DNA from: Desulfosudis oleivorans
GTDB taxonomy: Bacteria; Desulfobacterota; Desulfobacteria; Desulfobacterales; SURF-7
Assembly: GCA_020723305.1 (NCBI GenBank)
Contig: DYJC01000005.1
Span: 1-64,000 of the forward strand
Length of the DNA: 64,000 nt
Reading direction: 5' to 3'
Shown: piece after piece, positions 1 to 64,000 of the stretch
Layout of the letters: every line of letters starts with the position of its first letter
How positions within the stretch are numbered: position 1 is the stretch's first letter
The notes under the pieces: model-generated
Database searches by the model: none
Told to the model about the DNA's origin: nothing
What the model saw: the letters and a program-made list of their open reading frames with translations, nothing else
Position numbers and translations under genes: made by a program

Positions 1-354
1 AACCGGGCTTACTGAAAATTTGAATTCAACTCGGTGGGGTTTATTGGACGCTTACTTTTAAAAATCCGAAATTTGATAAATCTATCGCGGAGCGTCTTTT
101 CCGGAATTTCATATTCCGATGGCAGGAGTTTGGAAAAGTTGGAATATTGAGATTCTTCCAGATTAACGAAACCTGTTATTAGGACAATTTGGCTATTGAT
201 TCGAAAAAGAAATATCAACTGCAACCGTACCTAAATCAGGAAAATCCAATTTTCACCCTTCGAACGTTTCATTTTCAAAAAGAAAATTTACCCTAATTTT
301 TCTCTGTTTTTAGTTTGAATGTTGGGTATATTGTTGGGTATTGGATTTTTTCTA
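1..354. other. Gene-free stretch beside tRNA-Asp
   Basis: AT-rich DNA at the window edge in which I see no convincing gene. A 71-codon minus-strand frame (9-224) begins with TTG, has no visible Shine-Dalgarno sequence and no family resemblance, so it is not called. Near 320-345 the short unit GTTGGGTAT occurs twice about a dozen bases apart. The stretch lies downstream of the tRNA-Asp terminator. It could be the edge of an integrated element, but nothing here proves that. Confidence 0.4.
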
Positions 355-390
355 ATAAAAAAAGGGATTCAGATTTTCATCTAAACCCCT
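355..390 (-). terminator. Terminator of the tRNA-Val/tRNA-Asp transcript
   Basis: Read on the minus strand, an 11-bp stem with two mismatches and a 4-nt loop (about 364-389) is followed by a run of seven T. It lies 13 bases beyond the 3' end of tRNA-Asp, as expected for an intrinsic terminator of the tRNA pair. Confidence 0.6.
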
Positions 391-401
391 GTTTTTATTT
401 A

Positions 402-478
<77 letters not shown>

Positions 479-528
479 GCATGGGTAATGCCGCAGACTA
501 TTGATCACGCGGCACGAATTGTCAAGCT

Positions 529-604
529 TGGTAGGCGGAACAGGGCTTGAACCTGTGACCCTCGGCTTGTAAGGCCGATGCTCTCCCAACTGAGCTACCC
601 GCCC
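529..604 (-). tRNA. tRNA-Val (anticodon TAC)
   Basis: 76-nt minus-strand cloverleaf: acceptor GGGCGGG/TCCGCCT with terminal G-T pairs, D-arm with AGCTCAGTTGGGAGAGC, anticodon loop CTTACAA, T-arm ACAGG/CCTGT, discriminator A and encoded CCA. It is the upstream member of a two-tRNA unit with tRNA-Asp. Confidence 0.97.
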
Positions 605-654
605 TCATTTGTTGACCGTTAAAAAGCGATTTTTTGCCTTAAAAACGAATGCAA

Positions 655-683
655 TAGCTATCAACTTTACATTTTGATGTCAA
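655..683 (-). promoter_or_regulatory. Probable sigma70 promoter of the tRNA-Val/Asp unit
   Basis: On the minus strand a perfect -35 TTGACA (683-678) is followed after 17 bases by a weak -10, TAGCTA (660-655). The predicted start is about 45 bases before tRNA-Val. The -10 matches poorly, so this is only a candidate. It also lies just after the lon stop codon. Confidence 0.4.
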
Positions 684-696
684 GCAAAAAACTTGT

Positions 697-3120
697 TTAT
701 TTTATTATTTCCTGATCCGGTTGAAATGGATGTTTGGTGCCATTGAACAAGGTGTCCCCTTCTTTCAGTATCAACGATTCTGCCAGTACCTCATCCATTT
801 CTTCAACAGCCATGATTTCAATTTCTTTGCTGACCATGCTCGGAATATCTTTCAGATCTTTTTCATTTTCCTTGGGGATCAGAACTTTCTTAATCTCTCC
901 CCGATGTGCAGCCAGTATTTTCTCTTTGAGACCTCCAATAGGCAAAATCCGTCCTCGAAGTGTAATTTCACCCGTCATTGCGATACTGCGGGATACCGGT
1001 CTCCTTGTGAGTGCAGAGACAATGGATGTGCACATGGAAATTCCAGCAGAAGGGCCATCTTTTGGTATCGCGCCCTCTGGAACATGAATATGAATATCGA
1101 CATTTTTATAAAATTCCGTGTCAATTCCTAACCGTTCAGAGCGGGATCGGACATAACTGACAGCTGCTCTCGCAGATTCCTTCATGACATCACCCAGCTT
1201 CCCGGTGATAATCAGCTCCCCCTTTCCGGGCATGATGACGGTTTCCACACAAAGCAGCTCCCCGCCAACCGATGTCCATGCAAGACCCGTAACCAGGCCG
1301 ATCTGATCTTTTTCCTCTACCTGACCATGTTTGAACTTGTATGGCCCAAGGTATTTCTGGACAATTTTTGATGTAATTTTGATCTCATTATCAGGCTCTT
1401 TTTTCAAAACAACATCCCGTGCAATCTTTCGGCAAACTGCAGAAATCTCTCTTTCTAAATTACGCACCCCTGCTTCACGGGTATATTGTTCAATAATCGT
1501 GTAAATTGCCCCTTTTGAAAACGTGACTTTTGAATCTTCCAGACCATTTAACCGGATCTGTTTGGGTACCAGAAAATCTTTTGCAATGTTATATTTTTCA
1601 AACTCCGGATAACCTGGTATCCGGATAATCTCCATACGATCCTGGAGAGGGAGCGGGATATCCGGAAGGGTGTTGGCTGTTGTAATAAATAAAATATCGG
1701 AAAGATCATAATCCAGGTCAAGATAATGATCATTGAAACTATTATTTTGCTCCGGATCAAGGACTTCAAGCAGAGCTGCCGAAGGATCTCCCCTGAAATC
1801 CATGCTCATTTTATCCACTTCATCCAGACAAAATACCGGATTATTGACACCAATCTTTTTTAAAGATTGTATGATCTTTCCCGGTAAAGCACCTATATAG
1901 GTTCTTCTATGCCCCCGTATTTCCGCTTCATCTCTTACCCCACCTAATGACAACCTGACAAACTCTCTTCCTGTGGCCCGGGCAACCGATTTTGCAAGGG
2001 ATGTTTTACCAACCCCCGGAGGACCTACGAGGCAAAGAATGGGCCCCCTGACTTTTTTGACAAGAGACTGGACGGCTAGATATTCAAGAATCCTTTCTTT
2101 TGGCTTTTCAAGTCCATAATGATCTTCGTTCAGTATGGCCTCTGCTTTTTCAAGATCGTGATTGATGCGGCTCCGATCAAACCAGGGCAACGAGACCATC
2201 CAATCAATATAATTTCTTACAACGGTTGCTTCTGCTGACATGGGCGTCATCAGTTTGAGCTTTTTTAATTCCTGCCTTGCTTTTTTGGCAGCTTCACGGG
2301 ACATGCGTTTCCGCTTAATCCGTTTTTCGAGCTCCGCAATTTCATCTGCTCCGGAATCATCGGCCCCCATTTCCTTTTTTATGGCACGCATCTGCTCACT
2401 CAGATAGTAATTTTTCTGAGTTTTTTCCATCTGCGTTTTCACTCGGCCTTTAATTCTCTGCTCCATGTTGAAAATTTCAGATTCAGCTTTTATGAGGCTA
2501 ATCAGAAAAGAAAACCGTTCATCCAGGGACTCAATCTCCAGCAAATGCTGTTTGTCCTTAATTTTAAATGAAATATGGGAAGCAATCGTATCTGCCATCT
2601 GTGAAGGATCGATGATTGTAGATACGTTATTGACAATATCTTTTGAAATATTTTTGTTCAGTTTGGCATATTCCCCAAAACTGTCGATAAGAGATCGTTT
2701 CAATGCCTCGCCTTCTGCTTCAGCGAGTTCTTTTTCATACACCGAAGCCAATTCGACCTGGAAGAAATCCTCCCCCTTAATAAAATTTACAACTTTTGCC
2801 CTTGTTTTCCCCTCAACAAGCGCCTTAACAGTTCCATCCGGAAGCCTGAGAAGTTGCAGAACACTTCCGATGGTTCCGATCTTGCTGATATCTTTTTCTT
2901 TTGGATCATCTATTCCGGCCTTAATCTGGGTGGAAAGAAATACACTCTTATCTTTATTCATTGCTTCTGTAAGAGCATTCACAGATTTTGTTCTTCCAAC
3001 AAACAGAGGAGCTACCATATGTGGAAAAACAACAATATCTCTTAAAGGCAAAAGCGGTAAGATAATGTTCCTGGATGAATCGTATTCATCCTGTTTGAAA
3101 AATTTTGGAATATTGATCAT
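697..3120 (-). CDS. lon: Endopeptidase La (ATP-dependent Lon protease)
   Basis: Cytoplasmic AAA+ serine protease that unfolds and degrades damaged and regulatory proteins. The 807 residues match the usual length of LonA. N-terminal substrate-binding domain about 18-210, coiled coil about 220-300, AAA+ module with Walker A GPPGVGKT at 366-373 and Walker B with LDEVDK near 434, and a C-terminal protease domain with catalytic Ser691 in GPSAG and Lys734 in the GGLKEK stretch. It is the last gene of tig-clpP-clpX-lon and starts 24 bases after the clpX stop. Nothing in the sequence looks defective. No heat-shock promoter or CIRCE-type repeat is visible in front of it, so co-transcription with clpX is the simplest reading. 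Confidence 0.97.
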
Positions 3121-3144
3121 GGTTACAAATTTCGAGGATATGCT

Positions 3145-4392
3145 TTACGCCTGTTTTTTGGTCTGTTCATAGAGTAGGATGGGGTCTTCCTTGTGCAAAA
3201 CAACCTCTTCCCCAACCATACATTCCTTGACATTTTCCATTGATGGGATCTCGTACATGATATTGAGCATGCAGCTTTCCAGGATGGAACGTAACCCTCT
3301 TGCACCGGACTTCCGTTTCATCGCTTCTTTTGCAATGGCGGAAAGCGCACTGTCTGTAAACCGTAAATTGACACCTTCAAGCTCAAACAGCTTAACAAAT
3401 TGTTTGACAAGGGCATTCTTGGGTTCCGTCAGAATTTTAATTAATGAGGACTCGTTGAGTTCATCCAGTGTGGAAATGATGGGCAGACGCCCCAAAAATT
3501 CCGGAATAAGACCGAATCTTATCAGATCCTCAGTTGCTATTTCCTTCAGGGTCTCACCAATATTTTTTTCCTCTTTTTTGATAATCTTGGCGCTAAACCC
3601 CATAGATTTCTGTCCCAGACGTCTTTGAATTATTTTATCAAGGCCGGTAAAGGTCCCGCCGCAAATAAAAAGGATATTGGTTGTATCCACTTTTACAAAA
3701 TCCTGCTGAGGATGTTTTCTTCCGCCTTTGGGTGGGACACTCGCTGTTGTTCCTTCAATAATTTTTAACAACGCCTGCTGAACCCCCTCACCGGAGACAT
3801 CTCGAGTTATAGACGGATTGTCAGACCGTTGTGCGATCTTATCAATTTCATCAATATACACGATCCCCCGTTGCGCTTTTTCAACATCATAGTCCGCATT
3901 CTGAAGCAAAGAAAGAATAATATTTTCAACATCCTCTCCAACATATCCGGCTTCCGTCAAGGTTGTGGCATCAGCGATGGTAAACGGAACATTCAAAAAT
4001 CTTGCAAGAGTCTGGGCCAGAAGCGTTTTTCCACTACCCGTTGGACCGATCAATAGAATATTGCTTTTCTGGATCTCAACATCTCCAGTGCTTACAGAAG
4101 ACTCAAGTCGTTTATAATGATTGTATACTGCAACAGCAAGCACCTTCTTGGCATCATTTTGCTCGATCACATAGTCATCAAGCATCGCCTTAATCGCTTT
4201 GGGTACAAGAAGATCTCCGGAACCTTCAACCGACTTCTCACTCTCTTCTTCAATAATTTCGCTGCAAAGCTGGATACATTCGTCGCATATATATACTGCC
4301 GGTCCTGCAATCAGTTTTTTGACTTCCTTCTGATTCTTCCCACAGAATGAACAAAAGAGATTATCATTTCCATCCCCTTGTTTTGTTGTCAT
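3145..4392 (-). CDS. clpX: ATP-dependent Clp protease ATP-binding subunit ClpX
   Basis: AAA+ unfoldase that recognises tagged substrates and feeds them to ClpP. 415 residues, normal for the family. An N-terminal zinc-binding domain has C14/C17 and C36/C39; Walker A GPTGSGKT is at 116-123, the GYVG pore loop follows, and Walker B contains IDEIDK. The ATG overlaps the end of clpP by four bases (ATGA), which implies translational coupling of the partner subunits. Confidence 0.97.
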
Positions 4393-5009
4393 GTTTTATC
4401 CTCCAGCTTTTCAAGCTTATAAAGGTCATCCCGGCTGCTGATGACATGATCAATTAATCCATACTCTTTTGCTTCATCACCTGCCATAAAAAAATCACGG
4501 TCCGTATCCAGTTTGATTCGTTCCAGGTCCTGCCCGGTATGCCGTGCCAATATTTCATTTATGGTATCCTTCATACGAAGAATTTCCTTTGCCTGAATAG
4601 CGATATCCGATGCTTGTCCTTGTGCACCCCCCATGGGCTGATGCACCATAATTCGTGAATTCGGCAATGAGTAGCGTTTTCCTTTCGTACCAGCTGCAAG
4701 GAGCAGAGCCCCCATGCTGGCTGCCTGGCCAACACATACTGTTGCAATATCCGGTTTAATGTATTGCATAGTATCGTAAATAGCCATACCTGCTGTAACC
4801 ACACCCCCTGGTGAATTGATATAAAAATTTATATCCTTATCCGGATCTTCTGATTCAAGGAACAGAAGCTGGGCCACTAGCAGATTTGCAACTTCATCAT
4901 TAATAGCAGTACCGATAAAAATGATTCGATCCTTAAGAAGTCGTGAATATATGTCATATGCCCGCTCTCCTCTGCTGCTTTGTTCAATTACCATAGGTAT
5001 TAGTGGCAC
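4389..5009 (-). CDS. clpP: ATP-dependent Clp protease proteolytic subunit ClpP
   Basis: Serine peptidase subunit that forms the tetradecameric degradation chamber capped by ClpX. 206 residues. The catalytic triad is visible: Ser98 in GQAASMGA, His123 in MVHQPMGG and Asp172 in DRDFFM. Only a few residues precede the mature-like core, so the propeptide is very short. It follows tig after about 77 bases and overlaps clpX by four bases. Confidence 0.97.
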
Positions 5010-5086
5010 CGGTTTTCCTCCTTCATTTACTCGATTATCATCATGCTTATTCTAAACAGGGTTTATGCAGATTCAATACCCTTTGT

Positions 5087-6385
5087 TTATTCCGGATTTT
5101 TTTCCTCAATCGTGCTATTCTCAATAATAAGCCTGATTGCTTTTTTTTCAAGCAACGTGTGTTTAAAATAATCTAAATTTTCTTGGTTTTCTTTATAATA
5201 GTCTTTTATTCCCTCAACAGGCTGATTTACAGATTTGGACATGCTCAGATACCCTTCTTCCAGTTCCTCATCTGTTAATTTCAGTTCTTCCTGTTCAATC
5301 AATTTGCCCAATATGATATGCCGTTTCACTTGTTTAATGGCAGTATCCCGATATTTTTCAGCAAGCATCTCTTTCGATTGCCCTAACTGGTCCAAAGACA
5401 TATTCTGATAAGCAAAAGCTCTTTCCATTTCACCGATGATTGCATCTATCTCATATTCAACCATAACATCCGGGACTTCGAACTCCTGTTTGGAAATCAA
5501 CGCATCGAAAATCTGTTCATTCATTTCCTGTTCGATCCGTTTGTTATATCCTTGTTGAACATTATCAATAATTTTTTCCTTTAATTCATCAAGTGATTGA
5601 AAATTCCCCAACTTTTTTGCAAGCTCGTCATCTGCTTCCGGTAATACTTCCTCCTTGATTTCTTTTAATCTGATCGTGAATGCAATCTCAAGATTTGCCA
5701 ATTTTCTATTGGTAGCATCTTCCGGAAATTTGATGGTAAACTCTTTTGTTTCTTCCGCATTCATCCCGATGATCTCAAGATCAAATTCTTTTGATATGAC
5801 ATTTCCACCCAGTTTCATTGTAAAATTTTCAGTCTTCTTTGTCTCATCAAAGGGCACACCATCCTTCAACCCCTCATAATCGATGATAACAAAATCCCCT
5901 TTCTGTGCAGGCCTTTTATCGACAATTGGCTTTAATTGAGCTAAATTTTTACGAAACATCTCGATTTGAGAGTTGGTCTCTTTTTCACCTGCTTTATACA
6001 TGTTTTTTGTTAAACATATACCTTTGTAATCAATATTATCCAACTTTGGTTTGATTTCAACAACAGCATCAAACACATAAGGTCCTGAATCCATAAGTTC
6101 AGGAGGATCAACCTGTGGTCTCCCAACCAGGGCAAGATTGTTTTCTTTTATTGCCTCAAAAAGCGAATCTTGAATCAATCTTGAAGTTACATCATTCTGA
6201 ACTTCCTTCTTGAACATTCGCTCAAGAACCGAGCGAGGGGTTTTTCCAGGACGAAATCCTTTAACTTTTGCTGTTTTTTTCAGTTGTTTGTAAGCGGCAT
6301 CCAGCTCGTTTAACACATCCGCTTCCGGTACCTCAATGTGAAGTATTTTTTTTACTGAACTTTTATCTTCTACAGTTACTTGCAT
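5087..6385 (-). CDS. tig: Trigger factor (ribosome-associated chaperone, peptidyl-prolyl isomerase)
   Basis: Binds the ribosome exit tunnel and shields nascent chains. 432 residues, normal length. The ribosome-binding signature GFRPGKTP is at 43-50, an FKBP-like isomerase domain lies at roughly 160-245 (with FVIIDYEG), and the helical C-terminal chaperone domain is acidic and complete. It is the first protein gene of tig-clpP-clpX-lon. Only 62 bases separate it from tRNA-Leu, and a stem-loop occupies 23 of them, so its promoter is probably in front of the tRNA or inside it. Confidence 0.96.
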   Translation of the reverse strand: MQVTVEDKSSVKKILHIEVPEADVLNELDAAYKQLKKTAKVKGFRPGKTPRSVLERMFKKEVQNDVTSRLIQDSLFEAIKENNLALVGRPQVDPPELMDSGPYVFDAVVEIKPKLDNIDYKGICLTKNMYKAGEKETNSQIEMFRKNLAQLKPIVDKRPAQKGDFVIIDYEGLKDGVPFDETKKTENFTMKLGGNVISKEFDLEIIGMNAEETKEFTIKFPEDATNRKLANLEIAFTIRLKEIKEEVLPEADDELAKKLGNFQSLDELKEKIIDNVQQGYNKRIEQEMNEQIFDALISKQEFEVPDVMVEYEIDAIIGEMERAFAYQNMSLDQLGQSKEMLAEKYRDTAIKQVKRHIILGKLIEQEELKLTDEELEEGYLSMSKSVNQPVEGIKDYYKENQENLDYFKHTLLEKKAIRLIIENSTIEEKNPE

Positions 6386-6410
6386 GACAATCCTTTCGAG
6401 TTGATAAAAC

Positions 6411-6433
6411 GCCTGGAGATTTTTGCTCCAGGC
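6411..6433 (-). terminator. Stem-loop between tRNA-Leu and tig (terminator or attenuator)
   Basis: On the minus strand GCCTGGAG and CTCCAGGC form a perfect 8-bp stem with a 7-base loop, followed by GTTTT. It begins 14 bases after the CCA end of tRNA-Leu and ends 25 bases before the tig start. It looks like a leaky terminator or a processing element that separates the tRNA from the downstream operon. Confidence 0.6.
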
Positions 6434-6447
6434 ACTTCGTATATTTT

Positions 6448-6534
6448 TGGTGCGAGAGGGGAGACTCGAACTCCCACTCTGTCACCAGAGCTGGATCCTA
6501 AGTCCAGTGCGTCTACCAGTTCCGCCACTCTCGC
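6448..6534 (-). tRNA. tRNA-Leu (anticodon TAG)
   Basis: 87-nt class II tRNA on the minus strand: acceptor GCGAGAG/CTCTCGC, anticodon stem CTGGA/TCCAG around TAG, a long variable arm (CTCTGGTGACAGAG region), T-arm with TTCGAGT and encoded CCA. It lies directly upstream of tig. No convincing -35/-10 pair was found immediately in front of it. Confidence 0.97.
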
Positions 6535-6722
6535 AATATTCTAATTTATCTTATGATTGAATATATCACGAGTATGAATAACCAATATTTTCCCTCGTAT
6601 ATTTAATGATCCACTATTTTGAATTCTTGACATTTTATTGAAAAGAATGAATTAAATATAAAAGAAAGTTAAGATAATATCAATCCATATGGGTGTCAAG
6701 TTAAATTGACGGATGGAAATAA

Positions 6723-7496
6723 GTGCTCGAATTTAAAAATAAAAATCAAAAAAATATACTGACATCGATATTTTTATTTATACGGATATCACTTACGACT
6801 TGCATTTTCATGATCCCAACTGCCGGCTTTTGTGAAAACCTACCAAAACCAATCATTGTCGTCAATCCCGGTCATGGAGGGCATGATCTTGGTGCTAGAG
6901 GAGCAGATGGTACAATTGAAAAAAATATTACCCTTGATCTGGCTAATAGAATCATTGAAAATTTAAAACCTCGATATCAAACCATTTTGACCAGAACCGG
7001 TGATTATTTCTTAAATATCACCGAAAGAACATCTATTGCCAATTACAACAAAGCATCCCTGTTCGTCAGCATTCACACAAGCGGAAACTTTAATAATCAA
7101 ACCAGCGGAATTACGATATCCTATCTGGACAACACAACAGACCTCAGTGCATTTTCCCAGTCCCCGTCGCTTAAAAATAGAGGCGACGGCAACATAAATA
7201 TTCTATGGGATGAGATACATAAAAATCAAATCACCAAAAGCATAGAAGCCGGGAAATGTATTCAGAAACGATTATCCCAAAACAGTCAGTTTCCCAAAAA
7301 TCGTTTGCTGAGTTCGCCTTTGCGTGTTCTTTCCGGAGCCAACATGCCGGCAGTGATGATTGAAGTTGGCTATCTCTCTAACCCGATTGATGAAAAAAAT
7401 TTACGAAATACTGATTATTTATCTGAACTTGCAAAAGAAATTTCCAATGGTATAGATGATTTTTTATTGAAAGCGGAAAACCATATCAATCAATAA
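6723..7496 (+). CDS. N-acetylmuramoyl-L-alanine amidase (Amidase_3 family), exported
   Basis: Periplasmic zinc hydrolase that cuts the amide bond between N-acetylmuramic acid and L-alanine in peptidoglycan. 257 residues. A hydrophobic signal segment lies at about 12-35, and the catalytic domain fills the rest with zinc ligands His51 (NPGHGG), Glu66 and His118 (SIHTSG) and catalytic Glu214 (IEVGYLSN). No LysM or AMIN targeting domain is present, so it is a minimal enzyme. The first codon is GTG at 6723; I see no good alternative that keeps the signal. A TTGACA box lies about 95 bases upstream. Which peptidoglycan event it serves cannot be told from its neighbours. Confidence 0.9.
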   Translation: MLEFKNKNQKNILTSIFLFIRISLTTCIFMIPTAGFCENLPKPIIVVNPGHGGHDLGARGADGTIEKNITLDLANRIIENLKPRYQTILTRTGDYFLNITERTSIANYNKASLFVSIHTSGNFNNQTSGITISYLDNTTDLSAFSQSPSLKNRGDGNINILWDEIHKNQITKSIEAGKCIQKRLSQNSQFPKNRLLSSPLRVLSGANMPAVMIEVGYLSNPIDEKNLRNTDYLSELAKEISNGIDDFLLKAENHINQ

Positions 7497-7582
7497 GATT
7501 CAACCCTGACTCTTGGTGATTATAAAAAATTATTTTTAAATGGTTCTTGATTAAAAATTTGCTGAAACATTCATTGATAGGG

Positions 7583-7611
7583 TTGCGCTAGTTGAAAAAG
7601 CGTGTTAGTAA
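7583..7611 (+). promoter_or_regulatory. Probable promoter of tRNA-Pro
   Basis: A -35-like TTGCGC (7583-7588), a 17-base spacer and a -10-like TAGTAA (7606-7611) place a start site about 6 bases before the tRNA-Pro 5' end. Neither box is perfect, but spacing and position fit a short-leader tRNA promoter. Confidence 0.45.
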
Positions 7612-7623
7612 CTCCAAAATTAT

Positions 7624-7700
<77 letters not shown>

Positions 7701-7712
7701 TCTCATCTCGCA

Positions 7713-8021
7713 TCATTCCATTTTTTCTATTTTAAAATGATGGTCCAGCCTCATTGTGCTGAATAATGTAAATATATCCGAAGCCACATTGGTAACACGT
7801 AAAGACCCACCTGTCTTATTCAAAGAGTTATGGGTTGCGATGATGACACCAATGCCAACCGAATCGACCATTTCAACGCCATCAAGATCAATTACCAGTT
7901 CATTGGGTGATTCCTGCACGATCCCATGGAGTTGAGACCTGAATTCATTGGCCATGGATGCGACAACATCCTTTCCAGGTTTCACAACAACACGTTCTCC
8001 ACTTTTACTGACTTGACTCAT
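7713..8021 (-). CDS. STAS-domain protein (anti-sigma-factor antagonist type)
   Basis: 102-residue single-domain protein of the SpoIIAA/RsbV type. The core LVIDLDGVEMVDSVGIG includes the phosphorylatable serine, Ser54, in the DSxG loop, so it should be switched by a partner anti-sigma kinase. No kinase, phosphatase or sigma factor lies next to it; it stands alone between tRNA-Pro (converging on it) and lnt (diverging). Partner and regulon are therefore unknown. Confidence 0.88.
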   Translation of the reverse strand: MSQVSKSGERVVVKPGKDVVASMANEFRSQLHGIVQESPNELVIDLDGVEMVDSVGIGVIIATHNSLNKTGGSLRVTNVASDIFTLFSTMRLDHHFKIEKME

Positions 8022-8285
8022 GTTAATACTCCTGTTTAATGAATATAATCTAAAGAAATTGTAGGTGTTTTTTCAAATGAATTTTTCAGGATGATTAATA
8101 ATTGATATGAGTTGGATTCTGTTATTCGGCATCTCTTTTCTTTCATATATCATAATTCATATAAAATCTCAAATTGATTATACAGCTTTCGTTCATTTCC
8201 TCAATGTATAATATTCGTTGACAGGATTCTTTGAAATGTTAATACATTGAAGGCTTATAAAAAAAATAACCACTGTATTGAATTA

Positions 8286-9881
8286 ATGACGATAATACCA
8301 CAAAAACTGCATGAACACCGAAAAAAATATCTGCTTGCTATCGTAAGCGGCTTGCTGATGACCTGTGCTTTTCCAAAAATTAATTTGGCATGGATTGCAT
8401 GGGTTGCCTTTATTCCATTATTATATTCATTAAAAAACCTCTCTGCAAAACACGCATTTTATATAGGTCTCGTCTCGGGTATTACACATTATATTACCCT
8501 TTTATACTGGCTTGTACCAACAATGCATACTTACGGTAATCTCCCTATCTGGTTAGGAGGTCTCCTTCTACTTCTTCTCTCCTCTTATTTAGGGCTTTAT
8601 TATGCTGTTTTTGCATCTTTTTTAACAAAATTCTGTAAAACTCCATCCAGCATTACCATGTGGTTCCCAATGGTTGTCGTTTCCCTGGAATACATTCGAT
8701 CTTTTCTGTTCTCAGGCTTTCCTTGGGAATTAATCGGTTATTCCCAATTCGACAGATTGAATCTAATCCAATTATCTGATATAACAGGAGTGTATGGACT
8801 CTCCTACCTCATAGCACTTGTGAATGGAAGTCTGTATCTTGCACTGTTGTATACGGGTAGAAAAAAATGGCAAGGAGCCAAGGTTACAAAAAAAACCACC
8901 TGGGGTTCACTTGCTATCACTGCCGTAATAATGGTAATCGTTTTATCATATGGAAATGTTCGTTTACAATCGACTGCCCGGAAAATAGAAACCGCGGAGA
9001 AAATAAAAGTCAGCATAATCCAGGGCAATATTGATCAATCGATAAAATGGAATCCTGAGTATCAAAAAAACACGATCCTGAAATATCTTGATTTGTCTTT
9101 TTCCACACTACCTGATTCACCATCTCTTATTGTCTGGCCGGAAACCGCAACCCCTTTCTACTTTTCAAGTCCTTATGGCAGTCAATATTTAAAAAAACTG
9201 ATTCAGGAAGGAGTGAAAGAAGCAAACATATCTTTATTGTTTGGAAGCCCCAGTTATAAGCGGGATGGAGAGGCAGTAAACTATTATAACACAGCCTATC
9301 TGGTAAATCCCGACGGAAAGGAGATCGGCAGTTATAATAAGGTTCACCTTGTACCTTACGGTGAATATGTCCCTTTAAAAGAATGGTTTCCTTTTATTGG
9401 CAAGCTGGTCGCCCAGGTTGGAGACTTTAAATCCGGAACAGAAGGCAGTACAATCCTTTGGAATCAACATCGGATAGGTGTCCAAATCTGCTTTGAAGTT
9501 ATTTTTCCGGATCTTGCCAGAGCAATGGCGTCTAACCAGGCAGACCTTTTTATCAACATTACCAATGATGCCTGGTTTGGTACAAGCAGTGGACCCTTTC
9601 AACACTTTTCAATGACTGTGTTCCGGGCAGTTGAAAATAAACGGGCACTTGTAAGATCAGCAAATACAGGTATCAGCGGATTTATTGATCCGACAGGAAG
9701 AATTATGGAGACCACCTCTCTTTCCGTCGATGCTGCCCGGACGAATACTGTTCCTCTCATGAGGATCAAGACAGTTTATATGAAAGTAGGAGATCTTTTT
9801 GCAAAAATCTGTTTGATTGCCGTACTTATTTTTTTCTCCATTTGTATTATGCAACATCGGAAACACAATAAAATGAATTAA
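8286..9881 (+). CDS. lnt: Apolipoprotein N-acyltransferase
   Basis: Inner-membrane enzyme that adds the third acyl chain to lipoproteins before export to the outer membrane, so the cell is expected to have an outer membrane. About 531 residues: several membrane helices in the N-terminal 230, a periplasmic carbon-nitrogen hydrolase domain, and a last membrane helix near the C-terminus. The catalytic triad residues are visible as Glu in WPETATPF, Lys in NKVHLVPYGEY and Cys in QICFEVIFPD. The frame is open from a TTG at 8247, but the ATG at 8286 better fits the family N-terminus; neither has a strong ribosome site. prfB follows after 23 bases and may be co-transcribed. Confidence 0.94.
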   Translation: MTIIPQKLHEHRKKYLLAIVSGLLMTCAFPKINLAWIAWVAFIPLLYSLKNLSAKHAFYIGLVSGITHYITLLYWLVPTMHTYGNLPIWLGGLLLLLLSSYLGLYYAVFASFLTKFCKTPSSITMWFPMVVVSLEYIRSFLFSGFPWELIGYSQFDRLNLIQLSDITGVYGLSYLIALVNGSLYLALLYTGRKKWQGAKVTKKTTWGSLAITAVIMVIVLSYGNVRLQSTARKIETAEKIKVSIIQGNIDQSIKWNPEYQKNTILKYLDLSFSTLPDSPSLIVWPETATPFYFSSPYGSQYLKKLIQEGVKEANISLLFGSPSYKRDGEAVNYYNTAYLVNPDGKEIGSYNKVHLVPYGEYVPLKEWFPFIGKLVAQVGDFKSGTEGSTILWNQHRIGVQICFEVIFPDLARAMASNQADLFINITNDAWFGTSSGPFQHFSMTVFRAVENKRALVRSANTGISGFIDPTGRIMETTSLSVDAARTNTVPLMRIKTVYMKVGDLFAKICLIAVLIFFSICIMQHRKHNKMN

Positions 9882-9904
9882 ACCCCACTATCAAGGAGGT
9901 TATT

Positions 9905-11018
9905 ATGTCTTCAGAACTGAAAAATAAAGTCGATGAACTCAATAGAAAACTAGAACAATTAAGAGGTTGTCTTTGACCTTGAAGAAAAAGAAAAACGGTT
10001 AAAAGAAATTGAGGCAATGACCTCAAAAATGGATTTCTGGAATCATCCGGAACAAACCAAAGCCATATTAAAAGAGCGCACCCAAATCGCAGGCAAGGTG
10101 GATTTGTGGAAAAAACTTGCATCCGATCTTGAAGACAACACGCTTATGATGCAACTTGCTTCTGAAGAATCCGATTCGACAGTAGAACAAGAGGTTGCCA
10201 ATGAGCTAATAAAAGTTGAACAACAGTTGGATCAGTTCTTATTGAGCATGATGCTCAATGGAGAAGATGATAACAGCAATGCAATCATTTCCATCAACGC
10301 CGGTGCTGGAGGCACAGATTCTCAGGATTGGGCAGGAATGCTCTTTCGCATGTATTCACGATGGATCGATCAAAAAAATTATAAAATGAGTGTCATCGAT
10401 TTTCAGCCTGGAGATGAAGCTGGAATCAAAAGTGTAACCTTCACTGCATCCGGCGAGTATGCCTTTGGTTATCTAAAAATGGAATCCGGTGTTCATCGGC
10501 TGGTGAGGATATCACCATTCAACGCTAATGGGAAACGGCACACCTCCTTTGCATCGGTCTTTGTTTATCCGGAACTCAATCAGGAGATCATTATTGAGGT
10601 TGATGAGAAAGATCTCCGCATTGATGTTTACAGGGCCAGCGGTGCCGGTGGACAGCATGTCAACAAAACCAGCAGTGCAGTTCGTATCAGTCATCTGCCA
10701 ACCGGAATTGTCGTTCAATGCCAACAGGATCGATCTCAACACCGGAACAAAGAAATTGCAATGAAGGTTCTCAAGGCAAGACTTCATCAGCACGAAAAAC
10801 AAAAACAGGATGAAAAACTTCAGGAGATGCATGACAATAAAGATGATATTGCCTGGGGAAGCCAGATACGATCCTATGTGCTTCATCCTTATCAGTTGGT
10901 TAAGGATCATCGGATCAAGCTTGAAGTCGGAAATATTAACCAGGTACTTGACGGAGATATCGATCCCTTTATTAATGGTGTACTCCTGGCTGGAAATAAG
11001 CTACATGGCCCACTTTGA
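9905..11018 (+). CDS. prfB: Peptide chain release factor 2 (requires programmed +1 frameshift)
   Basis: Class I release factor reading UGA and UAA. Translation starts at ATG 9905 behind a strong AAGGAGG and runs 23 codons to an in-frame TGA at 9974-9976; a +1 shift on the preceding CTT continues at GAC 9975 for a total of 370 residues. The second part holds the SPF codon-recognition motif (ISPFNA) and the GGQ motif (GAGGQHVNKTSS). Both key motifs and the frameshift are intact, so this is a working, autoregulated gene and not a broken one. It overlaps the HD-domain gene by 14 bases. Confidence 0.97.
9961..9977 (+). promoter_or_regulatory. prfB programmed +1 frameshift site
   Basis: An internal Shine-Dalgarno-like AAGAGGT (9961-9967) precedes the slippery codon CTT, the stop TGA (9974-9976) and a following C, the classic CTT-TGA-C arrangement. 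Low RF2 slows termination at this stop and lets the ribosome slip forward. Confidence 0.95.
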
Positions 11019-11553
11019 TTTGATACGTGAATTTTACGATCCCAACTCAAAAGCATACTCAATTCTGGTAGAGCATAGTGAACAGGTGACGGAAAAAGCA
11101 TTGAAAATTGCAAAAAATGTCCCTTGGTTAAACCCTGATCTTGAATTTATCAAACAGGCTGCCATGCTTCATGATATCGCGATATTTCAAACTGATGCAC
11201 TGGAAATCGGTTGTCACGGGACACACCCCTATGTTGTGCATGGATTTCTGGGGAGGAAAATTCTTGAAAAAAAAGGGCTGCCCCGTCATGCCCTGGTTTG
11301 TGAACGGCATGTGGGTGTGGGAATCAGTCGTGAAGAAATAACAGACCATAATCTGCCGCTTCCGGTTCGGGATATGATTCCACAATCGATTGAAGAAATC
11401 ATAATCTGCTTTGCGGATAAATTTTTCTCAAAAAATCCGGATCTTAAACAAAGGGAAAAAACCGTTGTAGAGGTAGTGGAATCCATTTCCCGATATGGCC
11501 GGAAACAGACCAACCGGTTTTTAGAATGGAAATCACTTTTGAATTATTCATAA
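11005..11553 (+). CDS. HD-domain metal-dependent phosphohydrolase-like protein
   Basis: 182 residues with an HD superfamily core: His in EHSEQVTEKAL, the HD pair in AAMLHDIAIF, then two further histidines in HPYVVHGF and CERHVGVG. Such proteins usually hydrolyse phosphate esters of nucleotides, but no substrate can be deduced. The ATG at 11005 lies inside the last codons of prfB, so translation is coupled; thiL follows after 20 bases. A longer open frame upstream (from 10810) overlaps prfB heavily and is not the real start. Confidence 0.8.
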   Translation: MAHFDLIREFYDPNSKAYSILVEHSEQVTEKALKIAKNVPWLNPDLEFIKQAAMLHDIAIFQTDALEIGCHGTHPYVVHGFLGRKILEKKGLPRHALVCERHVGVGISREEITDHNLPLPVRDMIPQSIEEIIICFADKFFSKNPDLKQREKTVVEVVESISRYGRKQTNRFLEWKSLLNYS

Positions 11554-11573
11554 TCCTGTAGAATAGGCATCAC

Positions 11574-12536
11574 ATGATCGATGAATTCAAACTCATCAGC
11601 CGATTGATCAAATCATCAGGGAAAAACCATCCGGATGCAAAAGATGTCCTCCTTGTGCCGCCGGGAGATGATGCCTGCCTTCTCTCAAGAATCGAACGCC
11701 CTGTGATCACAACAGACACGCAACGGGAAGACATTCACTTTAAACGAGAATGGCAAACACCGCAAGAGATCGGATTGAAGGCCGTTACCGTCACCTTAAG
11801 TGACCTGGCAGCATCCTTTGCCAGGCCCATCAGCTTGTTTATAAACCTTGGGATGCCCCCCTATCTTTCACGGAAAGAAGCGGAGGATATTTATCATGGG
11901 GTTGGAATCGGTCTGAAAAAATACTGCTGTACGCTTGGAGGAGGGAATCTATCCGATACCGACAAACTATCCTTGGATCTTTTTGCGATTGGAGAAGGCC
12001 GTGATGATATTTTTCCACTTCGTTCCATGGCAAAACCAGGAGATGGATTATATTGCACCGGCCCTCTGGGATTGGCACGGGCAGGACTTGAGGCACTGCA
12101 GCAGGGGCATTTTTCGAATCAATCTTTGATCTCTTCTTTCAAGTCCCCTACCGCCAGATTTGATGCTGCAGAAATACTAGCCAAACATAAGGTCTGCTGT
12201 GTAATCGATATCAGTGATGGCCTGAAAGGAGATGCCAGGCATATCGGAGAGGCATCCAGGGTTTCCATCGAGCTTTCCATCGATAAAAAACACCTTCATC
12301 CGGATCTGGTCACTTTCTGCTCCGAAAACAAGGTGGAGCCTCAAGATCTGGCCATGGCTGGAGGAGAAGATTATGAACTTCTTTTTTCATGTCCTCCTGA
12401 AATTTTCGAACAACTGAAAAAGGATCTCCCGGAAGTCTATCCGGTCGGGAGATGCCTGCCATTCAATGGAAAATATATTCTCGCTCCACCATCGACACTA
12501 TCTTCATTTCAACACGGGAAAAAAAACAGAGAATAG
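11574..12536 (+). CDS. thiL: Thiamine-monophosphate kinase
   Basis: Phosphorylates thiamine monophosphate to the active cofactor thiamine diphosphate. 320 residues of the AIR-synthase-like ThiL fold. Visible landmarks are PGDDAC near residue 30 (metal/ATP binding), TDTQREDIHF, a conserved CxGGGNLS-type loop, CVIDISDGLKGD, and the GGEDYELLFSCP motif near the C-terminus. It is the third gene of prfB-HD-thiL and converges on thiD, with only 11 bases between the two stop codons, so two thiamine genes meet tail to tail. Confidence 0.93.
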   Translation: MIDEFKLISRLIKSSGKNHPDAKDVLLVPPGDDACLLSRIERPVITTDTQREDIHFKREWQTPQEIGLKAVTVTLSDLAASFARPISLFINLGMPPYLSRKEAEDIYHGVGIGLKKYCCTLGGGNLSDTDKLSLDLFAIGEGRDDIFPLRSMAKPGDGLYCTGPLGLARAGLEALQQGHFSNQSLISSFKSPTARFDAAEILAKHKVCCVIDISDGLKGDARHIGEASRVSIELSIDKKHLHPDLVTFCSENKVEPQDLAMAGGEDYELLFSCPPEIFEQLKKDLPEVYPVGRCLPFNGKYILAPPSTLSSFQHGKKNRE

Positions 12537-12547
12537 TAAATTCTTGA

Positions 12548-13354
12548 TTACCAGTACTTATAAAAATGATGAACTGGCCCCTTTCCTTTCCCAATTGTAT
12601 AAGCAGCACCGGCTTTCAGGGCCTCGGAAATGTAGATTTTGGCAGATTGAATGGCATCTTCCAAAGCCAATCCTTTTGCAAGAAAAGAGGTGACCGCAGA
12701 AGACAAAGTACAGCCTGTTCCATGGTCATTTACCGTTTTCACCCGACTGCCTTGAAATCGGATAAACCGGTCCTGTTTACCAAGGTATAGCCAGTCTGTT
12801 GTATCCATGCCTTCAAGGTGTCCTCCTTTTATCAAGATGTTGTCGCATCCCATCCTGGACAGGTCACAGGCAGCCTTTTGGATCTCCGCTTCCCCCTGTA
12901 TCCTGTGTCCAAGAAGAATTTCCGCTTCCGGTAAATTCGGCATCAGCAAATCCACCTGCGGTAAGAGTAAAGACTTCAACGAAATAACCGCATCATCCTG
13001 GAGGAGCTGCCTGCCACTCTGAGATGCCATCACCGGATCCAGTATTATGTTTTGAAGATGATACTCACTCAAAAAATTACAAACCACCTGGATGGTTTCT
13101 GAAGAAAACAGCATCCCGATCTTTACAGCATCTGCACCGATATCTTCAATAACCGCAGTCATCTGCGCCCCAACAAAATCAGGGGGAACCGCATGAATCG
13201 CGGTTACCCCCTGTGTATTTTGACTGGTCAGGGCCGTTATTACCGTCATCCCGTAACAACCAAGTGCCGAGATCGTTTTTAAATCCGCCTGGACTCCGGC
13301 CCCTCCACTGCTATCCGAGCCGGCAATGCACAACACCCTGTGATATGTTTTCAT
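12548..13354 (-). CDS. thiD: Hydroxymethylpyrimidine/phosphomethylpyrimidine kinase
   Basis: Carries out two successive phosphorylations of 4-amino-5-hydroxymethyl-2-methylpyrimidine in thiamine synthesis. About 268 residues, ribokinase fold: the N-terminal AGSDSSGGAGVQADLKT signature, ALTSQNTQGV, and the anion-hole motif DHGTGCTLSSA near the C-terminus with its catalytic Asp. An upstream in-frame ATG at 13375 would overlap nfnB by seven bases; the start at 13354 (MKTYHRVLCIAGSD) matches the family better, but coupling to nfnB is likely either way. Confidence 0.93.
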   Translation of the reverse strand: MKTYHRVLCIAGSDSSGGAGVQADLKTISALGCYGMTVITALTSQNTQGVTAIHAVPPDFVGAQMTAVIEDIGADAVKIGMLFSSETIQVVCNFLSEYHLQNIILDPVMASQSGRQLLQDDAVISLKSLLLPQVDLLMPNLPEAEILLGHRIQGEAEIQKAACDLSRMGCDNILIKGGHLEGMDTTDWLYLGKQDRFIRFQGSRVKTVNDHGTGCTLSSAVTSFLAKGLALEDAIQSAKIYISEALKAGAAYTIGKGKGPVHHFYKYW

Positions 13355-13368
13355 CCTGTCACGGATAA

Positions 13369-14781
13369 TCACCATCCTCTTGTCAGGTAATCATGAATGG
13401 AATCTGCTGCCTGCCTGCCTGCACCCATGGCCAGTATTACCGTAGCCGAACCGGTGACGATATCTCCTCCTGCCCAGACTCCTTTTTTACTGGTTTTACC
13501 GGTTGCTTCATCGGCAACGATATAACCCCATTTATTTAATTCAAGCTCCTTGGTGGATTGGGTCAACAAAGGATTGGCTCCTGCGCCTACAGCAATAATC
13601 GCAAGATCACATTCCAGTTCAAACTCAGAGCCTTTTATTGCAACGGGTCTTCGGCGTCCGGAACTATCCGGCTCACCAAGTTCCATCTTCAGTCCTACCA
13701 TTCCGGTGACACGTCCTTTTTCATTTCCTTTGAATTCCACAGGACTTGTCAGAAAATGGAACTCCACACCTTCTTCTTCAGCATGATGAACTTCAGCGCC
13801 CCTTGCCGGAACTTCCTGACGGGAACGTCGATAGACAATACGGGAAGATTGTGCCCCAAGCCTCAAGGCTGTTCTGGCTGCGTCCATAGCCACATTTCCG
13901 GCTCCCAGTGTGATAACATTCTTTCCTCTTACAACAGGCGTATCGTATTTCGGGAACAGATATGCCTTCATCAGGTTCGAACGCGTAAGATACTCGTTGG
14001 CAGATAAAATACCAATGAGATTTTCTCCTGGAATATTTAAAAAGGTTGGAAGCCCTGCACCTACTCCCAGAAAAATAGCATCATACCCTTGTTCAAAAAG
14101 TTCATCCAGGGATACGGTTCGCCCGACCACGGCATTGCACTCCAGTTTTACACCTAGATTCTCCAACCCTTCCACCTCTGCGAATACAATCTCCTTAGGC
14201 AATCTGAATTCAGGAATTCCGTAAACCAGCACGCCGCCTGGTTTATGAAATGCCTCGAATATGGTTACTTCGTGGCCTTTCAGTGCCAAATCACCCGCAA
14301 CGGTCAGACCGGAAGGCCCGGATCCCACAACCGCAACTTTTTTCCCAGTGGGTTCTGCTTTGACAGGCAATTCGCACTCTCCGCTTTTTCGGGCGAAGTC
14401 TGCTGCAAACCTTTCCAGATTTCCAATTGCAACCGGTTCACCTTTTTTCCCGATAATACATTGCCCTTCACACTGCAATTCCTGGGGGCAAACACGGCCG
14501 CACACCGCCGGCAAACCATTTCTTTTCCAGATCAGACTGATGGCCTGTTCAAATTTACCATCCCGGATATGACCGATGAACCCCGGGATGTCTACTCCTA
14601 CCGGACATCCATCAACGCAGGCAGGTTTTTTACATTGAAGGCATCTCTTTGCCTCTATCATTGCGACTTCCGGGCTGTATCCAGTGGGGACCTCTTCAAA
14701 ATTTTTAGCCCGGACTTTGGCTGCCTGTTCCGGCATAGGCTGCCGGGGTATTTTTTCTTTTTTTTCTGTCGTTTCCGCCAT
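13369..14781 (-). CDS. nfnB: NfnB: large subunit of NADH-dependent ferredoxin:NADP oxidoreductase (GltA-like)
   Basis: 470-residue flavoprotein of the glutamate synthase small-subunit family. The N-terminal region carries two iron-sulfur cysteine sets (CLQCKKPACVDGCPVG and CGRVCPQELQCEGQC); two nucleotide-binding folds follow, with GSGPSGLTVAGDLA, GAGNVAMDAART and a C-terminal GGDIVTGSATV flavin motif. On its own it could be called NADPH-dependent glutamate synthase small subunit, but no large subunit is present, and its partner upstream is the NfnA-type diaphorase. The pair is therefore best read as the electron-bifurcating Nfn complex that balances ferredoxin, NADH and NADPH in anaerobes. 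Confidence 0.88.
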   Translation of the reverse strand: MAETTEKKEKIPRQPMPEQAAKVRAKNFEEVPTGYSPEVAMIEAKRCLQCKKPACVDGCPVGVDIPGFIGHIRDGKFEQAISLIWKRNGLPAVCGRVCPQELQCEGQCIIGKKGEPVAIGNLERFAADFARKSGECELPVKAEPTGKKVAVVGSGPSGLTVAGDLALKGHEVTIFEAFHKPGGVLVYGIPEFRLPKEIVFAEVEGLENLGVKLECNAVVGRTVSLDELFEQGYDAIFLGVGAGLPTFLNIPGENLIGILSANEYLTRSNLMKAYLFPKYDTPVVRGKNVITLGAGNVAMDAARTALRLGAQSSRIVYRRSRQEVPARGAEVHHAEEEGVEFHFLTSPVEFKGNEKGRVTGMVGLKMELGEPDSSGRRRPVAIKGSEFELECDLAIIAVGAGANPLLTQSTKELELNKWGYIVADEATGKTSKKGVWAGGDIVTGSATVILAMGAGRQAADSIHDYLTRGW

Positions 14782-14850
14782 GAAACCCTCCGTATGATAT
14801 GTGTATAATCTGTTGATAGATTTAAATATTGAACTCTACTATCGCAATAA

Positions 14851-15690
14851 TTATGCTTTTTCCTTTTTCAGATTGCAATACTCGTCATGGCTTGCTTTTT
14901 CATCTTCTGTGTAGGCCTGAAGACGAAGCATCAGTTCATCAAAATCAACCTGATGACCATCAAACTCGGGGCCATCCACACAAGCAAACTGGGTTTTTCC
15001 ACCGATTGATACACGGCAGCCGCCACACATCCCTGTTCCATCAATCATAATCGGATTCAAACTGACAAGTGTTTTTACATTAAAATCTTTTGTCATTTTA
15101 CATACAAACTTCATCATGGGAACCGGCCCGATCCCGACAACCAGCTTGATGTCATTTTTGGTCAGAACATCTTTCAATACATCGGTCACAAAACCATGAT
15201 GACCATATGAGCCGTCATCTGTACAAACATAAAGTTTATGAGAAGCCGCCTTCATCTGTTCTTCCAGAATCAACAGGCCTTTATTTCGTGCACCGATAAT
15301 ACTGATCACATTATTCCCAACCTGTTTTAATCCTCGAGTAATAGGGTGCAGGACGGCAACGCCTGTCCCCCCCCCGACGCACACAACGTTCCCTACGTTT
15401 TCCAGGTGAGTGGGCTTTCCGAGTGGACCAATGACATCCAGATATCCGTCCCCCACCTTAAGTGATTTAAACAACGCTGTTGATTTACCAACCACCATAT
15501 AAATAATCGTAACTGTACCTTTTTGCGGGTCAGTATCGGCCATGGTAAGCGGTATTCGTTCGCCGGTTTCCGTGGCTTTTAAAATGACAAACTGCCCCGG
15601 CTTCGCCTTTTTTGCAATCAGTGGTGCCTCAATCTCATTCAGAACCACCGTTCCATTGGCCATTTCTTCTCTTTTTACGATTGTAAACAT
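14851..15690 (-). CDS. nfnA: NfnA: sulfide dehydrogenase-type diaphorase subunit
   Basis: 279-residue ferredoxin-NADP reductase-like protein. FAD-binding stretch near 30-55 (PGQFVILKATETGERIPL), NAD-binding GGGTGVAVLHP near 110, and a C-terminal [2Fe-2S] site with cysteines in DGTGMCGGCRVSIGG and FACVDGPEFDGH. In the Nfn complex this subunit takes electrons from NADH. It lies 69 bases upstream of nfnB on the same strand and diverges from tatD. Annotations such as dihydroorotate dehydrogenase electron-transfer subunit are possible by homology, but the nfnB neighbour argues against them. Confidence 0.88.
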   Translation of the reverse strand: MFTIVKREEMANGTVVLNEIEAPLIAKKAKPGQFVILKATETGERIPLTMADTDPQKGTVTIIYMVVGKSTALFKSLKVGDGYLDVIGPLGKPTHLENVGNVVCVGGGTGVAVLHPITRGLKQVGNNVISIIGARNKGLLILEEQMKAASHKLYVCTDDGSYGHHGFVTDVLKDVLTKNDIKLVVGIGPVPMMKFVCKMTKDFNVKTLVSLNPIMIDGTGMCGGCRVSIGGKTQFACVDGPEFDGHQVDFDELMLRLQAYTEDEKASHDEYCNLKKEKA

Positions 15691-15936
15691 GTGATACCTC
15701 CTGATGTAAAAACCAGTGAATTTACTATTTCAATACTCCTTTTGGGATCATTTTTTCTGAATGTGTGCAAGTGTGTAGGCTACTTCATGCTCCTGCTGAA
15801 ATCAAGCGCAAAACTCAATCCACTTGTAATTCCCTCTTAAATACCGATCCATAATTAATAGTCAAAAAATATTGAATTCACAACAAATAAATGATAAGTG
15901 GCTTTCATAAAAAAAGAACCGACAAAGGACTCTTTT

Positions 15937-16728
15937 ATGAAATTATTTGACAGCCACTGCCATATTGATGACAAAATATTCAATAAAGATTTTACCCAGG
16001 TATTGAAACGGGCAAGCCATGCCGGCGTGAAAGGAATGATGATCGCAGGCATTACCCTGAAAACAGTCAAAAATGCGGTAAAGCTGGCTGAAAACAATCA
16101 TGGTCTGTTTGCTGCTGTTGGAGTACACCCTCACGATGCCTCCTCGTGTTCTGAAACCGATCTGAAAACCCTCAAAAAAATGGCCAGTAACCCAAAGGTG
16201 AAAGCATGGGGTGAAATCGGCCTTGACTTCAACCGGATGTTCTCTCCCCAAATAGATCAGGAAAAATGGTTTATCCGTCAACTTGAAATAGCAGATGAGT
16301 TGAAGCTCCCCCTGATCTTTCATGAAAGGGACAGTAACGGCCGCTTCCTGCAATTGATTCAAACAAACAGCCACCAGAACAGAACAGGCGTAGTTCACTG
16401 TTTCAGTGGCAGCAAAAAGGATTTGATGGCTTATATTGATCTGGGACTGTATGTCGGAATAACCGGAATCATTACAATCAAAACCCGTGGAACAGATCTT
16501 CGAGAACTAGTAAAATTTATTCCCGCTGACAGGCTTCTCATTGAAACCGATGCTCCTTATCTCACTCCTGCTCCGGAAAAGAACAAAATCCATCGAAACG
16601 AACCGGCATTTGTACGCTCCACCTTTTTAAAGCTATCGGAAATCCTGGAACAAGACCCGGAAAAACTGGCAGCAACAGTATGGGATAACACCTGCCGACT
16701 ATTCAAAATACAACCACATGAATTTTAA
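15937..16728 (+). CDS. tatD: TatD-family metal-dependent deoxyribonuclease/hydrolase
   Basis: 263-residue TIM-barrel amidohydrolase relative. Metal ligands are visible in order: FDSHCHID at the N-terminus, EIGLDF, PLIFHER, VVHCFSG and ETDAPYLTP. The start at 15937 has an AAAGGA ribosome site; a longer GTG-initiated frame from 15898 adds 13 residues not typical of the family. It converges with fixX, the two stop regions overlapping by four bases. The exact substrate of chromosomal TatD proteins is not known here. Confidence 0.92.
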   Translation: MKLFDSHCHIDDKIFNKDFTQVLKRASHAGVKGMMIAGITLKTVKNAVKLAENNHGLFAAVGVHPHDASSCSETDLKTLKKMASNPKVKAWGEIGLDFNRMFSPQIDQEKWFIRQLEIADELKLPLIFHERDSNGRFLQLIQTNSHQNRTGVVHCFSGSKKDLMAYIDLGLYVGITGIITIKTRGTDLRELVKFIPADRLLIETDAPYLTPAPEKNKIHRNEPAFVRSTFLKLSEILEQDPEKLAATVWDNTCRLFKIQPHEF

Positions 16729-17015
16729 CCCCATTGTGTTTTAAACCCTGTACCACCGTTTGGCCAGGAAAAAGAAATGGCTTCATTTTCACAAACATAC
16801 CAGCATGCTCCACATTCCATACATCTTTCAAGTGTTTGGATTACCGCTTTTTTCCCTTTTACGATATAACAACTGCCAAGACAGACCTTGACGCAATTCC
16901 CGCATCCGCTACAGAGATCAGAATTGACTTTTATGAATTCACCGGTTCCAGGTACCCATTCCACACCTGGAATGTCCTCAAATGATTTGATCATATTCTG
17001 CTCTCCATATTGCAT
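16725..17015 (-). CDS. fixX: FixX-like ferredoxin (electron-transfer flavoprotein-quinone branch)
   Basis: 96-residue iron-sulfur protein with two cysteine sets, CSGCGNCVKVCLGSC and CMECGACWYVC, consistent with the FixX family. It is presumed to relay electrons to the FixC-like flavoprotein encoded just upstream: the stop of fixC and the start of fixX overlap by one base (TAATG). A second in-frame Met seven codons on is an alternative start. No fixA/fixB (ETF) genes are adjacent. Confidence 0.85.
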   Translation of the reverse strand: MQYGEQNMIKSFEDIPGVEWVPGTGEFIKVNSDLCSGCGNCVKVCLGSCYIVKGKKAVIQTLERCMECGACWYVCENEAISFSWPNGGTGFKTQWG

Positions 17016-18682
17016 TAAACATCAAAAATAGAAGGATCTGATGTAACTACCGCTTGTACCAGTTGTTTTGAAAGAGGGTCAAAAGCCATATCCCATTTTT
17101 TGATGAACCATAGATACATCGGTGCGATAATAGGGAATATAAGCTTCATTACAGGATTTGCCGCACCGGACAACGGCTCCAGGAGTCCTGCAAGCAACCG
17201 GATAAGTGGGCTGGTAATCCATAATAACCAATCCATCAATCTGAGATACGATTTTAACTTTATTCCCTTTTGCTTTTTTTGAGTGCCATCCGAAGCCTGA
17301 ATATTCTCATAATGCCGGTGATGCCAATGATAATAATATCGCAGGTACATCCGAATCCATTTTCCAATTACTTTTGGATCCTTTTTAATAAAGGAAAGGG
17401 TAATTTTCATGAGCGCCGAGCTTCCATGCTTGCAAAACCCAAGTCCCCAGCCGTCGTGAATATATTTCTTCAGCTTCTTCTCATCATGCTCCTTTTGGGC
17501 ATAGCGAAGGTTATAACGATTGGTGGATGTAATCGCCCATTGAATAATCGGATGCGCCTTGATACGATCATCATACCGCTTCAGGAATGATGCAGAGGTG
17601 TCATTATGTGAAATAGCTTCGATTGCGACATCTGCTGCAATCTCAGCAGAAAACCACGCTGTGGGAACACCGTCACACAATTCAGTATTTTCAAGGCCAG
17701 CCGCATCACCAATAAGCAACATGCCATCTGTAAAATTCGGCATATTTCTTAATCGCTTATCCAGTCCTACAAAAATTTCAAAACCATCCCACATCCGCGC
17801 CCTGAGTCTGACTTTCGGTGCTATCTCATCTCTCCACCATGGCAGGTTCGTGGTAATTTTTTCATGATATCCCCTCAATGCGCCGGCCAGATTATACACC
17901 GGGCCATCATCTTTCCGGAGACACTGATCCTGCATAAGGTGCAGGCTGTCACTGTAGGGCCATACCATCAAACCATTTCCATGTCCCAGTGGTGGAGCAA
18001 TTTTCTGTTCATCCCAGCCCCAGCAAAACTTAAGAGAAAAACCAAATATCCGATCAATATCTTTTTTATCCATATCATAGACATAGACATCTGCCAGTGA
18101 GATCGTGTCCGGTGGATATTTTTCTCTGACGCCGGCCTTAATTGCCAGTAGGCCATGAGACCCCTCCGCATTAATAACGATTTTTGACCATATTTGTTCA
18201 TTATTTTCCGTTATCACACCGCGAATATGGCCATTGTCACGGATAACATCAACAACCGTGGTTTTTGTTCGTAATTCAACTCCGGATTCAATTGCCTGCT
18301 GTACTTCCCACTCACAAAAAGCTTTGCAAAAAGCATTATATCCTACTGAGAATATGGGTGAGAATGGTTTTGGCACCCGCAAAGAATCATCAATATCAAT
18401 ATCATTTTTTTCAATGTCCTTGATGATATAATTGATGATCCCATCAACCGGTCTTTCAATTGGCGGATTTCCATCTCGGATAAAATCCGGCCCAAACAGA
18501 AAACCGTGAAAAGGGATGGTCAGGCCTGAAATAATTTTTTCACCAACTTTTTCTGAGCGTTCAATCATAATGGTTTTGAGTCCGGCATCCGCACATTTTT
18601 TTGCCGCCGCCGCCCCTCCGAAACCTGCGCCAACCACCACAACATCACATTCCATCTCGATCTTTTTCTCTATGTTTTCCAT
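17015..18682 (-). CDS. fixC: FixC-like FAD-dependent oxidoreductase with C-terminal membrane-associated extension
   Basis: 555-residue flavoprotein of the ETF:quinone oxidoreductase family: N-terminal dinucleotide fold VVVGAGFGGAAAA, a GLTIPFHGFLFG segment, and LIGDAAGLENTELCDGVPTA near 330 for FAD. It should pass electrons from an electron-transfer flavoprotein into the quinone pool. Family members are usually about 430 residues; here about 120 more follow, including a Tyr/His-rich stretch (YYYHWHHRHYE) and a hydrophobic block with MDWLLWITSPLIRLLAG and PIIAPMYLWFIKKW that could anchor it in the membrane. It begins after CAGGAG, forms an operon with fixX, and lies downstream of the triple-TetR gene on the same strand. 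Confidence 0.85.
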   Translation of the reverse strand: MENIEKKIEMECDVVVVGAGFGGAAAAKKCADAGLKTIMIERSEKVGEKIISGLTIPFHGFLFGPDFIRDGNPPIERPVDGIINYIIKDIEKNDIDIDDSLRVPKPFSPIFSVGYNAFCKAFCEWEVQQAIESGVELRTKTTVVDVIRDNGHIRGVITENNEQIWSKIVINAEGSHGLLAIKAGVREKYPPDTISLADVYVYDMDKKDIDRIFGFSLKFCWGWDEQKIAPPLGHGNGLMVWPYSDSLHLMQDQCLRKDDGPVYNLAGALRGYHEKITTNLPWWRDEIAPKVRLRARMWDGFEIFVGLDKRLRNMPNFTDGMLLIGDAAGLENTELCDGVPTAWFSAEIAADVAIEAISHNDTSASFLKRYDDRIKAHPIIQWAITSTNRYNLRYAQKEHDEKKLKKYIHDGWGLGFCKHGSSALMKITLSFIKKDPKVIGKWIRMYLRYYYHWHHRHYENIQASDGTQKKQKGIKLKSYLRLMDWLLWITSPLIRLLAGLLEPLSGAANPVMKLIFPIIAPMYLWFIKKWDMAFDPLSKQLVQAVVTSDPSIFDV

Positions 18683-19074
18683 AATTCTCCTGAGTGAAAA
18701 ACCGATTACTATATTTAGTGTTTCGAATTCAGAATTTAATAGATATAAATTTCATTTCTGTCAATAGCAATTATGCGATATTAACAAAGCCGCTGTCTGT
18801 CTGATTTTATTCGAACACAGATAGTATTAAATTTATTATATTTTATATGATATCATTATTGATACCCCATTCAAGCTTACAACAGAATATCCATGCGTTC
18901 ACCGGATACGATGCGTCTAGAAAATTACAATTACAATGTGTAATTAATTATCAAATATATAGACAAATTTGATATTACAGTGGAGGGATAACGCGTGACG
19001 CGACTGTTCGTGTTTTCATCCGATAAACATCTATCCCTACAAACCCAATGAGGTATAAACAATTGAAGCCCCTA
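18683..19074. other. 392-base intergenic region between the triple-TetR gene and fixC
   Basis: AT-rich, no gene seen. It holds the likely promoter of fixC and two symmetric sequences: AATTACA-ATG-TGTAATT at 18929-18945 and the palindrome ATGATATCAT at 18847-18856. Such dyads are what a TetR-type repressor would bind, but no binding site is proven. Confidence 0.5.
18929..18945. promoter_or_regulatory. Candidate operator dyad upstream of fixC
   Basis: A perfect 7-bp inverted repeat AATTACA/TGTAATT with a 3-base centre, about 250 bases before fixC and 130 bases after the end of the TetR-like gene. A single half-site, TGTAATT, occurs at 20728-20734 in front of the regulator gene. AT-rich DNA makes chance dyads common, so this is a lead only. 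Confidence 0.35.
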
Positions 19075-20622
19075 TTATTCAAAGTTAAAAAAACAGAATT
19101 GGAACTTTGCCAGTGCGAGCAACAGTTCATGCTTTGTGCACTGTATCATGCCTGAATTGAACATCCATATGGTATGTGCCTGATAGGTCTGGATGATGCG
19201 GGATGCAATCGCAGGAGAGGCTGCTTTACATTTTCCCCCTGCCCGCAATTCACGTATTTTTTTCCGGAGTGGTTTATCAATTCTTCCATAAATTTCGATG
19301 AATTTTTTCCGTAATTCTTCGCTCTGAAGCGATCCTTGAAGCAGGGCTCGGTAAACTTTGGAGTATTTCTCAAACAGATTGATGACGAGAGAGTTGATTT
19401 CCAGAAGAGAATCAATTCTTGTTGTATCTACCTTATGAATAATTGAATCACTCTCTTTTATCGCCGGATGAAAAAGGATAAACATTTCATCGAAAATTGC
19501 GCCGAGAATATCGTCCTTTCCTGTAAAGTATTTATATATGGTGTTACGGCTGTATGAGGATGCGTTGGCGATCATCTCAATGGTTGTCCCAAAATATCCC
19601 TTTTCTGAAAAAACTCCTTTTGCTGATTCTATTATTTTTTTTCTGAGTTTATCCTTTTTTTGAAGATTTTTCTCAACACGGGTCAAAGACTTCTCTTTTT
19701 CATCATCGTCCGACTCCTTTCTCATGAAACAACTTTCATCTGACCGGCTAAGAGGAATCAAAGGAGAAAAGGAGTAAGTTGTGCGATTGGAATCTTCTGA
19801 AAACGCTTTTAATATCTCCTCTTTTTTTTTAAAATGAAGATAAACCGTGCTCCTGTTAATGCCGGCCCTTTTCGCGATCGAAGCAATTGTGACAGGCTTC
19901 TTTTGCTCCTCTGAAAACTCATGTTTTGCTGCATCCAGAATTGCCCTTCTGGTTTTACGTGTTTTTTCGCTTTTGGGTTCACAGTTATCAGAATCTCTGG
20001 CCGCCTTTTCATCCATATTCAAAAATGAGAAAAAAAAAATTGAAAGCTGTTTCGCGAGGGTTTCGGCACTACAGTAAAACGCTCCAATTGTAAGAGAAAA
20101 AATAGACATGATCAGCGTGATAGACATGATCTGAGAAAGCAGCACCGGGCTGCATCCCTGAAAACGTCCGTTGTTTTGAATTGATCTGATTTTGGATTGA
20201 AAGATGGAAGCAAAATCTCCTAAAAAATTGGAAAATAATAAAAAAATCTCTTCCTCAATCAAGACCCCCTGAACAAGTGCGCGAATAAGCCCTGATGAAT
20301 CGGCTAAAATTTCTGAAAGATAAATTACAGGTTGCTGAAATTCATTGATATCGTCTGTATTTAGCCACAGCTTCTGACATCGCCTGTCAAACAGGAATGC
20401 AGAAAGCTCATATCTTAATCCTTCCAATAAACAGATCAGAACATCCTTTTTATTCTTGAAATAAGAATAAAAAACAACTCTGCTTATATTCACTCTTCTG
20501 GTAATGCCATCGATATTGGTGTCATAAAAGCCTTTTTCACTAAATTCAAAAAACGCTGCTTCCAATATGCGCTCTCGAATCATAACCCTGGGGATCAAAT
20601 ATGCTCTTGGATTGTATCTCAT
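19075..20622 (-). CDS. Regulator with three TetR-type helix-turn-helix domains in one chain
   Basis: 515-residue uninterrupted frame holding three TetR N-terminal DNA-binding domains: about 14-70 (RERILEAAFFEFSEKGFYDT...YFKNKKDVL), 222-278 (RRAILDAAKHEFSEE...YLHFKKKEEIL) and 322-380 (RKKIIESAKGVFSEKGYFGT...YKYFTGKDDIL). The first and third are each followed by a helical ligand/dimer domain (about 80-205 and 383-515); the two share RALVQG/RALLQG and similar downstream helices, so the chain looks like a duplicated TetR regulator with an extra HTH domain and a charged linker (about 280-320) between. Ordinary TetR proteins are about 200 residues with one HTH. The effector is unknown; the nearest likely target is fixC-fixX downstream. 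The ATG at 20622 is the first available; Met14 (MIRERIL) is a possible alternative. Confidence 0.85.
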   Translation of the reverse strand: MRYNPRAYLIPRVMIRERILEAAFFEFSEKGFYDTNIDGITRRVNISRVVFYSYFKNKKDVLICLLEGLRYELSAFLFDRRCQKLWLNTDDINEFQQPVIYLSEILADSSGLIRALVQGVLIEEEIFLLFSNFLGDFASIFQSKIRSIQNNGRFQGCSPVLLSQIMSITLIMSIFSLTIGAFYCSAETLAKQLSIFFFSFLNMDEKAARDSDNCEPKSEKTRKTRRAILDAAKHEFSEEQKKPVTIASIAKRAGINRSTVYLHFKKKEEILKAFSEDSNRTTYSFSPLIPLSRSDESCFMRKESDDDEKEKSLTRVEKNLQKKDKLRKKIIESAKGVFSEKGYFGTTIEMIANASSYSRNTIYKYFTGKDDILGAIFDEMFILFHPAIKESDSIIHKVDTTRIDSLLEINSLVINLFEKYSKVYRALLQGSLQSEELRKKFIEIYGRIDKPLRKKIRELRAGGKCKAASPAIASRIIQTYQAHTIWMFNSGMIQCTKHELLLALAKFQFCFFNFE

Positions 20623-20988
20623 TTTACCTGATGAAGTGTTACTGTGGAAATGTCCTATCGATATCTATCCTGATCTTTTTGACAAATTGAATTCAATAAG
20701 ATCAGAACTCAATTGTCAATCCAAAACTGTAATTTTCCAAATCACTCAGGAAAAAATCAAATAATTTTCGCTCAAGGATTTGCATTCTGAAAATATCCAT
20801 GGTAAATTGAGATATCATTCTTTGTAAAGTCAGCAATACGTATCAATCAATCCGGTTTTATTCCAATCGCGTAAGGTAAACCAAGTTACACGATCTGTAT
20901 TCAATCATTCCCATGTGATCCCATTCATATGGGAAATACTCATTTTATGCAAAAAACATTCATAGGATCATCAACTCCAGGGGAAAAA
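20623..20988. other. 366-base divergent intergenic region
   Basis: No gene seen. It must hold promoters for the triple-TetR gene (minus) and the HD-GYP gene (plus). An inverted repeat TTCCCAT/ATGGGAA (20908-20914 and 20929-20935) lies just before the HD-GYP coding start. Confidence 0.45.
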
Positions 20989-22353
20989 ATGAAAGACCAA
21001 AAAGTGACAATCGATACACTGATTGAAATCGTAAGCAAAGGGGGTACGGTTAAAACAGGTATTGATATCTATAACAAAAGCAATATCTTACTGATTGAAA
21101 AAGATGTCCCCATTACCAACCTGAATGTCCTTCTGAAAATCAAAGAAAACGGCTTGTTGGATATTCCCATTGATCCTGAAAAAGCCGGCGGGATATGGGA
21201 TTATCAAGGGAACATGATCTCCCTGGAACCTGGCCGCCCCAAAATACATCCGTTGTCTGAAATAGAAGTAAAAATCAAGAAAATAAATCAAATTAAAAAA
21301 GAGGCGGGGATAAAATACAGAAAAGCACAGGATAATATTAAAAAAGTAATTGATGATATCAAAAAAACCGGAGGCGAATTTGATTACGACTCTGTGGAAA
21401 AAACCGTTACCGATTTACTGAATTTTCTTACAATTGATGAATCTGCCTTCTCTTATCTTACAAAAGAGATATTCTCCTATGATGATTATTTATACAATCA
21501 CTCCATTAACGTATGCACCATCGCAACTGCTGTCCTGAACCGTTTTAATGACCGATTCAGCTCTGTTATCAGTAAATATATGGCTACCTTTTCCTTGAAC
21601 AATCTTGACAGCACGGATAAGCCTTCAACCATCTCCTACATTCAGTATCAACCGGAGGATCTGAATGATATTGCAATCGGTTTTTTTCTGCATGACGTTG
21701 GAAAAGTTCTTATTCCAGACCATATTCTAAACAAAGCCGGAAGATTAACCGACGAAGAATTCGAGATTATTAAAACCCATACATTTGAAAAGGGCATTTC
21801 GATTATTGAAAAAAATAAATTGAATTACAATCCCCTGATTCGAAATATCGTAAAATACCACCACAGTGAACTTTACACTGAGGAACAACGATGTTATCCC
21901 AATGATAAAACGCATATTGAGGTGCCGATTTATGTAAAACTGTGCAAATTGGCAGATATTTTTGATGCCATGACTTCCAAACGGTGTTATAAAGAGGCCT
22001 TGAATCCGATCTTGGTGGTTACCGAAATTTTCCGCCGGTATTCTGAAAAAACACCCCTTCTTCAATTTTTACTTCATACTTTCATGCAAGTGGTTGGCAT
22101 CTATCCGTCCGGTAGTATTATCACACTTCAGAATGGTCAACTCGCATACATTATGGACAGCAAAGGCCCCATCGGGATTCCATTTACGGACAAGCATGGA
22201 CTTACACTCAAGAACAAATCAGACCCGATGAACCTGGAAAGTCAGGAAGCCATACAAAAAGGTTTAGGGATTGACAGGAGAAAACCGATCAAATCATTGA
22301 AAGAAGCTTATAATTTATTACCTCGTTTTCTTCGGGATGTGATCACGGAATAA
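20989..22353 (+). CDS. HD-GYP-type cyclic-di-GMP phosphodiesterase-like protein
   Basis: 454 residues. An N-terminal region with no recognised domain (about 1-150) precedes an HD-GYP hydrolase core: HSINVCTIATA, the metal-binding HDVGK, the IIKTHTFEKG helix, KYHHSE and LADIFDAMTSKRCYKEA. The family degrades cyclic di-GMP, lowering biofilm and raising motility signals. The GYP triplet is replaced by RCYP, so activity on cyclic di-GMP is likely but not certain. ATG 20989 has a strong AGGGGAAA ribosome site; an open frame from 20929 adds 20 residues without one. No membrane segments or sensor domains are apparent. Confidence 0.87.
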   Translation: MKDQKVTIDTLIEIVSKGGTVKTGIDIYNKSNILLIEKDVPITNLNVLLKIKENGLLDIPIDPEKAGGIWDYQGNMISLEPGRPKIHPLSEIEVKIKKINQIKKEAGIKYRKAQDNIKKVIDDIKKTGGEFDYDSVEKTVTDLLNFLTIDESAFSYLTKEIFSYDDYLYNHSINVCTIATAVLNRFNDRFSSVISKYMATFSLNNLDSTDKPSTISYIQYQPEDLNDIAIGFFLHDVGKVLIPDHILNKAGRLTDEEFEIIKTHTFEKGISIIEKNKLNYNPLIRNIVKYHHSELYTEEQRCYPNDKTHIEVPIYVKLCKLADIFDAMTSKRCYKEALNPILVVTEIFRRYSEKTPLLQFLLHTFMQVVGIYPSGSIITLQNGQLAYIMDSKGPIGIPFTDKHGLTLKNKSDPMNLESQEAIQKGLGIDRRKPIKSLKEAYNLLPRFLRDVITE

Positions 22354-22397
22354 AAAGGGCAGGTCTTATCGTTATAAAGGATAATAAGACCTGCCCC
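22350..22397 (-). terminator. Intrinsic terminator closing the acs operon
   Basis: A perfect 13-bp stem (GGGCAGGTCTTAT, 22357-22369, with its complement at 22384-22396) and 14-base loop. On the minus strand it is followed by TTTTT and lies just beyond the acsE stop. It may also stop plus-strand transcription from the HD-GYP gene, although there the T-run is missing. Confidence 0.8.
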
Positions 22398-22406
22398 AAA
22401 ACTTGC

Positions 22407-23297
22407 TTAGACTTCAAGCCATGAATCTGAATACAGTTTCTCGCCCATGATAACCTGAACGGTTTTCACATAATCCTGCATCTCTTTGGAAAGGCTACCC
22501 ATATCCGGCGCATTTCCTTGCATGGTCGCGATAACCACGTCAACGATATCCTGACGATTGCCTTTTGCAATATCCGTCAGTTTCGTATCCAGAGGATCTG
22601 AAATAACAGAATACATACCATAGTACTCAAGCATGATCATGTATGTCTGGTTGAGAATCGGACGAAGATGATCAGGTGGTCCATTGGAAATGTTGGAAAG
22701 ACCACAGGTGCTCTTAGCGCCTGGAGCAATATCCTGAATCATTGCCTGGAAATTCATAAGGCTTATCAGTTGCGGCTGCTGAATGTTTACCGGGGTAACA
22801 ATTCCATCTACCCAGATCCTGTCGTTTTCAATACCAGCCTCATTTGCAGCATAGATAAGTTCTACTGCAAGGGATGCTCTTTCATTCTCGTCTCTGGGCA
22901 GTCCATCCGGTCCCCACATCAAGGCAATAAAATCAACATTGTACTTTGCTGCCAGAGGAAGCATTTTCTGATATCTCTCAGGACGGGCCATGATTGAGTT
23001 GATGATATGCGGATAATCTGCATCCTTAATGACTTTCAAGGCAGCTTCAATGGCATCGATATTCGATGTATCCAGAGCAAGGGGAATATCCGTCACAACT
23101 TCCTGAACCGTCTGAACAACCCAAGGCATCAATTCATGACCGTCTTTTTTTGCCGGACCAAGATTGATGTCTATATAATCCATGCCCTGTGCTTTCTGGA
23201 AAAGAGCTTCTTCCTGAATCGGCTTTGGGTCCCGTTCCTTAAAAGCCCGGCCGATTTTTTTTGATATAACATTTAAACTTTCACCAATTAGATACAT
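22407..23297 (-). CDS. acsE: Methyltetrahydrofolate:corrinoid/iron-sulfur protein methyltransferase
   Basis: Transfers the methyl group between methyl-tetrahydrofolate and the cobalt of the AcsC/AcsD corrinoid protein, linking the methyl and carbonyl branches of the Wood-Ljungdahl pathway. 296 residues, a pterin-binding TIM barrel: DYIDINLGPAK, ALDTSNIDAIEAAL and IINSIMA are visible. A strong GGGAGGG ribosome site precedes the ATG. It is the last gene of acsD-cooS-acsB-acsC-acsE, 149 bases after acsC, with a terminator behind it. Confidence 0.93.
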   Translation of the reverse strand: MYLIGESLNVISKKIGRAFKERDPKPIQEEALFQKAQGMDYIDINLGPAKKDGHELMPWVVQTVQEVVTDIPLALDTSNIDAIEAALKVIKDADYPHIINSIMARPERYQKMLPLAAKYNVDFIALMWGPDGLPRDENERASLAVELIYAANEAGIENDRIWVDGIVTPVNIQQPQLISLMNFQAMIQDIAPGAKSTCGLSNISNGPPDHLRPILNQTYMIMLEYYGMYSVISDPLDTKLTDIAKGNRQDIVDVVIATMQGNAPDMGSLSKEMQDYVKTVQVIMGEKLYSDSWLEV

Positions 23298-23405
23298 AAT
23301 CCCTCCCTTTTATAATTGACCTGCTGCTTATTGCAAATATTGTTTCATTTGAGATTTCTGTTTCAATCAATACACTGTATAAATTGAGCAGCGGACAAAT
23401 GAGGC

Positions 23406-23428
23406 AGGCGGACAAATATTGTCCGCCT
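23406..23428 (-). other. Stem-loop in the acsC-acsE gap
   Basis: Perfect 10-bp stem AGGCGGACAA/TTGTCCGCCT with a 3-base loop, about 20 bases past the acsC stop. There is no T-run on the minus strand, so it looks more like an mRNA-stabilising or processing hairpin than a terminator. A second GCGGACAAAT copy lies beside it. Confidence 0.55.
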
Positions 23429-23446
23429 TTGATTCAAACACAATCC

Positions 23447-24787
23447 TTATTTTGTTTTCAAAAAGGCCGGAATATGAGCGGCTTCTCGCGGACCAACCGT
23501 GATTTTCCAGCCAGGCAGCTCTTCCTCAATATCTCCGGCAATTGCAGCCGCATAACCGGGGATGATCAATTCCTTGTGTTTTACCTTATCCATAATACCG
23601 CATTTTTTTACAAACGCTCCAACATCATCTCCGGCAAACTTTCCTGCAGCCCAGGCTGTAAGAACAGAAAGACCTTCGGAATTTTTAATCAGCAGCCATG
23701 ACGGAACCTTGCTGCTTTCAATTTCACCGGATACGATAAAATATGTCAGGGCAAAATTGGTTGTAACCAATACCGGAGAATTCTCATTCGGGTTGCCGAT
23801 TTCATAGATGCCCTCGGTGACTGTCATCGGACGTTGAGGATCGGTAAAAATGTTGAGACGTTCCAGCAGCAGTGGGAAAATGCTCTCTCCCGCAAAATCG
23901 GAAAGAACGACAATTCCGCCGTATTTTGCAATAAACATTGCTGCAATCAAAGATTCCATTTCAATATTGGATGCCATTTCGCTCGGGAATGTGATTGTCG
24001 GGAACCCAAGAGATCGATTTCCTTTTTTCAATGCTGCCCTTCTGATGGCAACCTGATCTTCCAAAGCCTGTTTAATCTCTCTGGCGCCGGAATCCAATAC
24101 CAGATCTTTCAGACCCATTCCGGTAAGTTTATCTGAAAGCGCAATCAATGCTTCTACAGAATCCGCCTTAATGGCCAGCGGCAGATCATTATCCAGTGCA
24201 ATCTTACCAAAAGCATCTGCTGTTGCAGCAGTAGCTGCATACATCAACGGACGTTTAAATGCACAAGCCTCTGCTCCGGCTTTCATCACTTCCGCTTTTT
24301 CGGACATGAGAATTACATTGAATTCGGAAGCTTCAGCCACTTTCTTGGCAACTTTTGCAAATGCATCCTTATTACCATTCACATCTTTTACAGCTACCAG
24401 TTCAGGCCGCAGGTTTAAACCAACACGTTCGTACTGAAAGACGTTCCATTTTACAAGAGCCGCATTCAGGTCTGCATCGGATATGTCGGATTTGACAGTT
24501 GCCGCCAGCAGTGTGGGATTGAAAAAAGTTTTTTCATGTCTGTACATGACGGTTTCGCCGCCTGTCTTTGCTGCACGAACTCCTTTTCCAACAGCTACCG
24601 GTCGAATCGGAGGGGCTGAGGCTTCTGCCAGTTGTTCTCTTGCCTCGTCAGAAACATAGGGGCAAGTATCAAGCTCAGCCTTACCGGAAGCCAGGTTCAT
24701 GGCAAAAGCAAGACAAGTCGGAACACCGCACTCCTTACAGTTTGTCTTTGGAAGGAGTTTGAAAATTTGAATACCGGTTAATGCCAT
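23447..24787 (-). CDS. acsC: Corrinoid/iron-sulfur protein large (gamma) subunit
   Basis: Methyl carrier of the acetyl-CoA pathway; with AcsD it presents methyl-cobalamin to acetyl-CoA synthase. 446 residues. The N-terminal domain binds a [4Fe-4S] cluster through CKECGVPTC and a later Cys in DTCPY; a TIM-barrel domain follows and the C-terminal third is the cobamide-binding domain. AAGGAG precedes the ATG. It lies 124 bases after acsB in the operon. Confidence 0.95.
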   Translation of the reverse strand: MALTGIQIFKLLPKTNCKECGVPTCLAFAMNLASGKAELDTCPYVSDEAREQLAEASAPPIRPVAVGKGVRAAKTGGETVMYRHEKTFFNPTLLAATVKSDISDADLNAALVKWNVFQYERVGLNLRPELVAVKDVNGNKDAFAKVAKKVAEASEFNVILMSEKAEVMKAGAEACAFKRPLMYAATAATADAFGKIALDNDLPLAIKADSVEALIALSDKLTGMGLKDLVLDSGAREIKQALEDQVAIRRAALKKGNRSLGFPTITFPSEMASNIEMESLIAAMFIAKYGGIVVLSDFAGESIFPLLLERLNIFTDPQRPMTVTEGIYEIGNPNENSPVLVTTNFALTYFIVSGEIESSKVPSWLLIKNSEGLSVLTAWAAGKFAGDDVGAFVKKCGIMDKVKHKELIIPGYAAAIAGDIEEELPGWKITVGPREAAHIPAFLKTK

Positions 24788-24844
24788 TTTTGTCTCCTTA
24801 TTCTTACTTCAAACCTAAAGGTTATATTTAAAAAAAATATATTT

Positions 24845-24882
24845 ATGATCAGGCAGGTACGCCACATACCTTGCCTGATCAT
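24845..24882 (-). other. Stem-loop in the acsB-acsC gap
   Basis: ATGATCAGGCA and TGCCTGATCAT form an 11-bp stem, extended inward by GGTA/TACC around one unpaired base and a short loop. No T-run follows on the minus strand, so a role in mRNA stability or differential expression is more likely than termination. Confidence 0.55.
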
Positions 24883-24911
24883 ATTATCTATTTCACATCA
24901 GAAGCCGATCT

Positions 24912-27125
24912 CTATCGGACAATCGGATCCATGGATAGGGCTGGATGGCCTTTTTCCTGGAGAAAGGGCATAATTTCTTCTTCTGTGATTCCGACAGTCT
25001 CATCCGCGATCATATCATAGAAACCCGGAACACCAAGTTCTTCACCGCGTTTTACAATTCTGTCTTTCAATTCTTCTTTCAGCATCTTGGGCATCCAGAC
25101 CATTCTGAGCAATCCGCCATCACCCTTGATAAACTTTTTCTGGGTGATATTGTACTTGGAATGACCCACGAAACCAGGAGAAGAAGCACCACCACCCATA
25201 ACACCGGCAAGTGTGGTAAACTTCATTCCGGAAGGAGTATCGCCGGCGTAATCACGGCCAACCGTCATCACTCCATTACAGGTCGGCAGCATAGCCGCAA
25301 TACACTCACAGCAACCACAGGTTGTCATGGGATCAATAACCATGGAATAAAAGTTATAATGGGTAACTGCACCACGGGATGCTTTGTATATAAAATCATT
25401 GACACCCTTCCACTGACCCAGAACCGGATCTAGACACTCACCCTTTACAATGGGTTGGTTCGGGCCGGTAGGATTGATTTCAAATGACGCTTTGCAGTCC
25501 ATCCAGTTGTATGCGCCGCAGAGACCGGTTCTTTCCGGACTTACCGAACATACATGACTGGGAGCAAAAGACTGGCAGAGAGTGCATGAATAGTATGTTT
25601 CCACATCCTCATCGGTCATCTTGTCCACGCGCTCATCCCTTGTCTTGTACTCGGCACGGGCTCTTTCTGTCAGTTTATCCACATCCGCCTTTTTGGTATA
25701 AAGGGTCACCTGAACTTTATCCACAATCTTGGTAAAATCCTGATGAAATTTTGCATGAAGCACAACACCAATATGTTTCAAGGAAAAACCTTTTTCCATG
25801 GCAGCCTTGCTGATACGGATCCAGGAGATATCCCTCTGACCAATGTGCATGATACCTTGAATATAATTGATCAGATGATGGATCTGACGTTCCATGATCG
25901 GCTCAAAATCGGTCTGGAATTCACGGCCTGCGATCTGGACGGAAATGCCCAGCGGGAAGGTTGACCCTTCTTTCAGTTCGGTTACATCCGGACCAACAAT
26001 AACAACCTTACCATCTTCAATCTCATTCATTTCAGCCATTTTTACCAGCTCTGTACACTGGGTCTTTCCACCACCGCACTGACAATGAAGGTCGGAACCA
26101 CGAACCCGCTCACCTTCAAAAGCCGGACCAAAAGACAGGGGAATATCGATCTCGGTAACCTGAACCTTGAGACCACGAACCTCCACCGATCTCTGGCAGA
26201 TTTCACTATGGGGAACATTGGCCACAACATGCTCATAGGTACAAATACCCGTCGGCAGAATTTCCGGAATGTCCGTATCGGCCAATGTCGGGAAACCCCA
26301 GTTAACACAGCCGGCAGCCGCAACACCCCATTCTGTTCCGATATCACCAAGTGCGTTGACAAAAGCAAACACCCTTTCCTTGTTATACAGCAGGATCTTT
26401 TTATAATCACCTGGCTGAACACCACCAAATGCCATGGCTGCTCTGTTTGCAAAACCAAGAGCGAAAACCGCAGAAGAGATATCCGGACCAAACGGCACAA
26501 TACGTGTGTTCCATCCGATCTGAACCCCGGCTTTGATCAACTGCTCAATAACTGATGTGCCATTATGATTGGCTGCACAGAAAATATAAAGGTTTTTCTT
26601 CTGGTAGTCTTCCACGATGTCTTTTGCAATTTCAATGGTTGGTGCGGCACCGACCATTGCAGCAAACCCAGGAGCAGAACCATCAACAAACTCTACACCG
26701 CGTTTCCGCAGAATAACGTCATCTGCCGGACCAACCCAGATTTTTCCAGCCTCGAGATCCGGATCTTCCTGAGAGATATAGAAATCCGGTTGTTCCAAAA
26801 TGCGAATTGCTTCTATAATTTCATAACTGAAAATCGCTGCCATACCGGCATCCAGAAGCGGTCCAAGATAAGGAAGGTGATTCTTGCCTTTGATATGGGG
26901 CGGAAGAAGTCCGCGTGCAAAAGCAAGAGGTTTTTTCAAATCTTCAAGAGTTTCCACTTTCATTCCGGTCAGGGAATAAATAACCGGTAGATAATATGCG
27001 GTATTCGGGAATCCTATCTTGGTGTCTGCATTGTATGTTGCCAATGCTTTATTAAACCGGCCTTCTGCCTGGGATACAACCTTATAGCCACCCTGAATAC
27101 CTGCAAATGCTACTAACTTAGACAT
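24912..27125 (-). CDS. acsB: Acetyl-CoA synthase catalytic subunit
   Basis: Assembles (or cleaves) acetyl-CoA from a methyl group, CO and CoA at the nickel-iron-sulfur A-cluster. 737 residues, the full bacterial length (archaeal forms lack the N-terminal domain). Cluster ligands are visible in YYSCTLCQSFAPSHVC and RTGLCGAYNW, and the Cys-Gly-Cys that binds the distal nickel in TTCGCCECIAA. A strong GGAGG ribosome site precedes the start, and cooS ends 45 bases upstream. Confidence 0.97.
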   Translation of the reverse strand: MSKLVAFAGIQGGYKVVSQAEGRFNKALATYNADTKIGFPNTAYYLPVIYSLTGMKVETLEDLKKPLAFARGLLPPHIKGKNHLPYLGPLLDAGMAAIFSYEIIEAIRILEQPDFYISQEDPDLEAGKIWVGPADDVILRKRGVEFVDGSAPGFAAMVGAAPTIEIAKDIVEDYQKKNLYIFCAANHNGTSVIEQLIKAGVQIGWNTRIVPFGPDISSAVFALGFANRAAMAFGGVQPGDYKKILLYNKERVFAFVNALGDIGTEWGVAAAGCVNWGFPTLADTDIPEILPTGICTYEHVVANVPHSEICQRSVEVRGLKVQVTEIDIPLSFGPAFEGERVRGSDLHCQCGGGKTQCTELVKMAEMNEIEDGKVVIVGPDVTELKEGSTFPLGISVQIAGREFQTDFEPIMERQIHHLINYIQGIMHIGQRDISWIRISKAAMEKGFSLKHIGVVLHAKFHQDFTKIVDKVQVTLYTKKADVDKLTERARAEYKTRDERVDKMTDEDVETYYSCTLCQSFAPSHVCSVSPERTGLCGAYNWMDCKASFEINPTGPNQPIVKGECLDPVLGQWKGVNDFIYKASRGAVTHYNFYSMVIDPMTTCGCCECIAAMLPTCNGVMTVGRDYAGDTPSGMKFTTLAGVMGGGASSPGFVGHSKYNITQKKFIKGDGGLLRMVWMPKMLKEELKDRIVKRGEELGVPGFYDMIADETVGITEEEIMPFLQEKGHPALSMDPIVR

Positions 27126-27170
27126 ATCTATTTCCTCCTTCGTTGAGGATTTTTGTAATAAAAATTATCC

Positions 27171-29192
27171 TTAAAGTGCCTGACGATCCGCCATATCCAT
27201 GAGCACACGTTCTCTTGCCTTGTCGATTCCAAGTTCTTTACGCTTCTTGTCAATATGAGCAATCATCTTGTGTGCATGCTTGATCGGATCTGGTTCACAA
27301 TCCCATTTTCCGCCATAGATGCTTTCCATCTCTTTGTACAGATAATCTTTGAAAACGGGTGCGCCATCAAGTGGCATATGATAACCAAATACAGTATATA
27401 CACCGGATGAAACAAAGTACTGTCCAATGGCAATCGCTTTTTCACTCATCCATTCCGGGGCTGATCCAGCTGCAGGAAGATCACAGAGATCATTTCCAAG
27501 ACCTCCTGCTTTTACAACCTCTGTTGCAGCCAGCAGAATTCGGGTATTATCAACACAAGACCCAAGATGAAGGACTGGTGGGATACCAACAACTTCACAC
27601 ACCTCAGCAAGACCCGGGCCACAGTATACAGCGGCTGTTTCAGGAGTCAAAAGACCGTGAGTTCCGCATGCAATCGCGCTACAGCCGGTTGTCAGAACAA
27701 TAACATCATTCTTGATCAGTTCCTTGATGAGTGTAATGTGTTCATTATTGTGTTTTGTTCTGGCGTTGTTACACCCAACAACTCCTGCAATCCCGCGAAT
27801 ACGGCCATTGATAATATTATCATTTAAAGTATAGTAGCTGCCACGGAAAGTTCCGCCGAGATGGTATTCAATGGATTCCACACCAAAACCGGCAATTTGG
27901 ACTTCTTTATATGGTGGAATGAAAATTTCGGCTTTTCTTTCCGTAAAACTGTCAGCGGCCAATCTAACGATTCGTTTTGCATCTTCCATTGCATGGTGTT
28001 CGTCAAATTCAATGTGAATAACATTACTCTGTTCCATCTTTGCCATAGGATGGGTTGTGATCAATTTGGTATGAAAACATTTGGCAACATTGGCCAGGTT
28101 CTGAAATACACACTGAACATCTACAACCATGGCATCACATGCACCGGTAATGATGGCAAGCTCCTGCTGCAAGAAAGTACCTGCAGGTGGAACACCGTGA
28201 CGCTGAAGTATCTCATTAGCTGTACAGCAGATACCGCCCAACTGGATGCCCTTTGCACCTTTTTCTTTTGCATAATCGAGCATTTCTTTTGATTGACAGG
28301 CTGCAACGATCATTTCAGAAAGAACCGGTTCATGACCATGCACAATAATATTCACATGATCCTCTTTCATGATTCCAAGGTTGGCTTCTGACTGAAGTGG
28401 AGATGGTGTCCCAAACATAACATCCTGAAGATCAGTTGCCATCATGGCACCACCCCACCCATCTGCAAGAGAAGTACGGGTGCATTGTTTGGTAATGTTT
28501 TTATAGTCCTGATCAACGCCCATATGAGTACGATGCATAATATCAACAACTTCACGGTCGATATTTCTAGGAAGCACGCCATTTTTCTTCCATTTTTCAT
28601 ACAAGGGTTTAGGTGCTCTCTTCAGATATACCAATTCACCTTCGGGTTTTCCCCACTCTGCTATCGCTTTTTCCGCTACTTCCAGAGCGATCTCATCCAG
28701 ATTACGGTCTTTTTCTTCACCGTTTACATCAACCTTCACAGCAACACCAAAATGAGGTGCTATGGAAATAAGCTTTTTGGGATCTTTGATCTTGTAATCC
28801 TGGGTTTCTTTTCTGGCAACCGACAGGAATACCTCGGCAACACTTCGGCCGTGATCGGAATGTGCAGCCGTTCCAGCTGCAACCATTCTTGCAAAGTTTC
28901 GAGCCGCAATGGTATTCGCTGTTGCACCACATAGACCCTTTCGAGTATCTTCACCTTCAATTCCGCCTTTTGGAAGGGGAAGACGACATGGACCCATTGC
29001 ACAATTTTTACAGCATGTGCCCTGAAGACCGATATTACAGGGTTTCATTGTAACTGCCCGATCAAAAACAGTTTCAATTCCGAGAGCGTGAGAGCGTTTA
29101 ATCATTTCCTGGGTTGACGGACAGATTGACGCTTCCATTGGATCTGCTAGCTTGGATGCCTTTTCTGCTTTTTCTTTTGTTTCTTCTGCCAT
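27171..29192 (-). CDS. cooS: Carbon monoxide dehydrogenase catalytic subunit (acetyl-CoA pathway type)
   Basis: Nickel-iron enzyme interconverting CO and CO2; paired here with AcsB so that CO can be channelled to acetyl-CoA synthesis or made from its cleavage. 673 residues, the expected length (also named acsA). N-terminal cysteines in MKPCNIGLQGTCCKNCAMGPC bind the D- and B-clusters; C-cluster residues lie in later motifs such as GGICCTANE, VVGCNNAR, TTGCSAIACGTHG and LGSCVDNTRI. GAGGAGG ribosome site. No cooC nickel-insertion ATPase gene is nearby. Confidence 0.97.
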   Translation of the reverse strand: MAEETKEKAEKASKLADPMEASICPSTQEMIKRSHALGIETVFDRAVTMKPCNIGLQGTCCKNCAMGPCRLPLPKGGIEGEDTRKGLCGATANTIAARNFARMVAAGTAAHSDHGRSVAEVFLSVARKETQDYKIKDPKKLISIAPHFGVAVKVDVNGEEKDRNLDEIALEVAEKAIAEWGKPEGELVYLKRAPKPLYEKWKKNGVLPRNIDREVVDIMHRTHMGVDQDYKNITKQCTRTSLADGWGGAMMATDLQDVMFGTPSPLQSEANLGIMKEDHVNIIVHGHEPVLSEMIVAACQSKEMLDYAKEKGAKGIQLGGICCTANEILQRHGVPPAGTFLQQELAIITGACDAMVVDVQCVFQNLANVAKCFHTKLITTHPMAKMEQSNVIHIEFDEHHAMEDAKRIVRLAADSFTERKAEIFIPPYKEVQIAGFGVESIEYHLGGTFRGSYYTLNDNIINGRIRGIAGVVGCNNARTKHNNEHITLIKELIKNDVIVLTTGCSAIACGTHGLLTPETAAVYCGPGLAEVCEVVGIPPVLHLGSCVDNTRILLAATEVVKAGGLGNDLCDLPAAGSAPEWMSEKAIAIGQYFVSSGVYTVFGYHMPLDGAPVFKDYLYKEMESIYGGKWDCEPDPIKHAHKMIAHIDKKRKELGIDKARERVLMDMADRQAL

Positions 29193-29262
29193 TAGAGGTT
29201 CCTCCTCAATATTGTTTTCCCGACAGCAAAAATTATTTTGATGCCGGATAGATCATAAAAGG

Positions 29263-30822
29263 CTAATACAACGGAATCCTTCTGTGGATTCGGTTCAGTG
29301 TTTCAAGTATTTTTTCGTTTTGATTTTTCTGCTCAGATGCAGCAGTCATGGAAATAACTATTCCTTCTGCTTTCTTTGCACGTTCTGCTGCATGTTTTTC
29401 GCGCTCTGCAGCACGCTTCAGCCGAAGTTCATTTTCCTGCTCTCCACGCTTTGCAGCAGCATCTGCTTCTGCTTTGGCCTTTGCCGCAGCTTCAGCTTTC
29501 GCTTTTGCTTCTGCATCAGCCTTTGCTTTCGCTTCAGCATCTGCTTTGGCTTTGGCTTGCGCTTCTGCAGCGGCCTTGGCATCCATTTCTGCCTTCACTT
29601 TTGCAGCAGCTTCGGCTTCTGCCTGAGCGGCAGCATCAACAGCCGGAGCAGCCTTCTTGGGTGCAGCTTTGGGCGCAGCCTTAGGTGCTGCTTTGGGCGC
29701 TGCTTTGGGTGCAACTTTGGGTGCAGCTTTGGGTTCTGCCTTTGGTGCTGCGGCTTTCTTGGGTGCTGCGGCCTTTTCTTCCTCGATAGTCAAATTCGGT
29801 TTTGGTGAAATTGCCGTATAATCAATCGCAACATCACTCAGTTGTTTTTTAATTGCCGCAACGTCTTTTGCAGATCCGCCATCGATCAACAGATCGATAA
29901 ACGCCTTGGTCAGACGGATCGATTCCGGATGTCTCATGATCAGTATGTCTGATCCAGCCAGCAGAAAAGCAACCGCCCCAATGGCTTCCATTAAAACGCC
30001 GCGTTTTTCAGGATCTCCCAATGAAGGCGCTTCACTTGCAGACTGTTTGGCTTCTTTGGTTTTCCAGGTTTCATTGCCGAGGTTATTAATCATCGGGAAT
30101 TGCAGTTTGTCATCTCCCTGTGCCATGGCAGCCATGCGGAGACGTTCCATAACCGAATATGTATATTCCAGACCATATCCCAATGCACTGGTTGTCGGAT
30201 CCATAATAATTTTATCTTTGGATACCCCAAGGTTTTCCAGAAGAATGTTTACCTGTTTTGCAAGATTCACATCAATAGCAGAAGAAGAAATAATCGTGTG
30301 ACCAAATCCCATTGCCGAAGCACCGATTCCCTTGTGGTTTTTGTCTTCAACCGGCCCAAGCGAAAGATTTCCGCCTTCGCATTCTTCAGAAACTTTCTTC
30401 AATACTTCCTCATCCTTTTGAGGATTTGCGCAACCCCAAACAATGAGAGGTACATCGATGGCTTTCATAACCTTTTTTACAGTTGCGGCTGCTTCCGCGG
30501 CACTTGCGTTCCGATCATTCGGATCCACGCTTTTTAACTGAAGAACAATGGCTTCCGCACCAAAGTCTTTTACACATTTCTTTGCCCAAGCCACTGGATC
30601 GGATATTACGTCCTTAAAATGCACCTTACAGGATTCCGCCCACTCTTTTGGCTCAATATCCCAAACTTCCATTGCTATTTTGGGTTTATTGGGCATTTTA
30701 CCCTCAAACTGATAAAAAGGATAGCTTGTTTCGCCACCAAGCTTGAGTGCCTTTTTCCCTTTTCCTATTGAAATCTCCTTAATGCCGCCGGCATAGGATT
30801 CTTTAACAATTTCAAAGCCCAA
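29263..30822 (-). CDS. acsD: Corrinoid/iron-sulfur protein small (delta) subunit with long Ala/Lys-rich tail
   Basis: Partner of AcsC in methyl transfer. The TIM-barrel core fills residues 1 to about 345 and looks complete. It is followed by an unusual low-complexity tail of about 170 residues: Pro-Lys-Ala repeats (AAPK units, about 352-395), then Ala/Lys/Glu/Asp repeats such as AKAKADAE (about 396-487, likely one long helix), and a basic end (RIHRRIPLY). Standard AcsD proteins are near 310-325 residues. The start is TTG at 30822, seven bases or so after a strong AAGGAGGT; no better start exists. It is the first gene of acsD-cooS-acsB-acsC-acsE. Confidence 0.93.
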   Translation of the reverse strand: MGFEIVKESYAGGIKEISIGKGKKALKLGGETSYPFYQFEGKMPNKPKIAMEVWDIEPKEWAESCKVHFKDVISDPVAWAKKCVKDFGAEAIVLQLKSVDPNDRNASAAEAAATVKKVMKAIDVPLIVWGCANPQKDEEVLKKVSEECEGGNLSLGPVEDKNHKGIGASAMGFGHTIISSSAIDVNLAKQVNILLENLGVSKDKIIMDPTTSALGYGLEYTYSVMERLRMAAMAQGDDKLQFPMINNLGNETWKTKEAKQSASEAPSLGDPEKRGVLMEAIGAVAFLLAGSDILIMRHPESIRLTKAFIDLLIDGGSAKDVAAIKKQLSDVAIDYTAISPKPNLTIEEEKAAAPKKAAAPKAEPKAAPKVAPKAAPKAAPKAAPKAAPKKAAPAVDAAAQAEAEAAAKVKAEMDAKAAAEAQAKAKADAEAKAKADAEAKAKAEAAAKAKAEADAAAKRGEQENELRLKRAAEREKHAAERAKKAEGIVISMTAASEQKNQNEKILETLNRIHRRIPLY

Positions 30823-31178
30823 AATGACCTCCTTATCGATAAGACATTATAATAATCGAAGGTTATAAGATTCATGATCTTGATCTATCGCGCCACTCGA
30901 TAGAAAATGATTGTCAATTGTGATTGATTCGGCCTTTCCCCCTTTCATTTTTTTTAAATTTGTTAATTATATTTATAATTTATATCTAAACATCGGATTC
31001 AATATAGTTATCAAAATAAAATCAAATATGATTCCAGAGAAAAAAAACACCTTTCCCCATTTTAAAAAACCAAAGAAATCTCTTACATCGTGATCTTGAA
31101 TTTGTCAATAGAAGAGCTTGGAAAAACGACTGAATCAATTCAAATCCAACAATTTGAATTTAGAACCGATTTGTTTTT
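30823..31178 (-). other. 356-base leader and promoter region of the acs operon
   Basis: AT-rich, no gene seen. After acsV it carries a 9-bp stem-loop AATTCAAAT/ATTTGAATT (31137-31160), a promoter candidate (31080-31108) and, closer to acsD, a small hairpin CTATCG/CGATAG around 30885-30905 (minus strand). I looked for a cobalamin riboswitch B12-box, plausible for a corrinoid operon, and did not recognise one. Confidence 0.45.
31080..31108 (-). promoter_or_regulatory. Candidate promoter of acsD-cooS-acsB-acsC-acsE
   Basis: Minus-strand TTGACA (31108-31103), 17-base spacer, then TAAGAG (31085-31080). The -35 is perfect but the -10 is weak. If used, it gives a leader of about 250 bases before acsD. 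Confidence 0.35.
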
Positions 31179-33116
31179 TTAACGTTTTTGTCTTGCCTCC
31201 AGCCGTTTCTTGAGTTTTGGGAAATGCTCCATATCTGTGTGGGGCAAAAACAGCGCCGCAATATAATGATCCATAAAGGAATGAGTTTCCGACAACTCAA
31301 AATTTGTCATCATCTGGGTAACCTGACCGACATCCCGCCGGATTCGGTTGGTCAGGGAGCTCATTTTTGCACCCATCAGGGATCCATTCCCTACAAAGGT
31401 AACCTTATCCGTATCAATTTCAGGCAGCAGCCCGATAACAATCGCTTTTTCAAGATCGATATAACTTCCGAAACCACCAGCCAGTATGATTCGATCCAGA
31501 TCATAAATGCTCAACCCCACCTCTTCCAGCAGGGTTTGACAGCCACTGAAAATCGCTCCCTTGGCGCGGATCAGGTTTTCTATATCAATCTCCGTCAGTA
31601 CCACATCCCGATCGATCTGGGACTCATGTTGCCAAGCCAATACATATTCCCATACATTCTGGATTTCCCGTATCCGCGGGGTTTTCAGATCCCGGTTGAA
31701 TTTTCCAAGATTGTTGATGATTCCCATCTCAAACATGGTCGCAACCATAATAATGAGACCGGAACCGCAAATCCCCTTGGGCCGGACATTCCCGATGGTA
31801 ATATTCATCGGTTCAAGGGTTATTGGATCAATGGAAAAATCTTCGATAGCCCCTTTTGTTGCCCGCATTCCCATTTTAATTCCACCGCCCTCAAAGGCAG
31901 GGCCTGCTGAACAGGCTGCACAGGCAAGCCAATCTTTGTTCCCGACAACAATTTCGGCATTGGTTCCGATGTCGATATACAATGTGAGCTCCTCGGTTCG
32001 ATATATGCCCGAACCCATAACACCAGCCACAATATCACCGCCCACATAGCTGGATATCTGAGGGTAAACAAGCGCAACCACATGGTCACCCAGATTCATC
32101 CCGATATCCTTTGCACGAATCGGCGGATAAATCGTTGCAGCCGGAACATAGGGAGCACGACGAATATATCTGGGATTTACCTGCAACATGAGCTGGGTCA
32201 TGGTTGTGTTTCCGGCCAGCGTAATCGTTGATATCTCATCCGGATCGATCCCGGCTATTTTGACGATCTTTTCAATCACATTATTGATGGTATGAACAAC
32301 CGCATCATGCAGGATTTCCATCCCGCCTTCCTTTTCCGCAAACATAATTCTGGAAATCACATCTTCGCCATAACTGATCTGCCCGTTAAAATCACCATAT
32401 TCACTCAGCACTTCTCCGGTCACCAGATCCAAAATCTGCCCATACACGGTTGTGGTTCCAATATCCATTGCAATGGCGTAATTCTGGGAACTCGTATCCC
32501 CCGCTTGGATATTGATAATACGGGTCTTGCTGCCTTCCCGAACCGGACGTTCCAGGGTTGCGGTAACCCGGAAATTATCTTTCCGCAGGATATCGGGAAT
32601 CTTACGAATAACCGGCAGGGTAAGCTGTAGTCTCTCTTCACCATAATTGAGCTTTAAAAAGCTTACCAGCCGGGTAACATCCGGAAGATGATCCTGGGCG
32701 GTCGGCTCCGGCAACTCCAAGTACCTTTTTTCAACCGGTGGCAAAAACAGACCTTTTTCCTTTAAATCATTAAAATCCATCTGTTTAATTTTGGCTTTCC
32801 GGCGCGGGGCACTTTGCTGATTCAATACACCGGCATCAACAACGGATTCAACGGGAATCCGGACTACCAGATTGCTTCTCACCTTTGCCTGACAAGCGAG
32901 CCGATACCCCTTTTCAATATCACCATCATCCAGCAGGGAGGATATACCGTCTTCAACAGCGCCATCTTCAATTATGACCCGGCATTTCCCGCAAACCCCC
33001 TCACCGCCGCAGGAAGCATTCACATGCACACCCGCTTCCATTGCAGCGCGGATCACTGTTATTCCATCTTCTGCCTGAATCTCTTTATTATGGGGCAAAA
33101 ATTTGATCGTGAACAT
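31179..33116 (-). CDS. acsV: Reductive activator of the corrinoid/iron-sulfur protein (ASKHA ATPase with [2Fe-2S] domain)
   Basis: Uses ATP to re-reduce the inactive Co(II) form of the corrinoid protein to Co(I). 645 residues. The N-terminal plant-type ferredoxin domain has cluster cysteines C36, C42, C45 and C75 (SCGGEGVCGKC...LACQ), and a large ASKHA-fold domain begins near 215 (AMDIGTTTVYGQ) with further phosphate-binding loops (DIGTNAEIVVG, AGGFGSYID). It lies upstream of acsD on the same strand, separated by 356 bases, so probably under its own control. A 124-bp repeat element with an outward promoter sits 36 bases in front of its start. Confidence 0.93.
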   Translation of the reverse strand: MFTIKFLPHNKEIQAEDGITVIRAAMEAGVHVNASCGGEGVCGKCRVIIEDGAVEDGISSLLDDGDIEKGYRLACQAKVRSNLVVRIPVESVVDAGVLNQQSAPRRKAKIKQMDFNDLKEKGLFLPPVEKRYLELPEPTAQDHLPDVTRLVSFLKLNYGEERLQLTLPVIRKIPDILRKDNFRVTATLERPVREGSKTRIINIQAGDTSSQNYAIAMDIGTTTVYGQILDLVTGEVLSEYGDFNGQISYGEDVISRIMFAEKEGGMEILHDAVVHTINNVIEKIVKIAGIDPDEISTITLAGNTTMTQLMLQVNPRYIRRAPYVPAATIYPPIRAKDIGMNLGDHVVALVYPQISSYVGGDIVAGVMGSGIYRTEELTLYIDIGTNAEIVVGNKDWLACAACSAGPAFEGGGIKMGMRATKGAIEDFSIDPITLEPMNITIGNVRPKGICGSGLIIMVATMFEMGIINNLGKFNRDLKTPRIREIQNVWEYVLAWQHESQIDRDVVLTEIDIENLIRAKGAIFSGCQTLLEEVGLSIYDLDRIILAGGFGSYIDLEKAIVIGLLPEIDTDKVTFVGNGSLMGAKMSSLTNRIRRDVGQVTQMMTNFELSETHSFMDHYIAALFLPHTDMEHFPKLKKRLEARQKR

Positions 33117-33152
33117 TTCACCGTATTTCCTGTAGGCCTCTTGAAAAAAACA

Positions 33153-33276
33153 TGAGCCAATTTCAAAACGATTATAAAGTGTCCTACCGGCGAAAGTCAG
33201 TGCCCAGAAAAGAGCCGAAAATACTGGATTCTAGTTTTCGCCGGAACTAGAACAGCAGACTTTTGAAATTGACTCA
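33153..33276. mobile_element. 124-bp MITE-like inverted-repeat element, copy 1 (upstream of acsV)
   Basis: Bounded by near-perfect 16-base inverted repeats (TGAGCCAATTTCAAAA at the left, TTTTGAAATTGACTCA at the right), with inner inverted repeats CCGGCGAAA (33187-33195) and TTTCGCCGG (33236-33244) and a central CCAG/CTGG pair. A second copy of exactly the same length, differing at 11 of 124 positions with no indels, lies at 49733-49856. It encodes no protein, so any transposition would depend on an enzyme supplied elsewhere. Confidence 0.8.
33171..33200 (-). promoter_or_regulatory. Promoter carried by the repeat element, reading into acsV
   Basis: On the minus strand the element contains CTGACT (33200-33195), an 18-base spacer and a perfect -10 TATAAT (33176-33171). 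The start would fall near 33163, about 47 bases before the acsV ATG. The same boxes and spacing are preserved in the second copy at 49809-49838. Confidence 0.5.
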
Positions 33277-33451
33277 TTTAACATTTTTATGTTTGAAATG
33301 ATTCAAAATCGAAAATCGACAAAAAGATTAATCGATCTTTTCATTATAATCAACTTGAAAAAAAATATCAGTTGATTATATTATAGGGGAATTGCAGTGA
33401 TGCAAAAAAAATTAAAAAATCATCCAGTAGATGAATCAAGGAGAAAATAAC

Positions 33452-33631
33452 ATGCCCGTGTATGAATTTGAATGTCCGGAAGGAACTGTTTTCGAGAGAC
33501 TGGTAAAAATGGATACCAAACAGATTAACTGCCCAAAATGTGGGAAGCCTGCCAAAAAAATTATGTCCCAGTGTGCCTTTGAATTAAAGGGGGGCGGATG
33601 GTATGCAGATGGATATGCCTCTAAAAAATAG
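33452..33631 (+). CDS. FmdB-type zinc ribbon protein (short, degenerate first knuckle)
   Basis: 59 residues starting MPVYEFECPEG, with a second knuckle CPKC near 27-30. The usual FmdB form has CxxC in both halves; here the first pair is reduced to a single Cys (CPEG). An AAGGAG ribosome site precedes the ATG at 33452, which is preferred over an in-frame ATG seven codons earlier. FmdB proteins are small regulators or accessory factors of unclear role. A related gene follows after 21 bases. Confidence 0.75.
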   Translation: MPVYEFECPEGTVFERLVKMDTKQINCPKCGKPAKKIMSQCAFELKGGGWYADGYASKK

Positions 33632-33652
33632 ATAATCCCGAAAGAATCCAAC

Positions 33653-33865
33653 ATGCCCATTTTTGAATTTATCTGTAAAAAATGCAGCCACCGTTTCGAA
33701 GCGCTTTTTCTCGGTTCTGAAAACCGGAAATCAATTTGTCCCAATTGCAACAGCCGGTCTGTGGAAAAACTGATGTCTGCCGGAGCCATTCGACCCAATG
33801 GAATCCCGACCGGTGCAGGAGGATTCAGCCAGCCGGCCTGTAATTCAACCGCAGGTAGCAGGTGA
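33653..33865 (+). CDS. FmdB-type zinc ribbon protein
   Basis: 70 residues: MPIFEFICKKC then CPNCNSRSVEK, the standard two-knuckle zinc ribbon, followed by a Gly/Pro/Ser-rich tail with one more Cys. It lies 21 bases after the preceding FmdB-like gene and is probably co-transcribed. Function unknown; a third family member lies at 63367. Confidence 0.82.
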   Translation: MPIFEFICKKCSHRFEALFLGSENRKSICPNCNSRSVEKLMSAGAIRPNGIPTGAGGFSQPACNSTAGSR

Positions 33866-33947
33866 AGGGCCTGATTGATCGTTTCTCAGGTAGAGAAATA
33901 CAATGACCATAATAAAATCACTCCCTTTCTTTCCCTGCAATCCATGC

Positions 33948-36125
33948 TCATTTTCCCAGCCGGTATTTCAGCCGGGTAAACCGGTGCTGTGTTTTATTGT
34001 TTTTTACGCTGATTGCCAGGGCTTTTCGCGTTCCGACCATGACCACCAGTTTTTTGCCCCTGGTCACAGCCGTATAGATCAAATTTCGCTGAAGAAGCAT
34101 GTAATGCTGCGTCAGAACCGGTATCACCACCGCCGGATATTCAGATCCCTGGGATTTATGGACGGATATCGCATAAGCCAGAACGATCTCATCCAGATCC
34201 GAAAAATCATATACCATATTCCGGCCGTCAAAACAGATCACAACCTCCTGCTGTTCACTGGAAACAGAATGGATTCTTCCGATGTCGCCATTGAAAACGT
34301 CCTTGTCATAATTATTGCGGATCTGCATCACCTTATCATTGACCAGGAAACTCCGGTTCCCGCTGACCACACCCCTGCCTTCATGATTCAAGGCTTTCTG
34401 AAGTTCCTGATTCAGATTTCCGGCCCCGACGACACCCCGGTGCATGGGAGACAATACCTGGATATCATTTACTGCATGAAATCCGAACCGATCTGGAATG
34501 CGGGTTGTCACAAGCTGTAAAATATTTTCAAGTACTTTTTGCGGATCCTCCTGCTCGATAAAATAAAAATCATCATTCTGCGACGGCTTCCCGGTATAGG
34601 GAACAATACCATTATTGATGCTATGAGCGTTTACGATAATCCGGCTTTTCTGCGCCTGCCTGAAAATTTCGTTCAACCGGACAACGGCAACCTTTTCAGA
34701 GTTGATAATATCATTCAGGACGTTCCCGGCTCCCACGGACGGCAACTGATTCACATCCCCCACGAGAATAAATGTCGAATGCACGGGAATTGCCTTCAAA
34801 AGATGATGCATCAGCACCGTGTCCATCATGGATGCCTCGTCAACAATCAGCAGATCGCAATCCAGGGGGCTGTCCTCATCTTTTTGAAAACCGCCTCTGG
34901 TCATGCTGAACTCCAGAAGCCGGTGGATGGTTCTGGATTCATGGCCGGTGGTCTCACTCATCCTTTTGGCAGCCCGGCCGGTTGGCGCGGCAAGAAGGAT
35001 TTTCACCTGAAGCTGACTGAATATCTTCAGCACCGCGTTGATGATGGTCGTCTTTCCGGTTCCAGGTCCACCGGTAATCACCATGACCTTGTTGTGTATG
35101 GCTGCCTGGATCGCCTCAATCTGTCTGGACGCCAGGGTAATCGAAAGCTGTTTCTGAACCCAATCCAGTGCCTTGTCCTCCTGAATCCTGCGGATCGATT
35201 TTTCCCCTTGAACCAGGCGTTTCAGCCGTTTACTGATACTGGTCTCGCAAAAATGAAATTTTTCGAGATAAACCGCCTTGTTGTTTTCCGGATCTTCCTC
35301 TCCGGAATGATTGAGATCCTCAATAACAATATGTTTTTCCAATTCTATTGCGGCAATCCCTTCCACAACATCATCTCTGTCCACATCCAGAATTTTCCGG
35401 CACTCGGCGATCAACGGTTCATACGGAAAATAAACATGGCCGTCATCAGAAAGCTGATGAAGCACATAAATGATCCCGGCCTTGATCCGTAGGGGTGAAT
35501 TTTTTTGAAATCCCAGTTTCTCCGCAATATGATCAGCTGTGATAAATCCGATTCCGAAAATATCCATTGCCAGTCGATATGGATTTTCCGTTACAATCGG
35601 AATCGAACTGTTTCCATACTGCTTGAAAATCTTTGCCGCATAACCGGAACTTACCCCATGGGACTGGAGGAACACCATCACCTCCCGGATCTCCTTCTGA
35701 TCATCCCAGGCTTTTTGGATCATCTCAATCCGCTTTTTCCCGATTCCCTCAACCTCGCCAAGTCTTTCAATATTTTTTTCAATCACCGTAAGCGTATCTT
35801 CCCCAAACCGATTGACAATCCGTTTGGCCATTACCGGGCCGATTCCTTTGATCAGCCCGGAACCAAGATATTTCCGAATTCCATAAACCGATGCCGGGAT
35901 GGCAGTTCGGTATTGAATCACCTTGAATTGCTCCCCGAATTTCGGATGAGAGATCCACTGCCCTTTCATATGGAGAACCTCTCCTGGAGAAGGTGCGATC
36001 AGGTTCCCTACAATTGTTATCAGATCGGACTGCCCATATACCTTTACCCGGGCGATTGTATAACCGGTCTCTTCACTATGATAGGTTACCCGTTCTATCT
36101 GCCCGTTTAAATCCGTCTGCATCAA
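33948..36125 (-). CDS. recD2: RecD2-type ATP-dependent 5'-3' DNA helicase
   Basis: 725-residue superfamily 1B helicase. The N-terminal region has helix-hairpin-helix repeats (GIGPVMAKRIV, GEVEGIGKKRIE) typical of RecD2 and absent from RecD of RecBCD; Walker A GGPGTGKTT at 352-360, Walker B LLIVDEASMMD near 430, and a C-terminal UvrD-like motif (YAISVHKSQGSEYPAV). No recB or recC is nearby, which agrees with the stand-alone RecD2 class involved in DNA damage tolerance. Confidence 0.92.
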   Translation of the reverse strand: MMQTDLNGQIERVTYHSEETGYTIARVKVYGQSDLITIVGNLIAPSPGEVLHMKGQWISHPKFGEQFKVIQYRTAIPASVYGIRKYLGSGLIKGIGPVMAKRIVNRFGEDTLTVIEKNIERLGEVEGIGKKRIEMIQKAWDDQKEIREVMVFLQSHGVSSGYAAKIFKQYGNSSIPIVTENPYRLAMDIFGIGFITADHIAEKLGFQKNSPLRIKAGIIYVLHQLSDDGHVYFPYEPLIAECRKILDVDRDDVVEGIAAIELEKHIVIEDLNHSGEEDPENNKAVYLEKFHFCETSISKRLKRLVQGEKSIRRIQEDKALDWVQKQLSITLASRQIEAIQAAIHNKVMVITGGPGTGKTTIINAVLKIFSQLQVKILLAAPTGRAAKRMSETTGHESRTIHRLLEFSMTRGGFQKDEDSPLDCDLLIVDEASMMDTVLMHHLLKAIPVHSTFILVGDVNQLPSVGAGNVLNDIINSEKVAVVRLNEIFRQAQKSRIIVNAHSINNGIVPYTGKPSQNDDFYFIEQEDPQKVLENILQLVTTRIPDRFGFHAVNDIQVLSPMHRGVVGAGNLNQELQKALNHEGRGVVSGNRSFLVNDKVMQIRNNYDKDVFNGDIGRIHSVSSEQQEVVICFDGRNMVYDFSDLDEIVLAYAISVHKSQGSEYPAVVIPVLTQHYMLLQRNLIYTAVTRGKKLVVMVGTRKALAISVKNNKTQHRFTRLKYRLGK

Positions 36126-36185
36126 TTCTCCATAACCCTAACAGAGGATGTGCTAAGATATTTATTACAGGATGCCGGATAGCCA

Positions 36186-37001
36186 TCAACCAAGCGCAAC
36201 ATCAAGGATCATCATCACCGCAAAACCTGCCATGGTTGCCATGGTTACCTGATCAATGTTTGCCGGGTTCCGCTGAGATTCCGGGATCAGTTCCTCCACC
36301 ACAACAAAAATCATTGCTCCGGCAGCAAAACAAAGCGCATAAGGCAGAATATTCTGCATGTGCAGCACAAATGCTGCCCCGAGCATTCCGGCAACTGGTT
36401 CAACCACACCCGAGGCTTGCCCCATCAGGAAGCTCTTTGTCCGCCCCATTCCTTCCCGTCTTAACGGTAACGATACGGCAGCTCCTTCCGGAAAATTCTG
36501 GAGGCCGATTCCAACAGCCAGCGCAATCGCACCGCCAATCGTGGCAGAAGAAAGATCGGCCGCCACAGCTCCAAAAGCAACACCGACCGCAAGGCCTTCC
36601 GGGATATTATGCAGCGTAATCGCCAGAACCAGCAGCGTGCTTCGCTGCCAGGATGTCTTTATTCCTTCACTTTGTCCCATAGCCAGACCTGGATGAAGAT
36701 GCGGGAGCAGGCTGTCTGTCAGTCTCATAAAAAAGCCTCCCCCCAGGAATCCGATCACGGCTGTAAGCCAGGGGATATGACCCATCTGTTCCGCCATTTC
36801 AATGCCCGGAGCGAGCAAAGACCAGAAACTGGCTGCAATCATGACACCAGCGGCAAAACCCAGCATGGAATCCATGAGTTTGGGTTTTATCGTCTTTACA
36901 AAAAAAACCAGTGCAGCTCCTGCCGCAGTCAATCCCCATGTAAAGAGCGTGGCCATAAGCGCCTGCGTGATGGGGCTGTATTGTTGAATGAAGTCAGTCA
37001 T
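36186..37001 (-). CDS. ZIP-family divalent metal transporter (GufA/ZupT type)
   Basis: 271-residue inner-membrane protein with about eight hydrophobic segments. Metal-binding signatures HNIPEG and QNFPEG are visible in the fourth and fifth helices. It is expected to import zinc, possibly iron or manganese; the substrate cannot be assigned. It lies between recD2 and an exported protein on the same strand, and no Zur-type operator was recognised. Confidence 0.88.
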   Translation of the reverse strand: MTDFIQQYSPITQALMATLFTWGLTAAGAALVFFVKTIKPKLMDSMLGFAAGVMIAASFWSLLAPGIEMAEQMGHIPWLTAVIGFLGGGFFMRLTDSLLPHLHPGLAMGQSEGIKTSWQRSTLLVLAITLHNIPEGLAVGVAFGAVAADLSSATIGGAIALAVGIGLQNFPEGAAVSLPLRREGMGRTKSFLMGQASGVVEPVAGMLGAAFVLHMQNILPYALCFAAGAMIFVVVEELIPESQRNPANIDQVTMATMAGFAVMMILDVALG

Positions 37002-37043
37002 CTTGTTTCCCTTTTTTGTGCTGCCGACACCCGTTATGGATGA

Positions 37044-37997
37044 CTAAAACAGCTTGCTGAAAAAAGACGGTTCCACAATCGGCTTCAGACAGGCGTCTTT
37101 TCCGGTGATGTTGCCCTGCACTATGGAACCGCTCGCAGAATCACCCTGTACTGCATTGATCCGCAGTATGCCGGTTCCGGGGCCGGCGATGAAGAATTGA
37201 TGTTCTTCCTTTCCATCAACCAAACGGCCTGAATCATGAATTGTGAACAAATCCCCTGATTGTATGCCTGCATTGCTGCCGGACGAAATAACAACCTGCC
37301 GGCCGTCAATGGTTTTAATAAAGGTTTTGAACAGCTCCTGTTCCATACTGGTGCAGATCTCTTCACCCATCTGTCTGGACAGAGAAATAATCATCTCCTG
37401 AATCTCTGCAAAAGAGGCAGTATACCCTTTGGCTTTCATCCGGCGGTAAAGGGCTTCAGGCAGATCGATTTTTTCCGACAGGGTCATATCCAGAATTTTG
37501 GCTCCGGTTTCCGTATCATACAAGCTGCAATGCATATGAACCTCAATAAAAAACATCCTATCCTTGAACCACCAATATCCCCTCTCTTCCTGAAAATCTC
37601 GGATACCGGTGATCGTGCCGGTTGCCACCGAATTCAATCCGGAAGCCCGGCCAACCTTACTGAGTGTCATGTTGTCGATCACACCCGATACGCGCCTGGG
37701 TTGATGGTCTCTTACTTCTGCAAATACCGGGTCTGCATCCTGAACCGGAACAACCCCTTTGCCGCTTTCCGTCAGAACGCTTGCCAATGTTTCATCTATG
37801 AGAGAAACCAGACGATCATCCAGAAAGGAACTCCTGTTTTGAAAACGGGTTAAACCAACCCTTTTTTGTAGGTGTTCATAAGAACTCTGTTGAAATTGAA
37901 CCGGTTTTTTCTGGTCAGTCACAATATCGGATGCCCAGGAAAAGGAAACCAGTACTCCCACCAGCCACCCGATCACAATACAGTTGGTAAACCTCAT
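37044..37997 (-). CDS. Exported protein of unknown function (CsgG/FlgT-like features)
   Basis: 317 residues with a signal peptide (hydrophobic core about 7-20, cleavage near SWA). The middle has alternating strands and helices with VATGTITGIRD and MFFIEVHMHCSLYDTETGAKILDMTLSEK, reminiscent of periplasmic CsgG/LpoB/FlgT-type nucleotide-binding-like folds; the C-terminal part (VVISSGSNAGIQSGDLFTIHD) resembles the beta-barrel end of FlgT-type proteins. I do not recognise a specific family. Its start overlaps the end of queF by four bases, probably only operon packing. Confidence 0.6.
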   Translation of the reverse strand: MRFTNCIVIGWLVGVLVSFSWASDIVTDQKKPVQFQQSSYEHLQKRVGLTRFQNRSSFLDDRLVSLIDETLASVLTESGKGVVPVQDADPVFAEVRDHQPRRVSGVIDNMTLSKVGRASGLNSVATGTITGIRDFQEERGYWWFKDRMFFIEVHMHCSLYDTETGAKILDMTLSEKIDLPEALYRRMKAKGYTASFAEIQEMIISLSRQMGEEICTSMEQELFKTFIKTIDGRQVVISSGSNAGIQSGDLFTIHDSGRLVDGKEEHQFFIAGPGTGILRINAVQGDSASGSIVQGNITGKDACLKPIVEPSFFSKLF

Positions 37998-38401
37998 TTT
38001 TCCCCCTTATATTCCACAGTGACGGATGATGTCACGCCTCCACGAGAAGTAAAATCGCCTGTTACTTTCATCCATTTTGGTAAAAGCGCCACGACAAGAT
38101 CATTCAGAATCCGGTTGACCAGATGTTCATAAAAAATTCCGACATTGCGGTATTGGAGCAGGTAATATTTAAAAGATTTCAATTCGATGATCTTCTGATC
38201 CGGCCGGTAGGTGACCGTGATACAGCCGTAATCCGGCAACCCGGTCATGGGGCAGACCGATGTGTATTCCGGCTGCCGAATCGTGATATCAATATCCTGT
38301 TTGCCATGATACTTGTATTCGATTGGATCCAAAACATCGGACTGTATAATATCAGGACTTTCCAGTTTATACCGTATTGCATTTTCATATGATTTATTCA
38401 T
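37994..38401 (-). CDS. queF: NADPH-dependent 7-cyano-7-deazaguanine reductase
   Basis: Reduces preQ0 to preQ1 in queuosine biosynthesis for tRNA modification. 135 residues, the short (type I) form. Substrate-binding Cys in CPMTGLPDYG and the QueF motif ELKSFKYYL are visible. No other queuosine genes are in the window. Confidence 0.92.
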   Translation of the reverse strand: MNKSYENAIRYKLESPDIIQSDVLDPIEYKYHGKQDIDITIRQPEYTSVCPMTGLPDYGCITVTYRPDQKIIELKSFKYYLLQYRNVGIFYEHLVNRILNDLVVALLPKWMKVTGDFTSRGGVTSSVTVEYKGEK

Positions 38402-38584
38402 TGAACACTCCTAGCCTGTCTCATCGGTTCACAAGACTGTTTTTTTTTGACATAATCTCTTTTTCAGAAACCCTGTAATAAAGAATAAAAGCAAATCTGT
38501 CAAACACCCTTGACACAAAGAACGATTTCCGTGTAATGGTTCATCATAACAACCTGTACTCTGTAAAAAACGTAGGTGTCACCC

Positions 38585-38752
38585 ATGACTTCGATTGATG
38601 AACAGATACTTCGGGCAACCAAAGAAATTATCGTAAAATTTATTGAGGTTGGAAGAGTCTCTCCAACCAGTTTTGACGAGTCATTTAAAACAATCTATCA
38701 GACCATCCGCGAATCCGTAAAACAGACAGACCGGAAACCCTCTCAGGAATAA
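38585..38752 (+). CDS. Small 55-residue protein
   Basis: ATG at 38585 preceded by TAGGTG, ending in TAA at 38750. The product begins MTSIDEQILRATKEIIVKFI and is a compact helical, mildly charged protein without cysteines, membrane segments or a recognised motif. Its start, ribosome site and coding character look genuine. It stands alone between queF and polA and its function is unknown. Confidence 0.65.
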   Translation: MTSIDEQILRATKEIIVKFIEVGRVSPTSFDESFKTIYQTIRESVKQTDRKPSQE

Positions 38753-38766
38753 ACCAACCCCATAAA

Positions 38767-38800
38767 CCGACCAACGGGCAAACCGGCTAACGGCCCAACC
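38767..38800. repeat. Degenerate octamer-repeat copy beside polA
   Basis: About four imperfect units of the type GGCTAACC/GGCCAACG lie just beyond the polA stop. They resemble the right arm of the large hairpin at 47308-47425, so this is a second, one-armed member of the same repeat family. Confidence 0.55.
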
Positions 38801-38806
38801 TCATCC

Positions 38807-41485
38807 TCAATGCGCTTCCGCCCAGTTTCTGCCGCTCTGGATATTGACCTTGAGCGGAACCTTGAGGTCCCATACCTTTTCCATAATATGCTTTACAAGT
38901 TCTGAAATGGCTGCGAGTTCCTCCTCCGGAACCTCAAAAACCAGTTCATCATGAACCGAAAGAAGCATGGCCGATCGATATTTACCTTTTGTCAGGGCAT
39001 CATCCACCTGAATCATGGCCAGCTTGATTAGGTCTGCCGCAGTTCCCTGGATTATCGTGTTGATCGCAATCCGTTCGGCAACTCCCCGGAGATTTTTATT
39101 CTCACTGTCAATATCCGGAATATGACGGATTCTTCCGAGCAATGTGCTTGAAATCCTGTCTTTTCTGGCTTTCTGAAGAGCTTCCTCAATATAGTCCCGT
39201 ACTCCGCTGTACCGTAAAAAATAGTTGTCAATATAGGTCTTTGCCATCTTCTGGCTGATCCCAAGCGCCTTGGAAAGTCCGAACGGACTCATCCCGTAAA
39301 TGATACCGAAATTGATGGCTTTTGCCTGGTTCCGGATTTCCGGTGTGATAAAAGAGGGAAAAACCTGAAACACTTCGGAGGCGGTCCGGGTGTGAATATC
39401 CTCATCATTTATAAAGGATTCGATCAGAATCGGATCATTGGAACAATGGGCCAGGATTCGAAGCTCGATCTGGGAATAATCGGCAGAAACCAGGCTCCAA
39501 CCCTTTTGCGGAATAAATGCCTTTCGAATCTCCTTACCCTCCTCCCCCCGGATAGGAATATTCTGAAGATTGGGATCAGAGCTGCTGAGTCGTCCGGTAG
39601 CAGTCACAGTCTGGTTGTATGAGGTGTGAATCCTTCCGGTCTCCGGATGGATCAGTTCCACCAGCGCATCCGCATAGGTCGATTTCAATTTTGCCAGGGT
39701 TCTGTGCATCAGAACAAGTGCCGGCAGTTCATGCTTCTCGGCAAGACTGGTCAAGACCTCCACGTCCGTTGAATACCCGGTTTTTTTCTTGGTTTTTTTC
39801 TGTACCGGCAGGTTGAGTTTTTCAAAAAGAATGGTTCCGAGCTGCTGGGTTGAACGGATATTGAATTCTTCACCCGCAATCCTGTAAATATCGGATTCGA
39901 TCTGCAGCATCCGTTCCTCAAAAGATCGGGAGAGATCCTTCAGTTTTTCCACATCCACCATAATACCATGATATTCCATGTGCATAAGCACCGGAATCAG
40001 GGGCATCTCCACGTTTTTCAACAGTTCCAGGATTCCGGCTTCCTGCAACATCGGATAGAGTTTTCTGTAGGCCAGAAACGTGATATCCGCATCCTCACAG
40101 GCATAGGAGACCGCCTTATCCAAAGAGACCTTTGAAAACCCAATTTCTGTTTTGCCCTTTCCCGTGACCTCTTCATAGGAAATCATGCGGTGATCCAGAT
40201 AATCAAGAGCAATCTGATCCAGGCTGTGTGCTCTTTTGGCAGGATTCAGCAAGTACGAGGCCAGCATAGTATCAAAAGCAACTCCGCGCAGGGTCACACC
40301 GTGCCGAAGCAGCACCATCCAGTCATACTTGATGTTCTGACCGATCTTTTGAATCTTCTCACTCTCCAGAACCGGCCTTAACCTTTCCAGAACAATGGAA
40401 ACGGAAAGCTGTTCCGGTGCATCCTCATAGTCATGGGCAACCGGAATGTACCAGGCATCATTCTCCCGGAAGGAAAAGGAAAGGCCCACCAGTTTTGCTT
40501 TCATGGAATTTTTGGAAGTGGTTTCCGTATCCAGGGCAAAAATGGATTGTTCGCCGAGTTCCAATACCAGATGATCCAACGATTCCATATCCAACACCGG
40601 GAAATACTGTTTACCCGACAGATCGGTTTCCAAAGGGAAGATCTGCTGAAGCTGCCTGAACTCAAACTCTCTGAACAGTTCGGACAACGCCTTTTTATCC
40701 GGAGCCGGCAGCCGGAATTGATCCGGATGAAACTGAAACGGGACATCGGTATCAATCGATACCAGTTTTCGGCTCAAAAAAGCCTGCTCCCTGAAATGGA
40801 TCAAATTTTCCTTCTGCTTCTGCTGTAAAATTGTTTCCACTTGCTCATAAAGCTGATCCAGGCTCCCATACTTCTGGATAAGAGATATGGCTGTCTTGGG
40901 TCCGATTCCCGGAACCCCCGGAATATTATCGGAAGAATCACCGGAAAGTCCCATGATGTCGATCATTTTCCGGGGCTCAACCCCGTGGGTCTCCTGGATT
41001 GCCTGAATATCAATAATTTTATCCTTCATGGGGTCCCAGATATGGGAATGCTCCGTAACCAGTTGCATGAAGTCCTTGTCCCCGGTCACCATGACAACCG
41101 AAAACCCTGCTTTTTCCGCAAGACCGGCGATCGTGCCGATCAGATCATCGGCCTCAAATCCTGTTTTCTCGATCACCGGTATGTTGAATCCTTCTGCAAT
41201 CTTTTTAATACAGGGTATCTGGACGGAAAGGTCATCCGGCATGGGGGGACGATTGGCTTTATACGCCGGAAAAATTTCATGACGGAAGGTAGGCCCTTTG
41301 ACATCAAAGAACATGGCTGCGTGTTCCGGTTTATGGGTATCCATCAACTTCAGTATCATCTTGGTGAATCCGAATATGGCATTGGTGGGAAACCCTTTTG
41401 AGTTGGAAAGATTCCGTATGGCATGATAGGCACGATAGATATAAGCCGTTCCATCGATCAGATAGATTGATTTTTGTGGTTTCAT
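38807..41485 (-). CDS. polA: DNA polymerase I
   Basis: 892 residues with all three activities: N-terminal 5'-3' exonuclease (1 to about 290; YLIDGTAYIYRAYH, MVTGDKDFMQL, GDSSDNIPGVPGIGPKTA), a proofreading 3'-5' exonuclease (about 310-480; the DxE motif survives in FALDTETTS) and the polymerase domain (about 500-892; SADYSQIELRILAH, the finger helix RNQAKAINFGIIYGMS, and LLSVHDELVFEVP). It fills Okazaki gaps and repairs DNA. Isolated gene on the minus strand. Confidence 0.97.
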   Translation of the reverse strand: MKPQKSIYLIDGTAYIYRAYHAIRNLSNSKGFPTNAIFGFTKMILKLMDTHKPEHAAMFFDVKGPTFRHEIFPAYKANRPPMPDDLSVQIPCIKKIAEGFNIPVIEKTGFEADDLIGTIAGLAEKAGFSVVMVTGDKDFMQLVTEHSHIWDPMKDKIIDIQAIQETHGVEPRKMIDIMGLSGDSSDNIPGVPGIGPKTAISLIQKYGSLDQLYEQVETILQQKQKENLIHFREQAFLSRKLVSIDTDVPFQFHPDQFRLPAPDKKALSELFREFEFRQLQQIFPLETDLSGKQYFPVLDMESLDHLVLELGEQSIFALDTETTSKNSMKAKLVGLSFSFRENDAWYIPVAHDYEDAPEQLSVSIVLERLRPVLESEKIQKIGQNIKYDWMVLLRHGVTLRGVAFDTMLASYLLNPAKRAHSLDQIALDYLDHRMISYEEVTGKGKTEIGFSKVSLDKAVSYACEDADITFLAYRKLYPMLQEAGILELLKNVEMPLIPVLMHMEYHGIMVDVEKLKDLSRSFEERMLQIESDIYRIAGEEFNIRSTQQLGTILFEKLNLPVQKKTKKKTGYSTDVEVLTSLAEKHELPALVLMHRTLAKLKSTYADALVELIHPETGRIHTSYNQTVTATGRLSSSDPNLQNIPIRGEEGKEIRKAFIPQKGWSLVSADYSQIELRILAHCSNDPILIESFINDEDIHTRTASEVFQVFPSFITPEIRNQAKAINFGIIYGMSPFGLSKALGISQKMAKTYIDNYFLRYSGVRDYIEEALQKARKDRISSTLLGRIRHIPDIDSENKNLRGVAERIAINTIIQGTAADLIKLAMIQVDDALTKGKYRSAMLLSVHDELVFEVPEEELAAISELVKHIMEKVWDLKVPLKVNIQSGRNWAEAH

Positions 41486-41634
41486 GATTTCCTTATCCAG
41501 ATACGGTTACCCTGTCCGGCAAATGATCTTGTATTGACGGAACATAAAAACAAGTTTATTTATTACAACCATGTTTTTGCACAGGTGCAAGATCAATAGC
41601 ATGGATATGATAAAACAACAAGGCAGGGCATTCG

Positions 41635-42069
41635 GTGAATCAAGGGAAAATTGTTACAGATGATGCGGAAATAAAAACCATTTTACAACATGCAAAAACC
41701 ATTGCCATTGTCGGCCTGAGCCCGAAACCTGCGCGGGATTCAAACATGGTTGCACGTTATCTCAAGGCAGAGGGGTATAAGATCATACCGGTGCGACCGG
41801 CGCAGAAAGAGATTCTTGGAGAAAAAGCGTATAAATCTCTGGATGAGATTCAGGAGCATGTGGATATAATCACTCTTTTCCGGTCCAGCAACCAGATCAT
41901 GCCGCATGCTTTGGAGGCAATACGATTGAGACCGGATGTCTTCTGGATGCAATTGAATATAGAGAACAGAGAAGCAGCTGAGCTCCTTACCGGCAAGGGT
42001 ATCTGCGTTGTCATGAACCGCTGTATCAAAGTTGAACATGAACTCCTCATCAGACAAACCGTCCTATAG
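41635..42069 (+). CDS. CoA-binding-domain protein (YccU type)
   Basis: 144 residues, a Rossmann-like CoA-binding fold: IAIVGLSPKPARDSNMVARYL near the N-terminus, VDIITLFRSS in the middle and CVVMNRCIKVEH near the end. The start is GTG at 41635. Related to the CoA-binding domain of succinyl-CoA synthetase, but without the catalytic parts; its cellular role is unknown. The next gene starts inside its 3' end. Confidence 0.87.
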   Translation: MNQGKIVTDDAEIKTILQHAKTIAIVGLSPKPARDSNMVARYLKAEGYKIIPVRPAQKEILGEKAYKSLDEIQEHVDIITLFRSSNQIMPHALEAIRLRPDVFWMQLNIENREAAELLTGKGICVVMNRCIKVEHELLIRQTVL

Positions 42070-42262
42070 AGAAAAGCGCCGACAAAGAAAACAACGGCAG
42101 TGCCACTGCTGCACACGGCCGAACCATTTTTGCTGGTACTGCCGGTGCGGGTTTACAATCTGCCAGGAGTGCATGGAAGAAAATTTCTGGGGCATGTCCT
42201 GTAATGGTATCACATGGGAATGTCCGGACTGCGGCGGTCAGAATGGACTGGGAAATCAGTAA
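42038..42262 (+). CDS. Small Cys-rich putative zinc-binding protein
   Basis: About 74 residues: a basic N-terminus (YREKRRQRKQRQ) followed by eight or more cysteines arranged as CHCC, CWYCRCG, CQEC, SC and CPDCGG, with a histidine. The pattern suggests two zinc sites. It overlaps the end of the CoA-binding gene by about 32 bases, and a 32-base gap leads to the AsmA-like gene. No known family is recognised. The frame is open from a TTG at 42032; ATG 42038 is used here. Confidence 0.65.
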   Translation: MNSSSDKPSYREKRRQRKQRQCHCCTRPNHFCWYCRCGFTICQECMEENFWGMSCNGITWECPDCGGQNGLGNQ

Positions 42263-42294
42263 AAATTTCCTGCCGGCAATAATAAGGAATAACG

Positions 42295-45200
42295 ATGAAC
42301 CGATATATCATCCGAAAAATAGCGTTTCGGATTCTGCTGCTGCTGATACTGGTTGCAGCCTGCACCTTTCTCTATACCGGCAGCCGTCTCCTGAGATCCG
42401 AAAAACTGATCATTCTCATTGAAAATCAGCTCAGCAAACGGATGGGAGTGGCAGTCTCAATCAGCAAAGCGGATCTGAATCTGCTGAAAGGCCTCCATGT
42501 TTACCTGTCGGATTTCCGGATCGGGAAATCAGGTGAAGACCTGTTTATCAAAGCAGACCGGATCAGCGTTGATCTTTCCCTCTTGAAACTTCTGTTTGGA
42601 GAGCTGGTCATTCAACATATTCATCTGGAATCACCGGAAATCCACATGCTGTCTTTGAATGTGCTTGCACTTGGAAAAAGGCCGGAAAGCAAAATTACCA
42701 TCCCCAACACATCCATTCATAATGGTACAATCCTCACCCGATTGAAAAACAAACCATATGCATTGACCCACATCAACGGTAATTTCAGTCATGACTATGC
42801 AAACTTGAACACCCGATTTTTCGACACTCAACTTCAGTTTTTTACCCGTCTTGTAGGAGAACACTGGTCCGGTCATGTCAAACTGGATGATTTCCCGCTG
42901 AAAGAATTGGATGAATCGATCCAGGGTAGAGTCGATATCAATATCGGATTTCAGGAGGCGAAAGAGTGTGTCCGGTTGATGACCGACATCCGATCCAAAA
43001 GCATTGGTTTCCCTGGTGGTGGAAAACCAATTGAAGAGTTGGCCTTCAGGATCATATGCACAGTCGATGACCATTCCATTCAGTTTTCCGACCTGAAATT
43101 GAAAACAGCCGATCTCTCTCTTTCCGGAACAGCCCAGATGCTGGGGCCCTTCCAAACCGATGCATACGGGAATACGCCCCTTACACTGGCGTTTCAATCC
43201 GGTTCTTTTGATTATGAAACAATCGCTTCACATCTGCCTGTTGAATATCTGCCGGAATGGGCAATTCCGCTCTTCTTCCATCAGATCCAGGGCGGAAGCA
43301 TCCAGATTAACCAATTCGGTTTTACCGGGCAACTGTCCGATCTGATTGATCCGGAAAAATTATTTAAAAACCTGTATGTTGATGCAATCCTCTCCGATTT
43401 AAGCTATGGCACTGGGTACGGTCCTGAACGGATTACGGGGATTTCCGGAACACTGAATATTGAAGAGGGTGACCTCTTGATCCAAAACCTTTCCGGGTAT
43501 ACGGATCATTCAAAATTGCAATGTGTGGATCTGATCCTTCCGGACATTATGGCTCCTGATTTGAGAACCATTGTCAATGTCGAACTGGATATGCCTCTTG
43601 AAGAATTTCAATACCTCTGGAGAGCGGCAATGGAACCCAAGGTTGTTTATGATCTGCTCAAACCTCTTTCCCAAGTCTCCAACGGAAATATAAAAGCCAA
43701 GGTCACTGTCCAGGACAAAGTGCTCAACAATTCCACTCAAGTAAAAGGAATGGTCGAGTTGAATGATTGTGATTTTTCCTGGGGTAAAAGACGCATTGAA
43801 AAAATGTCCGGCACTGCGATTGCAAAAAATTTCGCCTCACCCATATTGGCTGATCTTTCCGGGAAAATAAACCAGTTCCCGATCCGGAAGTTTAGCCTCT
43901 CCCTGTCAGAAGTGTTTACTACTCCACGATACCAATTTTCAGTCCAGACCGACAAACTCCCCAAAATACCCGATTTCGATCTATTGCCCGGAGCCTCCGT
44001 GGTTTTTACCGGATCCGGAGAGGATGCTGTTTTTCAGGGAACCGCCAAACTCAGCACAAAAGGGTTCCAATTATTCGGCAGCCACTATTTCCCCCCTGAG
44101 GGAATGATCGAGGGCAACGGACTTTTCTCCGGAACGCTCTGGCCTCAGGAAAACATCCATTTGCAAAAAATCAATCTATCCATGGATACGGGTCGAGTGG
44201 AGCTTGAATATCATGATGAAGATACACGAGGGGTTGTAACCATCAAGGGAGTTGTTAATCTTTCTGGAAAAGACCGTGACGGGAAAACGACCATAAAAAG
44301 CATAAAGGGCGGTCTGGATATGGGGCTGGCGTGGGAAAACAATCGTCCATTGACCGGCCATATCCAGCTGAAAAAAATTTCCGTTATGCGGAATGATTCC
44401 AAAACGGTGTTATACGGCCCGGTCGAAATCACCGGAAATACTCTCTCCACAACCGGTCTGTCATTGCTGCATAAGGATCTGAAAACCAGAATTACAGGTT
44501 CACTCTCTCTGAAAAAAAACACCCAATATTTTACCGGCGAACTGTTTGCAGATGGATTCTCCGTCAGCAGTGAAGAAAGTGAATTGACAAGCAGCAGAAT
44601 CCCTGATTCCTTGACAGCCAATATCTATATTACTGCAATACACCCTAGAATTTATGAAATCCCTTTTGAAAAAGGGGAAGCCCGGCTGCAAATTGAAAAG
44701 GGTTTGATGCGTTTCAATGATATTCTGATTACCGGAGAATCCGGAAGGATAACCGGCGGCATGATCCGGGATACCAACCAGAAAACCATAATGGATATTG
44801 ATCTTGATCTGAACAGAAATGGCCTGAAAAACCTGTTCCGGTCTTTTGAACCGGACGAGACGATAATGGATGGAAATATGAAGCTCAGCGGCCATCTTCA
44901 GGGAACAACCGATTCCTTGAACGGCCATCTGTCTTTCCTTGCAACCGATGGCTATACCTATCAATCCCCGCTGCTGTCCAACATGTTTGCCGCCATGAAC
45001 CTATATAAAATTTTTAAAACCCAGCAAATCGATATCCGGAAAAAGCACTTTACCTACCATCAGATCTCTTCAAACTTTGCGATAAAAGAAAGCGTCCTCT
45101 CTTTTGATGATTTCCTGATGGATAGTGATTCCATACAATTTTCAGCAGTCGGAAAATATAGAATCAATGAAAAAGAGATTAATGCCCTCATCGGAGTACA

Positions 45201-45450
45201 GCCTTTTGAGACCATTGACAAAGCCATAAGCGCCATACCGATTGTCGGATGGATTCTGACCGGGGAGGGGGATGAACTTTTTGTGATCTGTCTATCAGCC
45301 GAAGGAAGCATCAAAGATCCCCAGATCAGTCTGGCGCCCACTGATACGGTATCAAAACCTATGGCCAACACATTGATGCGCATACTGAAACTGCCTGGAA
45401 AAATTATATCCAAACCCCGGGAGTTGATCCGTGAATCGCAAAAAAAATAA
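42295..45450 (+). CDS. AsmA/YhdP-like giant envelope protein
   Basis: 1051 residues. One N-terminal membrane helix (about 10-28, ILLLLILVAACTFLYTG) anchors a very long periplasmic beta-rich region of the AsmA/DUF3971 type (GVAVSISKADLNLLKGLHVYLSDF at the start, AsmA C-terminal-like repeats such as GNMKLSGHLQGTTDSLNGHLSF near the end). Proteins of this class form hydrophobic grooves for phospholipid traffic to the outer membrane. The PAS-LuxR gene begins inside its last codons (20-base overlap). Confidence 0.82.
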   Translation: MNRYIIRKIAFRILLLLILVAACTFLYTGSRLLRSEKLIILIENQLSKRMGVAVSISKADLNLLKGLHVYLSDFRIGKSGEDLFIKADRISVDLSLLKLLFGELVIQHIHLESPEIHMLSLNVLALGKRPESKITIPNTSIHNGTILTRLKNKPYALTHINGNFSHDYANLNTRFFDTQLQFFTRLVGEHWSGHVKLDDFPLKELDESIQGRVDINIGFQEAKECVRLMTDIRSKSIGFPGGGKPIEELAFRIICTVDDHSIQFSDLKLKTADLSLSGTAQMLGPFQTDAYGNTPLTLAFQSGSFDYETIASHLPVEYLPEWAIPLFFHQIQGGSIQINQFGFTGQLSDLIDPEKLFKNLYVDAILSDLSYGTGYGPERITGISGTLNIEEGDLLIQNLSGYTDHSKLQCVDLILPDIMAPDLRTIVNVELDMPLEEFQYLWRAAMEPKVVYDLLKPLSQVSNGNIKAKVTVQDKVLNNSTQVKGMVELNDCDFSWGKRRIEKMSGTAIAKNFASPILADLSGKINQFPIRKFSLSLSEVFTTPRYQFSVQTDKLPKIPDFDLLPGASVVFTGSGEDAVFQGTAKLSTKGFQLFGSHYFPPEGMIEGNGLFSGTLWPQENIHLQKINLSMDTGRVELEYHDEDTRGVVTIKGVVNLSGKDRDGKTTIKSIKGGLDMGLAWENNRPLTGHIQLKKISVMRNDSKTVLYGPVEITGNTLSTTGLSLLHKDLKTRITGSLSLKKNTQYFTGELFADGFSVSSEESELTSSRIPDSLTANIYITAIHPRIYEIPFEKGEARLQIEKGLMRFNDILITGESGRITGGMIRDTNQKTIMDIDLDLNRNGLKNLFRSFEPDETIMDGNMKLSGHLQGTTDSLNGHLSFLATDGYTYQSPLLSNMFAAMNLYKIFKTQQIDIRKKHFTYHQISSNFAIKESVLSFDDFLMDSDSIQFSAVGKYRINEKEINALIGVQPFETIDKAISAIPIVGWILTGEGDELFVICLSAEGSIKDPQISLAPTDTVSKPMANTLMRILKLPGKIISKPRELIRESQKK

Positions 45451-46351
45451 ACATCCATCATCAGGCAATTCCATGGACCGCTTAAAAATTCTTTTTGAGT
45501 TTGCTCCGGATGCTTACTATTTAAATGATCTGGAAGGCAGATTTATTGATGGGAACAGAGCTGCAGAACAATTGACCGGGTTTCAAAAACATGAACTGAT
45601 TGGAAAAAATTTTCTGGAACTGGATCTGCTTCCGGATGAATATATTCCAAAAGCCATGGAACACCTGAAAAAAAATCTGGCTGGTCTTCCTTCCGGACCG
45701 GATGAACTGGTTTTGATCAAAAAAGACAAAACAAAAATTGTCATCGAAGTTAGAACCTATCCGGTTACGATCAAGGGCAAAGACACGGTTCTGGGAATTG
45801 CACGGGATGTCACAAAAAGAAAAGAGGTGGAGCAGGAGCTCCAAAAGGCTCATGATGAGCTTGAAAAACGGGTAAGGAATAGAACCAGAGAACTGGCCAA
45901 TGCAAATCAGAAACTTGAAAACAAAACAAAGAATCTGGAAGAAACCAATACCGCCTTGAAAGTGCTGCTAAAAAGAAGAGAGGCTGATAAAATCGAACTT
46001 GAAGAAAAAGTGCTGTTTAACGTAAAAGAGCTGATTCTTCCTTATTTGGAAAAAATAAAAGGGGGAAAGCTGGATGACCGGCAGAAACTGTTTATCGACA
46101 TTCTGGAATCCAATCTGAAAGATATTGTTGCCCCGTTCATCCGGGGAATCTCCTCCAGATTCCTGAGGCTCACGCCCATGGAAATTCAGGTTGCAAACCT
46201 GATCCAGCATGGGAAAACGACAAAAGAAATCGCAAGCATCCAAGGTCTGTCTCCGAAAACAATTGAATTTCATCGTGAAAATATTCGAAAAAAAACCGGC
46301 ATCGCCAATAAGAAAATCAATTTACGAACCTACCTGAACACCATCCGATGA
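45431..46351 (+). CDS. PAS sensor with LuxR-type DNA-binding domain
   Basis: 306 residues with GTG start at 45431 after GGGAG. A PAS domain (about 16-130; LFEFAPDAYYLNDLEGRFI, VLGIARDVTKRKE), a coiled coil (about 130-185), a helical linker, and a C-terminal LuxR/GerE helix-turn-helix (about 240-300; LTPMEIQVANLIQHGKTTKEIA, SPKTIEFHRENIRKKTGI). A one-component regulator that senses a signal or cofactor through PAS; no membrane segments. Its targets may include the Cys-rich iron-sulfur genes downstream, but that is inference from position. Confidence 0.85.
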   Translation: MNRKKNKHPSSGNSMDRLKILFEFAPDAYYLNDLEGRFIDGNRAAEQLTGFQKHELIGKNFLELDLLPDEYIPKAMEHLKKNLAGLPSGPDELVLIKKDKTKIVIEVRTYPVTIKGKDTVLGIARDVTKRKEVEQELQKAHDELEKRVRNRTRELANANQKLENKTKNLEETNTALKVLLKRREADKIELEEKVLFNVKELILPYLEKIKGGKLDDRQKLFIDILESNLKDIVAPFIRGISSRFLRLTPMEIQVANLIQHGKTTKEIASIQGLSPKTIEFHRENIRKKTGIANKKINLRTYLNTIR

Positions 46352-46475
46352 TACCTGGTTTTACCCCGTAATTAATCCGGGTTATTTCAGGCTTGTATTT
46401 TCTCTCATATTCGATAAAAATTATCCGAAAGCTTCCTTAAGATATTTATAACCATACGATATTTATCATGGAGTC

Positions 46476-47297
46476 ATGAACATGGCCAGCCCTTACTGGA
46501 TAAAGACCCTCATTAACCGAACCTTCTCACAACGTTTTTTCTGGTCAAAGGTATCCAACCTTCCTGTAATCGGCAGGATGATCGAATACGCACTTTTTGA
46601 GGATGATGAGATCATCTACCTTCCCCAAAAAAAAACCATACCGGTTAACCAACCCATTGCACATGAAGGAAATCTGGTTGTCCCCCAGGATATTCTGGAT
46701 CACTTCATTGAAAAGGCGAGCTTCCATTTTGTCATGAATTTCTGTATCTGCCGTGATTCTACAAAATGTCAGGATTACCCCATCGAACTTGGATGCCTGT
46801 TTCTGGGAGAAGCGGCAAAGGGGATCAACCCAAAATTCGGAAAAGCCGTCTCCAAAAAAGAGGCGGCCGATCACATCACCCGATGCCGTGATGCAGGGCT
46901 TGTTCATCTTATCGGCCGAAACAAACTGGATAAGGTATGGCTCAATGTGGGGCCTGGAGAAAAACTGCTTACCATCTGCAACTGCTGTCCGTGCTGCTGT
47001 CTCTGGAAAGTGCTCCCGACAATTTCTCCCAGCATTCAATCCAAGGTACACCGGATGCCGGGGATAACGGTCAAGGTAACCGATAACTGTATTGGGTGCG
47101 GCACATGCAGCAAGGATGTCTGTTTCGTGAATGCAATAATCATTGAAGACAATCGGGCTCTCATCAGCGACGCTTGCAGAGGATGCGGAAGATGCGTTGA
47201 GGTATGTCCGAAAAATGCCATCGAAATCACGGTGGATTCTCCGGACAAAATCGAAAACGCCATTCGGGGAATTTCAGAACTGGTGGATGTGACATAG
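46476..47297 (+). CDS. Cys-rich iron-sulfur protein A with C-terminal two-cluster ferredoxin domain
   Basis: 273 residues. The C-terminus (about 200-250) has two ferredoxin cysteine sets (CIGCGTCSKDVC with an extra residue before the last Cys, and CRGCGRCVEVCP). Upstream lie two unusual motifs: C-x-C-x5-C-x8-C at 90-107 and C-x-C-C-x-C-C-C at 168-175 (CNCCPCCC). Both recur exactly in the paralogue at 47444. The N-terminal 80 residues hold no recognised domain. The first ATG has GGAG in front. It may be an electron-transfer or metal-handling protein; the family is not recognised beyond 4Fe-4S binding. Confidence 0.75.
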   Translation: MNMASPYWIKTLINRTFSQRFFWSKVSNLPVIGRMIEYALFEDDEIIYLPQKKTIPVNQPIAHEGNLVVPQDILDHFIEKASFHFVMNFCICRDSTKCQDYPIELGCLFLGEAAKGINPKFGKAVSKKEAADHITRCRDAGLVHLIGRNKLDKVWLNVGPGEKLLTICNCCPCCCLWKVLPTISPSIQSKVHRMPGITVKVTDNCIGCGTCSKDVCFVNAIIIEDNRALISDACRGCGRCVEVCPKNAIEITVDSPDKIENAIRGISELVDVT

Positions 47298-47307
47298 CAG
47301 ACGACCT

Positions 47308-47425
47308 GTTGGCCGGTTAGCCGGTTAGCCGGTTAGCCGGTTAGCCGGTTGACCGGTTGGATTGGACCCGGGCCAACTGGCCAACTGGCTAACGGGCTAA
47401 CCGGCTAACGGGCTAACCGGCCAAC
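47308..47425. repeat. Large inverted repeat of GGTTAGCC octamers (53-base arms)
   Basis: Left arm 47308-47360 is built of GGTTAGCC units, right arm 47373-47425 of GGCTAACC units, with a 12-base loop. The two arms are exactly 53 bases and differ at five positions without gaps; two of these become G-U pairs in RNA. It fills the gap between the two paralogous iron-sulfur genes. A degenerate relative lies beside polA. It is not a simple terminator since no T-run follows. Confidence 0.9.
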
Positions 47426-47443
47426 GGACAAAGGAAACCGCAC

Positions 47444-48310
47444 ATGAAAAAAAAATTATTCGGTGAGACCGATATCCTGACCCATATCACAGGCCTCGCC
47501 ATGCAACATCTGTATGGAAGAGATGAAAAACTGCCCAGAATTCTCCGAAGACTTCTTCTTTTCATACCCGAAAGATTCAGCCACATTGCAAAGCTGTCTT
47601 TTTTTCACGACCGCTTGCCGATTTTCGATCCTGCAAAAACAAATTATTCCGTGATACCCATAAACCAGAATATTGAGGGAGCGGAAAATATGGCACTCCC
47701 TATCGAGATCATCGACAGACTCATCGAAAAGTCCAGCACACGGGTGATCATGAAAAAATGCATATGCCGCCACAATTATGACTGTTCAAATTATCCGGAT
47801 GATGTGGCCTGTCTGTTTCTTGGAGAATCCGCCCTTGAAACTCCCAAAAACTGGCAGATCCTTGCGGACAAGGAACAGGCCAGGCAACATGCAAGGAAGG
47901 CTGTTTCACTGGGTCTGATCCCGATGGTTGGAAAAATTCGATTTGACAGCGACACCCTGGGAATCGTGGACCGGGGAAAGCTCATGACCATATGCTTCTG
48001 CTGTGAATGCTGTTGTCTGGGAAGATTTATGGCACCCCTGCCTGCCCACCTGGTGGACAGACTGCAACATCCTGTTGAAGGCATGACCATTGAGGTCACG
48101 GATCAATGTATCGGGTGCGGAGAATGCATTGATACATGTTATCTGAAGGCGATTGAAATTGTAAACGGCCGTGCCGTCAAAAAAGATATCTGCCGTCTTT
48201 GCGGCCGATGTGCAGCGCGATGCCCCCAACAAGCCATCAAAATCAGATTGCAGAACCCGGATGCAGTGGATGATGTTGTAAACCGGCTTTTATCGGTCGT
48301 CGAAATTTAA
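47444..48310 (+). CDS. Cys-rich iron-sulfur protein B, paralogue of A
   Basis: 288 residues, the same architecture as the preceding gene: C-x-C-x5-C-x8-C at 106-123 (CICRHNYDCSNYPDDVAC), C-x-C-C-x-C-C-C at 184-191 (CFCCECCC), then two ferredoxin sets (CIGCGECIDTC and CRLCGRCAARCP). Identity outside these motifs is low, so the duplication is old. The ATG follows CAAAGGA. A strong bidirectional terminator follows about 30 bases after its stop. Confidence 0.75.
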   Translation: MKKKLFGETDILTHITGLAMQHLYGRDEKLPRILRRLLLFIPERFSHIAKLSFFHDRLPIFDPAKTNYSVIPINQNIEGAENMALPIEIIDRLIEKSSTRVIMKKCICRHNYDCSNYPDDVACLFLGESALETPKNWQILADKEQARQHARKAVSLGLIPMVGKIRFDSDTLGIVDRGKLMTICFCCECCCLGRFMAPLPAHLVDRLQHPVEGMTIEVTDQCIGCGECIDTCYLKAIEIVNGRAVKKDICRLCGRCAARCPQQAIKIRLQNPDAVDDVVNRLLSVVEI

Positions 48311-48340
48311 TTCAGGACAGAAGCTTTTGCGGATCAGAAA

Positions 48341-48385
48341 AAAAAGGTTCATTTTGTACGTACAATACAAAATGAACCCTTTTTC
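48341..48385. terminator. Bidirectional intrinsic terminator
   Basis: A perfect 13-bp stem GGTTCATTTTGTA (48346-48358) with its complement at 48366-48378, a 7-base loop, A-run on the left and T-run on the right. It can end both the plus-strand iron-sulfur genes and the minus-strand HU gene. Confidence 0.85.
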
Positions 48386-48401
48386 AAAAACGTGATTGAT
48401 A

Positions 48402-48674
48402 TTATATTTGGTCTTTCAATTTTTTTCCTGCCTTGAACTTCACAACATTGCGAGCGTTGATTTTTATTGCTTCGCCTGTTTGAGGGTTGCGGCCTTTTCT
48501 GGCTTTCCTGCGTGCCTTTGAGAATGTGCCGAATCCAACGAGTGTAACTTTTCCATCTTTTTTCTTGAGTGTCTTTGAAACACTGTCTGTAAAAGAATTC
48601 AGTGCTGCTGCTGCTGCAACCTTTGAGATACCGGCATCACTTGCCATTTTTTCAACCAACTCAGCCTTTGTCAT
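48402..48674 (-). CDS. HU-family nucleoid DNA-binding protein
   Basis: 90 residues, the exact HU length. Typical features: MTKAELVEKMA at the start, LVGFGTFSKARRKARKGRNPQTGE in the DNA-bending arm, and a C-terminal VVKFKAGKKLKDQI. A histone-like dimer that wraps DNA. AGGGGG ribosome site. A single isolated gene with its own promoter candidate. Confidence 0.96.
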   Translation of the reverse strand: MTKAELVEKMASDAGISKVAAAAALNSFTDSVSKTLKKKDGKVTLVGFGTFSKARRKARKGRNPQTGEAIKINARNVVKFKAGKKLKDQI

Positions 48675-48990
48675 AGTGTTTTCCCCCTGTTAAAAGATTT
48701 AGTATTTGAAAAACCTTTATTGATGGGTCTTTACGGCAGGTTTATATTTAAGTCAATAAAAAAATAAATATTTTTTTAAAAAAAAATACGTGAACTTTAA
48801 TAAACAGGCAGGTTTCCGGGTAGTATAGGCTCCATTATGCGCGTAAATCGTGGTTTTAGAGCTATCGAAAAAAATAGAAAATCCGATCTTGGAAAAAATA
48901 GATACTTTATCATAACATATTGATTACAATATATAATTTTAAAAATTTTTGCGCAAACAACCGAGAGATAGGGCTCTTCTCGAAACCCCT
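48675..48990. other. 316-base region between the DUF3108 gene and HU
   Basis: Both flanking genes read on the minus strand. The stretch nearest HU holds its promoter candidate. The rest is AT-rich with no open frame worth calling. A GTTTTAGAGCTAT string near 48853 occurs only once and is not a CRISPR repeat. Confidence 0.4.
48728..48756 (-). promoter_or_regulatory. Candidate promoter of the HU gene
   Basis: Minus-strand TTGACT (48756-48751), 17-base spacer, TAAAGA (48733-48728), giving a leader of about 47 bases before the ATG. Both boxes are near consensus. Confidence 0.45.
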
Positions 48991-49878
48991 TTAAAACAAA
49001 CCTTCGGCAGAGATCAGTTCCGCTAGAAAACTACCCACGATCACCTCACTGCTTGCTCTTACCGGTATCCGTCTTGTATCGGCACTAACCCATAATTGGA
49101 TTTTCGGATTCCTGCTTTTTTTAAATACCCCTCCGATATGCTTTGTTTCCGGTTCGATTAAGAAGGTATCATATTGTTTCCCGGCCACCATGATGTTTTC
49201 CCGGCTCACAACTTTCATTCGACCCAGAACATTTTTTTTACCATCGGTTACCGGTCTTTCATGAACTGTATTTTCCCAAATGGGTGTGATACGTGAAAAA
49301 AAGAAAACAGATACCAGATCAAAGGTTCCCGGAAGTATGGTGATCGGCATTCTTTTTTCGCCATTTTCCGTCCGCTGGACCAAGGATTTTTCCCAGTTAA
49401 AATGATACGTGATCAGCTTATTGTGGCGTCCGGAGATTCGATTTTTTAAAAACACGGAATGGGTCAGCGCTTGATCTGTAAACGCGTCGATTCGTGTATG
49501 CACAGGGTAAACACGATCAATAGCGCCCTCTGTCTTGCCACTCAAGACAAAGTGATATGCGGGTTGATCATTGATTTGCGCAAAGGGTAGAACTTCCAAA
49601 GTTGCATGTCCGATCAAAATATTTCCCCAGGTAATTTTGAAAATAAACTTTTCCCCCGGCTGGAAAGGCGGTTTTGTTTCTTCCGCAGCACCATACCCTG
49701 CGAAGAGAAATCCAAATAAAAAACCGGATATGAGAGCCAATTTTAAAAGTCTCTTGTTGTAGTTCCGGCGAAAACTAAAATCCAGTATTTTCGGCTCTTT
49801 TCTGAGCACTGACTTTCGCCGGTGTGACGCTTTATAATCGTTTTGAAATTGGCTCATGAGATATTTTGCCAGGCGCAT
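48991..49878 (-). CDS. DUF3108-domain exported protein with inserted repeat element in its signal region
   Basis: 295 residues from ATG 49878, which has AGGAA in front; another in-frame ATG at 49899 lacks one. The mature part (from about KPPFQPGEKF) is a DUF3108 domain, a periplasmic beta-rich fold of unknown function (KITWGNILIGHATLEV, TDGKKNVLGRMKVV, KIQLWVSADTRRIPVR). Residues 8-49 are encoded by a 124-bp repeat element also found at 33153. Deleting 126 bases between flanking CTCA repeats restores in frame MRLAKYL joined to ISGFLFGFLF, a normal signal peptide. The present protein should therefore have a long basic n-region ahead of its hydrophobic core. It follows the MTA deaminase gene by 17 bases. 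Confidence 0.82.
   Translation of the reverse strand: MRLAKYLMSQFQNDYKASHRRKSVLRKEPKILDFSFRRNYNKRLLKLALISGFLFGFLFAGYGAAEETKPPFQPGEKFIFKITWGNILIGHATLEVLPFAQINDQPAYHFVLSGKTEGAIDRVYPVHTRIDAFTDQALTHSVFLKNRISGRHNKLITYHFNWEKSLVQRTENGEKRMPITILPGTFDLVSVFFFSRITPIWENTVHERPVTDGKKNVLGRMKVVSRENIMVAGKQYDTFLIEPETKHIGGVFKKSRNPKIQLWVSADTRRIPVRASSEVIVGSFLAELISAEGLF
49733..49856. mobile_element. 124-bp MITE-like element, copy 2 (inside the DUF3108 gene)
   Basis: Same length as copy 1 and about 91 percent identical by direct comparison (11 differences, no gaps). Inverted ends TGAGCCAATTTCAAAA and TTTTAAAATTGGCTCT on the minus strand. CTCA lies at both junctions 126 bases apart, consistent with a short target duplication. 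Its internal CTGACT/TATAAT promoter (49809-49838) points along the plus strand, antisense to the adjacent minus-strand genes. Confidence 0.85.
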
Positions 49879-49895
49879 TTTTTTCCTGAATATGA

Positions 49896-51215
49896 TCATT
49901 TTTTGATTAACCGGCCAACTTCCGCAACCCTTTCAAACAGCTTCTCGAGATCGATGGTCAATAGCCTGCCATCTTTTACCAGAACCTTTCCGTTGACCAT
50001 CACATCACGAACATCCGACCCTTTTGCAGCATACACAATGTGGGAGATTGGATGATACATGGGAACCAGATGCGGTTTCTGCATATCGATGACAATCAAA
50101 TCCGCCTGCTTCCCCTCTTCAAGGGACCCGACAACCTTGCCCAAACCGATTGCATCTGCTCCATGGGCGGTTGCCATGTTCAAAACCGTCTCCGCATCCA
50201 GTATGGTCGGATCCATGCGGCTCACCTTGTGGAGCTTTGCAGCAACATCCATCTCTTCAAACAGATCCAAATTATTATTACTGGCAGAGCCATCTGTCCC
50301 AAGACCGACGGTCACACCTTGTTCGATCAGTTCCGGGATCGGTGCGATACCGGATGCCAGCTTCATATTGCTTTCCGGATTATGTACGACACTAACCCCC
50401 CTGTCTGCAATCCGTTTCCGATCCTCTTCATCCATCCAGACTGCATGAACAAGCAGGGTTCCCGGACGCAATACATTGATGATATCCAGATATGCCACCG
50501 GAGAAACACCATTCTCCTTCACGATCTGATCATATTCCGACTTTGTTTCCGCCACATGAATCTGAAAAAGTACTCCTCTGTAGGCAGCCTCGTTACGGGA
50601 TCGGATAAGTGTTTCTCTGGAACAAGTATAAGGGGAATGACAAAAAATGGAAGGGGTGATCAGGGAATTCCGGCCTGCCCACTTTTCAACAAATGATATG
50701 GCAGCGGCAATATTTTTCGATGGGTCCGAAACTCCGGGAGCCGGGTAATCAATGACCCCCTGTCCTGCAATTGCTCGGATGCCGGTCTCAAATATTGCCT
50801 CCGCCACCGAGTCTTCATAAAAATATCCATCGCAGCAGGTGGTTGTGCCGCTCAGAAGAAGCTCCGCACAGGAGAGAAGTGCGCCGATTCTTACGGTTTC
50901 CGGTGTAATATGGATTGCCTCTGCCGGAAAGATGTAATCATTCAGCCAGGTCATTAAATGAATATCATCGGCCAATCCCCTGAAAAGAGACATGGGCAGA
51001 TGGGTGTGGGCATTGACCAGGCCCGGCATCACAACACAACCCGTAGCATCGATCGTCTCTTTTGCTGTCCAGGAGTTCATGGCTTCCATGGTTCCGATAT
51101 CAGCAATCCTACCCTGTTTTATGACAACACAACCTTTGTCCAGGATATCCCCAACTGCATTGCAGGTTACCACCACTCCGCTCTCTATCTTGATGTCAGC
51201 ATCCATATTCTGCAT
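49896..51215 (-). CDS. mtaD: 5-methylthioadenosine/S-adenosylhomocysteine deaminase-like amidohydrolase
   Basis: 439-residue metal-dependent hydrolase. Metal and catalytic sites are visible: VNAHTHLPMSLFRGL, a His in IHVAETKSE, LVHAVWMDEED, and GLGTDGSASNNNLDLFEEM. MtaD enzymes deaminate 5'-methylthioadenosine and S-adenosylhomocysteine to inosyl compounds; relatives (TrzA/AtzA) act on triazines. The adjoining purine nucleoside phosphorylase, whose 3' end overlaps this start by 20 bases, supports a purine/methylthio salvage role. Confidence 0.88.
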   Translation of the reverse strand: MQNMDADIKIESGVVVTCNAVGDILDKGCVVIKQGRIADIGTMEAMNSWTAKETIDATGCVVMPGLVNAHTHLPMSLFRGLADDIHLMTWLNDYIFPAEAIHITPETVRIGALLSCAELLLSGTTTCCDGYFYEDSVAEAIFETGIRAIAGQGVIDYPAPGVSDPSKNIAAAISFVEKWAGRNSLITPSIFCHSPYTCSRETLIRSRNEAAYRGVLFQIHVAETKSEYDQIVKENGVSPVAYLDIINVLRPGTLLVHAVWMDEEDRKRIADRGVSVVHNPESNMKLASGIAPIPELIEQGVTVGLGTDGSASNNNLDLFEEMDVAAKLHKVSRMDPTILDAETVLNMATAHGADAIGLGKVVGSLEEGKQADLIVIDMQKPHLVPMYHPISHIVYAAKGSDVRDVMVNGKVLVKDGRLLTIDLEKLFERVAEVGRLIKK

Positions 51216-52035
51216 CCAATCCCTCCAGAATTTTTGAAAGAATCACTTCCAGTTTTTGGGCGGATTTTCCGGCAACCTGAATAACCGCCTCCATGGTTGT
51301 CGGCTCGGGATGGTCTGGATTATTTATATTAGTAATAATGGAAAGCCCCAGAATTCTCATCTGTGCATGCACGGCAGCAATGGCCTCCATGATGGTTGAA
51401 AAGCCCACCGCATCAGCCCCAATACGTTGAAGATAAAGGTTTTCAGAGGGTGTTTCAAGAGATGGGCCCATTAGACCCGCATAAATACCCTGCTTCACTT
51501 CAATGCCGGATGCCGCACCGGCTTCCATTGCCTTTCCGGCCAGTTCCGGATCATACACATGACTCATATCCGGAAACCGTATCCCCCAATCATCATGATT
51601 CGGCCCGACAAGCGGATTTGCTCCGGTCAGGTTGATGTGATCCTTAATGACCATGATATCCCCTGCCTGATACAATGGATTGAGCCCGCCCGCTGCATTG
51701 GAAATAATCAGGGTTTTAACCTTCAACACCTGTAAAACCCGGATCGGAAAGCTGACCTCAAGAGGAGAATATCCTTCATAGAGATGAAAACGTCCTTGCA
51801 GGATCAGAACCGGCTTTCCGCCAAGTTTTCCCCAGATCAGCCTTCCCGGATGGCTTTCCACCGTAGACACGGGGAAACCGGGTATCTCCCGATAGGATAT
51901 GGAATCCGGATTTTCAATGGAAGATGCAATCTCTCCAAGTCCGGTACCCGTAATAATCGCTATTCCCGGAGAATCATTCAGTATTGATCGGACGAATCCA
52001 GCCGCACCGATCACTTTCTTTTTATATTCAGACAT
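51196..52035 (-). CDS. Purine nucleoside phosphorylase (PNP-I, trimeric type)
   Basis: Cleaves purine nucleosides with phosphate to base and ribose-1-phosphate. 279 residues: TGTGLGEIASSIE, a phosphate-binding SHPGRL, GRFHLYEGYSP, SNAAGGLNP, MGPSLETPSE and SIITNINN are typical of the family. The usual VGMSTVPE signature is altered to VGFSTIMEA, so substrate choice might differ. It could be classed as a methylthioinosine or MTA phosphorylase. It is the upstream partner of mtaD in an overlapping pair. Confidence 0.88.
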   Translation of the reverse strand: MSEYKKKVIGAAGFVRSILNDSPGIAIITGTGLGEIASSIENPDSISYREIPGFPVSTVESHPGRLIWGKLGGKPVLILQGRFHLYEGYSPLEVSFPIRVLQVLKVKTLIISNAAGGLNPLYQAGDIMVIKDHINLTGANPLVGPNHDDWGIRFPDMSHVYDPELAGKAMEAGAASGIEVKQGIYAGLMGPSLETPSENLYLQRIGADAVGFSTIMEAIAAVHAQMRILGLSIITNINNPDHPEPTTMEAVIQVAGKSAQKLEVILSKILEGLDAEYGC

Positions 52036-52320
52036 TGGTCAATTCCGCTGCTTTTCATGATATCCTCACGAATGGTCGTTTCATGTCCGATCTCTTTTAC
52101 CCTTCCGGATATGGATTCTTATATCAAATATCGAGACGAACTCAACATGTGATTGACCATCATCGCTCAAATTCAGGTTTTATCTTTTTCAGAAACTGTG
52201 CTAAGAGCAGGCCTGCGACAAAAGGAGATTTTTCCCGTTCCATCCGGAAAAAGCAACCATAACCTTAGTATCTGTGAATATTGTCACTATTCACGATACT
52301 TCCAAAAAGAGAAAAATCCC

Positions 52321-53256
52321 ATGAAATGGATCGAAGCAAAGGTGATTTTTGAATCCTCCTCTCCGGAACTGGCCGCAGATTTAATCTCCATGATCTTTTA
52401 TGAATTTGGTCTGAAAGGAGTTAGTCTTGAAGAGCCCGGTATGAATCCGGAAGAAGGATGGGGTGACAATGCAATTGAGCAGCCAGCCCACTATTCCGTA
52501 TCGGGTTTCTTCCCTGCCGAAGAACTGCCGGATTCCAGAAAAACCGATCTGATGGAAAAACTTTCTCTGCTGGAGAAGCGGAATGAAATTTTATCCAAAG
52601 TGCTGTATCGGGAAATGGATGAGGAGGATTGGGCAGAATCCTGGAAAGAATATTTCTGGCCGGAAAAGATAACCGATACAATTGTGGTAAAACCAACCTG
52701 GCGTGAATACAAATCAACAGGCCGGGAACTCATCATTGAAATTGACCCGGGGATGGCTTTTGGGACAGGCACCCACCCCACGACCGCTTTATGCATCCAG
52801 ATGATTGAAAAATACCTGAAGCCCGGTGATACTTTTCTGGATATCGGCACAGGCTCCGGCATCCTGATGGTTGCAGCAGCCAGGCTGGGTGCAAAACCAG
52901 TCTGGGGGATTGACAATGACCGCCTTGCCGTCAAGATTGCCGAAGAAAACCTGGTACTGAATAATATCAGAAAGTCAGGCTTTCATCTGGTACACGGGAG
53001 CCTGATCGATACCATTGAACGGCCGTTCCAGGTAATCACCGCCAACATCCTTTCCGAGGTAATCCTTATGCTTCTGGATCATGTTAAACAAGTCATGAAA
53101 GAGGATGGCATCCTGATCAGCTCCGGAATCATCGTGGAAAACGCAGAATCAGTCATCACCAAAATGAGATACATCGGGCTGGATGTTCTGGAATGCCGGG
53201 AAAAAGAAAAATGGGTTGCCATTGTGGCACGTCTTCCAAGACAGCCCCTGGTTTAG
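52321..53256 (+). CDS. prmA: Ribosomal protein L11 methyltransferase
   Basis: 311 residues. N-terminal substrate domain (MKWIEAKVIFESSSPELAADLIS) and a class I methyltransferase fold: DPGMAFGTGTHPTTALC, FLDIGTGSGILMVAAARLGA (SAM motif I), GIDNDRLAVKIAEEN and ITANILSEVI. The frame is open from 52153, but the ATG at 52321 matches the family start. lysA follows after about 100 bases. Confidence 0.94.
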   Translation: MKWIEAKVIFESSSPELAADLISMIFYEFGLKGVSLEEPGMNPEEGWGDNAIEQPAHYSVSGFFPAEELPDSRKTDLMEKLSLLEKRNEILSKVLYREMDEEDWAESWKEYFWPEKITDTIVVKPTWREYKSTGRELIIEIDPGMAFGTGTHPTTALCIQMIEKYLKPGDTFLDIGTGSGILMVAAARLGAKPVWGIDNDRLAVKIAEENLVLNNIRKSGFHLVHGSLIDTIERPFQVITANILSEVILMLLDHVKQVMKEDGILISSGIIVENAESVITKMRYIGLDVLECREKEKWVAIVARLPRQPLV

Positions 53257-53360
53257 AATATAATTCTCTTTTTTATTAAAAATTAAAAATTTTATTCTTG
53301 AAAAACAGTTTATACTGCCTTATGGCATTTTAATTGATTCTTGTTTGAAGGAGAAACACC

Positions 53361-54620
53361 ATGCCCATCAGCCACTCATTTTATAACCGCCTTTCCCGGA
53401 TTTTGCCTAGGATTGTCGAACATTATGAAACCCCCTTTCACATATATGATGAGATCGGAATCCGGGAAACCGGTCAACGACTGATCGAACATTTTTCAGG
53501 TATTCCCGGATTCCGGGAATACTATGCTGTGAAAGCCCTGCCCAATCCGGAAATTCTAAAAATCATGAAAAGCATGGGATTCGGGTTTGACTGTAGTTCA
53601 ATAGCAGAACTAATCCTCAGCCGGAATATCGGGGCCATGGGCGAGGAACTCATGTTCACATCCAACAACACCAGCCGTGAGGAATTTCTTTTTGCCTGTA
53701 AGGACGGTGGCAGCATCCTGAACCTGGATGATATTACACTGATATCAAAACTAACCGAAATCCCGGAACAGATATGTTTTCGATATAATCCAGGCTCCCG
53801 CAGAACCGGAAATTCGATTATCGGCAATCCCGAAGAAGCAAAATATGGTGTTCATCATGACCAGATCGTGGAAGCGTATCAGACCATGCGAAATCTTGGT
53901 TCAAAACGCTTCGGGCTTCATACCATGCTGGCATCCAATGAACGGAACTATGTCTATATGGTCGAAACAGCCATCATGCTTCTTGAACTGGCGGAATTCA
54001 TATCCAGGGAGCTTGCTATCCGGTTTGAGTTCATCAACATCGGTGGCGGGTTTGGGATTCCCTATAAACCGGAAGATGCGCCGCTCGACATGATCCAGAT
54101 GGCATCTGAAATCACAAAAGCATTTATTTTATTCAAAGAGAAGAACGGCTATATGCCGAAACTCTATATTGAGAGCGGCCGATACATGACCGGCCCACAT
54201 GGTGCGCTGGTGGTAAAGGCTATCAATGAAAAAAATACATACCGGAAATATATTGGTGTCGATGCATGCATGTCCGCACTCATGCGCCCTGCTTTATATG
54301 GTGCTCATCATGAAATTACGGTTTTTAGAAAAGAGACAGCCAAAAAAACAATGATCGCGGATGTGGTTGGATCTTTGTGCGAGAACAATGACAAATTCGC
54401 CATCCAGAGGCCCCTTCCGGAGATTCACACCGGAGATCTGCTCATTATCCATGATACCGGAGCCCATGGCCATGCAATGGGATTTAACTACAACGGAAAA
54501 CTCCGACCCAAGGAACTGCTTCTCAGACAGGATGGTGATGTTGAGCTGATCCGCAGGGAAGAAACCATTGCAGACCATTTTGCTACACTCGAATTTAAAA
54601 AGGATATCTTGACCCTGTAA
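53361..54620 (+). CDS. lysA: Diaminopimelate decarboxylase-family PLP enzyme
   Basis: Removes CO2 from meso-diaminopimelate to give lysine, the last step of the pathway. 419 residues, alanine-racemase-like barrel: PLP-binding Lys58 in EYYAVKALPN, a glycine-rich NIGGGFGIPY loop, ESGRYMTGPHGALV, and catalytic Cys in DACMSALMRPALYG. The C-terminal DTGAHGHAMGFNYN is typical. Related decarboxylases for other amino acids exist, so the substrate assignment is by family. Confidence 0.9.
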   Translation: MPISHSFYNRLSRILPRIVEHYETPFHIYDEIGIRETGQRLIEHFSGIPGFREYYAVKALPNPEILKIMKSMGFGFDCSSIAELILSRNIGAMGEELMFTSNNTSREEFLFACKDGGSILNLDDITLISKLTEIPEQICFRYNPGSRRTGNSIIGNPEEAKYGVHHDQIVEAYQTMRNLGSKRFGLHTMLASNERNYVYMVETAIMLLELAEFISRELAIRFEFINIGGGFGIPYKPEDAPLDMIQMASEITKAFILFKEKNGYMPKLYIESGRYMTGPHGALVVKAINEKNTYRKYIGVDACMSALMRPALYGAHHEITVFRKETAKKTMIADVVGSLCENNDKFAIQRPLPEIHTGDLLIIHDTGAHGHAMGFNYNGKLRPKELLLRQDGDVELIRREETIADHFATLEFKKDILTL

Positions 54621-54640
54621 CCCTCTTTACCAGGACACCC

Positions 54641-56332
54641 ATGGATAACCGGAACTCCTTTCCCCAATCCGATACGGAACATGCCTTTCCGTATCTGTAC
54701 TGCGAGCTTCCCTGCACCGGAAACACATGGAAAGTCATTATTGCGGATGATGAAATGGAAACCCATCATGTGACCCGGATGGTTCTCCAGAACTATTCAT
54801 TCGAAGGGAAAAAACTCTGTTTCCTGAGTGCCTATTCCGGTGAGGAGACCAAAAACCTTCTTCATCAGCACCCGGATACGGCAATTCTCCTGCTGGATGT
54901 GGTCATGGAAAAGGATAATGCAGGGCTGGACGTGGTGAAATATATCCGGGAAGAATTAAACAACCGGCTGATTCAGATTATCCTGCGAACCGGCCATCCA
55001 GGATATGCACCTGAAAATACAATCACTGCGGAGTATGGCATCAATGATTATAAATCCAAAGTTGAACTGACCTCCCAGAAACTGTTCACCTCGATAACCA
55101 CACTGCTTCGATCCTACTGTCTTTCTTACCGTTACAACAAGCTCAATCAAACACTATCTGCAGAACTGGAAAAAAGACACCAGGTGGAAATCGAGTTACA
55201 AAAGGCAAGAATTACTCTCGAACAACGGGTTGAAGACAGAACCCATGAACTGGAAGAGACAAACCGCCTGTTAAAAAAAGAGATCAAAGCACGTGCCATT
55301 GCTGAAGAATCTCTCCGCAAAAGCGATGAAATGACCCGGGCATTGCTGAATGCGACCATTGATATTGCCTTTCTGGTTTCACCCGATGGTCAGATTTTAT
55401 CCATCAACGAGACAGCTGCAAAACGTTTCAATACCAATATTGGTAAGTTTTCAAAAAACTCTTTATCTAATTTTTTCCGGCCAAAAACCGCCCGATCTTT
55501 GAAAAAGAGACTGGATCAGGTCATTCAATCAGGAGTTCCTGCCCGTTTTGAGGAGATGCTGGAAGATAAAATCTTTGAGGTACGGATCTTTCCTGTTTTT
55601 GGAAAAAATACCACTATTGAGAAACTGGCCATTTATGCCCACGACATCACCGATAAAAAACAGGCTGAGGTCAGGATTCACAACCTCACCTATGATTTAA
55701 TCAAGGCCCAGGAAAATGAAAGAAAAAGAATTGCACGTGATCTTCATGATCGTGTTGCTCAGGATCTGTCAACCTCACGGATAATCTGTGAGACATTGTT
55801 TGATCCCCACCCTGCTGTTTCGGATGAAATCCGATTTAGGATAGCAAGGCTCTCCGGAATGCTTCAGAAAACAATCCGCAATATCCGGGATATTGCCTAT
55901 GATCTTAGGCCACCGATACTCGATCAACTGGGTCTGGTAAAAACGGTTTTCCGGTATTGCGAAGACTTCTCTGAAACCGAAAATATCCCGATTGATTTTC
56001 ATTCCGCAGGTGTTGACAACCTCAACCTGGAGGCGGATATGGAGATCCACCTATACAGACTCATACAAGAAGCCCTCAATAATGTACGGAAACACGCAAA
56101 GGCAACTCGGGTAAGAATCAACATGGTCGCGTCATTTCCAAATCTGCTTCTCCGGATAACCGATAATGGAACAGGCTTTGATGTTAATAAACACAATACC
56201 GCAGAAGTGAACCGTAAACATATGGGTTTGAGAAGCATGGAAGAGCGTGTTATGTTACTGACCGGAAATCTGGATATTCAGTCCAGACCAGGAGCCGGCA
56301 CACGGATATTGATTGAAGTCCCCATTACATAA
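54641..56332 (+). CDS. Hybrid sensor: N-terminal receiver, PAS, NarX-type histidine kinase
   Basis: 563 residues. Receiver domain about 30-150 with acceptor Asp86 (LLLDVVME), a coiled coil, PAS domain about 230-340, HisKA_3 dimerisation domain with phospho-His369 (ARDLHDRVAQDLS) and a HATPase domain ending GLRSMEERVMLLTGNLDIQSRPGAGTRI. No membrane segment, so it is cytoplasmic. The receiver first suggests it is controlled by another kinase. The cognate response regulator is not adjacent; lysA upstream is unlikely to be related in function. Confidence 0.88.
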   Translation: MDNRNSFPQSDTEHAFPYLYCELPCTGNTWKVIIADDEMETHHVTRMVLQNYSFEGKKLCFLSAYSGEETKNLLHQHPDTAILLLDVVMEKDNAGLDVVKYIREELNNRLIQIILRTGHPGYAPENTITAEYGINDYKSKVELTSQKLFTSITTLLRSYCLSYRYNKLNQTLSAELEKRHQVEIELQKARITLEQRVEDRTHELEETNRLLKKEIKARAIAEESLRKSDEMTRALLNATIDIAFLVSPDGQILSINETAAKRFNTNIGKFSKNSLSNFFRPKTARSLKKRLDQVIQSGVPARFEEMLEDKIFEVRIFPVFGKNTTIEKLAIYAHDITDKKQAEVRIHNLTYDLIKAQENERKRIARDLHDRVAQDLSTSRIICETLFDPHPAVSDEIRFRIARLSGMLQKTIRNIRDIAYDLRPPILDQLGLVKTVFRYCEDFSETENIPIDFHSAGVDNLNLEADMEIHLYRLIQEALNNVRKHAKATRVRINMVASFPNLLLRITDNGTGFDVNKHNTAEVNRKHMGLRSMEERVMLLTGNLDIQSRPGAGTRILIEVPIT

Positions 56333-56347
56333 TAAAGGTATAAAAAA

Positions 56348-58060
56348 ATGAATACAGAAGCCCCATCAATACTTTCAACACCTTCAAACTTCATCAAAAC
56401 CATTATCTCGGAAGATGTTCAAAATAAAAAAAACAACGGCAAGGTCGCCACAAGATTTCCTCCCGAACCAAACGGATATCTTCATATCGGACATGCCAAA
56501 TCGATCTGCCTCAATTTCGGCATCGTACAGGAATTTAAGGGGGGAACATGCAATCTCCGTTTTGACGATACCAATCCGAGCAAAGAGGAAGTAGAATATA
56601 TGGAAGCCATCAAATTCGATGTCCGCTGGCTTGGTTTTGATTGGCAGGACCGGCTTTATCATGCATCCGACTACTTTGACCAGCTCTACGCATATGCAGT
56701 TGAATTGATTAAAAAAGACAAGGCCTATGTTTGCAGCCTCAGCCCGGAAGATACAAGGGCATACAGGGGAACCTTGCAGGAACCTGGAAAAGACAGCCCG
56801 TACCGAAACCGTTCCATTGATGAGAACCTGGATCTGTTTGAGCGTATGAAAAGGGGTGAATTCCCGGAAGGAATGCATGTTTTGCGGGCCAAAATCGATA
56901 TGGCTTCCCCGAACATGAACATGCGTGATCCGGCGATCTATCGTATCAAGCATGTCGCACACAACCGAACAGGAGATGCATGGCCGATTTATCCCATGTA
57001 TGATTTTGCCCATTGTCTGTCTGACTCCATTGAAGGAATCACCCATTCCCTCTGCACCCTTGAATTCGAAGACCATCGGCCACTCTATGACTGGATACTG
57101 GATCAACTGGATGTTCCATGCCATCCCCAGCAGATTGAGTTTGCGCGCCTGAATCTGAGTTACACCGTAATGAGCAAAAGAAAACTGCAAGTGCTGGTGG
57201 AACAGAAATTTGTGGCCGGCTGGGATGACCCGAGGATGCCGACCATTGCCGGAATCCGCAGGCGGGGATACACCCCTTTATCCATCCGGAATTTCTGCGA
57301 ACGAATCGGCATGGCCAGAAGGGACAGCATGGTGGATATGGCGCTACTGGAATTCAGCATACGGGAAGACCTGAATGAAAAAGCGCCCCGGCATCTGGGA
57401 GTGATTCGGCCTTTAAAAGTTGTGATTGATAATTATCCGGAAAGCCGGACAGAGGAACTGAATGCCCCGCTTCATCCAAACAACCCGGATATGGGTTCCC
57501 GAACCATTCCTTTTTCCAGGGAAATCTATATTGAAAAAGATGATTTTCTGGAAGACCCCCCGAAAAAATTTTTCCGGCTTTCACCCGGACGCGAAGTCCG
57601 ATTGCGGTATGCCTATTTCATTACCTGCACCCATGTTGTAAAGGATGAAAAAAACGGAGAAATTCTTGAGGTTCACTGCACCTATGACCCGGCAACACGC
57701 GGCGGCGATTCTCCGGATGGCAGAAAAGTAAAAACAACGCTTCACTGGGTGTCTGCTGCCCACGCCATAAACGCAGAAGTCCGGCTGTATGACCGCCTGT
57801 TCAATAAGGAAAATCCGGATGAGGGAATCAACGGATCTCATTTTACCGATTTCATCAACCCAGATTCCCTGGAAGTGCTTATGGATTGCAAAATTGAACC
57901 CGGACTTGGAAATGCAGCCCCAGGCTTTTCCTTCCAGTTTGAAAGACTCGGTTATTTCTGTAAGGACATCAAAGACAGTTCCAAGGATCACCCGGTTTTT
58001 AACCGCACCGTAACATTAAAGGATGCATGGATGAAAATTGCTGGAAAAGAGAAACCATGA
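56348..58060 (+). CDS. glnS: Glutaminyl-tRNA synthetase
   Basis: 570 residues, class I synthetase charging tRNA-Gln directly. HIGH motif as [30 protein letters not shown]-type loop VMSKRKLQ, and a C-terminal beta-barrel anticodon-binding region. Its presence suggests the genome need not rely only on the amidotransferase route. It begins 15 bases after the kinase gene. Confidence 0.96.
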
Positions 58061-58427
58061 TGTACTTATTTCAGCTTTGATGCAGAGTAATCGCATTTGT
58101 TATTTGATCAGTCAAAATGTATCAAGGCTTTTCGGGCGGATATTGCCTCCTATCAATCTGCGATAATTAATCATCGCCATGCGAAAGGAATGATGAAGCA
58201 GTGGTCAGACAGTTCAAAAAGTATTGGCGTCAGTGATTGGCAAGCAGTCAATCCGACTAAATTTTCACTGCTTCAGCCTCAACCCGATAACCATCAAATA
58301 ATCAATGGCGGATTTTGGGGAGACAGGTTGCTCTTTTCAGAAATTTCAGATTATGTTATCCTTTATAGCGGAGTTCATAAAATATTACCGTTTTCATTAT
58401 GAATAAAACATTTCATGTGGAATAAAA
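58061..58427. other. 367-base gap; no gene called
   Basis: A 101-codon plus-strand frame (58097-58402) starts with TTG, has no ribosome site and no motif, so it may be noise or a decayed gene. No terminator with a T-run is evident after glnS. The dnaJ-like gene starts at 58428. Confidence 0.4.
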
Positions 58428-59234
58428 ATGGCTGAAATTGATTACTATAAGGTTTTAGGTGTCCATCAAGATGCAGATTCAAAGCAATTGAAAAATGCAT
58501 TTCGGGAACTGGCGTTTCAATATCATCCGGACCGAAATAAAAATAATCCGCAAGCATCCGAAAAAATGAAACAGATCAATGAGGCATATGCAGTCCTTTC
58601 CGATCCAAAAAAGAGACAGGCATATGATTCACTCAAATCCAAATTCGGTGAATCTGCATATGGAAAGTTCAGGAATGGATATTCAGAACGGGATATCTTT
58701 TCCGGCTCCGACATCAACCACATCTTTGATGAAATGGCAAAAGCATTCGGGTTTAGAGGTGTGGATGAGGTATTTAATGATGTTTACGGCAAAGGATTTA
58801 AAACCTTTGAATTCAAACAACCTGGTTTTTTTGCCGCCGGGTTTGTTTTCTCCAATCTATTCGGTAAAAAGCAAACCAACTCCAGAAAATCAACCTTTAA
58901 AAATCTAACGAACAGGGTAGTCAGGCATGCGATTGAAAAACTGAGCGGTATGGAATTACCAAACCATGGGAATGACATAACTGAAACCATTCATTTGACT
59001 CCCTCCCACGCAGCACAAGGCGGGCCATATGCATATTTTTTGAAGAAAAAAACAAAAAAACTGGTTATCAACATCCCAAAAGGTATCAAAGAAGGACAAA
59101 GGATCAGATTGGCCGGTATGGGAAAATCCGGATCTGCCGGCGGCCTCTCCGGCGATCTCTATTTAACGGTTGTATTCTCGAAATCCTGGTCTCAAAAAAT
59201 TCAGGAGCTTACAAACCGTCTGATCGGAAACTGA
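58428..59234 (+). CDS. DnaJ-domain co-chaperone (no zinc finger)
   Basis: 268 residues. J-domain at 1-68 with the essential HPD (FQYHPDRNK) that stimulates DnaK ATPase; no Gly/Phe-rich region or CxxCxGxG repeats, so it is not classical DnaJ. The C-terminal part has a DnaJ_C-like stretch (GIKEGQRIRLAGMGKSG...GDLYLTVVF). It resembles CbpA-like or specialised J-proteins. PAC2 follows after about 40 bases. Confidence 0.85.
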   Translation: MAEIDYYKVLGVHQDADSKQLKNAFRELAFQYHPDRNKNNPQASEKMKQINEAYAVLSDPKKRQAYDSLKSKFGESAYGKFRNGYSERDIFSGSDINHIFDEMAKAFGFRGVDEVFNDVYGKGFKTFEFKQPGFFAAGFVFSNLFGKKQTNSRKSTFKNLTNRVVRHAIEKLSGMELPNHGNDITETIHLTPSHAAQGGPYAYFLKKKTKKLVINIPKGIKEGQRIRLAGMGKSGSAGGLSGDLYLTVVFSKSWSQKIQELTNRLIGN

Positions 59235-59274
59235 TTCTGTTCATCTCCGACAGGTTGCAATAATAAGAGTAACT

Positions 59275-60141
59275 ATGACTGAAAAAGGAATCCATATTCA
59301 CTACCTTCCGGAACTGAAGCACCCCCTCATGATCATTGGTTTTGACGGGTGGGGAAATGCCATGAATATATCGAAAGGCATGGTTGTATACCTGAACAAA
59401 AAACTCAATGGGCAAAAATTCGCAGAAATCGATCCGGATCTTTTTTATCGCTATGATGCGGCAAGACCCTTTGTGCAAATAGAACTCGGAAGGATGCATA
59501 AACTCACGATGCCAAGCGGAACATTTTATGCAGTGAAAACCGCTCCGGACGAGCGCGACTTGGTTATTCTGGAGGCGGATGAACCCAACCTCCGATGGAA
59601 ATTTTTCAGGGAAGAGCTTTTATCTCTTTGCGACTCGCTGAAAATTGATATGATTATCAGTCTCGGAAGTATGTTCGACAATGTGCTTCATACGGACACA
59701 GTTGTATCGGGCATCTTATCTGATAAGGAACTGATCACCAAGTTTGCCGAAAAAGAAATCAACCTCATCTACTATCAGGGCCCTACTGCTATTCATGCTG
59801 TCCTGCAAGAAAACATCTCTGACAGGGGAATCAAGGGAATCAGCTTATGGTGTCACTGCCCCTATTATCTCCAGGAAACCGTTCATTTTGGACTGCTGGC
59901 TCACTTGGGGAAACTCCTCTCTTTTTTAGGAGAATTTACTCTTAATACCGATGAGTTGGAGAATTCATGGAATCATTTGAACCAAAAAATTGAAACCATG
60001 ATTAAAAACAAATCCGAAATCCAGGCTGTTGTAAATGATCTGAAAAAAGCAAAAGCAAGAGGGGTCTGGGAAAAAAAACAGGCATCCCTCAGGAAAGATG
60101 AGAAAATTATTCATCTGAAAGATTTCAAAGATCTGGAATAG
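59275..60141 (+). CDS. PAC2-family protein
   Basis: 288 residues. An N-terminal core of the proteasome-assembly-chaperone-2 family (LMIIGFDGWGNAMNISKG, LVILEADEPNLRW, IDMIISLGSMFDN, ISLWCHCPYYLQ), followed by a charged helical tail rich in Lys. In bacteria the function is unknown; no proteasome or ATP-grasp partner gene is adjacent. An intergenic stretch of more than 500 bases follows. Confidence 0.85.
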   Translation: MTEKGIHIHYLPELKHPLMIIGFDGWGNAMNISKGMVVYLNKKLNGQKFAEIDPDLFYRYDAARPFVQIELGRMHKLTMPSGTFYAVKTAPDERDLVILEADEPNLRWKFFREELLSLCDSLKIDMIISLGSMFDNVLHTDTVVSGILSDKELITKFAEKEINLIYYQGPTAIHAVLQENISDRGIKGISLWCHCPYYLQETVHFGLLAHLGKLLSFLGEFTLNTDELENSWNHLNQKIETMIKNKSEIQAVVNDLKKAKARGVWEKKQASLRKDEKIIHLKDFKDLE

Positions 60142-60530
60142 AAAAGCAGTATACCTCATTCAGCACATTATCTTTCTGGATGAAATTACCGATATCGGCT
60201 TTTATGAGTTATGAAAATAACGATCATAAAAAAAGCATTTCTTTTCACAGATTGAGCAACAAATGTAACAGCATTCAAAAACAACTTCCTTCCTGTCCTT
60301 ACAACCAACGATGATCAAAGGATTAAAAAAAAATTCTGCTGCCCTCCTTCTGGCACATATACTGCTTTACTATGAAAACAAAACAGTGCTACCACGGCTG
60401 ATAATAAAAAATGATTCAAGCCAAGCGATGGTGAGCCCTCCTTCGGTTTGATTCCAAAAGTCAATGGTAGCCAAAACAGGTTTCTCGGGTGTGCGTGCAT
60501 CTTTAAATAACGGCACCATTGGAAGCTTGT
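60142..60530. other. Gene-free stretch ending at an orphan terminator; possible small RNA
   Basis: No credible coding frame on either strand; the two minus-strand frames of about 60 codons lack ribosome sites. The following terminator is about 400 bases from the PAC2 stop, longer than a usual 3' untranslated end, so a non-coding transcript or a lost gene is possible. Confidence 0.35.
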
Positions 60531-60572
60531 TAAAAAAGGGCAATGCTTGGGGTTGCATTGCCCCTTTTTTTG
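60531..60572. terminator. Strong intrinsic terminator without a nearby gene end
   Basis: GGGCAATGC (60538-60546) and GCATTGCCC (60555-60563) form a perfect 9-bp stem with an 8-base loop, with A-run before and T-run after; it works in both directions. It lies 400 bases past PAC2 and 100 bases before the next gene. Confidence 0.8.
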
Positions 60573-60670
60573 GTTTCCCTTTACGATCCTCAGGTATTGA
60601 ATGATTATTTTATCAGGGCATACATTTGGGAAATATAATTTCAGGCAATAAACTCATAAAGAGAAACGTA

Positions 60671-61345
60671 ATGAATTACTACCATAAATGGGCAAATGGA
60701 CAATCTGTCGAACTCCCTGTTGGAAAAGCAGTTTGCGTAGGACGGAACTATGCGGATCATGCTGCAGAACTGAACAACCCTCTTCCAGTAAAGCCATTGC
60801 TCTTCATCAAACCGGAAACTTCCATTGTTTCCCTTCATGAACCAGTTGCCATACCAAAATCAAAAGGAGAGATTCATTATGAGGCTGAAATTGCCGTATT
60901 AATCGGAAAACACTTAAAAAAGGCCTCCCGAGATCAGGCGGTTGATGGTATCATCGGTATCGGAGTGGCCCTGGACTTGACCTTACGCGATCTTCAAACT
61001 CAGCTCAAAAAACAAGGTCACCCTTGGGAGAAAGCCAAGGCCTTTGACGGTAGTTGCCCCTTGTCGTGCTTTGAACCTGTAAGTTCATTTAACTCTTTGA
61101 ATAATATAGAAATTGAGCTTATGATATCCGATATTATCAGACAAAAAGGCTCCAGTTCTCAAATGCTGTTTGGTATTGCATCTCTGGTTGAATATATTAC
61201 CACCCATTTTACCTTAAAGCCAGGGGATGTGGTACTCACCGGAACCCCCAAGGGTGTCGGCCCCCTTCATCAGGGTGAAACAATTCAAATCAAATTATGC
61301 AATCAAATTTTGATTCAAACCATGATTATTGAGGAATTCTCATAA
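60671..61345 (+). CDS. Fumarylacetoacetate hydrolase-family protein
   Basis: 224 residues, the single-domain FAH fold: VCVGRNYADHAAELNNP, PLLFIKPETSIV, HYEAEIAVLIGKHLKKA with metal-binding acidic residues, LDLTLRDLQTQLKKQGHPWEKAKAFDGSCP and DVVLTGTPKGVGPL. Members act as decarboxylases, hydrolases or isomerases on 2-keto acids or acylpyruvates; which is not decidable here. ATG 60671 is preceded by AAAGAGAAA; an open frame from TTG 60626 is unlikely. Confidence 0.9.
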   Translation: MNYYHKWANGQSVELPVGKAVCVGRNYADHAAELNNPLPVKPLLFIKPETSIVSLHEPVAIPKSKGEIHYEAEIAVLIGKHLKKASRDQAVDGIIGIGVALDLTLRDLQTQLKKQGHPWEKAKAFDGSCPLSCFEPVSSFNSLNNIEIELMISDIIRQKGSSSQMLFGIASLVEYITTHFTLKPGDVVLTGTPKGVGPLHQGETIQIKLCNQILIQTMIIEEFS

Positions 61346-61421
61346 AGATGATAGAATCAATACGGTATGGAAACACATATAGAAAACGGATCTAAAATCT
61401 CTTTGAAAAAAGGAGACTATT

Positions 61422-62255
61422 ATGGCAATCCTGACCATTTCACGCCAGGTTAGCAGCCTGGGTGATGAAATTGCTGAAATCACCTCAGAACGCTTGGGAT
61501 ATACCTTGATTGACAAAGACATGATTCACGATCGCATCATTGAATTACCGGATGATTTTTCTCTTGAAATGAATTCATTGGAAAAAGAAAGCCGGCCCGG
61601 ATTTTTTCAAAGAATCTTCCACAACCAGGCAATCTACGTCAATCTGATCTCTACGATTGTTTATGATGCACTCAGTAAAGACAATATTGTTCTGAAAGGT
61701 CGTGGCGGACAATTCCTCCTTACGGACCGAGAAAATGTGTTAAATGCCAGAATTATCGCTCCCCTTGATTTTCGGGTTTCCCTATTCAAGACCCAACAAA
61801 ATATGGATGCTAACGTTGCTGAAGAACTGATCATCCAGTTGGATCGTGACCGTAACCGCTTTATTCGATATCTTTTTGGAAAAGATGCAACAGAACCGGA
61901 TTGGTATGATATTATTATCAACACCAAAAAATTCAATGTTGAATCTGCTGTAGATATTTTGGTCAGAAGAGCTGAATTTATTTCCAAGAATTTTCCCCTT
62001 TCATCAAAATTGAAGGATAACTATCGCGCATTGGCGCTCAAATCCCTGGTGGAGGTGATCCTTCAAAAACGGATGCCGGATTCCAGCTTTTTAAAAGTTG
62101 AATCCACTCCGGACGGTGTTGTTACCCTTTCAGGTTACATTGCATCACATCCTGAAAAAGAGGCTGCATGCGCGCATGCGGAAACCGTAACCGGCGTAAC
62201 ATCGGTCGTGGACAATATCCATGTCGCAAACTTTCCGGTAACAACCTGGCCGTAA
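61422..62255 (+). CDS. Cytidylate kinase-like protein fused to a BON domain
   Basis: 277 residues. The N-terminal 190 resemble the cytidylate kinase-like family (AILTISRQVSSLGDEIAE, GYTLIDKDMI, VLKGRGGQFLL, WYDIIINTKKF), but the usual glycine-rich phosphate loop with GK is missing, so kinase activity is doubtful. The C-terminal 75 residues form a BON-like domain (SFLKVESTPDGVVTLSGYIASHPEKEAA...GVTSVVDNIHV), normally found in envelope and osmotic-stress proteins. The stop overlaps rlmN by one base (TAATG). AAAGGAG ribosome site. Confidence 0.78.
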   Translation: MAILTISRQVSSLGDEIAEITSERLGYTLIDKDMIHDRIIELPDDFSLEMNSLEKESRPGFFQRIFHNQAIYVNLISTIVYDALSKDNIVLKGRGGQFLLTDRENVLNARIIAPLDFRVSLFKTQQNMDANVAEELIIQLDRDRNRFIRYLFGKDATEPDWYDIIINTKKFNVESAVDILVRRAEFISKNFPLSSKLKDNYRALALKSLVEVILQKRMPDSSFLKVESTPDGVVTLSGYIASHPEKEAACAHAETVTGVTSVVDNIHVANFPVTTWP

Positions 62256-63295
62256 TGAGTTCTGGATTGAAAATTCTCGAACTCACATTTGATGAATTCC
62301 TGAAGCTGCTTCACACCCGATACGGAAAAGGGATCTATCATGCCCGTGTTATCTATCGTGAAATATTTCAAAACGGAATCCTTGACCTGAAAAATATCCA
62401 TGATTTTTCAAATTCAAAAAATTTTGCCCATACCATTACATCTGATCTTGAAGTCAATACAGGAAAACTGATTGAGATAATAAAGGAAAATGGAACTACC
62501 AAATTTATTACGCGTTTGCAAGATGGTCATGAGATCGAATCGGTTGTCATACCTATGGCCACCCATAACACAATCTGTGTCTCTTCCCAGGTGGGGTGCA
62601 GGTTTGGCTGTAAATTCTGTCAGACCGGCCAGCTGGGTTTTGCCCGAAACCTCACAACAGAAGAAATTATCGGGCAGGTATATTCTGCAAAATTCAAACT
62701 GAACCTCATTGCGCGAAATATTGTTTTTATGGGCATGGGCGAACCGTTTGACAACTTTGAAAATGTGATACAGGCTGTCCGTGTATTGAATGACCAGAGG
62801 GGATTTAATGTTGCCCTTCGGTACATCACAATTTCAACCGTCGGGGAAAAAACCGCCATCCAAAAATTGGCAAACCTGAGGATGAAAGGGCTCAGGCTGT
62901 CGATATCATTGAATGCCTCAAATGACCGGGTTCGGTCCCAAATCATGCCATCACGCAAAATATCGTCCATGAAAACACTTCAGCATACACTTATTCATTA
63001 CCCTTTTTCAAAAAAAGAAACCATTTTTATCACCTATATTCTGATCCAAAATGTAAATGACTCATATGAAGATGCACTTGAACTTGCTGAATTTGTGAAA
63101 CCAATTCCGTCAAAAATAAATGTGATTCCCTATAACCCCCGTTCGGCATCACCCTTTGAATCCCCTTCTGAAGAGAAGGTTCTGCAATTCTGCAGCTGGC
63201 TGGCTGATTGCGGGGTTTTTGTTCGCAAACGCAGTCCAAAAGGCCAGGATGTAATGGCAGCATGTGGACAACTCGGTAAAATCAAGGAATCTTGA
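62255..63295 (+). CDS. rlmN: Dual-specificity 23S rRNA/tRNA adenine C2 methyltransferase
   Basis: Radical SAM enzyme that methylates A2503 of 23S rRNA and A37 of some tRNAs. 346 residues: cluster-binding CRFGCKFC, FMGMGEPFDN, LRYITISTVG, and the catalytic C-terminal Cys in MAACGQL. The start ATG at 62255 overlaps the stop of the kinase-BON gene; the frame remains open upstream to 62168, which is not needed. Confidence 0.95.
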   Translation: MSSGLKILELTFDEFLKLLHTRYGKGIYHARVIYREIFQNGILDLKNIHDFSNSKNFAHTITSDLEVNTGKLIEIIKENGTTKFITRLQDGHEIESVVIPMATHNTICVSSQVGCRFGCKFCQTGQLGFARNLTTEEIIGQVYSAKFKLNLIARNIVFMGMGEPFDNFENVIQAVRVLNDQRGFNVALRYITISTVGEKTAIQKLANLRMKGLRLSISLNASNDRVRSQIMPSRKISSMKTLQHTLIHYPFSKKETIFITYILIQNVNDSYEDALELAEFVKPIPSKINVIPYNPRSASPFESPSEEKVLQFCSWLADCGVFVRKRSPKGQDVMAACGQLGKIKES

Positions 63296-63366
63296 CAATT
63301 AGTTTATAATGCTCATAGTCATGAATTAAAAGCTGTCCAGACTGTTTTTTATGGAGGATAAAAAGT

Positions 63367-63612
63367 ATGCCGATTTATGAATTTAAATGTTTGAAATGTG
63401 AAGAATTTTTTGAATTGCTCGTGATGGGAAATGATAAAAAAAACGAACTGCAGTGCTCCAAATGCGGATCTGAAGACTTTGAGCGGGTACTCAGCACGAC
63501 AAACTACAGCATGCCAGGAGGGGGAAATTCACCGGATAAAAGCACACATACCCAAACAAGAACTTGTTCGGGCGGCTCTTGCACGACGTATAACATTCCA
63601 GGGCCCAAATAG
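63367..63612 (+). CDS. FmdB-type zinc ribbon protein
   Basis: 81 residues: MPIYEFKCLKCEEFFELL and CSKCGSEDFERVLS, the full two-knuckle form, then a Ser/Thr-rich tail with two extra cysteines (TRTCSGGSCTTYN). GGAGG ribosome site in front of the ATG. Third family member of the window; function unknown. Confidence 0.85.
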   Translation: MPIYEFKCLKCEEFFELLVMGNDKKNELQCSKCGSEDFERVLSTTNYSMPGGGNSPDKSTHTQTRTCSGGSCTTYNIPGPK

Positions 63613-63627
63613 ATCCGATTTTGGGAA

Positions 63628-64000
63628 TCAGGTATATGGATTTGTTCTTTGTTCAAGTAAAATCGTCGATCTCGATGAAGAGCCATAATCATGTCCCGGC
63701 CACATGATGGTATCTCCCGGAAGGGAATAGATATTCTTCCGGATTGAACAAACCAGTTGATGATAAGATCCTCCGGGAAGATCTGTCCTACCTACAGCGC
63801 CCACAAAAAGTGTATCCCCTGTTAAAATATGCCCGGGTGAATACAGGCAGATCGACCCGGGCGTATGTCCTGGAGTGTGAATTACCGTGAGAGTAGTGCT
63901 TCCGATTTCCACTACATCTCCCTGTTCAAGCAATCTGTCTGGAGGCGGTGACCCCTTTCCCCCTAATATCCTTGAAAAAGCCTTATGCAGTACTTTCGTC
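63628..64000 (-). CDS. Metallo-beta-lactamase-fold hydrolase (C-terminal part, cut by window edge)
   Basis: The reading frame continues off the right edge, so about 124 C-terminal residues are seen. Motifs HTPGHTPGSICLY, LTGDTLFVGAVGRTDLPGGS and MWPGHDYGSSS are typical of glyoxalase II-like and related zinc hydrolases; the N-terminal HxHxDH is outside the window. Converges on the FmdB gene. Specific substrate unknown. Confidence 0.85.
   Translation of the reverse strand, partial: TKVLHKAFSRILGGKGSPPPDRLLEQGDVVEIGSTTLTVIHTPGHTPGSICLYSPGHILTGDTLFVGAVGRTDLPGGSYHQLVCSIRKNIYSLPGDTIMWPGHDYGSSSRSTILLEQRTNPYT

Follow-up and report, generated by a model that had tools for sequence, protein, structure and literature searches.

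Repeats that become protein-coding sequence are already known in principle, from Rickettsia palindromic elements (RPEs) and from enterobacterial RU-2 repeats. In the passages of PMC10969869, PMC5896051, PMC2759123 and PMC3733652 that treat them, RPEs lie in frame in unrelated protein genes (Ogata et al. 2000, 2002), and nearly half of their copies are reported within open reading frames (ORFs). The relevant portion of Delihas 2007 (PMC2759123) places RU-2 repeats in coding genes, one of them in a predicted signal peptide. QMITE1 and QMITE2 of Coxiella are MITEs that, in the section of PMC5896051 describing them, are sometimes found in frame inside ORFs or at their ends. CGTC-type REPs are said, in excerpts of PMC3733652, to be without a transposase, and RPE-6 and RPE-4 of R. 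conorii are equated there with CGTC-1 and CGTC-4 repeats.

The element we describe here can be compared with each of these systems. Like the RPEs portrayed in those passages, it is a small palindromic repeat that occurs in frame in unrelated genes, a likeness of description; unlike them, it belongs to a Desulfobacterium-like genus, lies mostly outside predicted genes, has well-defined TIRs flanked by 4 duplicated bases, is absent from documented empty sites and has hit the same genes repeatedly. According to the excerpt of PMC2759123, the RU-2 repeat of YPO1552 starts its protein, whereas ours follows the native start of a DUF3108 protein and precedes its native hydrophobic core; at this site a relative is empty, and a second, independent insertion is probable. 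QMITE1 and QMITE2, compared through the partial description in PMC5896051, differ in size and have duplications of 2-3 or 7-11 nt. The body of our element resembles, by eye, two inverted CGTC-type units and may be a captured REP pair, but this pair, in contrast to the CGTC-tagged REPs outlined in PMC3733652, lies between TIRs that are themselves flanked by a 4-bp duplication. New are the element family, the repeated hits on the same genes and the CGTC-REP-like body within inverted ends. In the open literature, outside which most subscription papers fall, neither this family nor a pair of independent bacterial MITE insertions at one coding nucleotide turned up.

The window, meaning the whole 64,000-nucleotide stretch analyzed, belongs to a sulfate-reducing bacterium whose genome of 5.40 Mb in 47 contigs (G000, the host) we compared with two congeners (G002 and G003) and a further relative (G001). 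DUF3108 relatives were sought in 40 genomes including the host and are encoded in 23. Sequence comparison makes it very probable, in our judgment, that a high-copy, non-autonomous MITE entered the DUF3108 gene in frame, among the codons for the signal peptide, and duplicated 4 bp of the target. The repeat family, its TIRs and target-site duplications (TSDs), the empty sites, the open frame and the recurrence in other genes are established at the level of the DNA itself.

The DUF3108 gene and its insert

The DUF3108 gene (48,991..49,899, minus strand) encodes 302 residues including the insert and matches Pfam PF11306 (E 2.8e-28), the domain starting at residue 87, beyond the insert. The element core spans 122 bp, GAGCC...GGCTC (49,734..49,855, minus strand), and is bounded by 15-nt TIRs that are 93% complementary: GAGCCAATTTCAAAA at the 5' end in gene direction (49,841..49,855, minus strand) and TTTTAAAATTGGCTC at the 3' end (49,734..49,748, minus strand). 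On either side lies a copy of the target-site duplication TCAT (5' copy, 49,856..49,859; 3' copy, 49,730..49,733; both minus strand). Core and duplication together make 126 bp, or 42 codons, so that the N-terminal part of the product reads MIIFRKKMRLAKYL, then the in-frame insert MSQFQNDYKASHRRKSVLRKEPKILDFSFRRNYNKRLLKLAL, then ISGFLFGFLFAGYGAAEE. A second copy in the window, labeled L167 (33,154..33,275, plus strand), occupies the gap before the gene at 31,179-33,116 (minus strand).

An earlier, sequence-only reading of this DNA had recognized an inverted-repeat mobile element within the first codons, and it is indeed a high-copy repeat with TIRs and TSD. That reading was also right that the frame is unbroken, by 126 bp here and by 147 bp in G002. 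Its period of 126 bp holds, but the length of 124 bp that it gave has to be shortened to a 122-bp core; the bases it saw repeated at the junctions are real, but they are TCAT rather than CTCA, ambiguous border bases having been counted in.

Empty sites in relatives, which that reading had proposed to look for, are present. In G003, MTFFRKKPYQAKH is joined to LIFVFLFGFLFA with one TGAT and no insert, and the protein reads CATCTGATATTTG at this site (86% identity over a 229-aa query) and MTFFRKKPYQAKHLIFVFLFGFLFAQFGAAEE over its N-terminal part; G001 lacks the insert too. The element is present in 2 of the 23 DUF3108 loci, those of G000 and G002. The same residues encoded without the repeat, named beforehand as evidence against an insertion, were not seen: none of the 23 loci has the extra residues unless the repeat is there too. 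G002 carries a 143-bp element at the same nucleotide and in the same orientation as the host, in frame and with the duplication TGAT.

Where the protein begins bears on what the insert does. The TGA stop of an amidohydrolase-type gene upstream (49,896..51,215, minus strand) overlaps the DUF3108 ATG in an ATGA whose letters are identical in G000, G002 and G003, which suggests coupled translation from the native start. The resulting N-terminus is MIIFRKK in G000 and G002 and MTFFRKK in G003, and it is a better start than the MRLAKYL first assigned, which is not conserved, G002 having Thr there. This native ATG, with its coupling to the gene upstream, would most likely remain the point at which translation begins. 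By hydropathy, the hydrophobic core and cleavage region comprise LKLALISGFLFGFLFAGYGAAE (49,681..49,746, minus strand), the first residues of which derive from the element. The initial proposal that the insert lengthens the n-region by 42 residues is thus correct as to the added codons but not as to the n-region alone, because the last element codons, RLLKLAL, contribute to the hydrophobic core. The best 12-residue hydropathy reaches 2.36 when the insert is present, 2.27 when the flanks are joined and 2.96 in G003, and the net charge of the up to 15 residues before the best stretch is +4 in both filled forms, +5 with the flanks joined and +4 in G003; given these figures, the element end could serve as an n-region. 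We propose that the basic residues FRRNYNKRLLKLAL at the end of the insert would take over as n-region, immediately ahead of the original hydrophobic core, and that export would be kept because they act in this way.

Alternatively, translation might start at an ATG, GTG or TTG in or past the element, which would then mainly be a new 5' leader. The AT of the 5' TCAT and the first G of the element do create an additional in-frame ATG at the junction in the host (MSQFQN...), G002 has an in-frame ATG of its own (MSRKEL...), and both starts keep the basic stretch before the hydrophobic core. We nevertheless hold a downstream start to be the minor possibility: the ATGA overlap is retained in all three congeners, no clear ribosome-binding site was seen by eye ahead of the junction ATG, and neither insertion has a stop in this frame, though just 5 of the 24 143-bp copies read in G002 are open there.

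The element at this site folds more stably than shuffled sequences, both as DNA (131 nt, z -4.3) and as RNA (122 nt, z -4.2), with 0 of 200 shuffles equaling it in either case, and the strength of this hairpin could reduce DUF3108 translation. An Rfam scan of positions 49,650-49,950 returned a single match, at E 0.37 and 22.8 bits against a threshold of 81. No relatives of the DUF3108 protein with solved structures were found up to E 1, and a structure model built from 4 sequences was discarded for its mean pLDDT of 43.

Copies, targets and body of the element family

Individual copies in G000 and G002 carry L-numbers as labels. A similarity search of the host yielded 254 candidates, of which 40 were scored; all 40, including the window copy, share 96-100% identity over 118-124 bases. 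A 25-mer from the element has 135 matches in the host when up to 3 mismatches are allowed, and its reversed control 0. Pattern matches number at least 135 in G000 and at least 93 in G002, and 173 copies were read with their flanks (103 in G000, 61 in G002 and 9 in G003). The 98 host copies with both flanks have the core GAGCC...GGCTC, which measures 122 bp in 79 and 143 bp in 11, and an exact 4-bp duplication in 69. Across the copies read, the TSD is exact in 70/103, 51/61 and 8/9, respectively (129/173 overall). These 129 copies reveal a weak, roughly symmetric target preference: a C precedes the duplicated bases, a G follows them, and A/T is favored at a distance of four bases in both directions.

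The family is thus a short one (122 or 143 bp) with 15-bp TIRs and a 4-bp TSD, and its members are too small to encode a transposase of their own. The 2.06 Mb of G000 surveyed contain 80 full-length copies, or about 39 per Mb, and the host probably holds some 200. Mobility is evident from empty sites in relatives, among them that of L131, empty in G002; the pair L186/L027, at 78% identity, is a weaker case. Among the host copies read, 53 of the 79 with 122 bp and 2 of the 11 with 143 bp have no stop in the frame that DUF3108 uses, next to the 5 of 24 in G002. Among these last, both in-gene copies are open against 3 of the 22 others, a weak difference (Fisher test, p 0.036).

By eye, the body of many copies looks like two inverted CGTC-type units, each with a CGTC tag, a GC-rich imperfect stem and a CCAG tail. 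A loose motif for such units has 78 matches in G000 within full-length copies and 13 outside them; several of the latter are truncated copies, and the others are units or pairs lacking TIRs. CGTC-type REP units or pairs without TIRs stand at C1:7357-7427, C45:103556-103583 and C1:250958-250985 of the host. In G009, from another genus of the family, two sequences (C167:5997-6071 and C148:10-83) match only the element body (positions 28-103) and are perhaps REP units.

No transposase bearing these ends came out of our searches for an autonomous partner, which returned the following. TIRs with unusual inner bases occur at 14 places, 10 of them paired with another TIR 120-228 bp away. Four are single TIR ends (L241, L242, L244 and L250); three were read inward, with no transposase recognizable by eye. 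L242, L244 and L250 begin GAGCCAATTTCAAAACGT... and have no partner within the stretch read. The only PF01609 (DDE_Tnp_1) gene in G000 has nearby just ten-base TIR matches with 2 mismatches, in a number that we estimate to be about that expected by chance. In 2.06 of the 5.40 Mb, 163 loose TIR pairs lie 0.3-4 kb apart, none with equal 4-bp flanks, and the first 28 bases of the element have no exact match in viral contigs. Two 142-bp elements in the host (C41:269097-269238 and C1:102421-102562) have an unrelated body behind nearly the same ends (one mismatch each), and one of them has an exact TSD, GAAT. L244 and L250, identical in their first 27 bases, begin like the body of these 142-bp elements. 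As different bodies stand behind the same ends, one transposase shared by several MITEs would fit.

Insertion events at the DUF3108 site

The DUF3108 copies of the two species belong to different versions of the element. The host copy differs from the 122-bp consensus at 1 of 122 positions; the G002 copy differs from its own 143-bp consensus, that of a subfamily comprising 18 of the 61 G002 copies read, at 4 of 143. All 34 diagnostic columns place each copy with the consensus of its own lineage. The duplications also differ, TCAT in G000 and TGAT in G002, and the empty site of G003 has TGAT. Since a relative thus has a different element version at the same spot, with a 143-bp subfamily and TGAT instead of 122 bp and TCAT, the insertion is real and probably reflects two independent events; the G002 copy is best read as the second. 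The repeat interior in G002 could be a mis-assembly, given the 510 contigs of this fragmented genome. We dropped the idea that the stop codon typical of the G002 subfamily was lost once the element had inserted; four G002 copies have the open form GGTTTAAAAG, so the G002 copy probably arrived open.

How surprising such a coincidence is depends on the target model. A preference matrix fitted to the same insertions predicts about 1.2 exact coincidences for 210 G000 and 160 G002 copies (figures taken from the G000 census density and from 164 first-look candidates in G002, respectively) and about 0.5 for 150 and 100 copies; uniform intergenic targets predict 0.01-0.03. Comparison of the 103 G000 and 61 G002 copies found two common sites, DUF3108 and that of L138 (G000) and L174 (G002). 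L138 and L174 have the same imperfect flanks and bodies that are near-identical except for a precise 21-bp hairpin, so this site looks ancestral. The hairpin difference suggests a route by which 143-bp and 122-bp forms could be interconverted. L163 and L205, 26 bp apart, are two separate insertions, each empty in the other species.

A single insertion in the ancestor of G000 and G002, followed by gene conversion from another copy in one lineage, would account for the identical nucleotide, orientation and frame in both species, and L138/L174 provide another shared site whose elements differ by the 21-bp hairpin. We nonetheless judge this history unlikely for DUF3108. Conversion within the element leaves the flanks unchanged, and two identical G-to-C changes would therefore be required to turn TGAT/TGAT, the form matching the empty site, into TCAT/TCAT, besides an exchange of the entire element; moreover, the 34 diagnostic columns, all fitting one subfamily per species, contain no mosaic, and L138/L174, with their common imperfect flanks and near-identical bodies, are unlike the DUF3108 pair.

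An outcome in which the insertion is harmful, the hairpin or the oversized n-region blocking expression or export while the gene is being lost, is considerably less probable, even though the hairpin near the start is strong and the host copy, to judge by its consensus, is young. Against it stand the intact frame in two species, the retained hydrophobic core with its preceding basic stretch, and a low dN/dS between the two. For the mature part of the protein, G000 and G002 differ by dN 0.022 and dS 0.198 (dN/dS 0.11), which indicates purifying selection between them; because the host insertion is very young, this ratio says little on the period after insertion. That the 42 residues are native coding sequence, their similarity to the repeat being accidental or having spread from DUF3108, is refuted by the G003 empty site, the 21 of 23 loci without the element and the roughly 39 full-length copies per Mb elsewhere, mostly outside predicted genes.

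Element copies in other genes

In-frame insertions were found in several unrelated genes: besides DUF3108, those for a lipoprotein, a TolB-like protein, YfiH (twice) and a receptor tail. In the host, a lipobox-like signal peptide is split between MKILKIINPVFLFL and ISILFFLTSC by L132 (TSD TTAT); the G002 orthologue, MKTSKKINPVFLFIISIHFLLTSC, is empty. In G002, L218 lies in the signal peptide of a PD40-repeat (TolB-like) protein, between MKH and PSVFQKLILLL, with an imperfect duplication (ATCT/ATCC) and empty sites in G000 and G003. The YfiH/PgeF gene (PF02578, TIGR00726) holds an element after ...GSDII in G000 (TSD TGCT) and another 49 nt further on and in another frame in G002 (TSD CGGT); each species is empty where the other is filled, pointing to independent hits. 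A solved relative of YfiH aligns over residues 31-93 and 151-302 but not over the part in between, consistent with a variable loop there. The receptor-tail copy of G000 lies 15 codons before the end of a gene that reads by eye as a chemotaxis receptor.

The MlaA gene of the host is a probable further in-frame capture. It has a 143-bp copy (L116, C45:175769-175911) in frame 0 ahead of the signal peptide; where the 143-bp consensus has TAG, this copy has TTG, and the ATG apparently used in G002 is ATA in the host, suggesting that the start now lies within or before the element. The four firm N-terminal cases (three genes, a non-systematic set) are all in signal peptides, in one orientation and one frame. 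L005, L125, L198, L102, L184 and L022/L037, which looked fused to long ORFs, were left out of the captures, since the gene is doubtful or could plausibly start past the element.

A census shows how common such copies are. It covered stretches of six contigs (2.06 Mb, 38% of G000), with genes predicted in 2.5-kb flanks by a home-made hexamer caller (predicted coding fraction 0.80); borders are imperfect in some copies, and the two TIR-bounded 142-bp elements escaped the similarity search. Among 105 regions, 80 are full-length copies, of which 56 have an exact duplication and 56 a core-plus-4 length divisible by 3. A predicted gene runs across the rejoined flanks of 10 of the 80, against about 80% predicted coding sequence. 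Seven of these lie at most 22 codons from the 3' end, one open and six with a stop; as that stop lies in the element, the six appear to supply the stop codon of the gene. The remaining three are YfiH and DUF3108, both open, and C45:184487, which lies 7 codons past a predicted start and has an in-frame stop, although a later start is possible. YfiH is the one gene in the census with a copy far from its ends. Three more copies are ambiguous at 5' ends, one open and two with stops. With 7 of the 10 gene-spanning copies carrying a stop in the gene's frame, openness is not general, and the intragenic share is not large as it is reported to be for RPEs.

We propose that a transposase acting in trans would insert the element at AT-rich targets resembling C[NNNN]G, and that selection would remove most landings in genes. 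The survivors would be those in which 122+4 or 143+4 bp is divisible by 3, the frame is free of stops and the protein region tolerates added length, such as a signal-peptide start, a loop or a C-terminal tail. It counts against this account that in-gene copies are a small minority. A more far-reaching interpretation is that the family is adapted to life inside proteins, as a portable N-terminal module repeatedly acquired by exported proteins. Both main lengths, with the duplication, are frame-neutral (126 and 147 bp), and the commonest open frame in the host ends in the basic stretch FRRNYNKRLLKLAL, which would serve as a ready-made n-region; this stretch, presumably twin-arginine-like, might even shift Sec/Tat routing. 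We find this interpretation unlikely.

With this element, a mobile repeat that has turned into coding sequence is documented outside Rickettsia, and close relatives supply the empty sites. It also suggests how such an insertion can be survived: the length is neutral, the frame is open and the protein tolerates additions at that place. The repeated hits, at the same nucleotide in DUF3108 and 49 nt apart in YfiH, amount to a natural insertion scan of signal-peptide and loop tolerance, and enclosure in an element with TIRs suggests one vehicle by which CGTC-type REPs may move.
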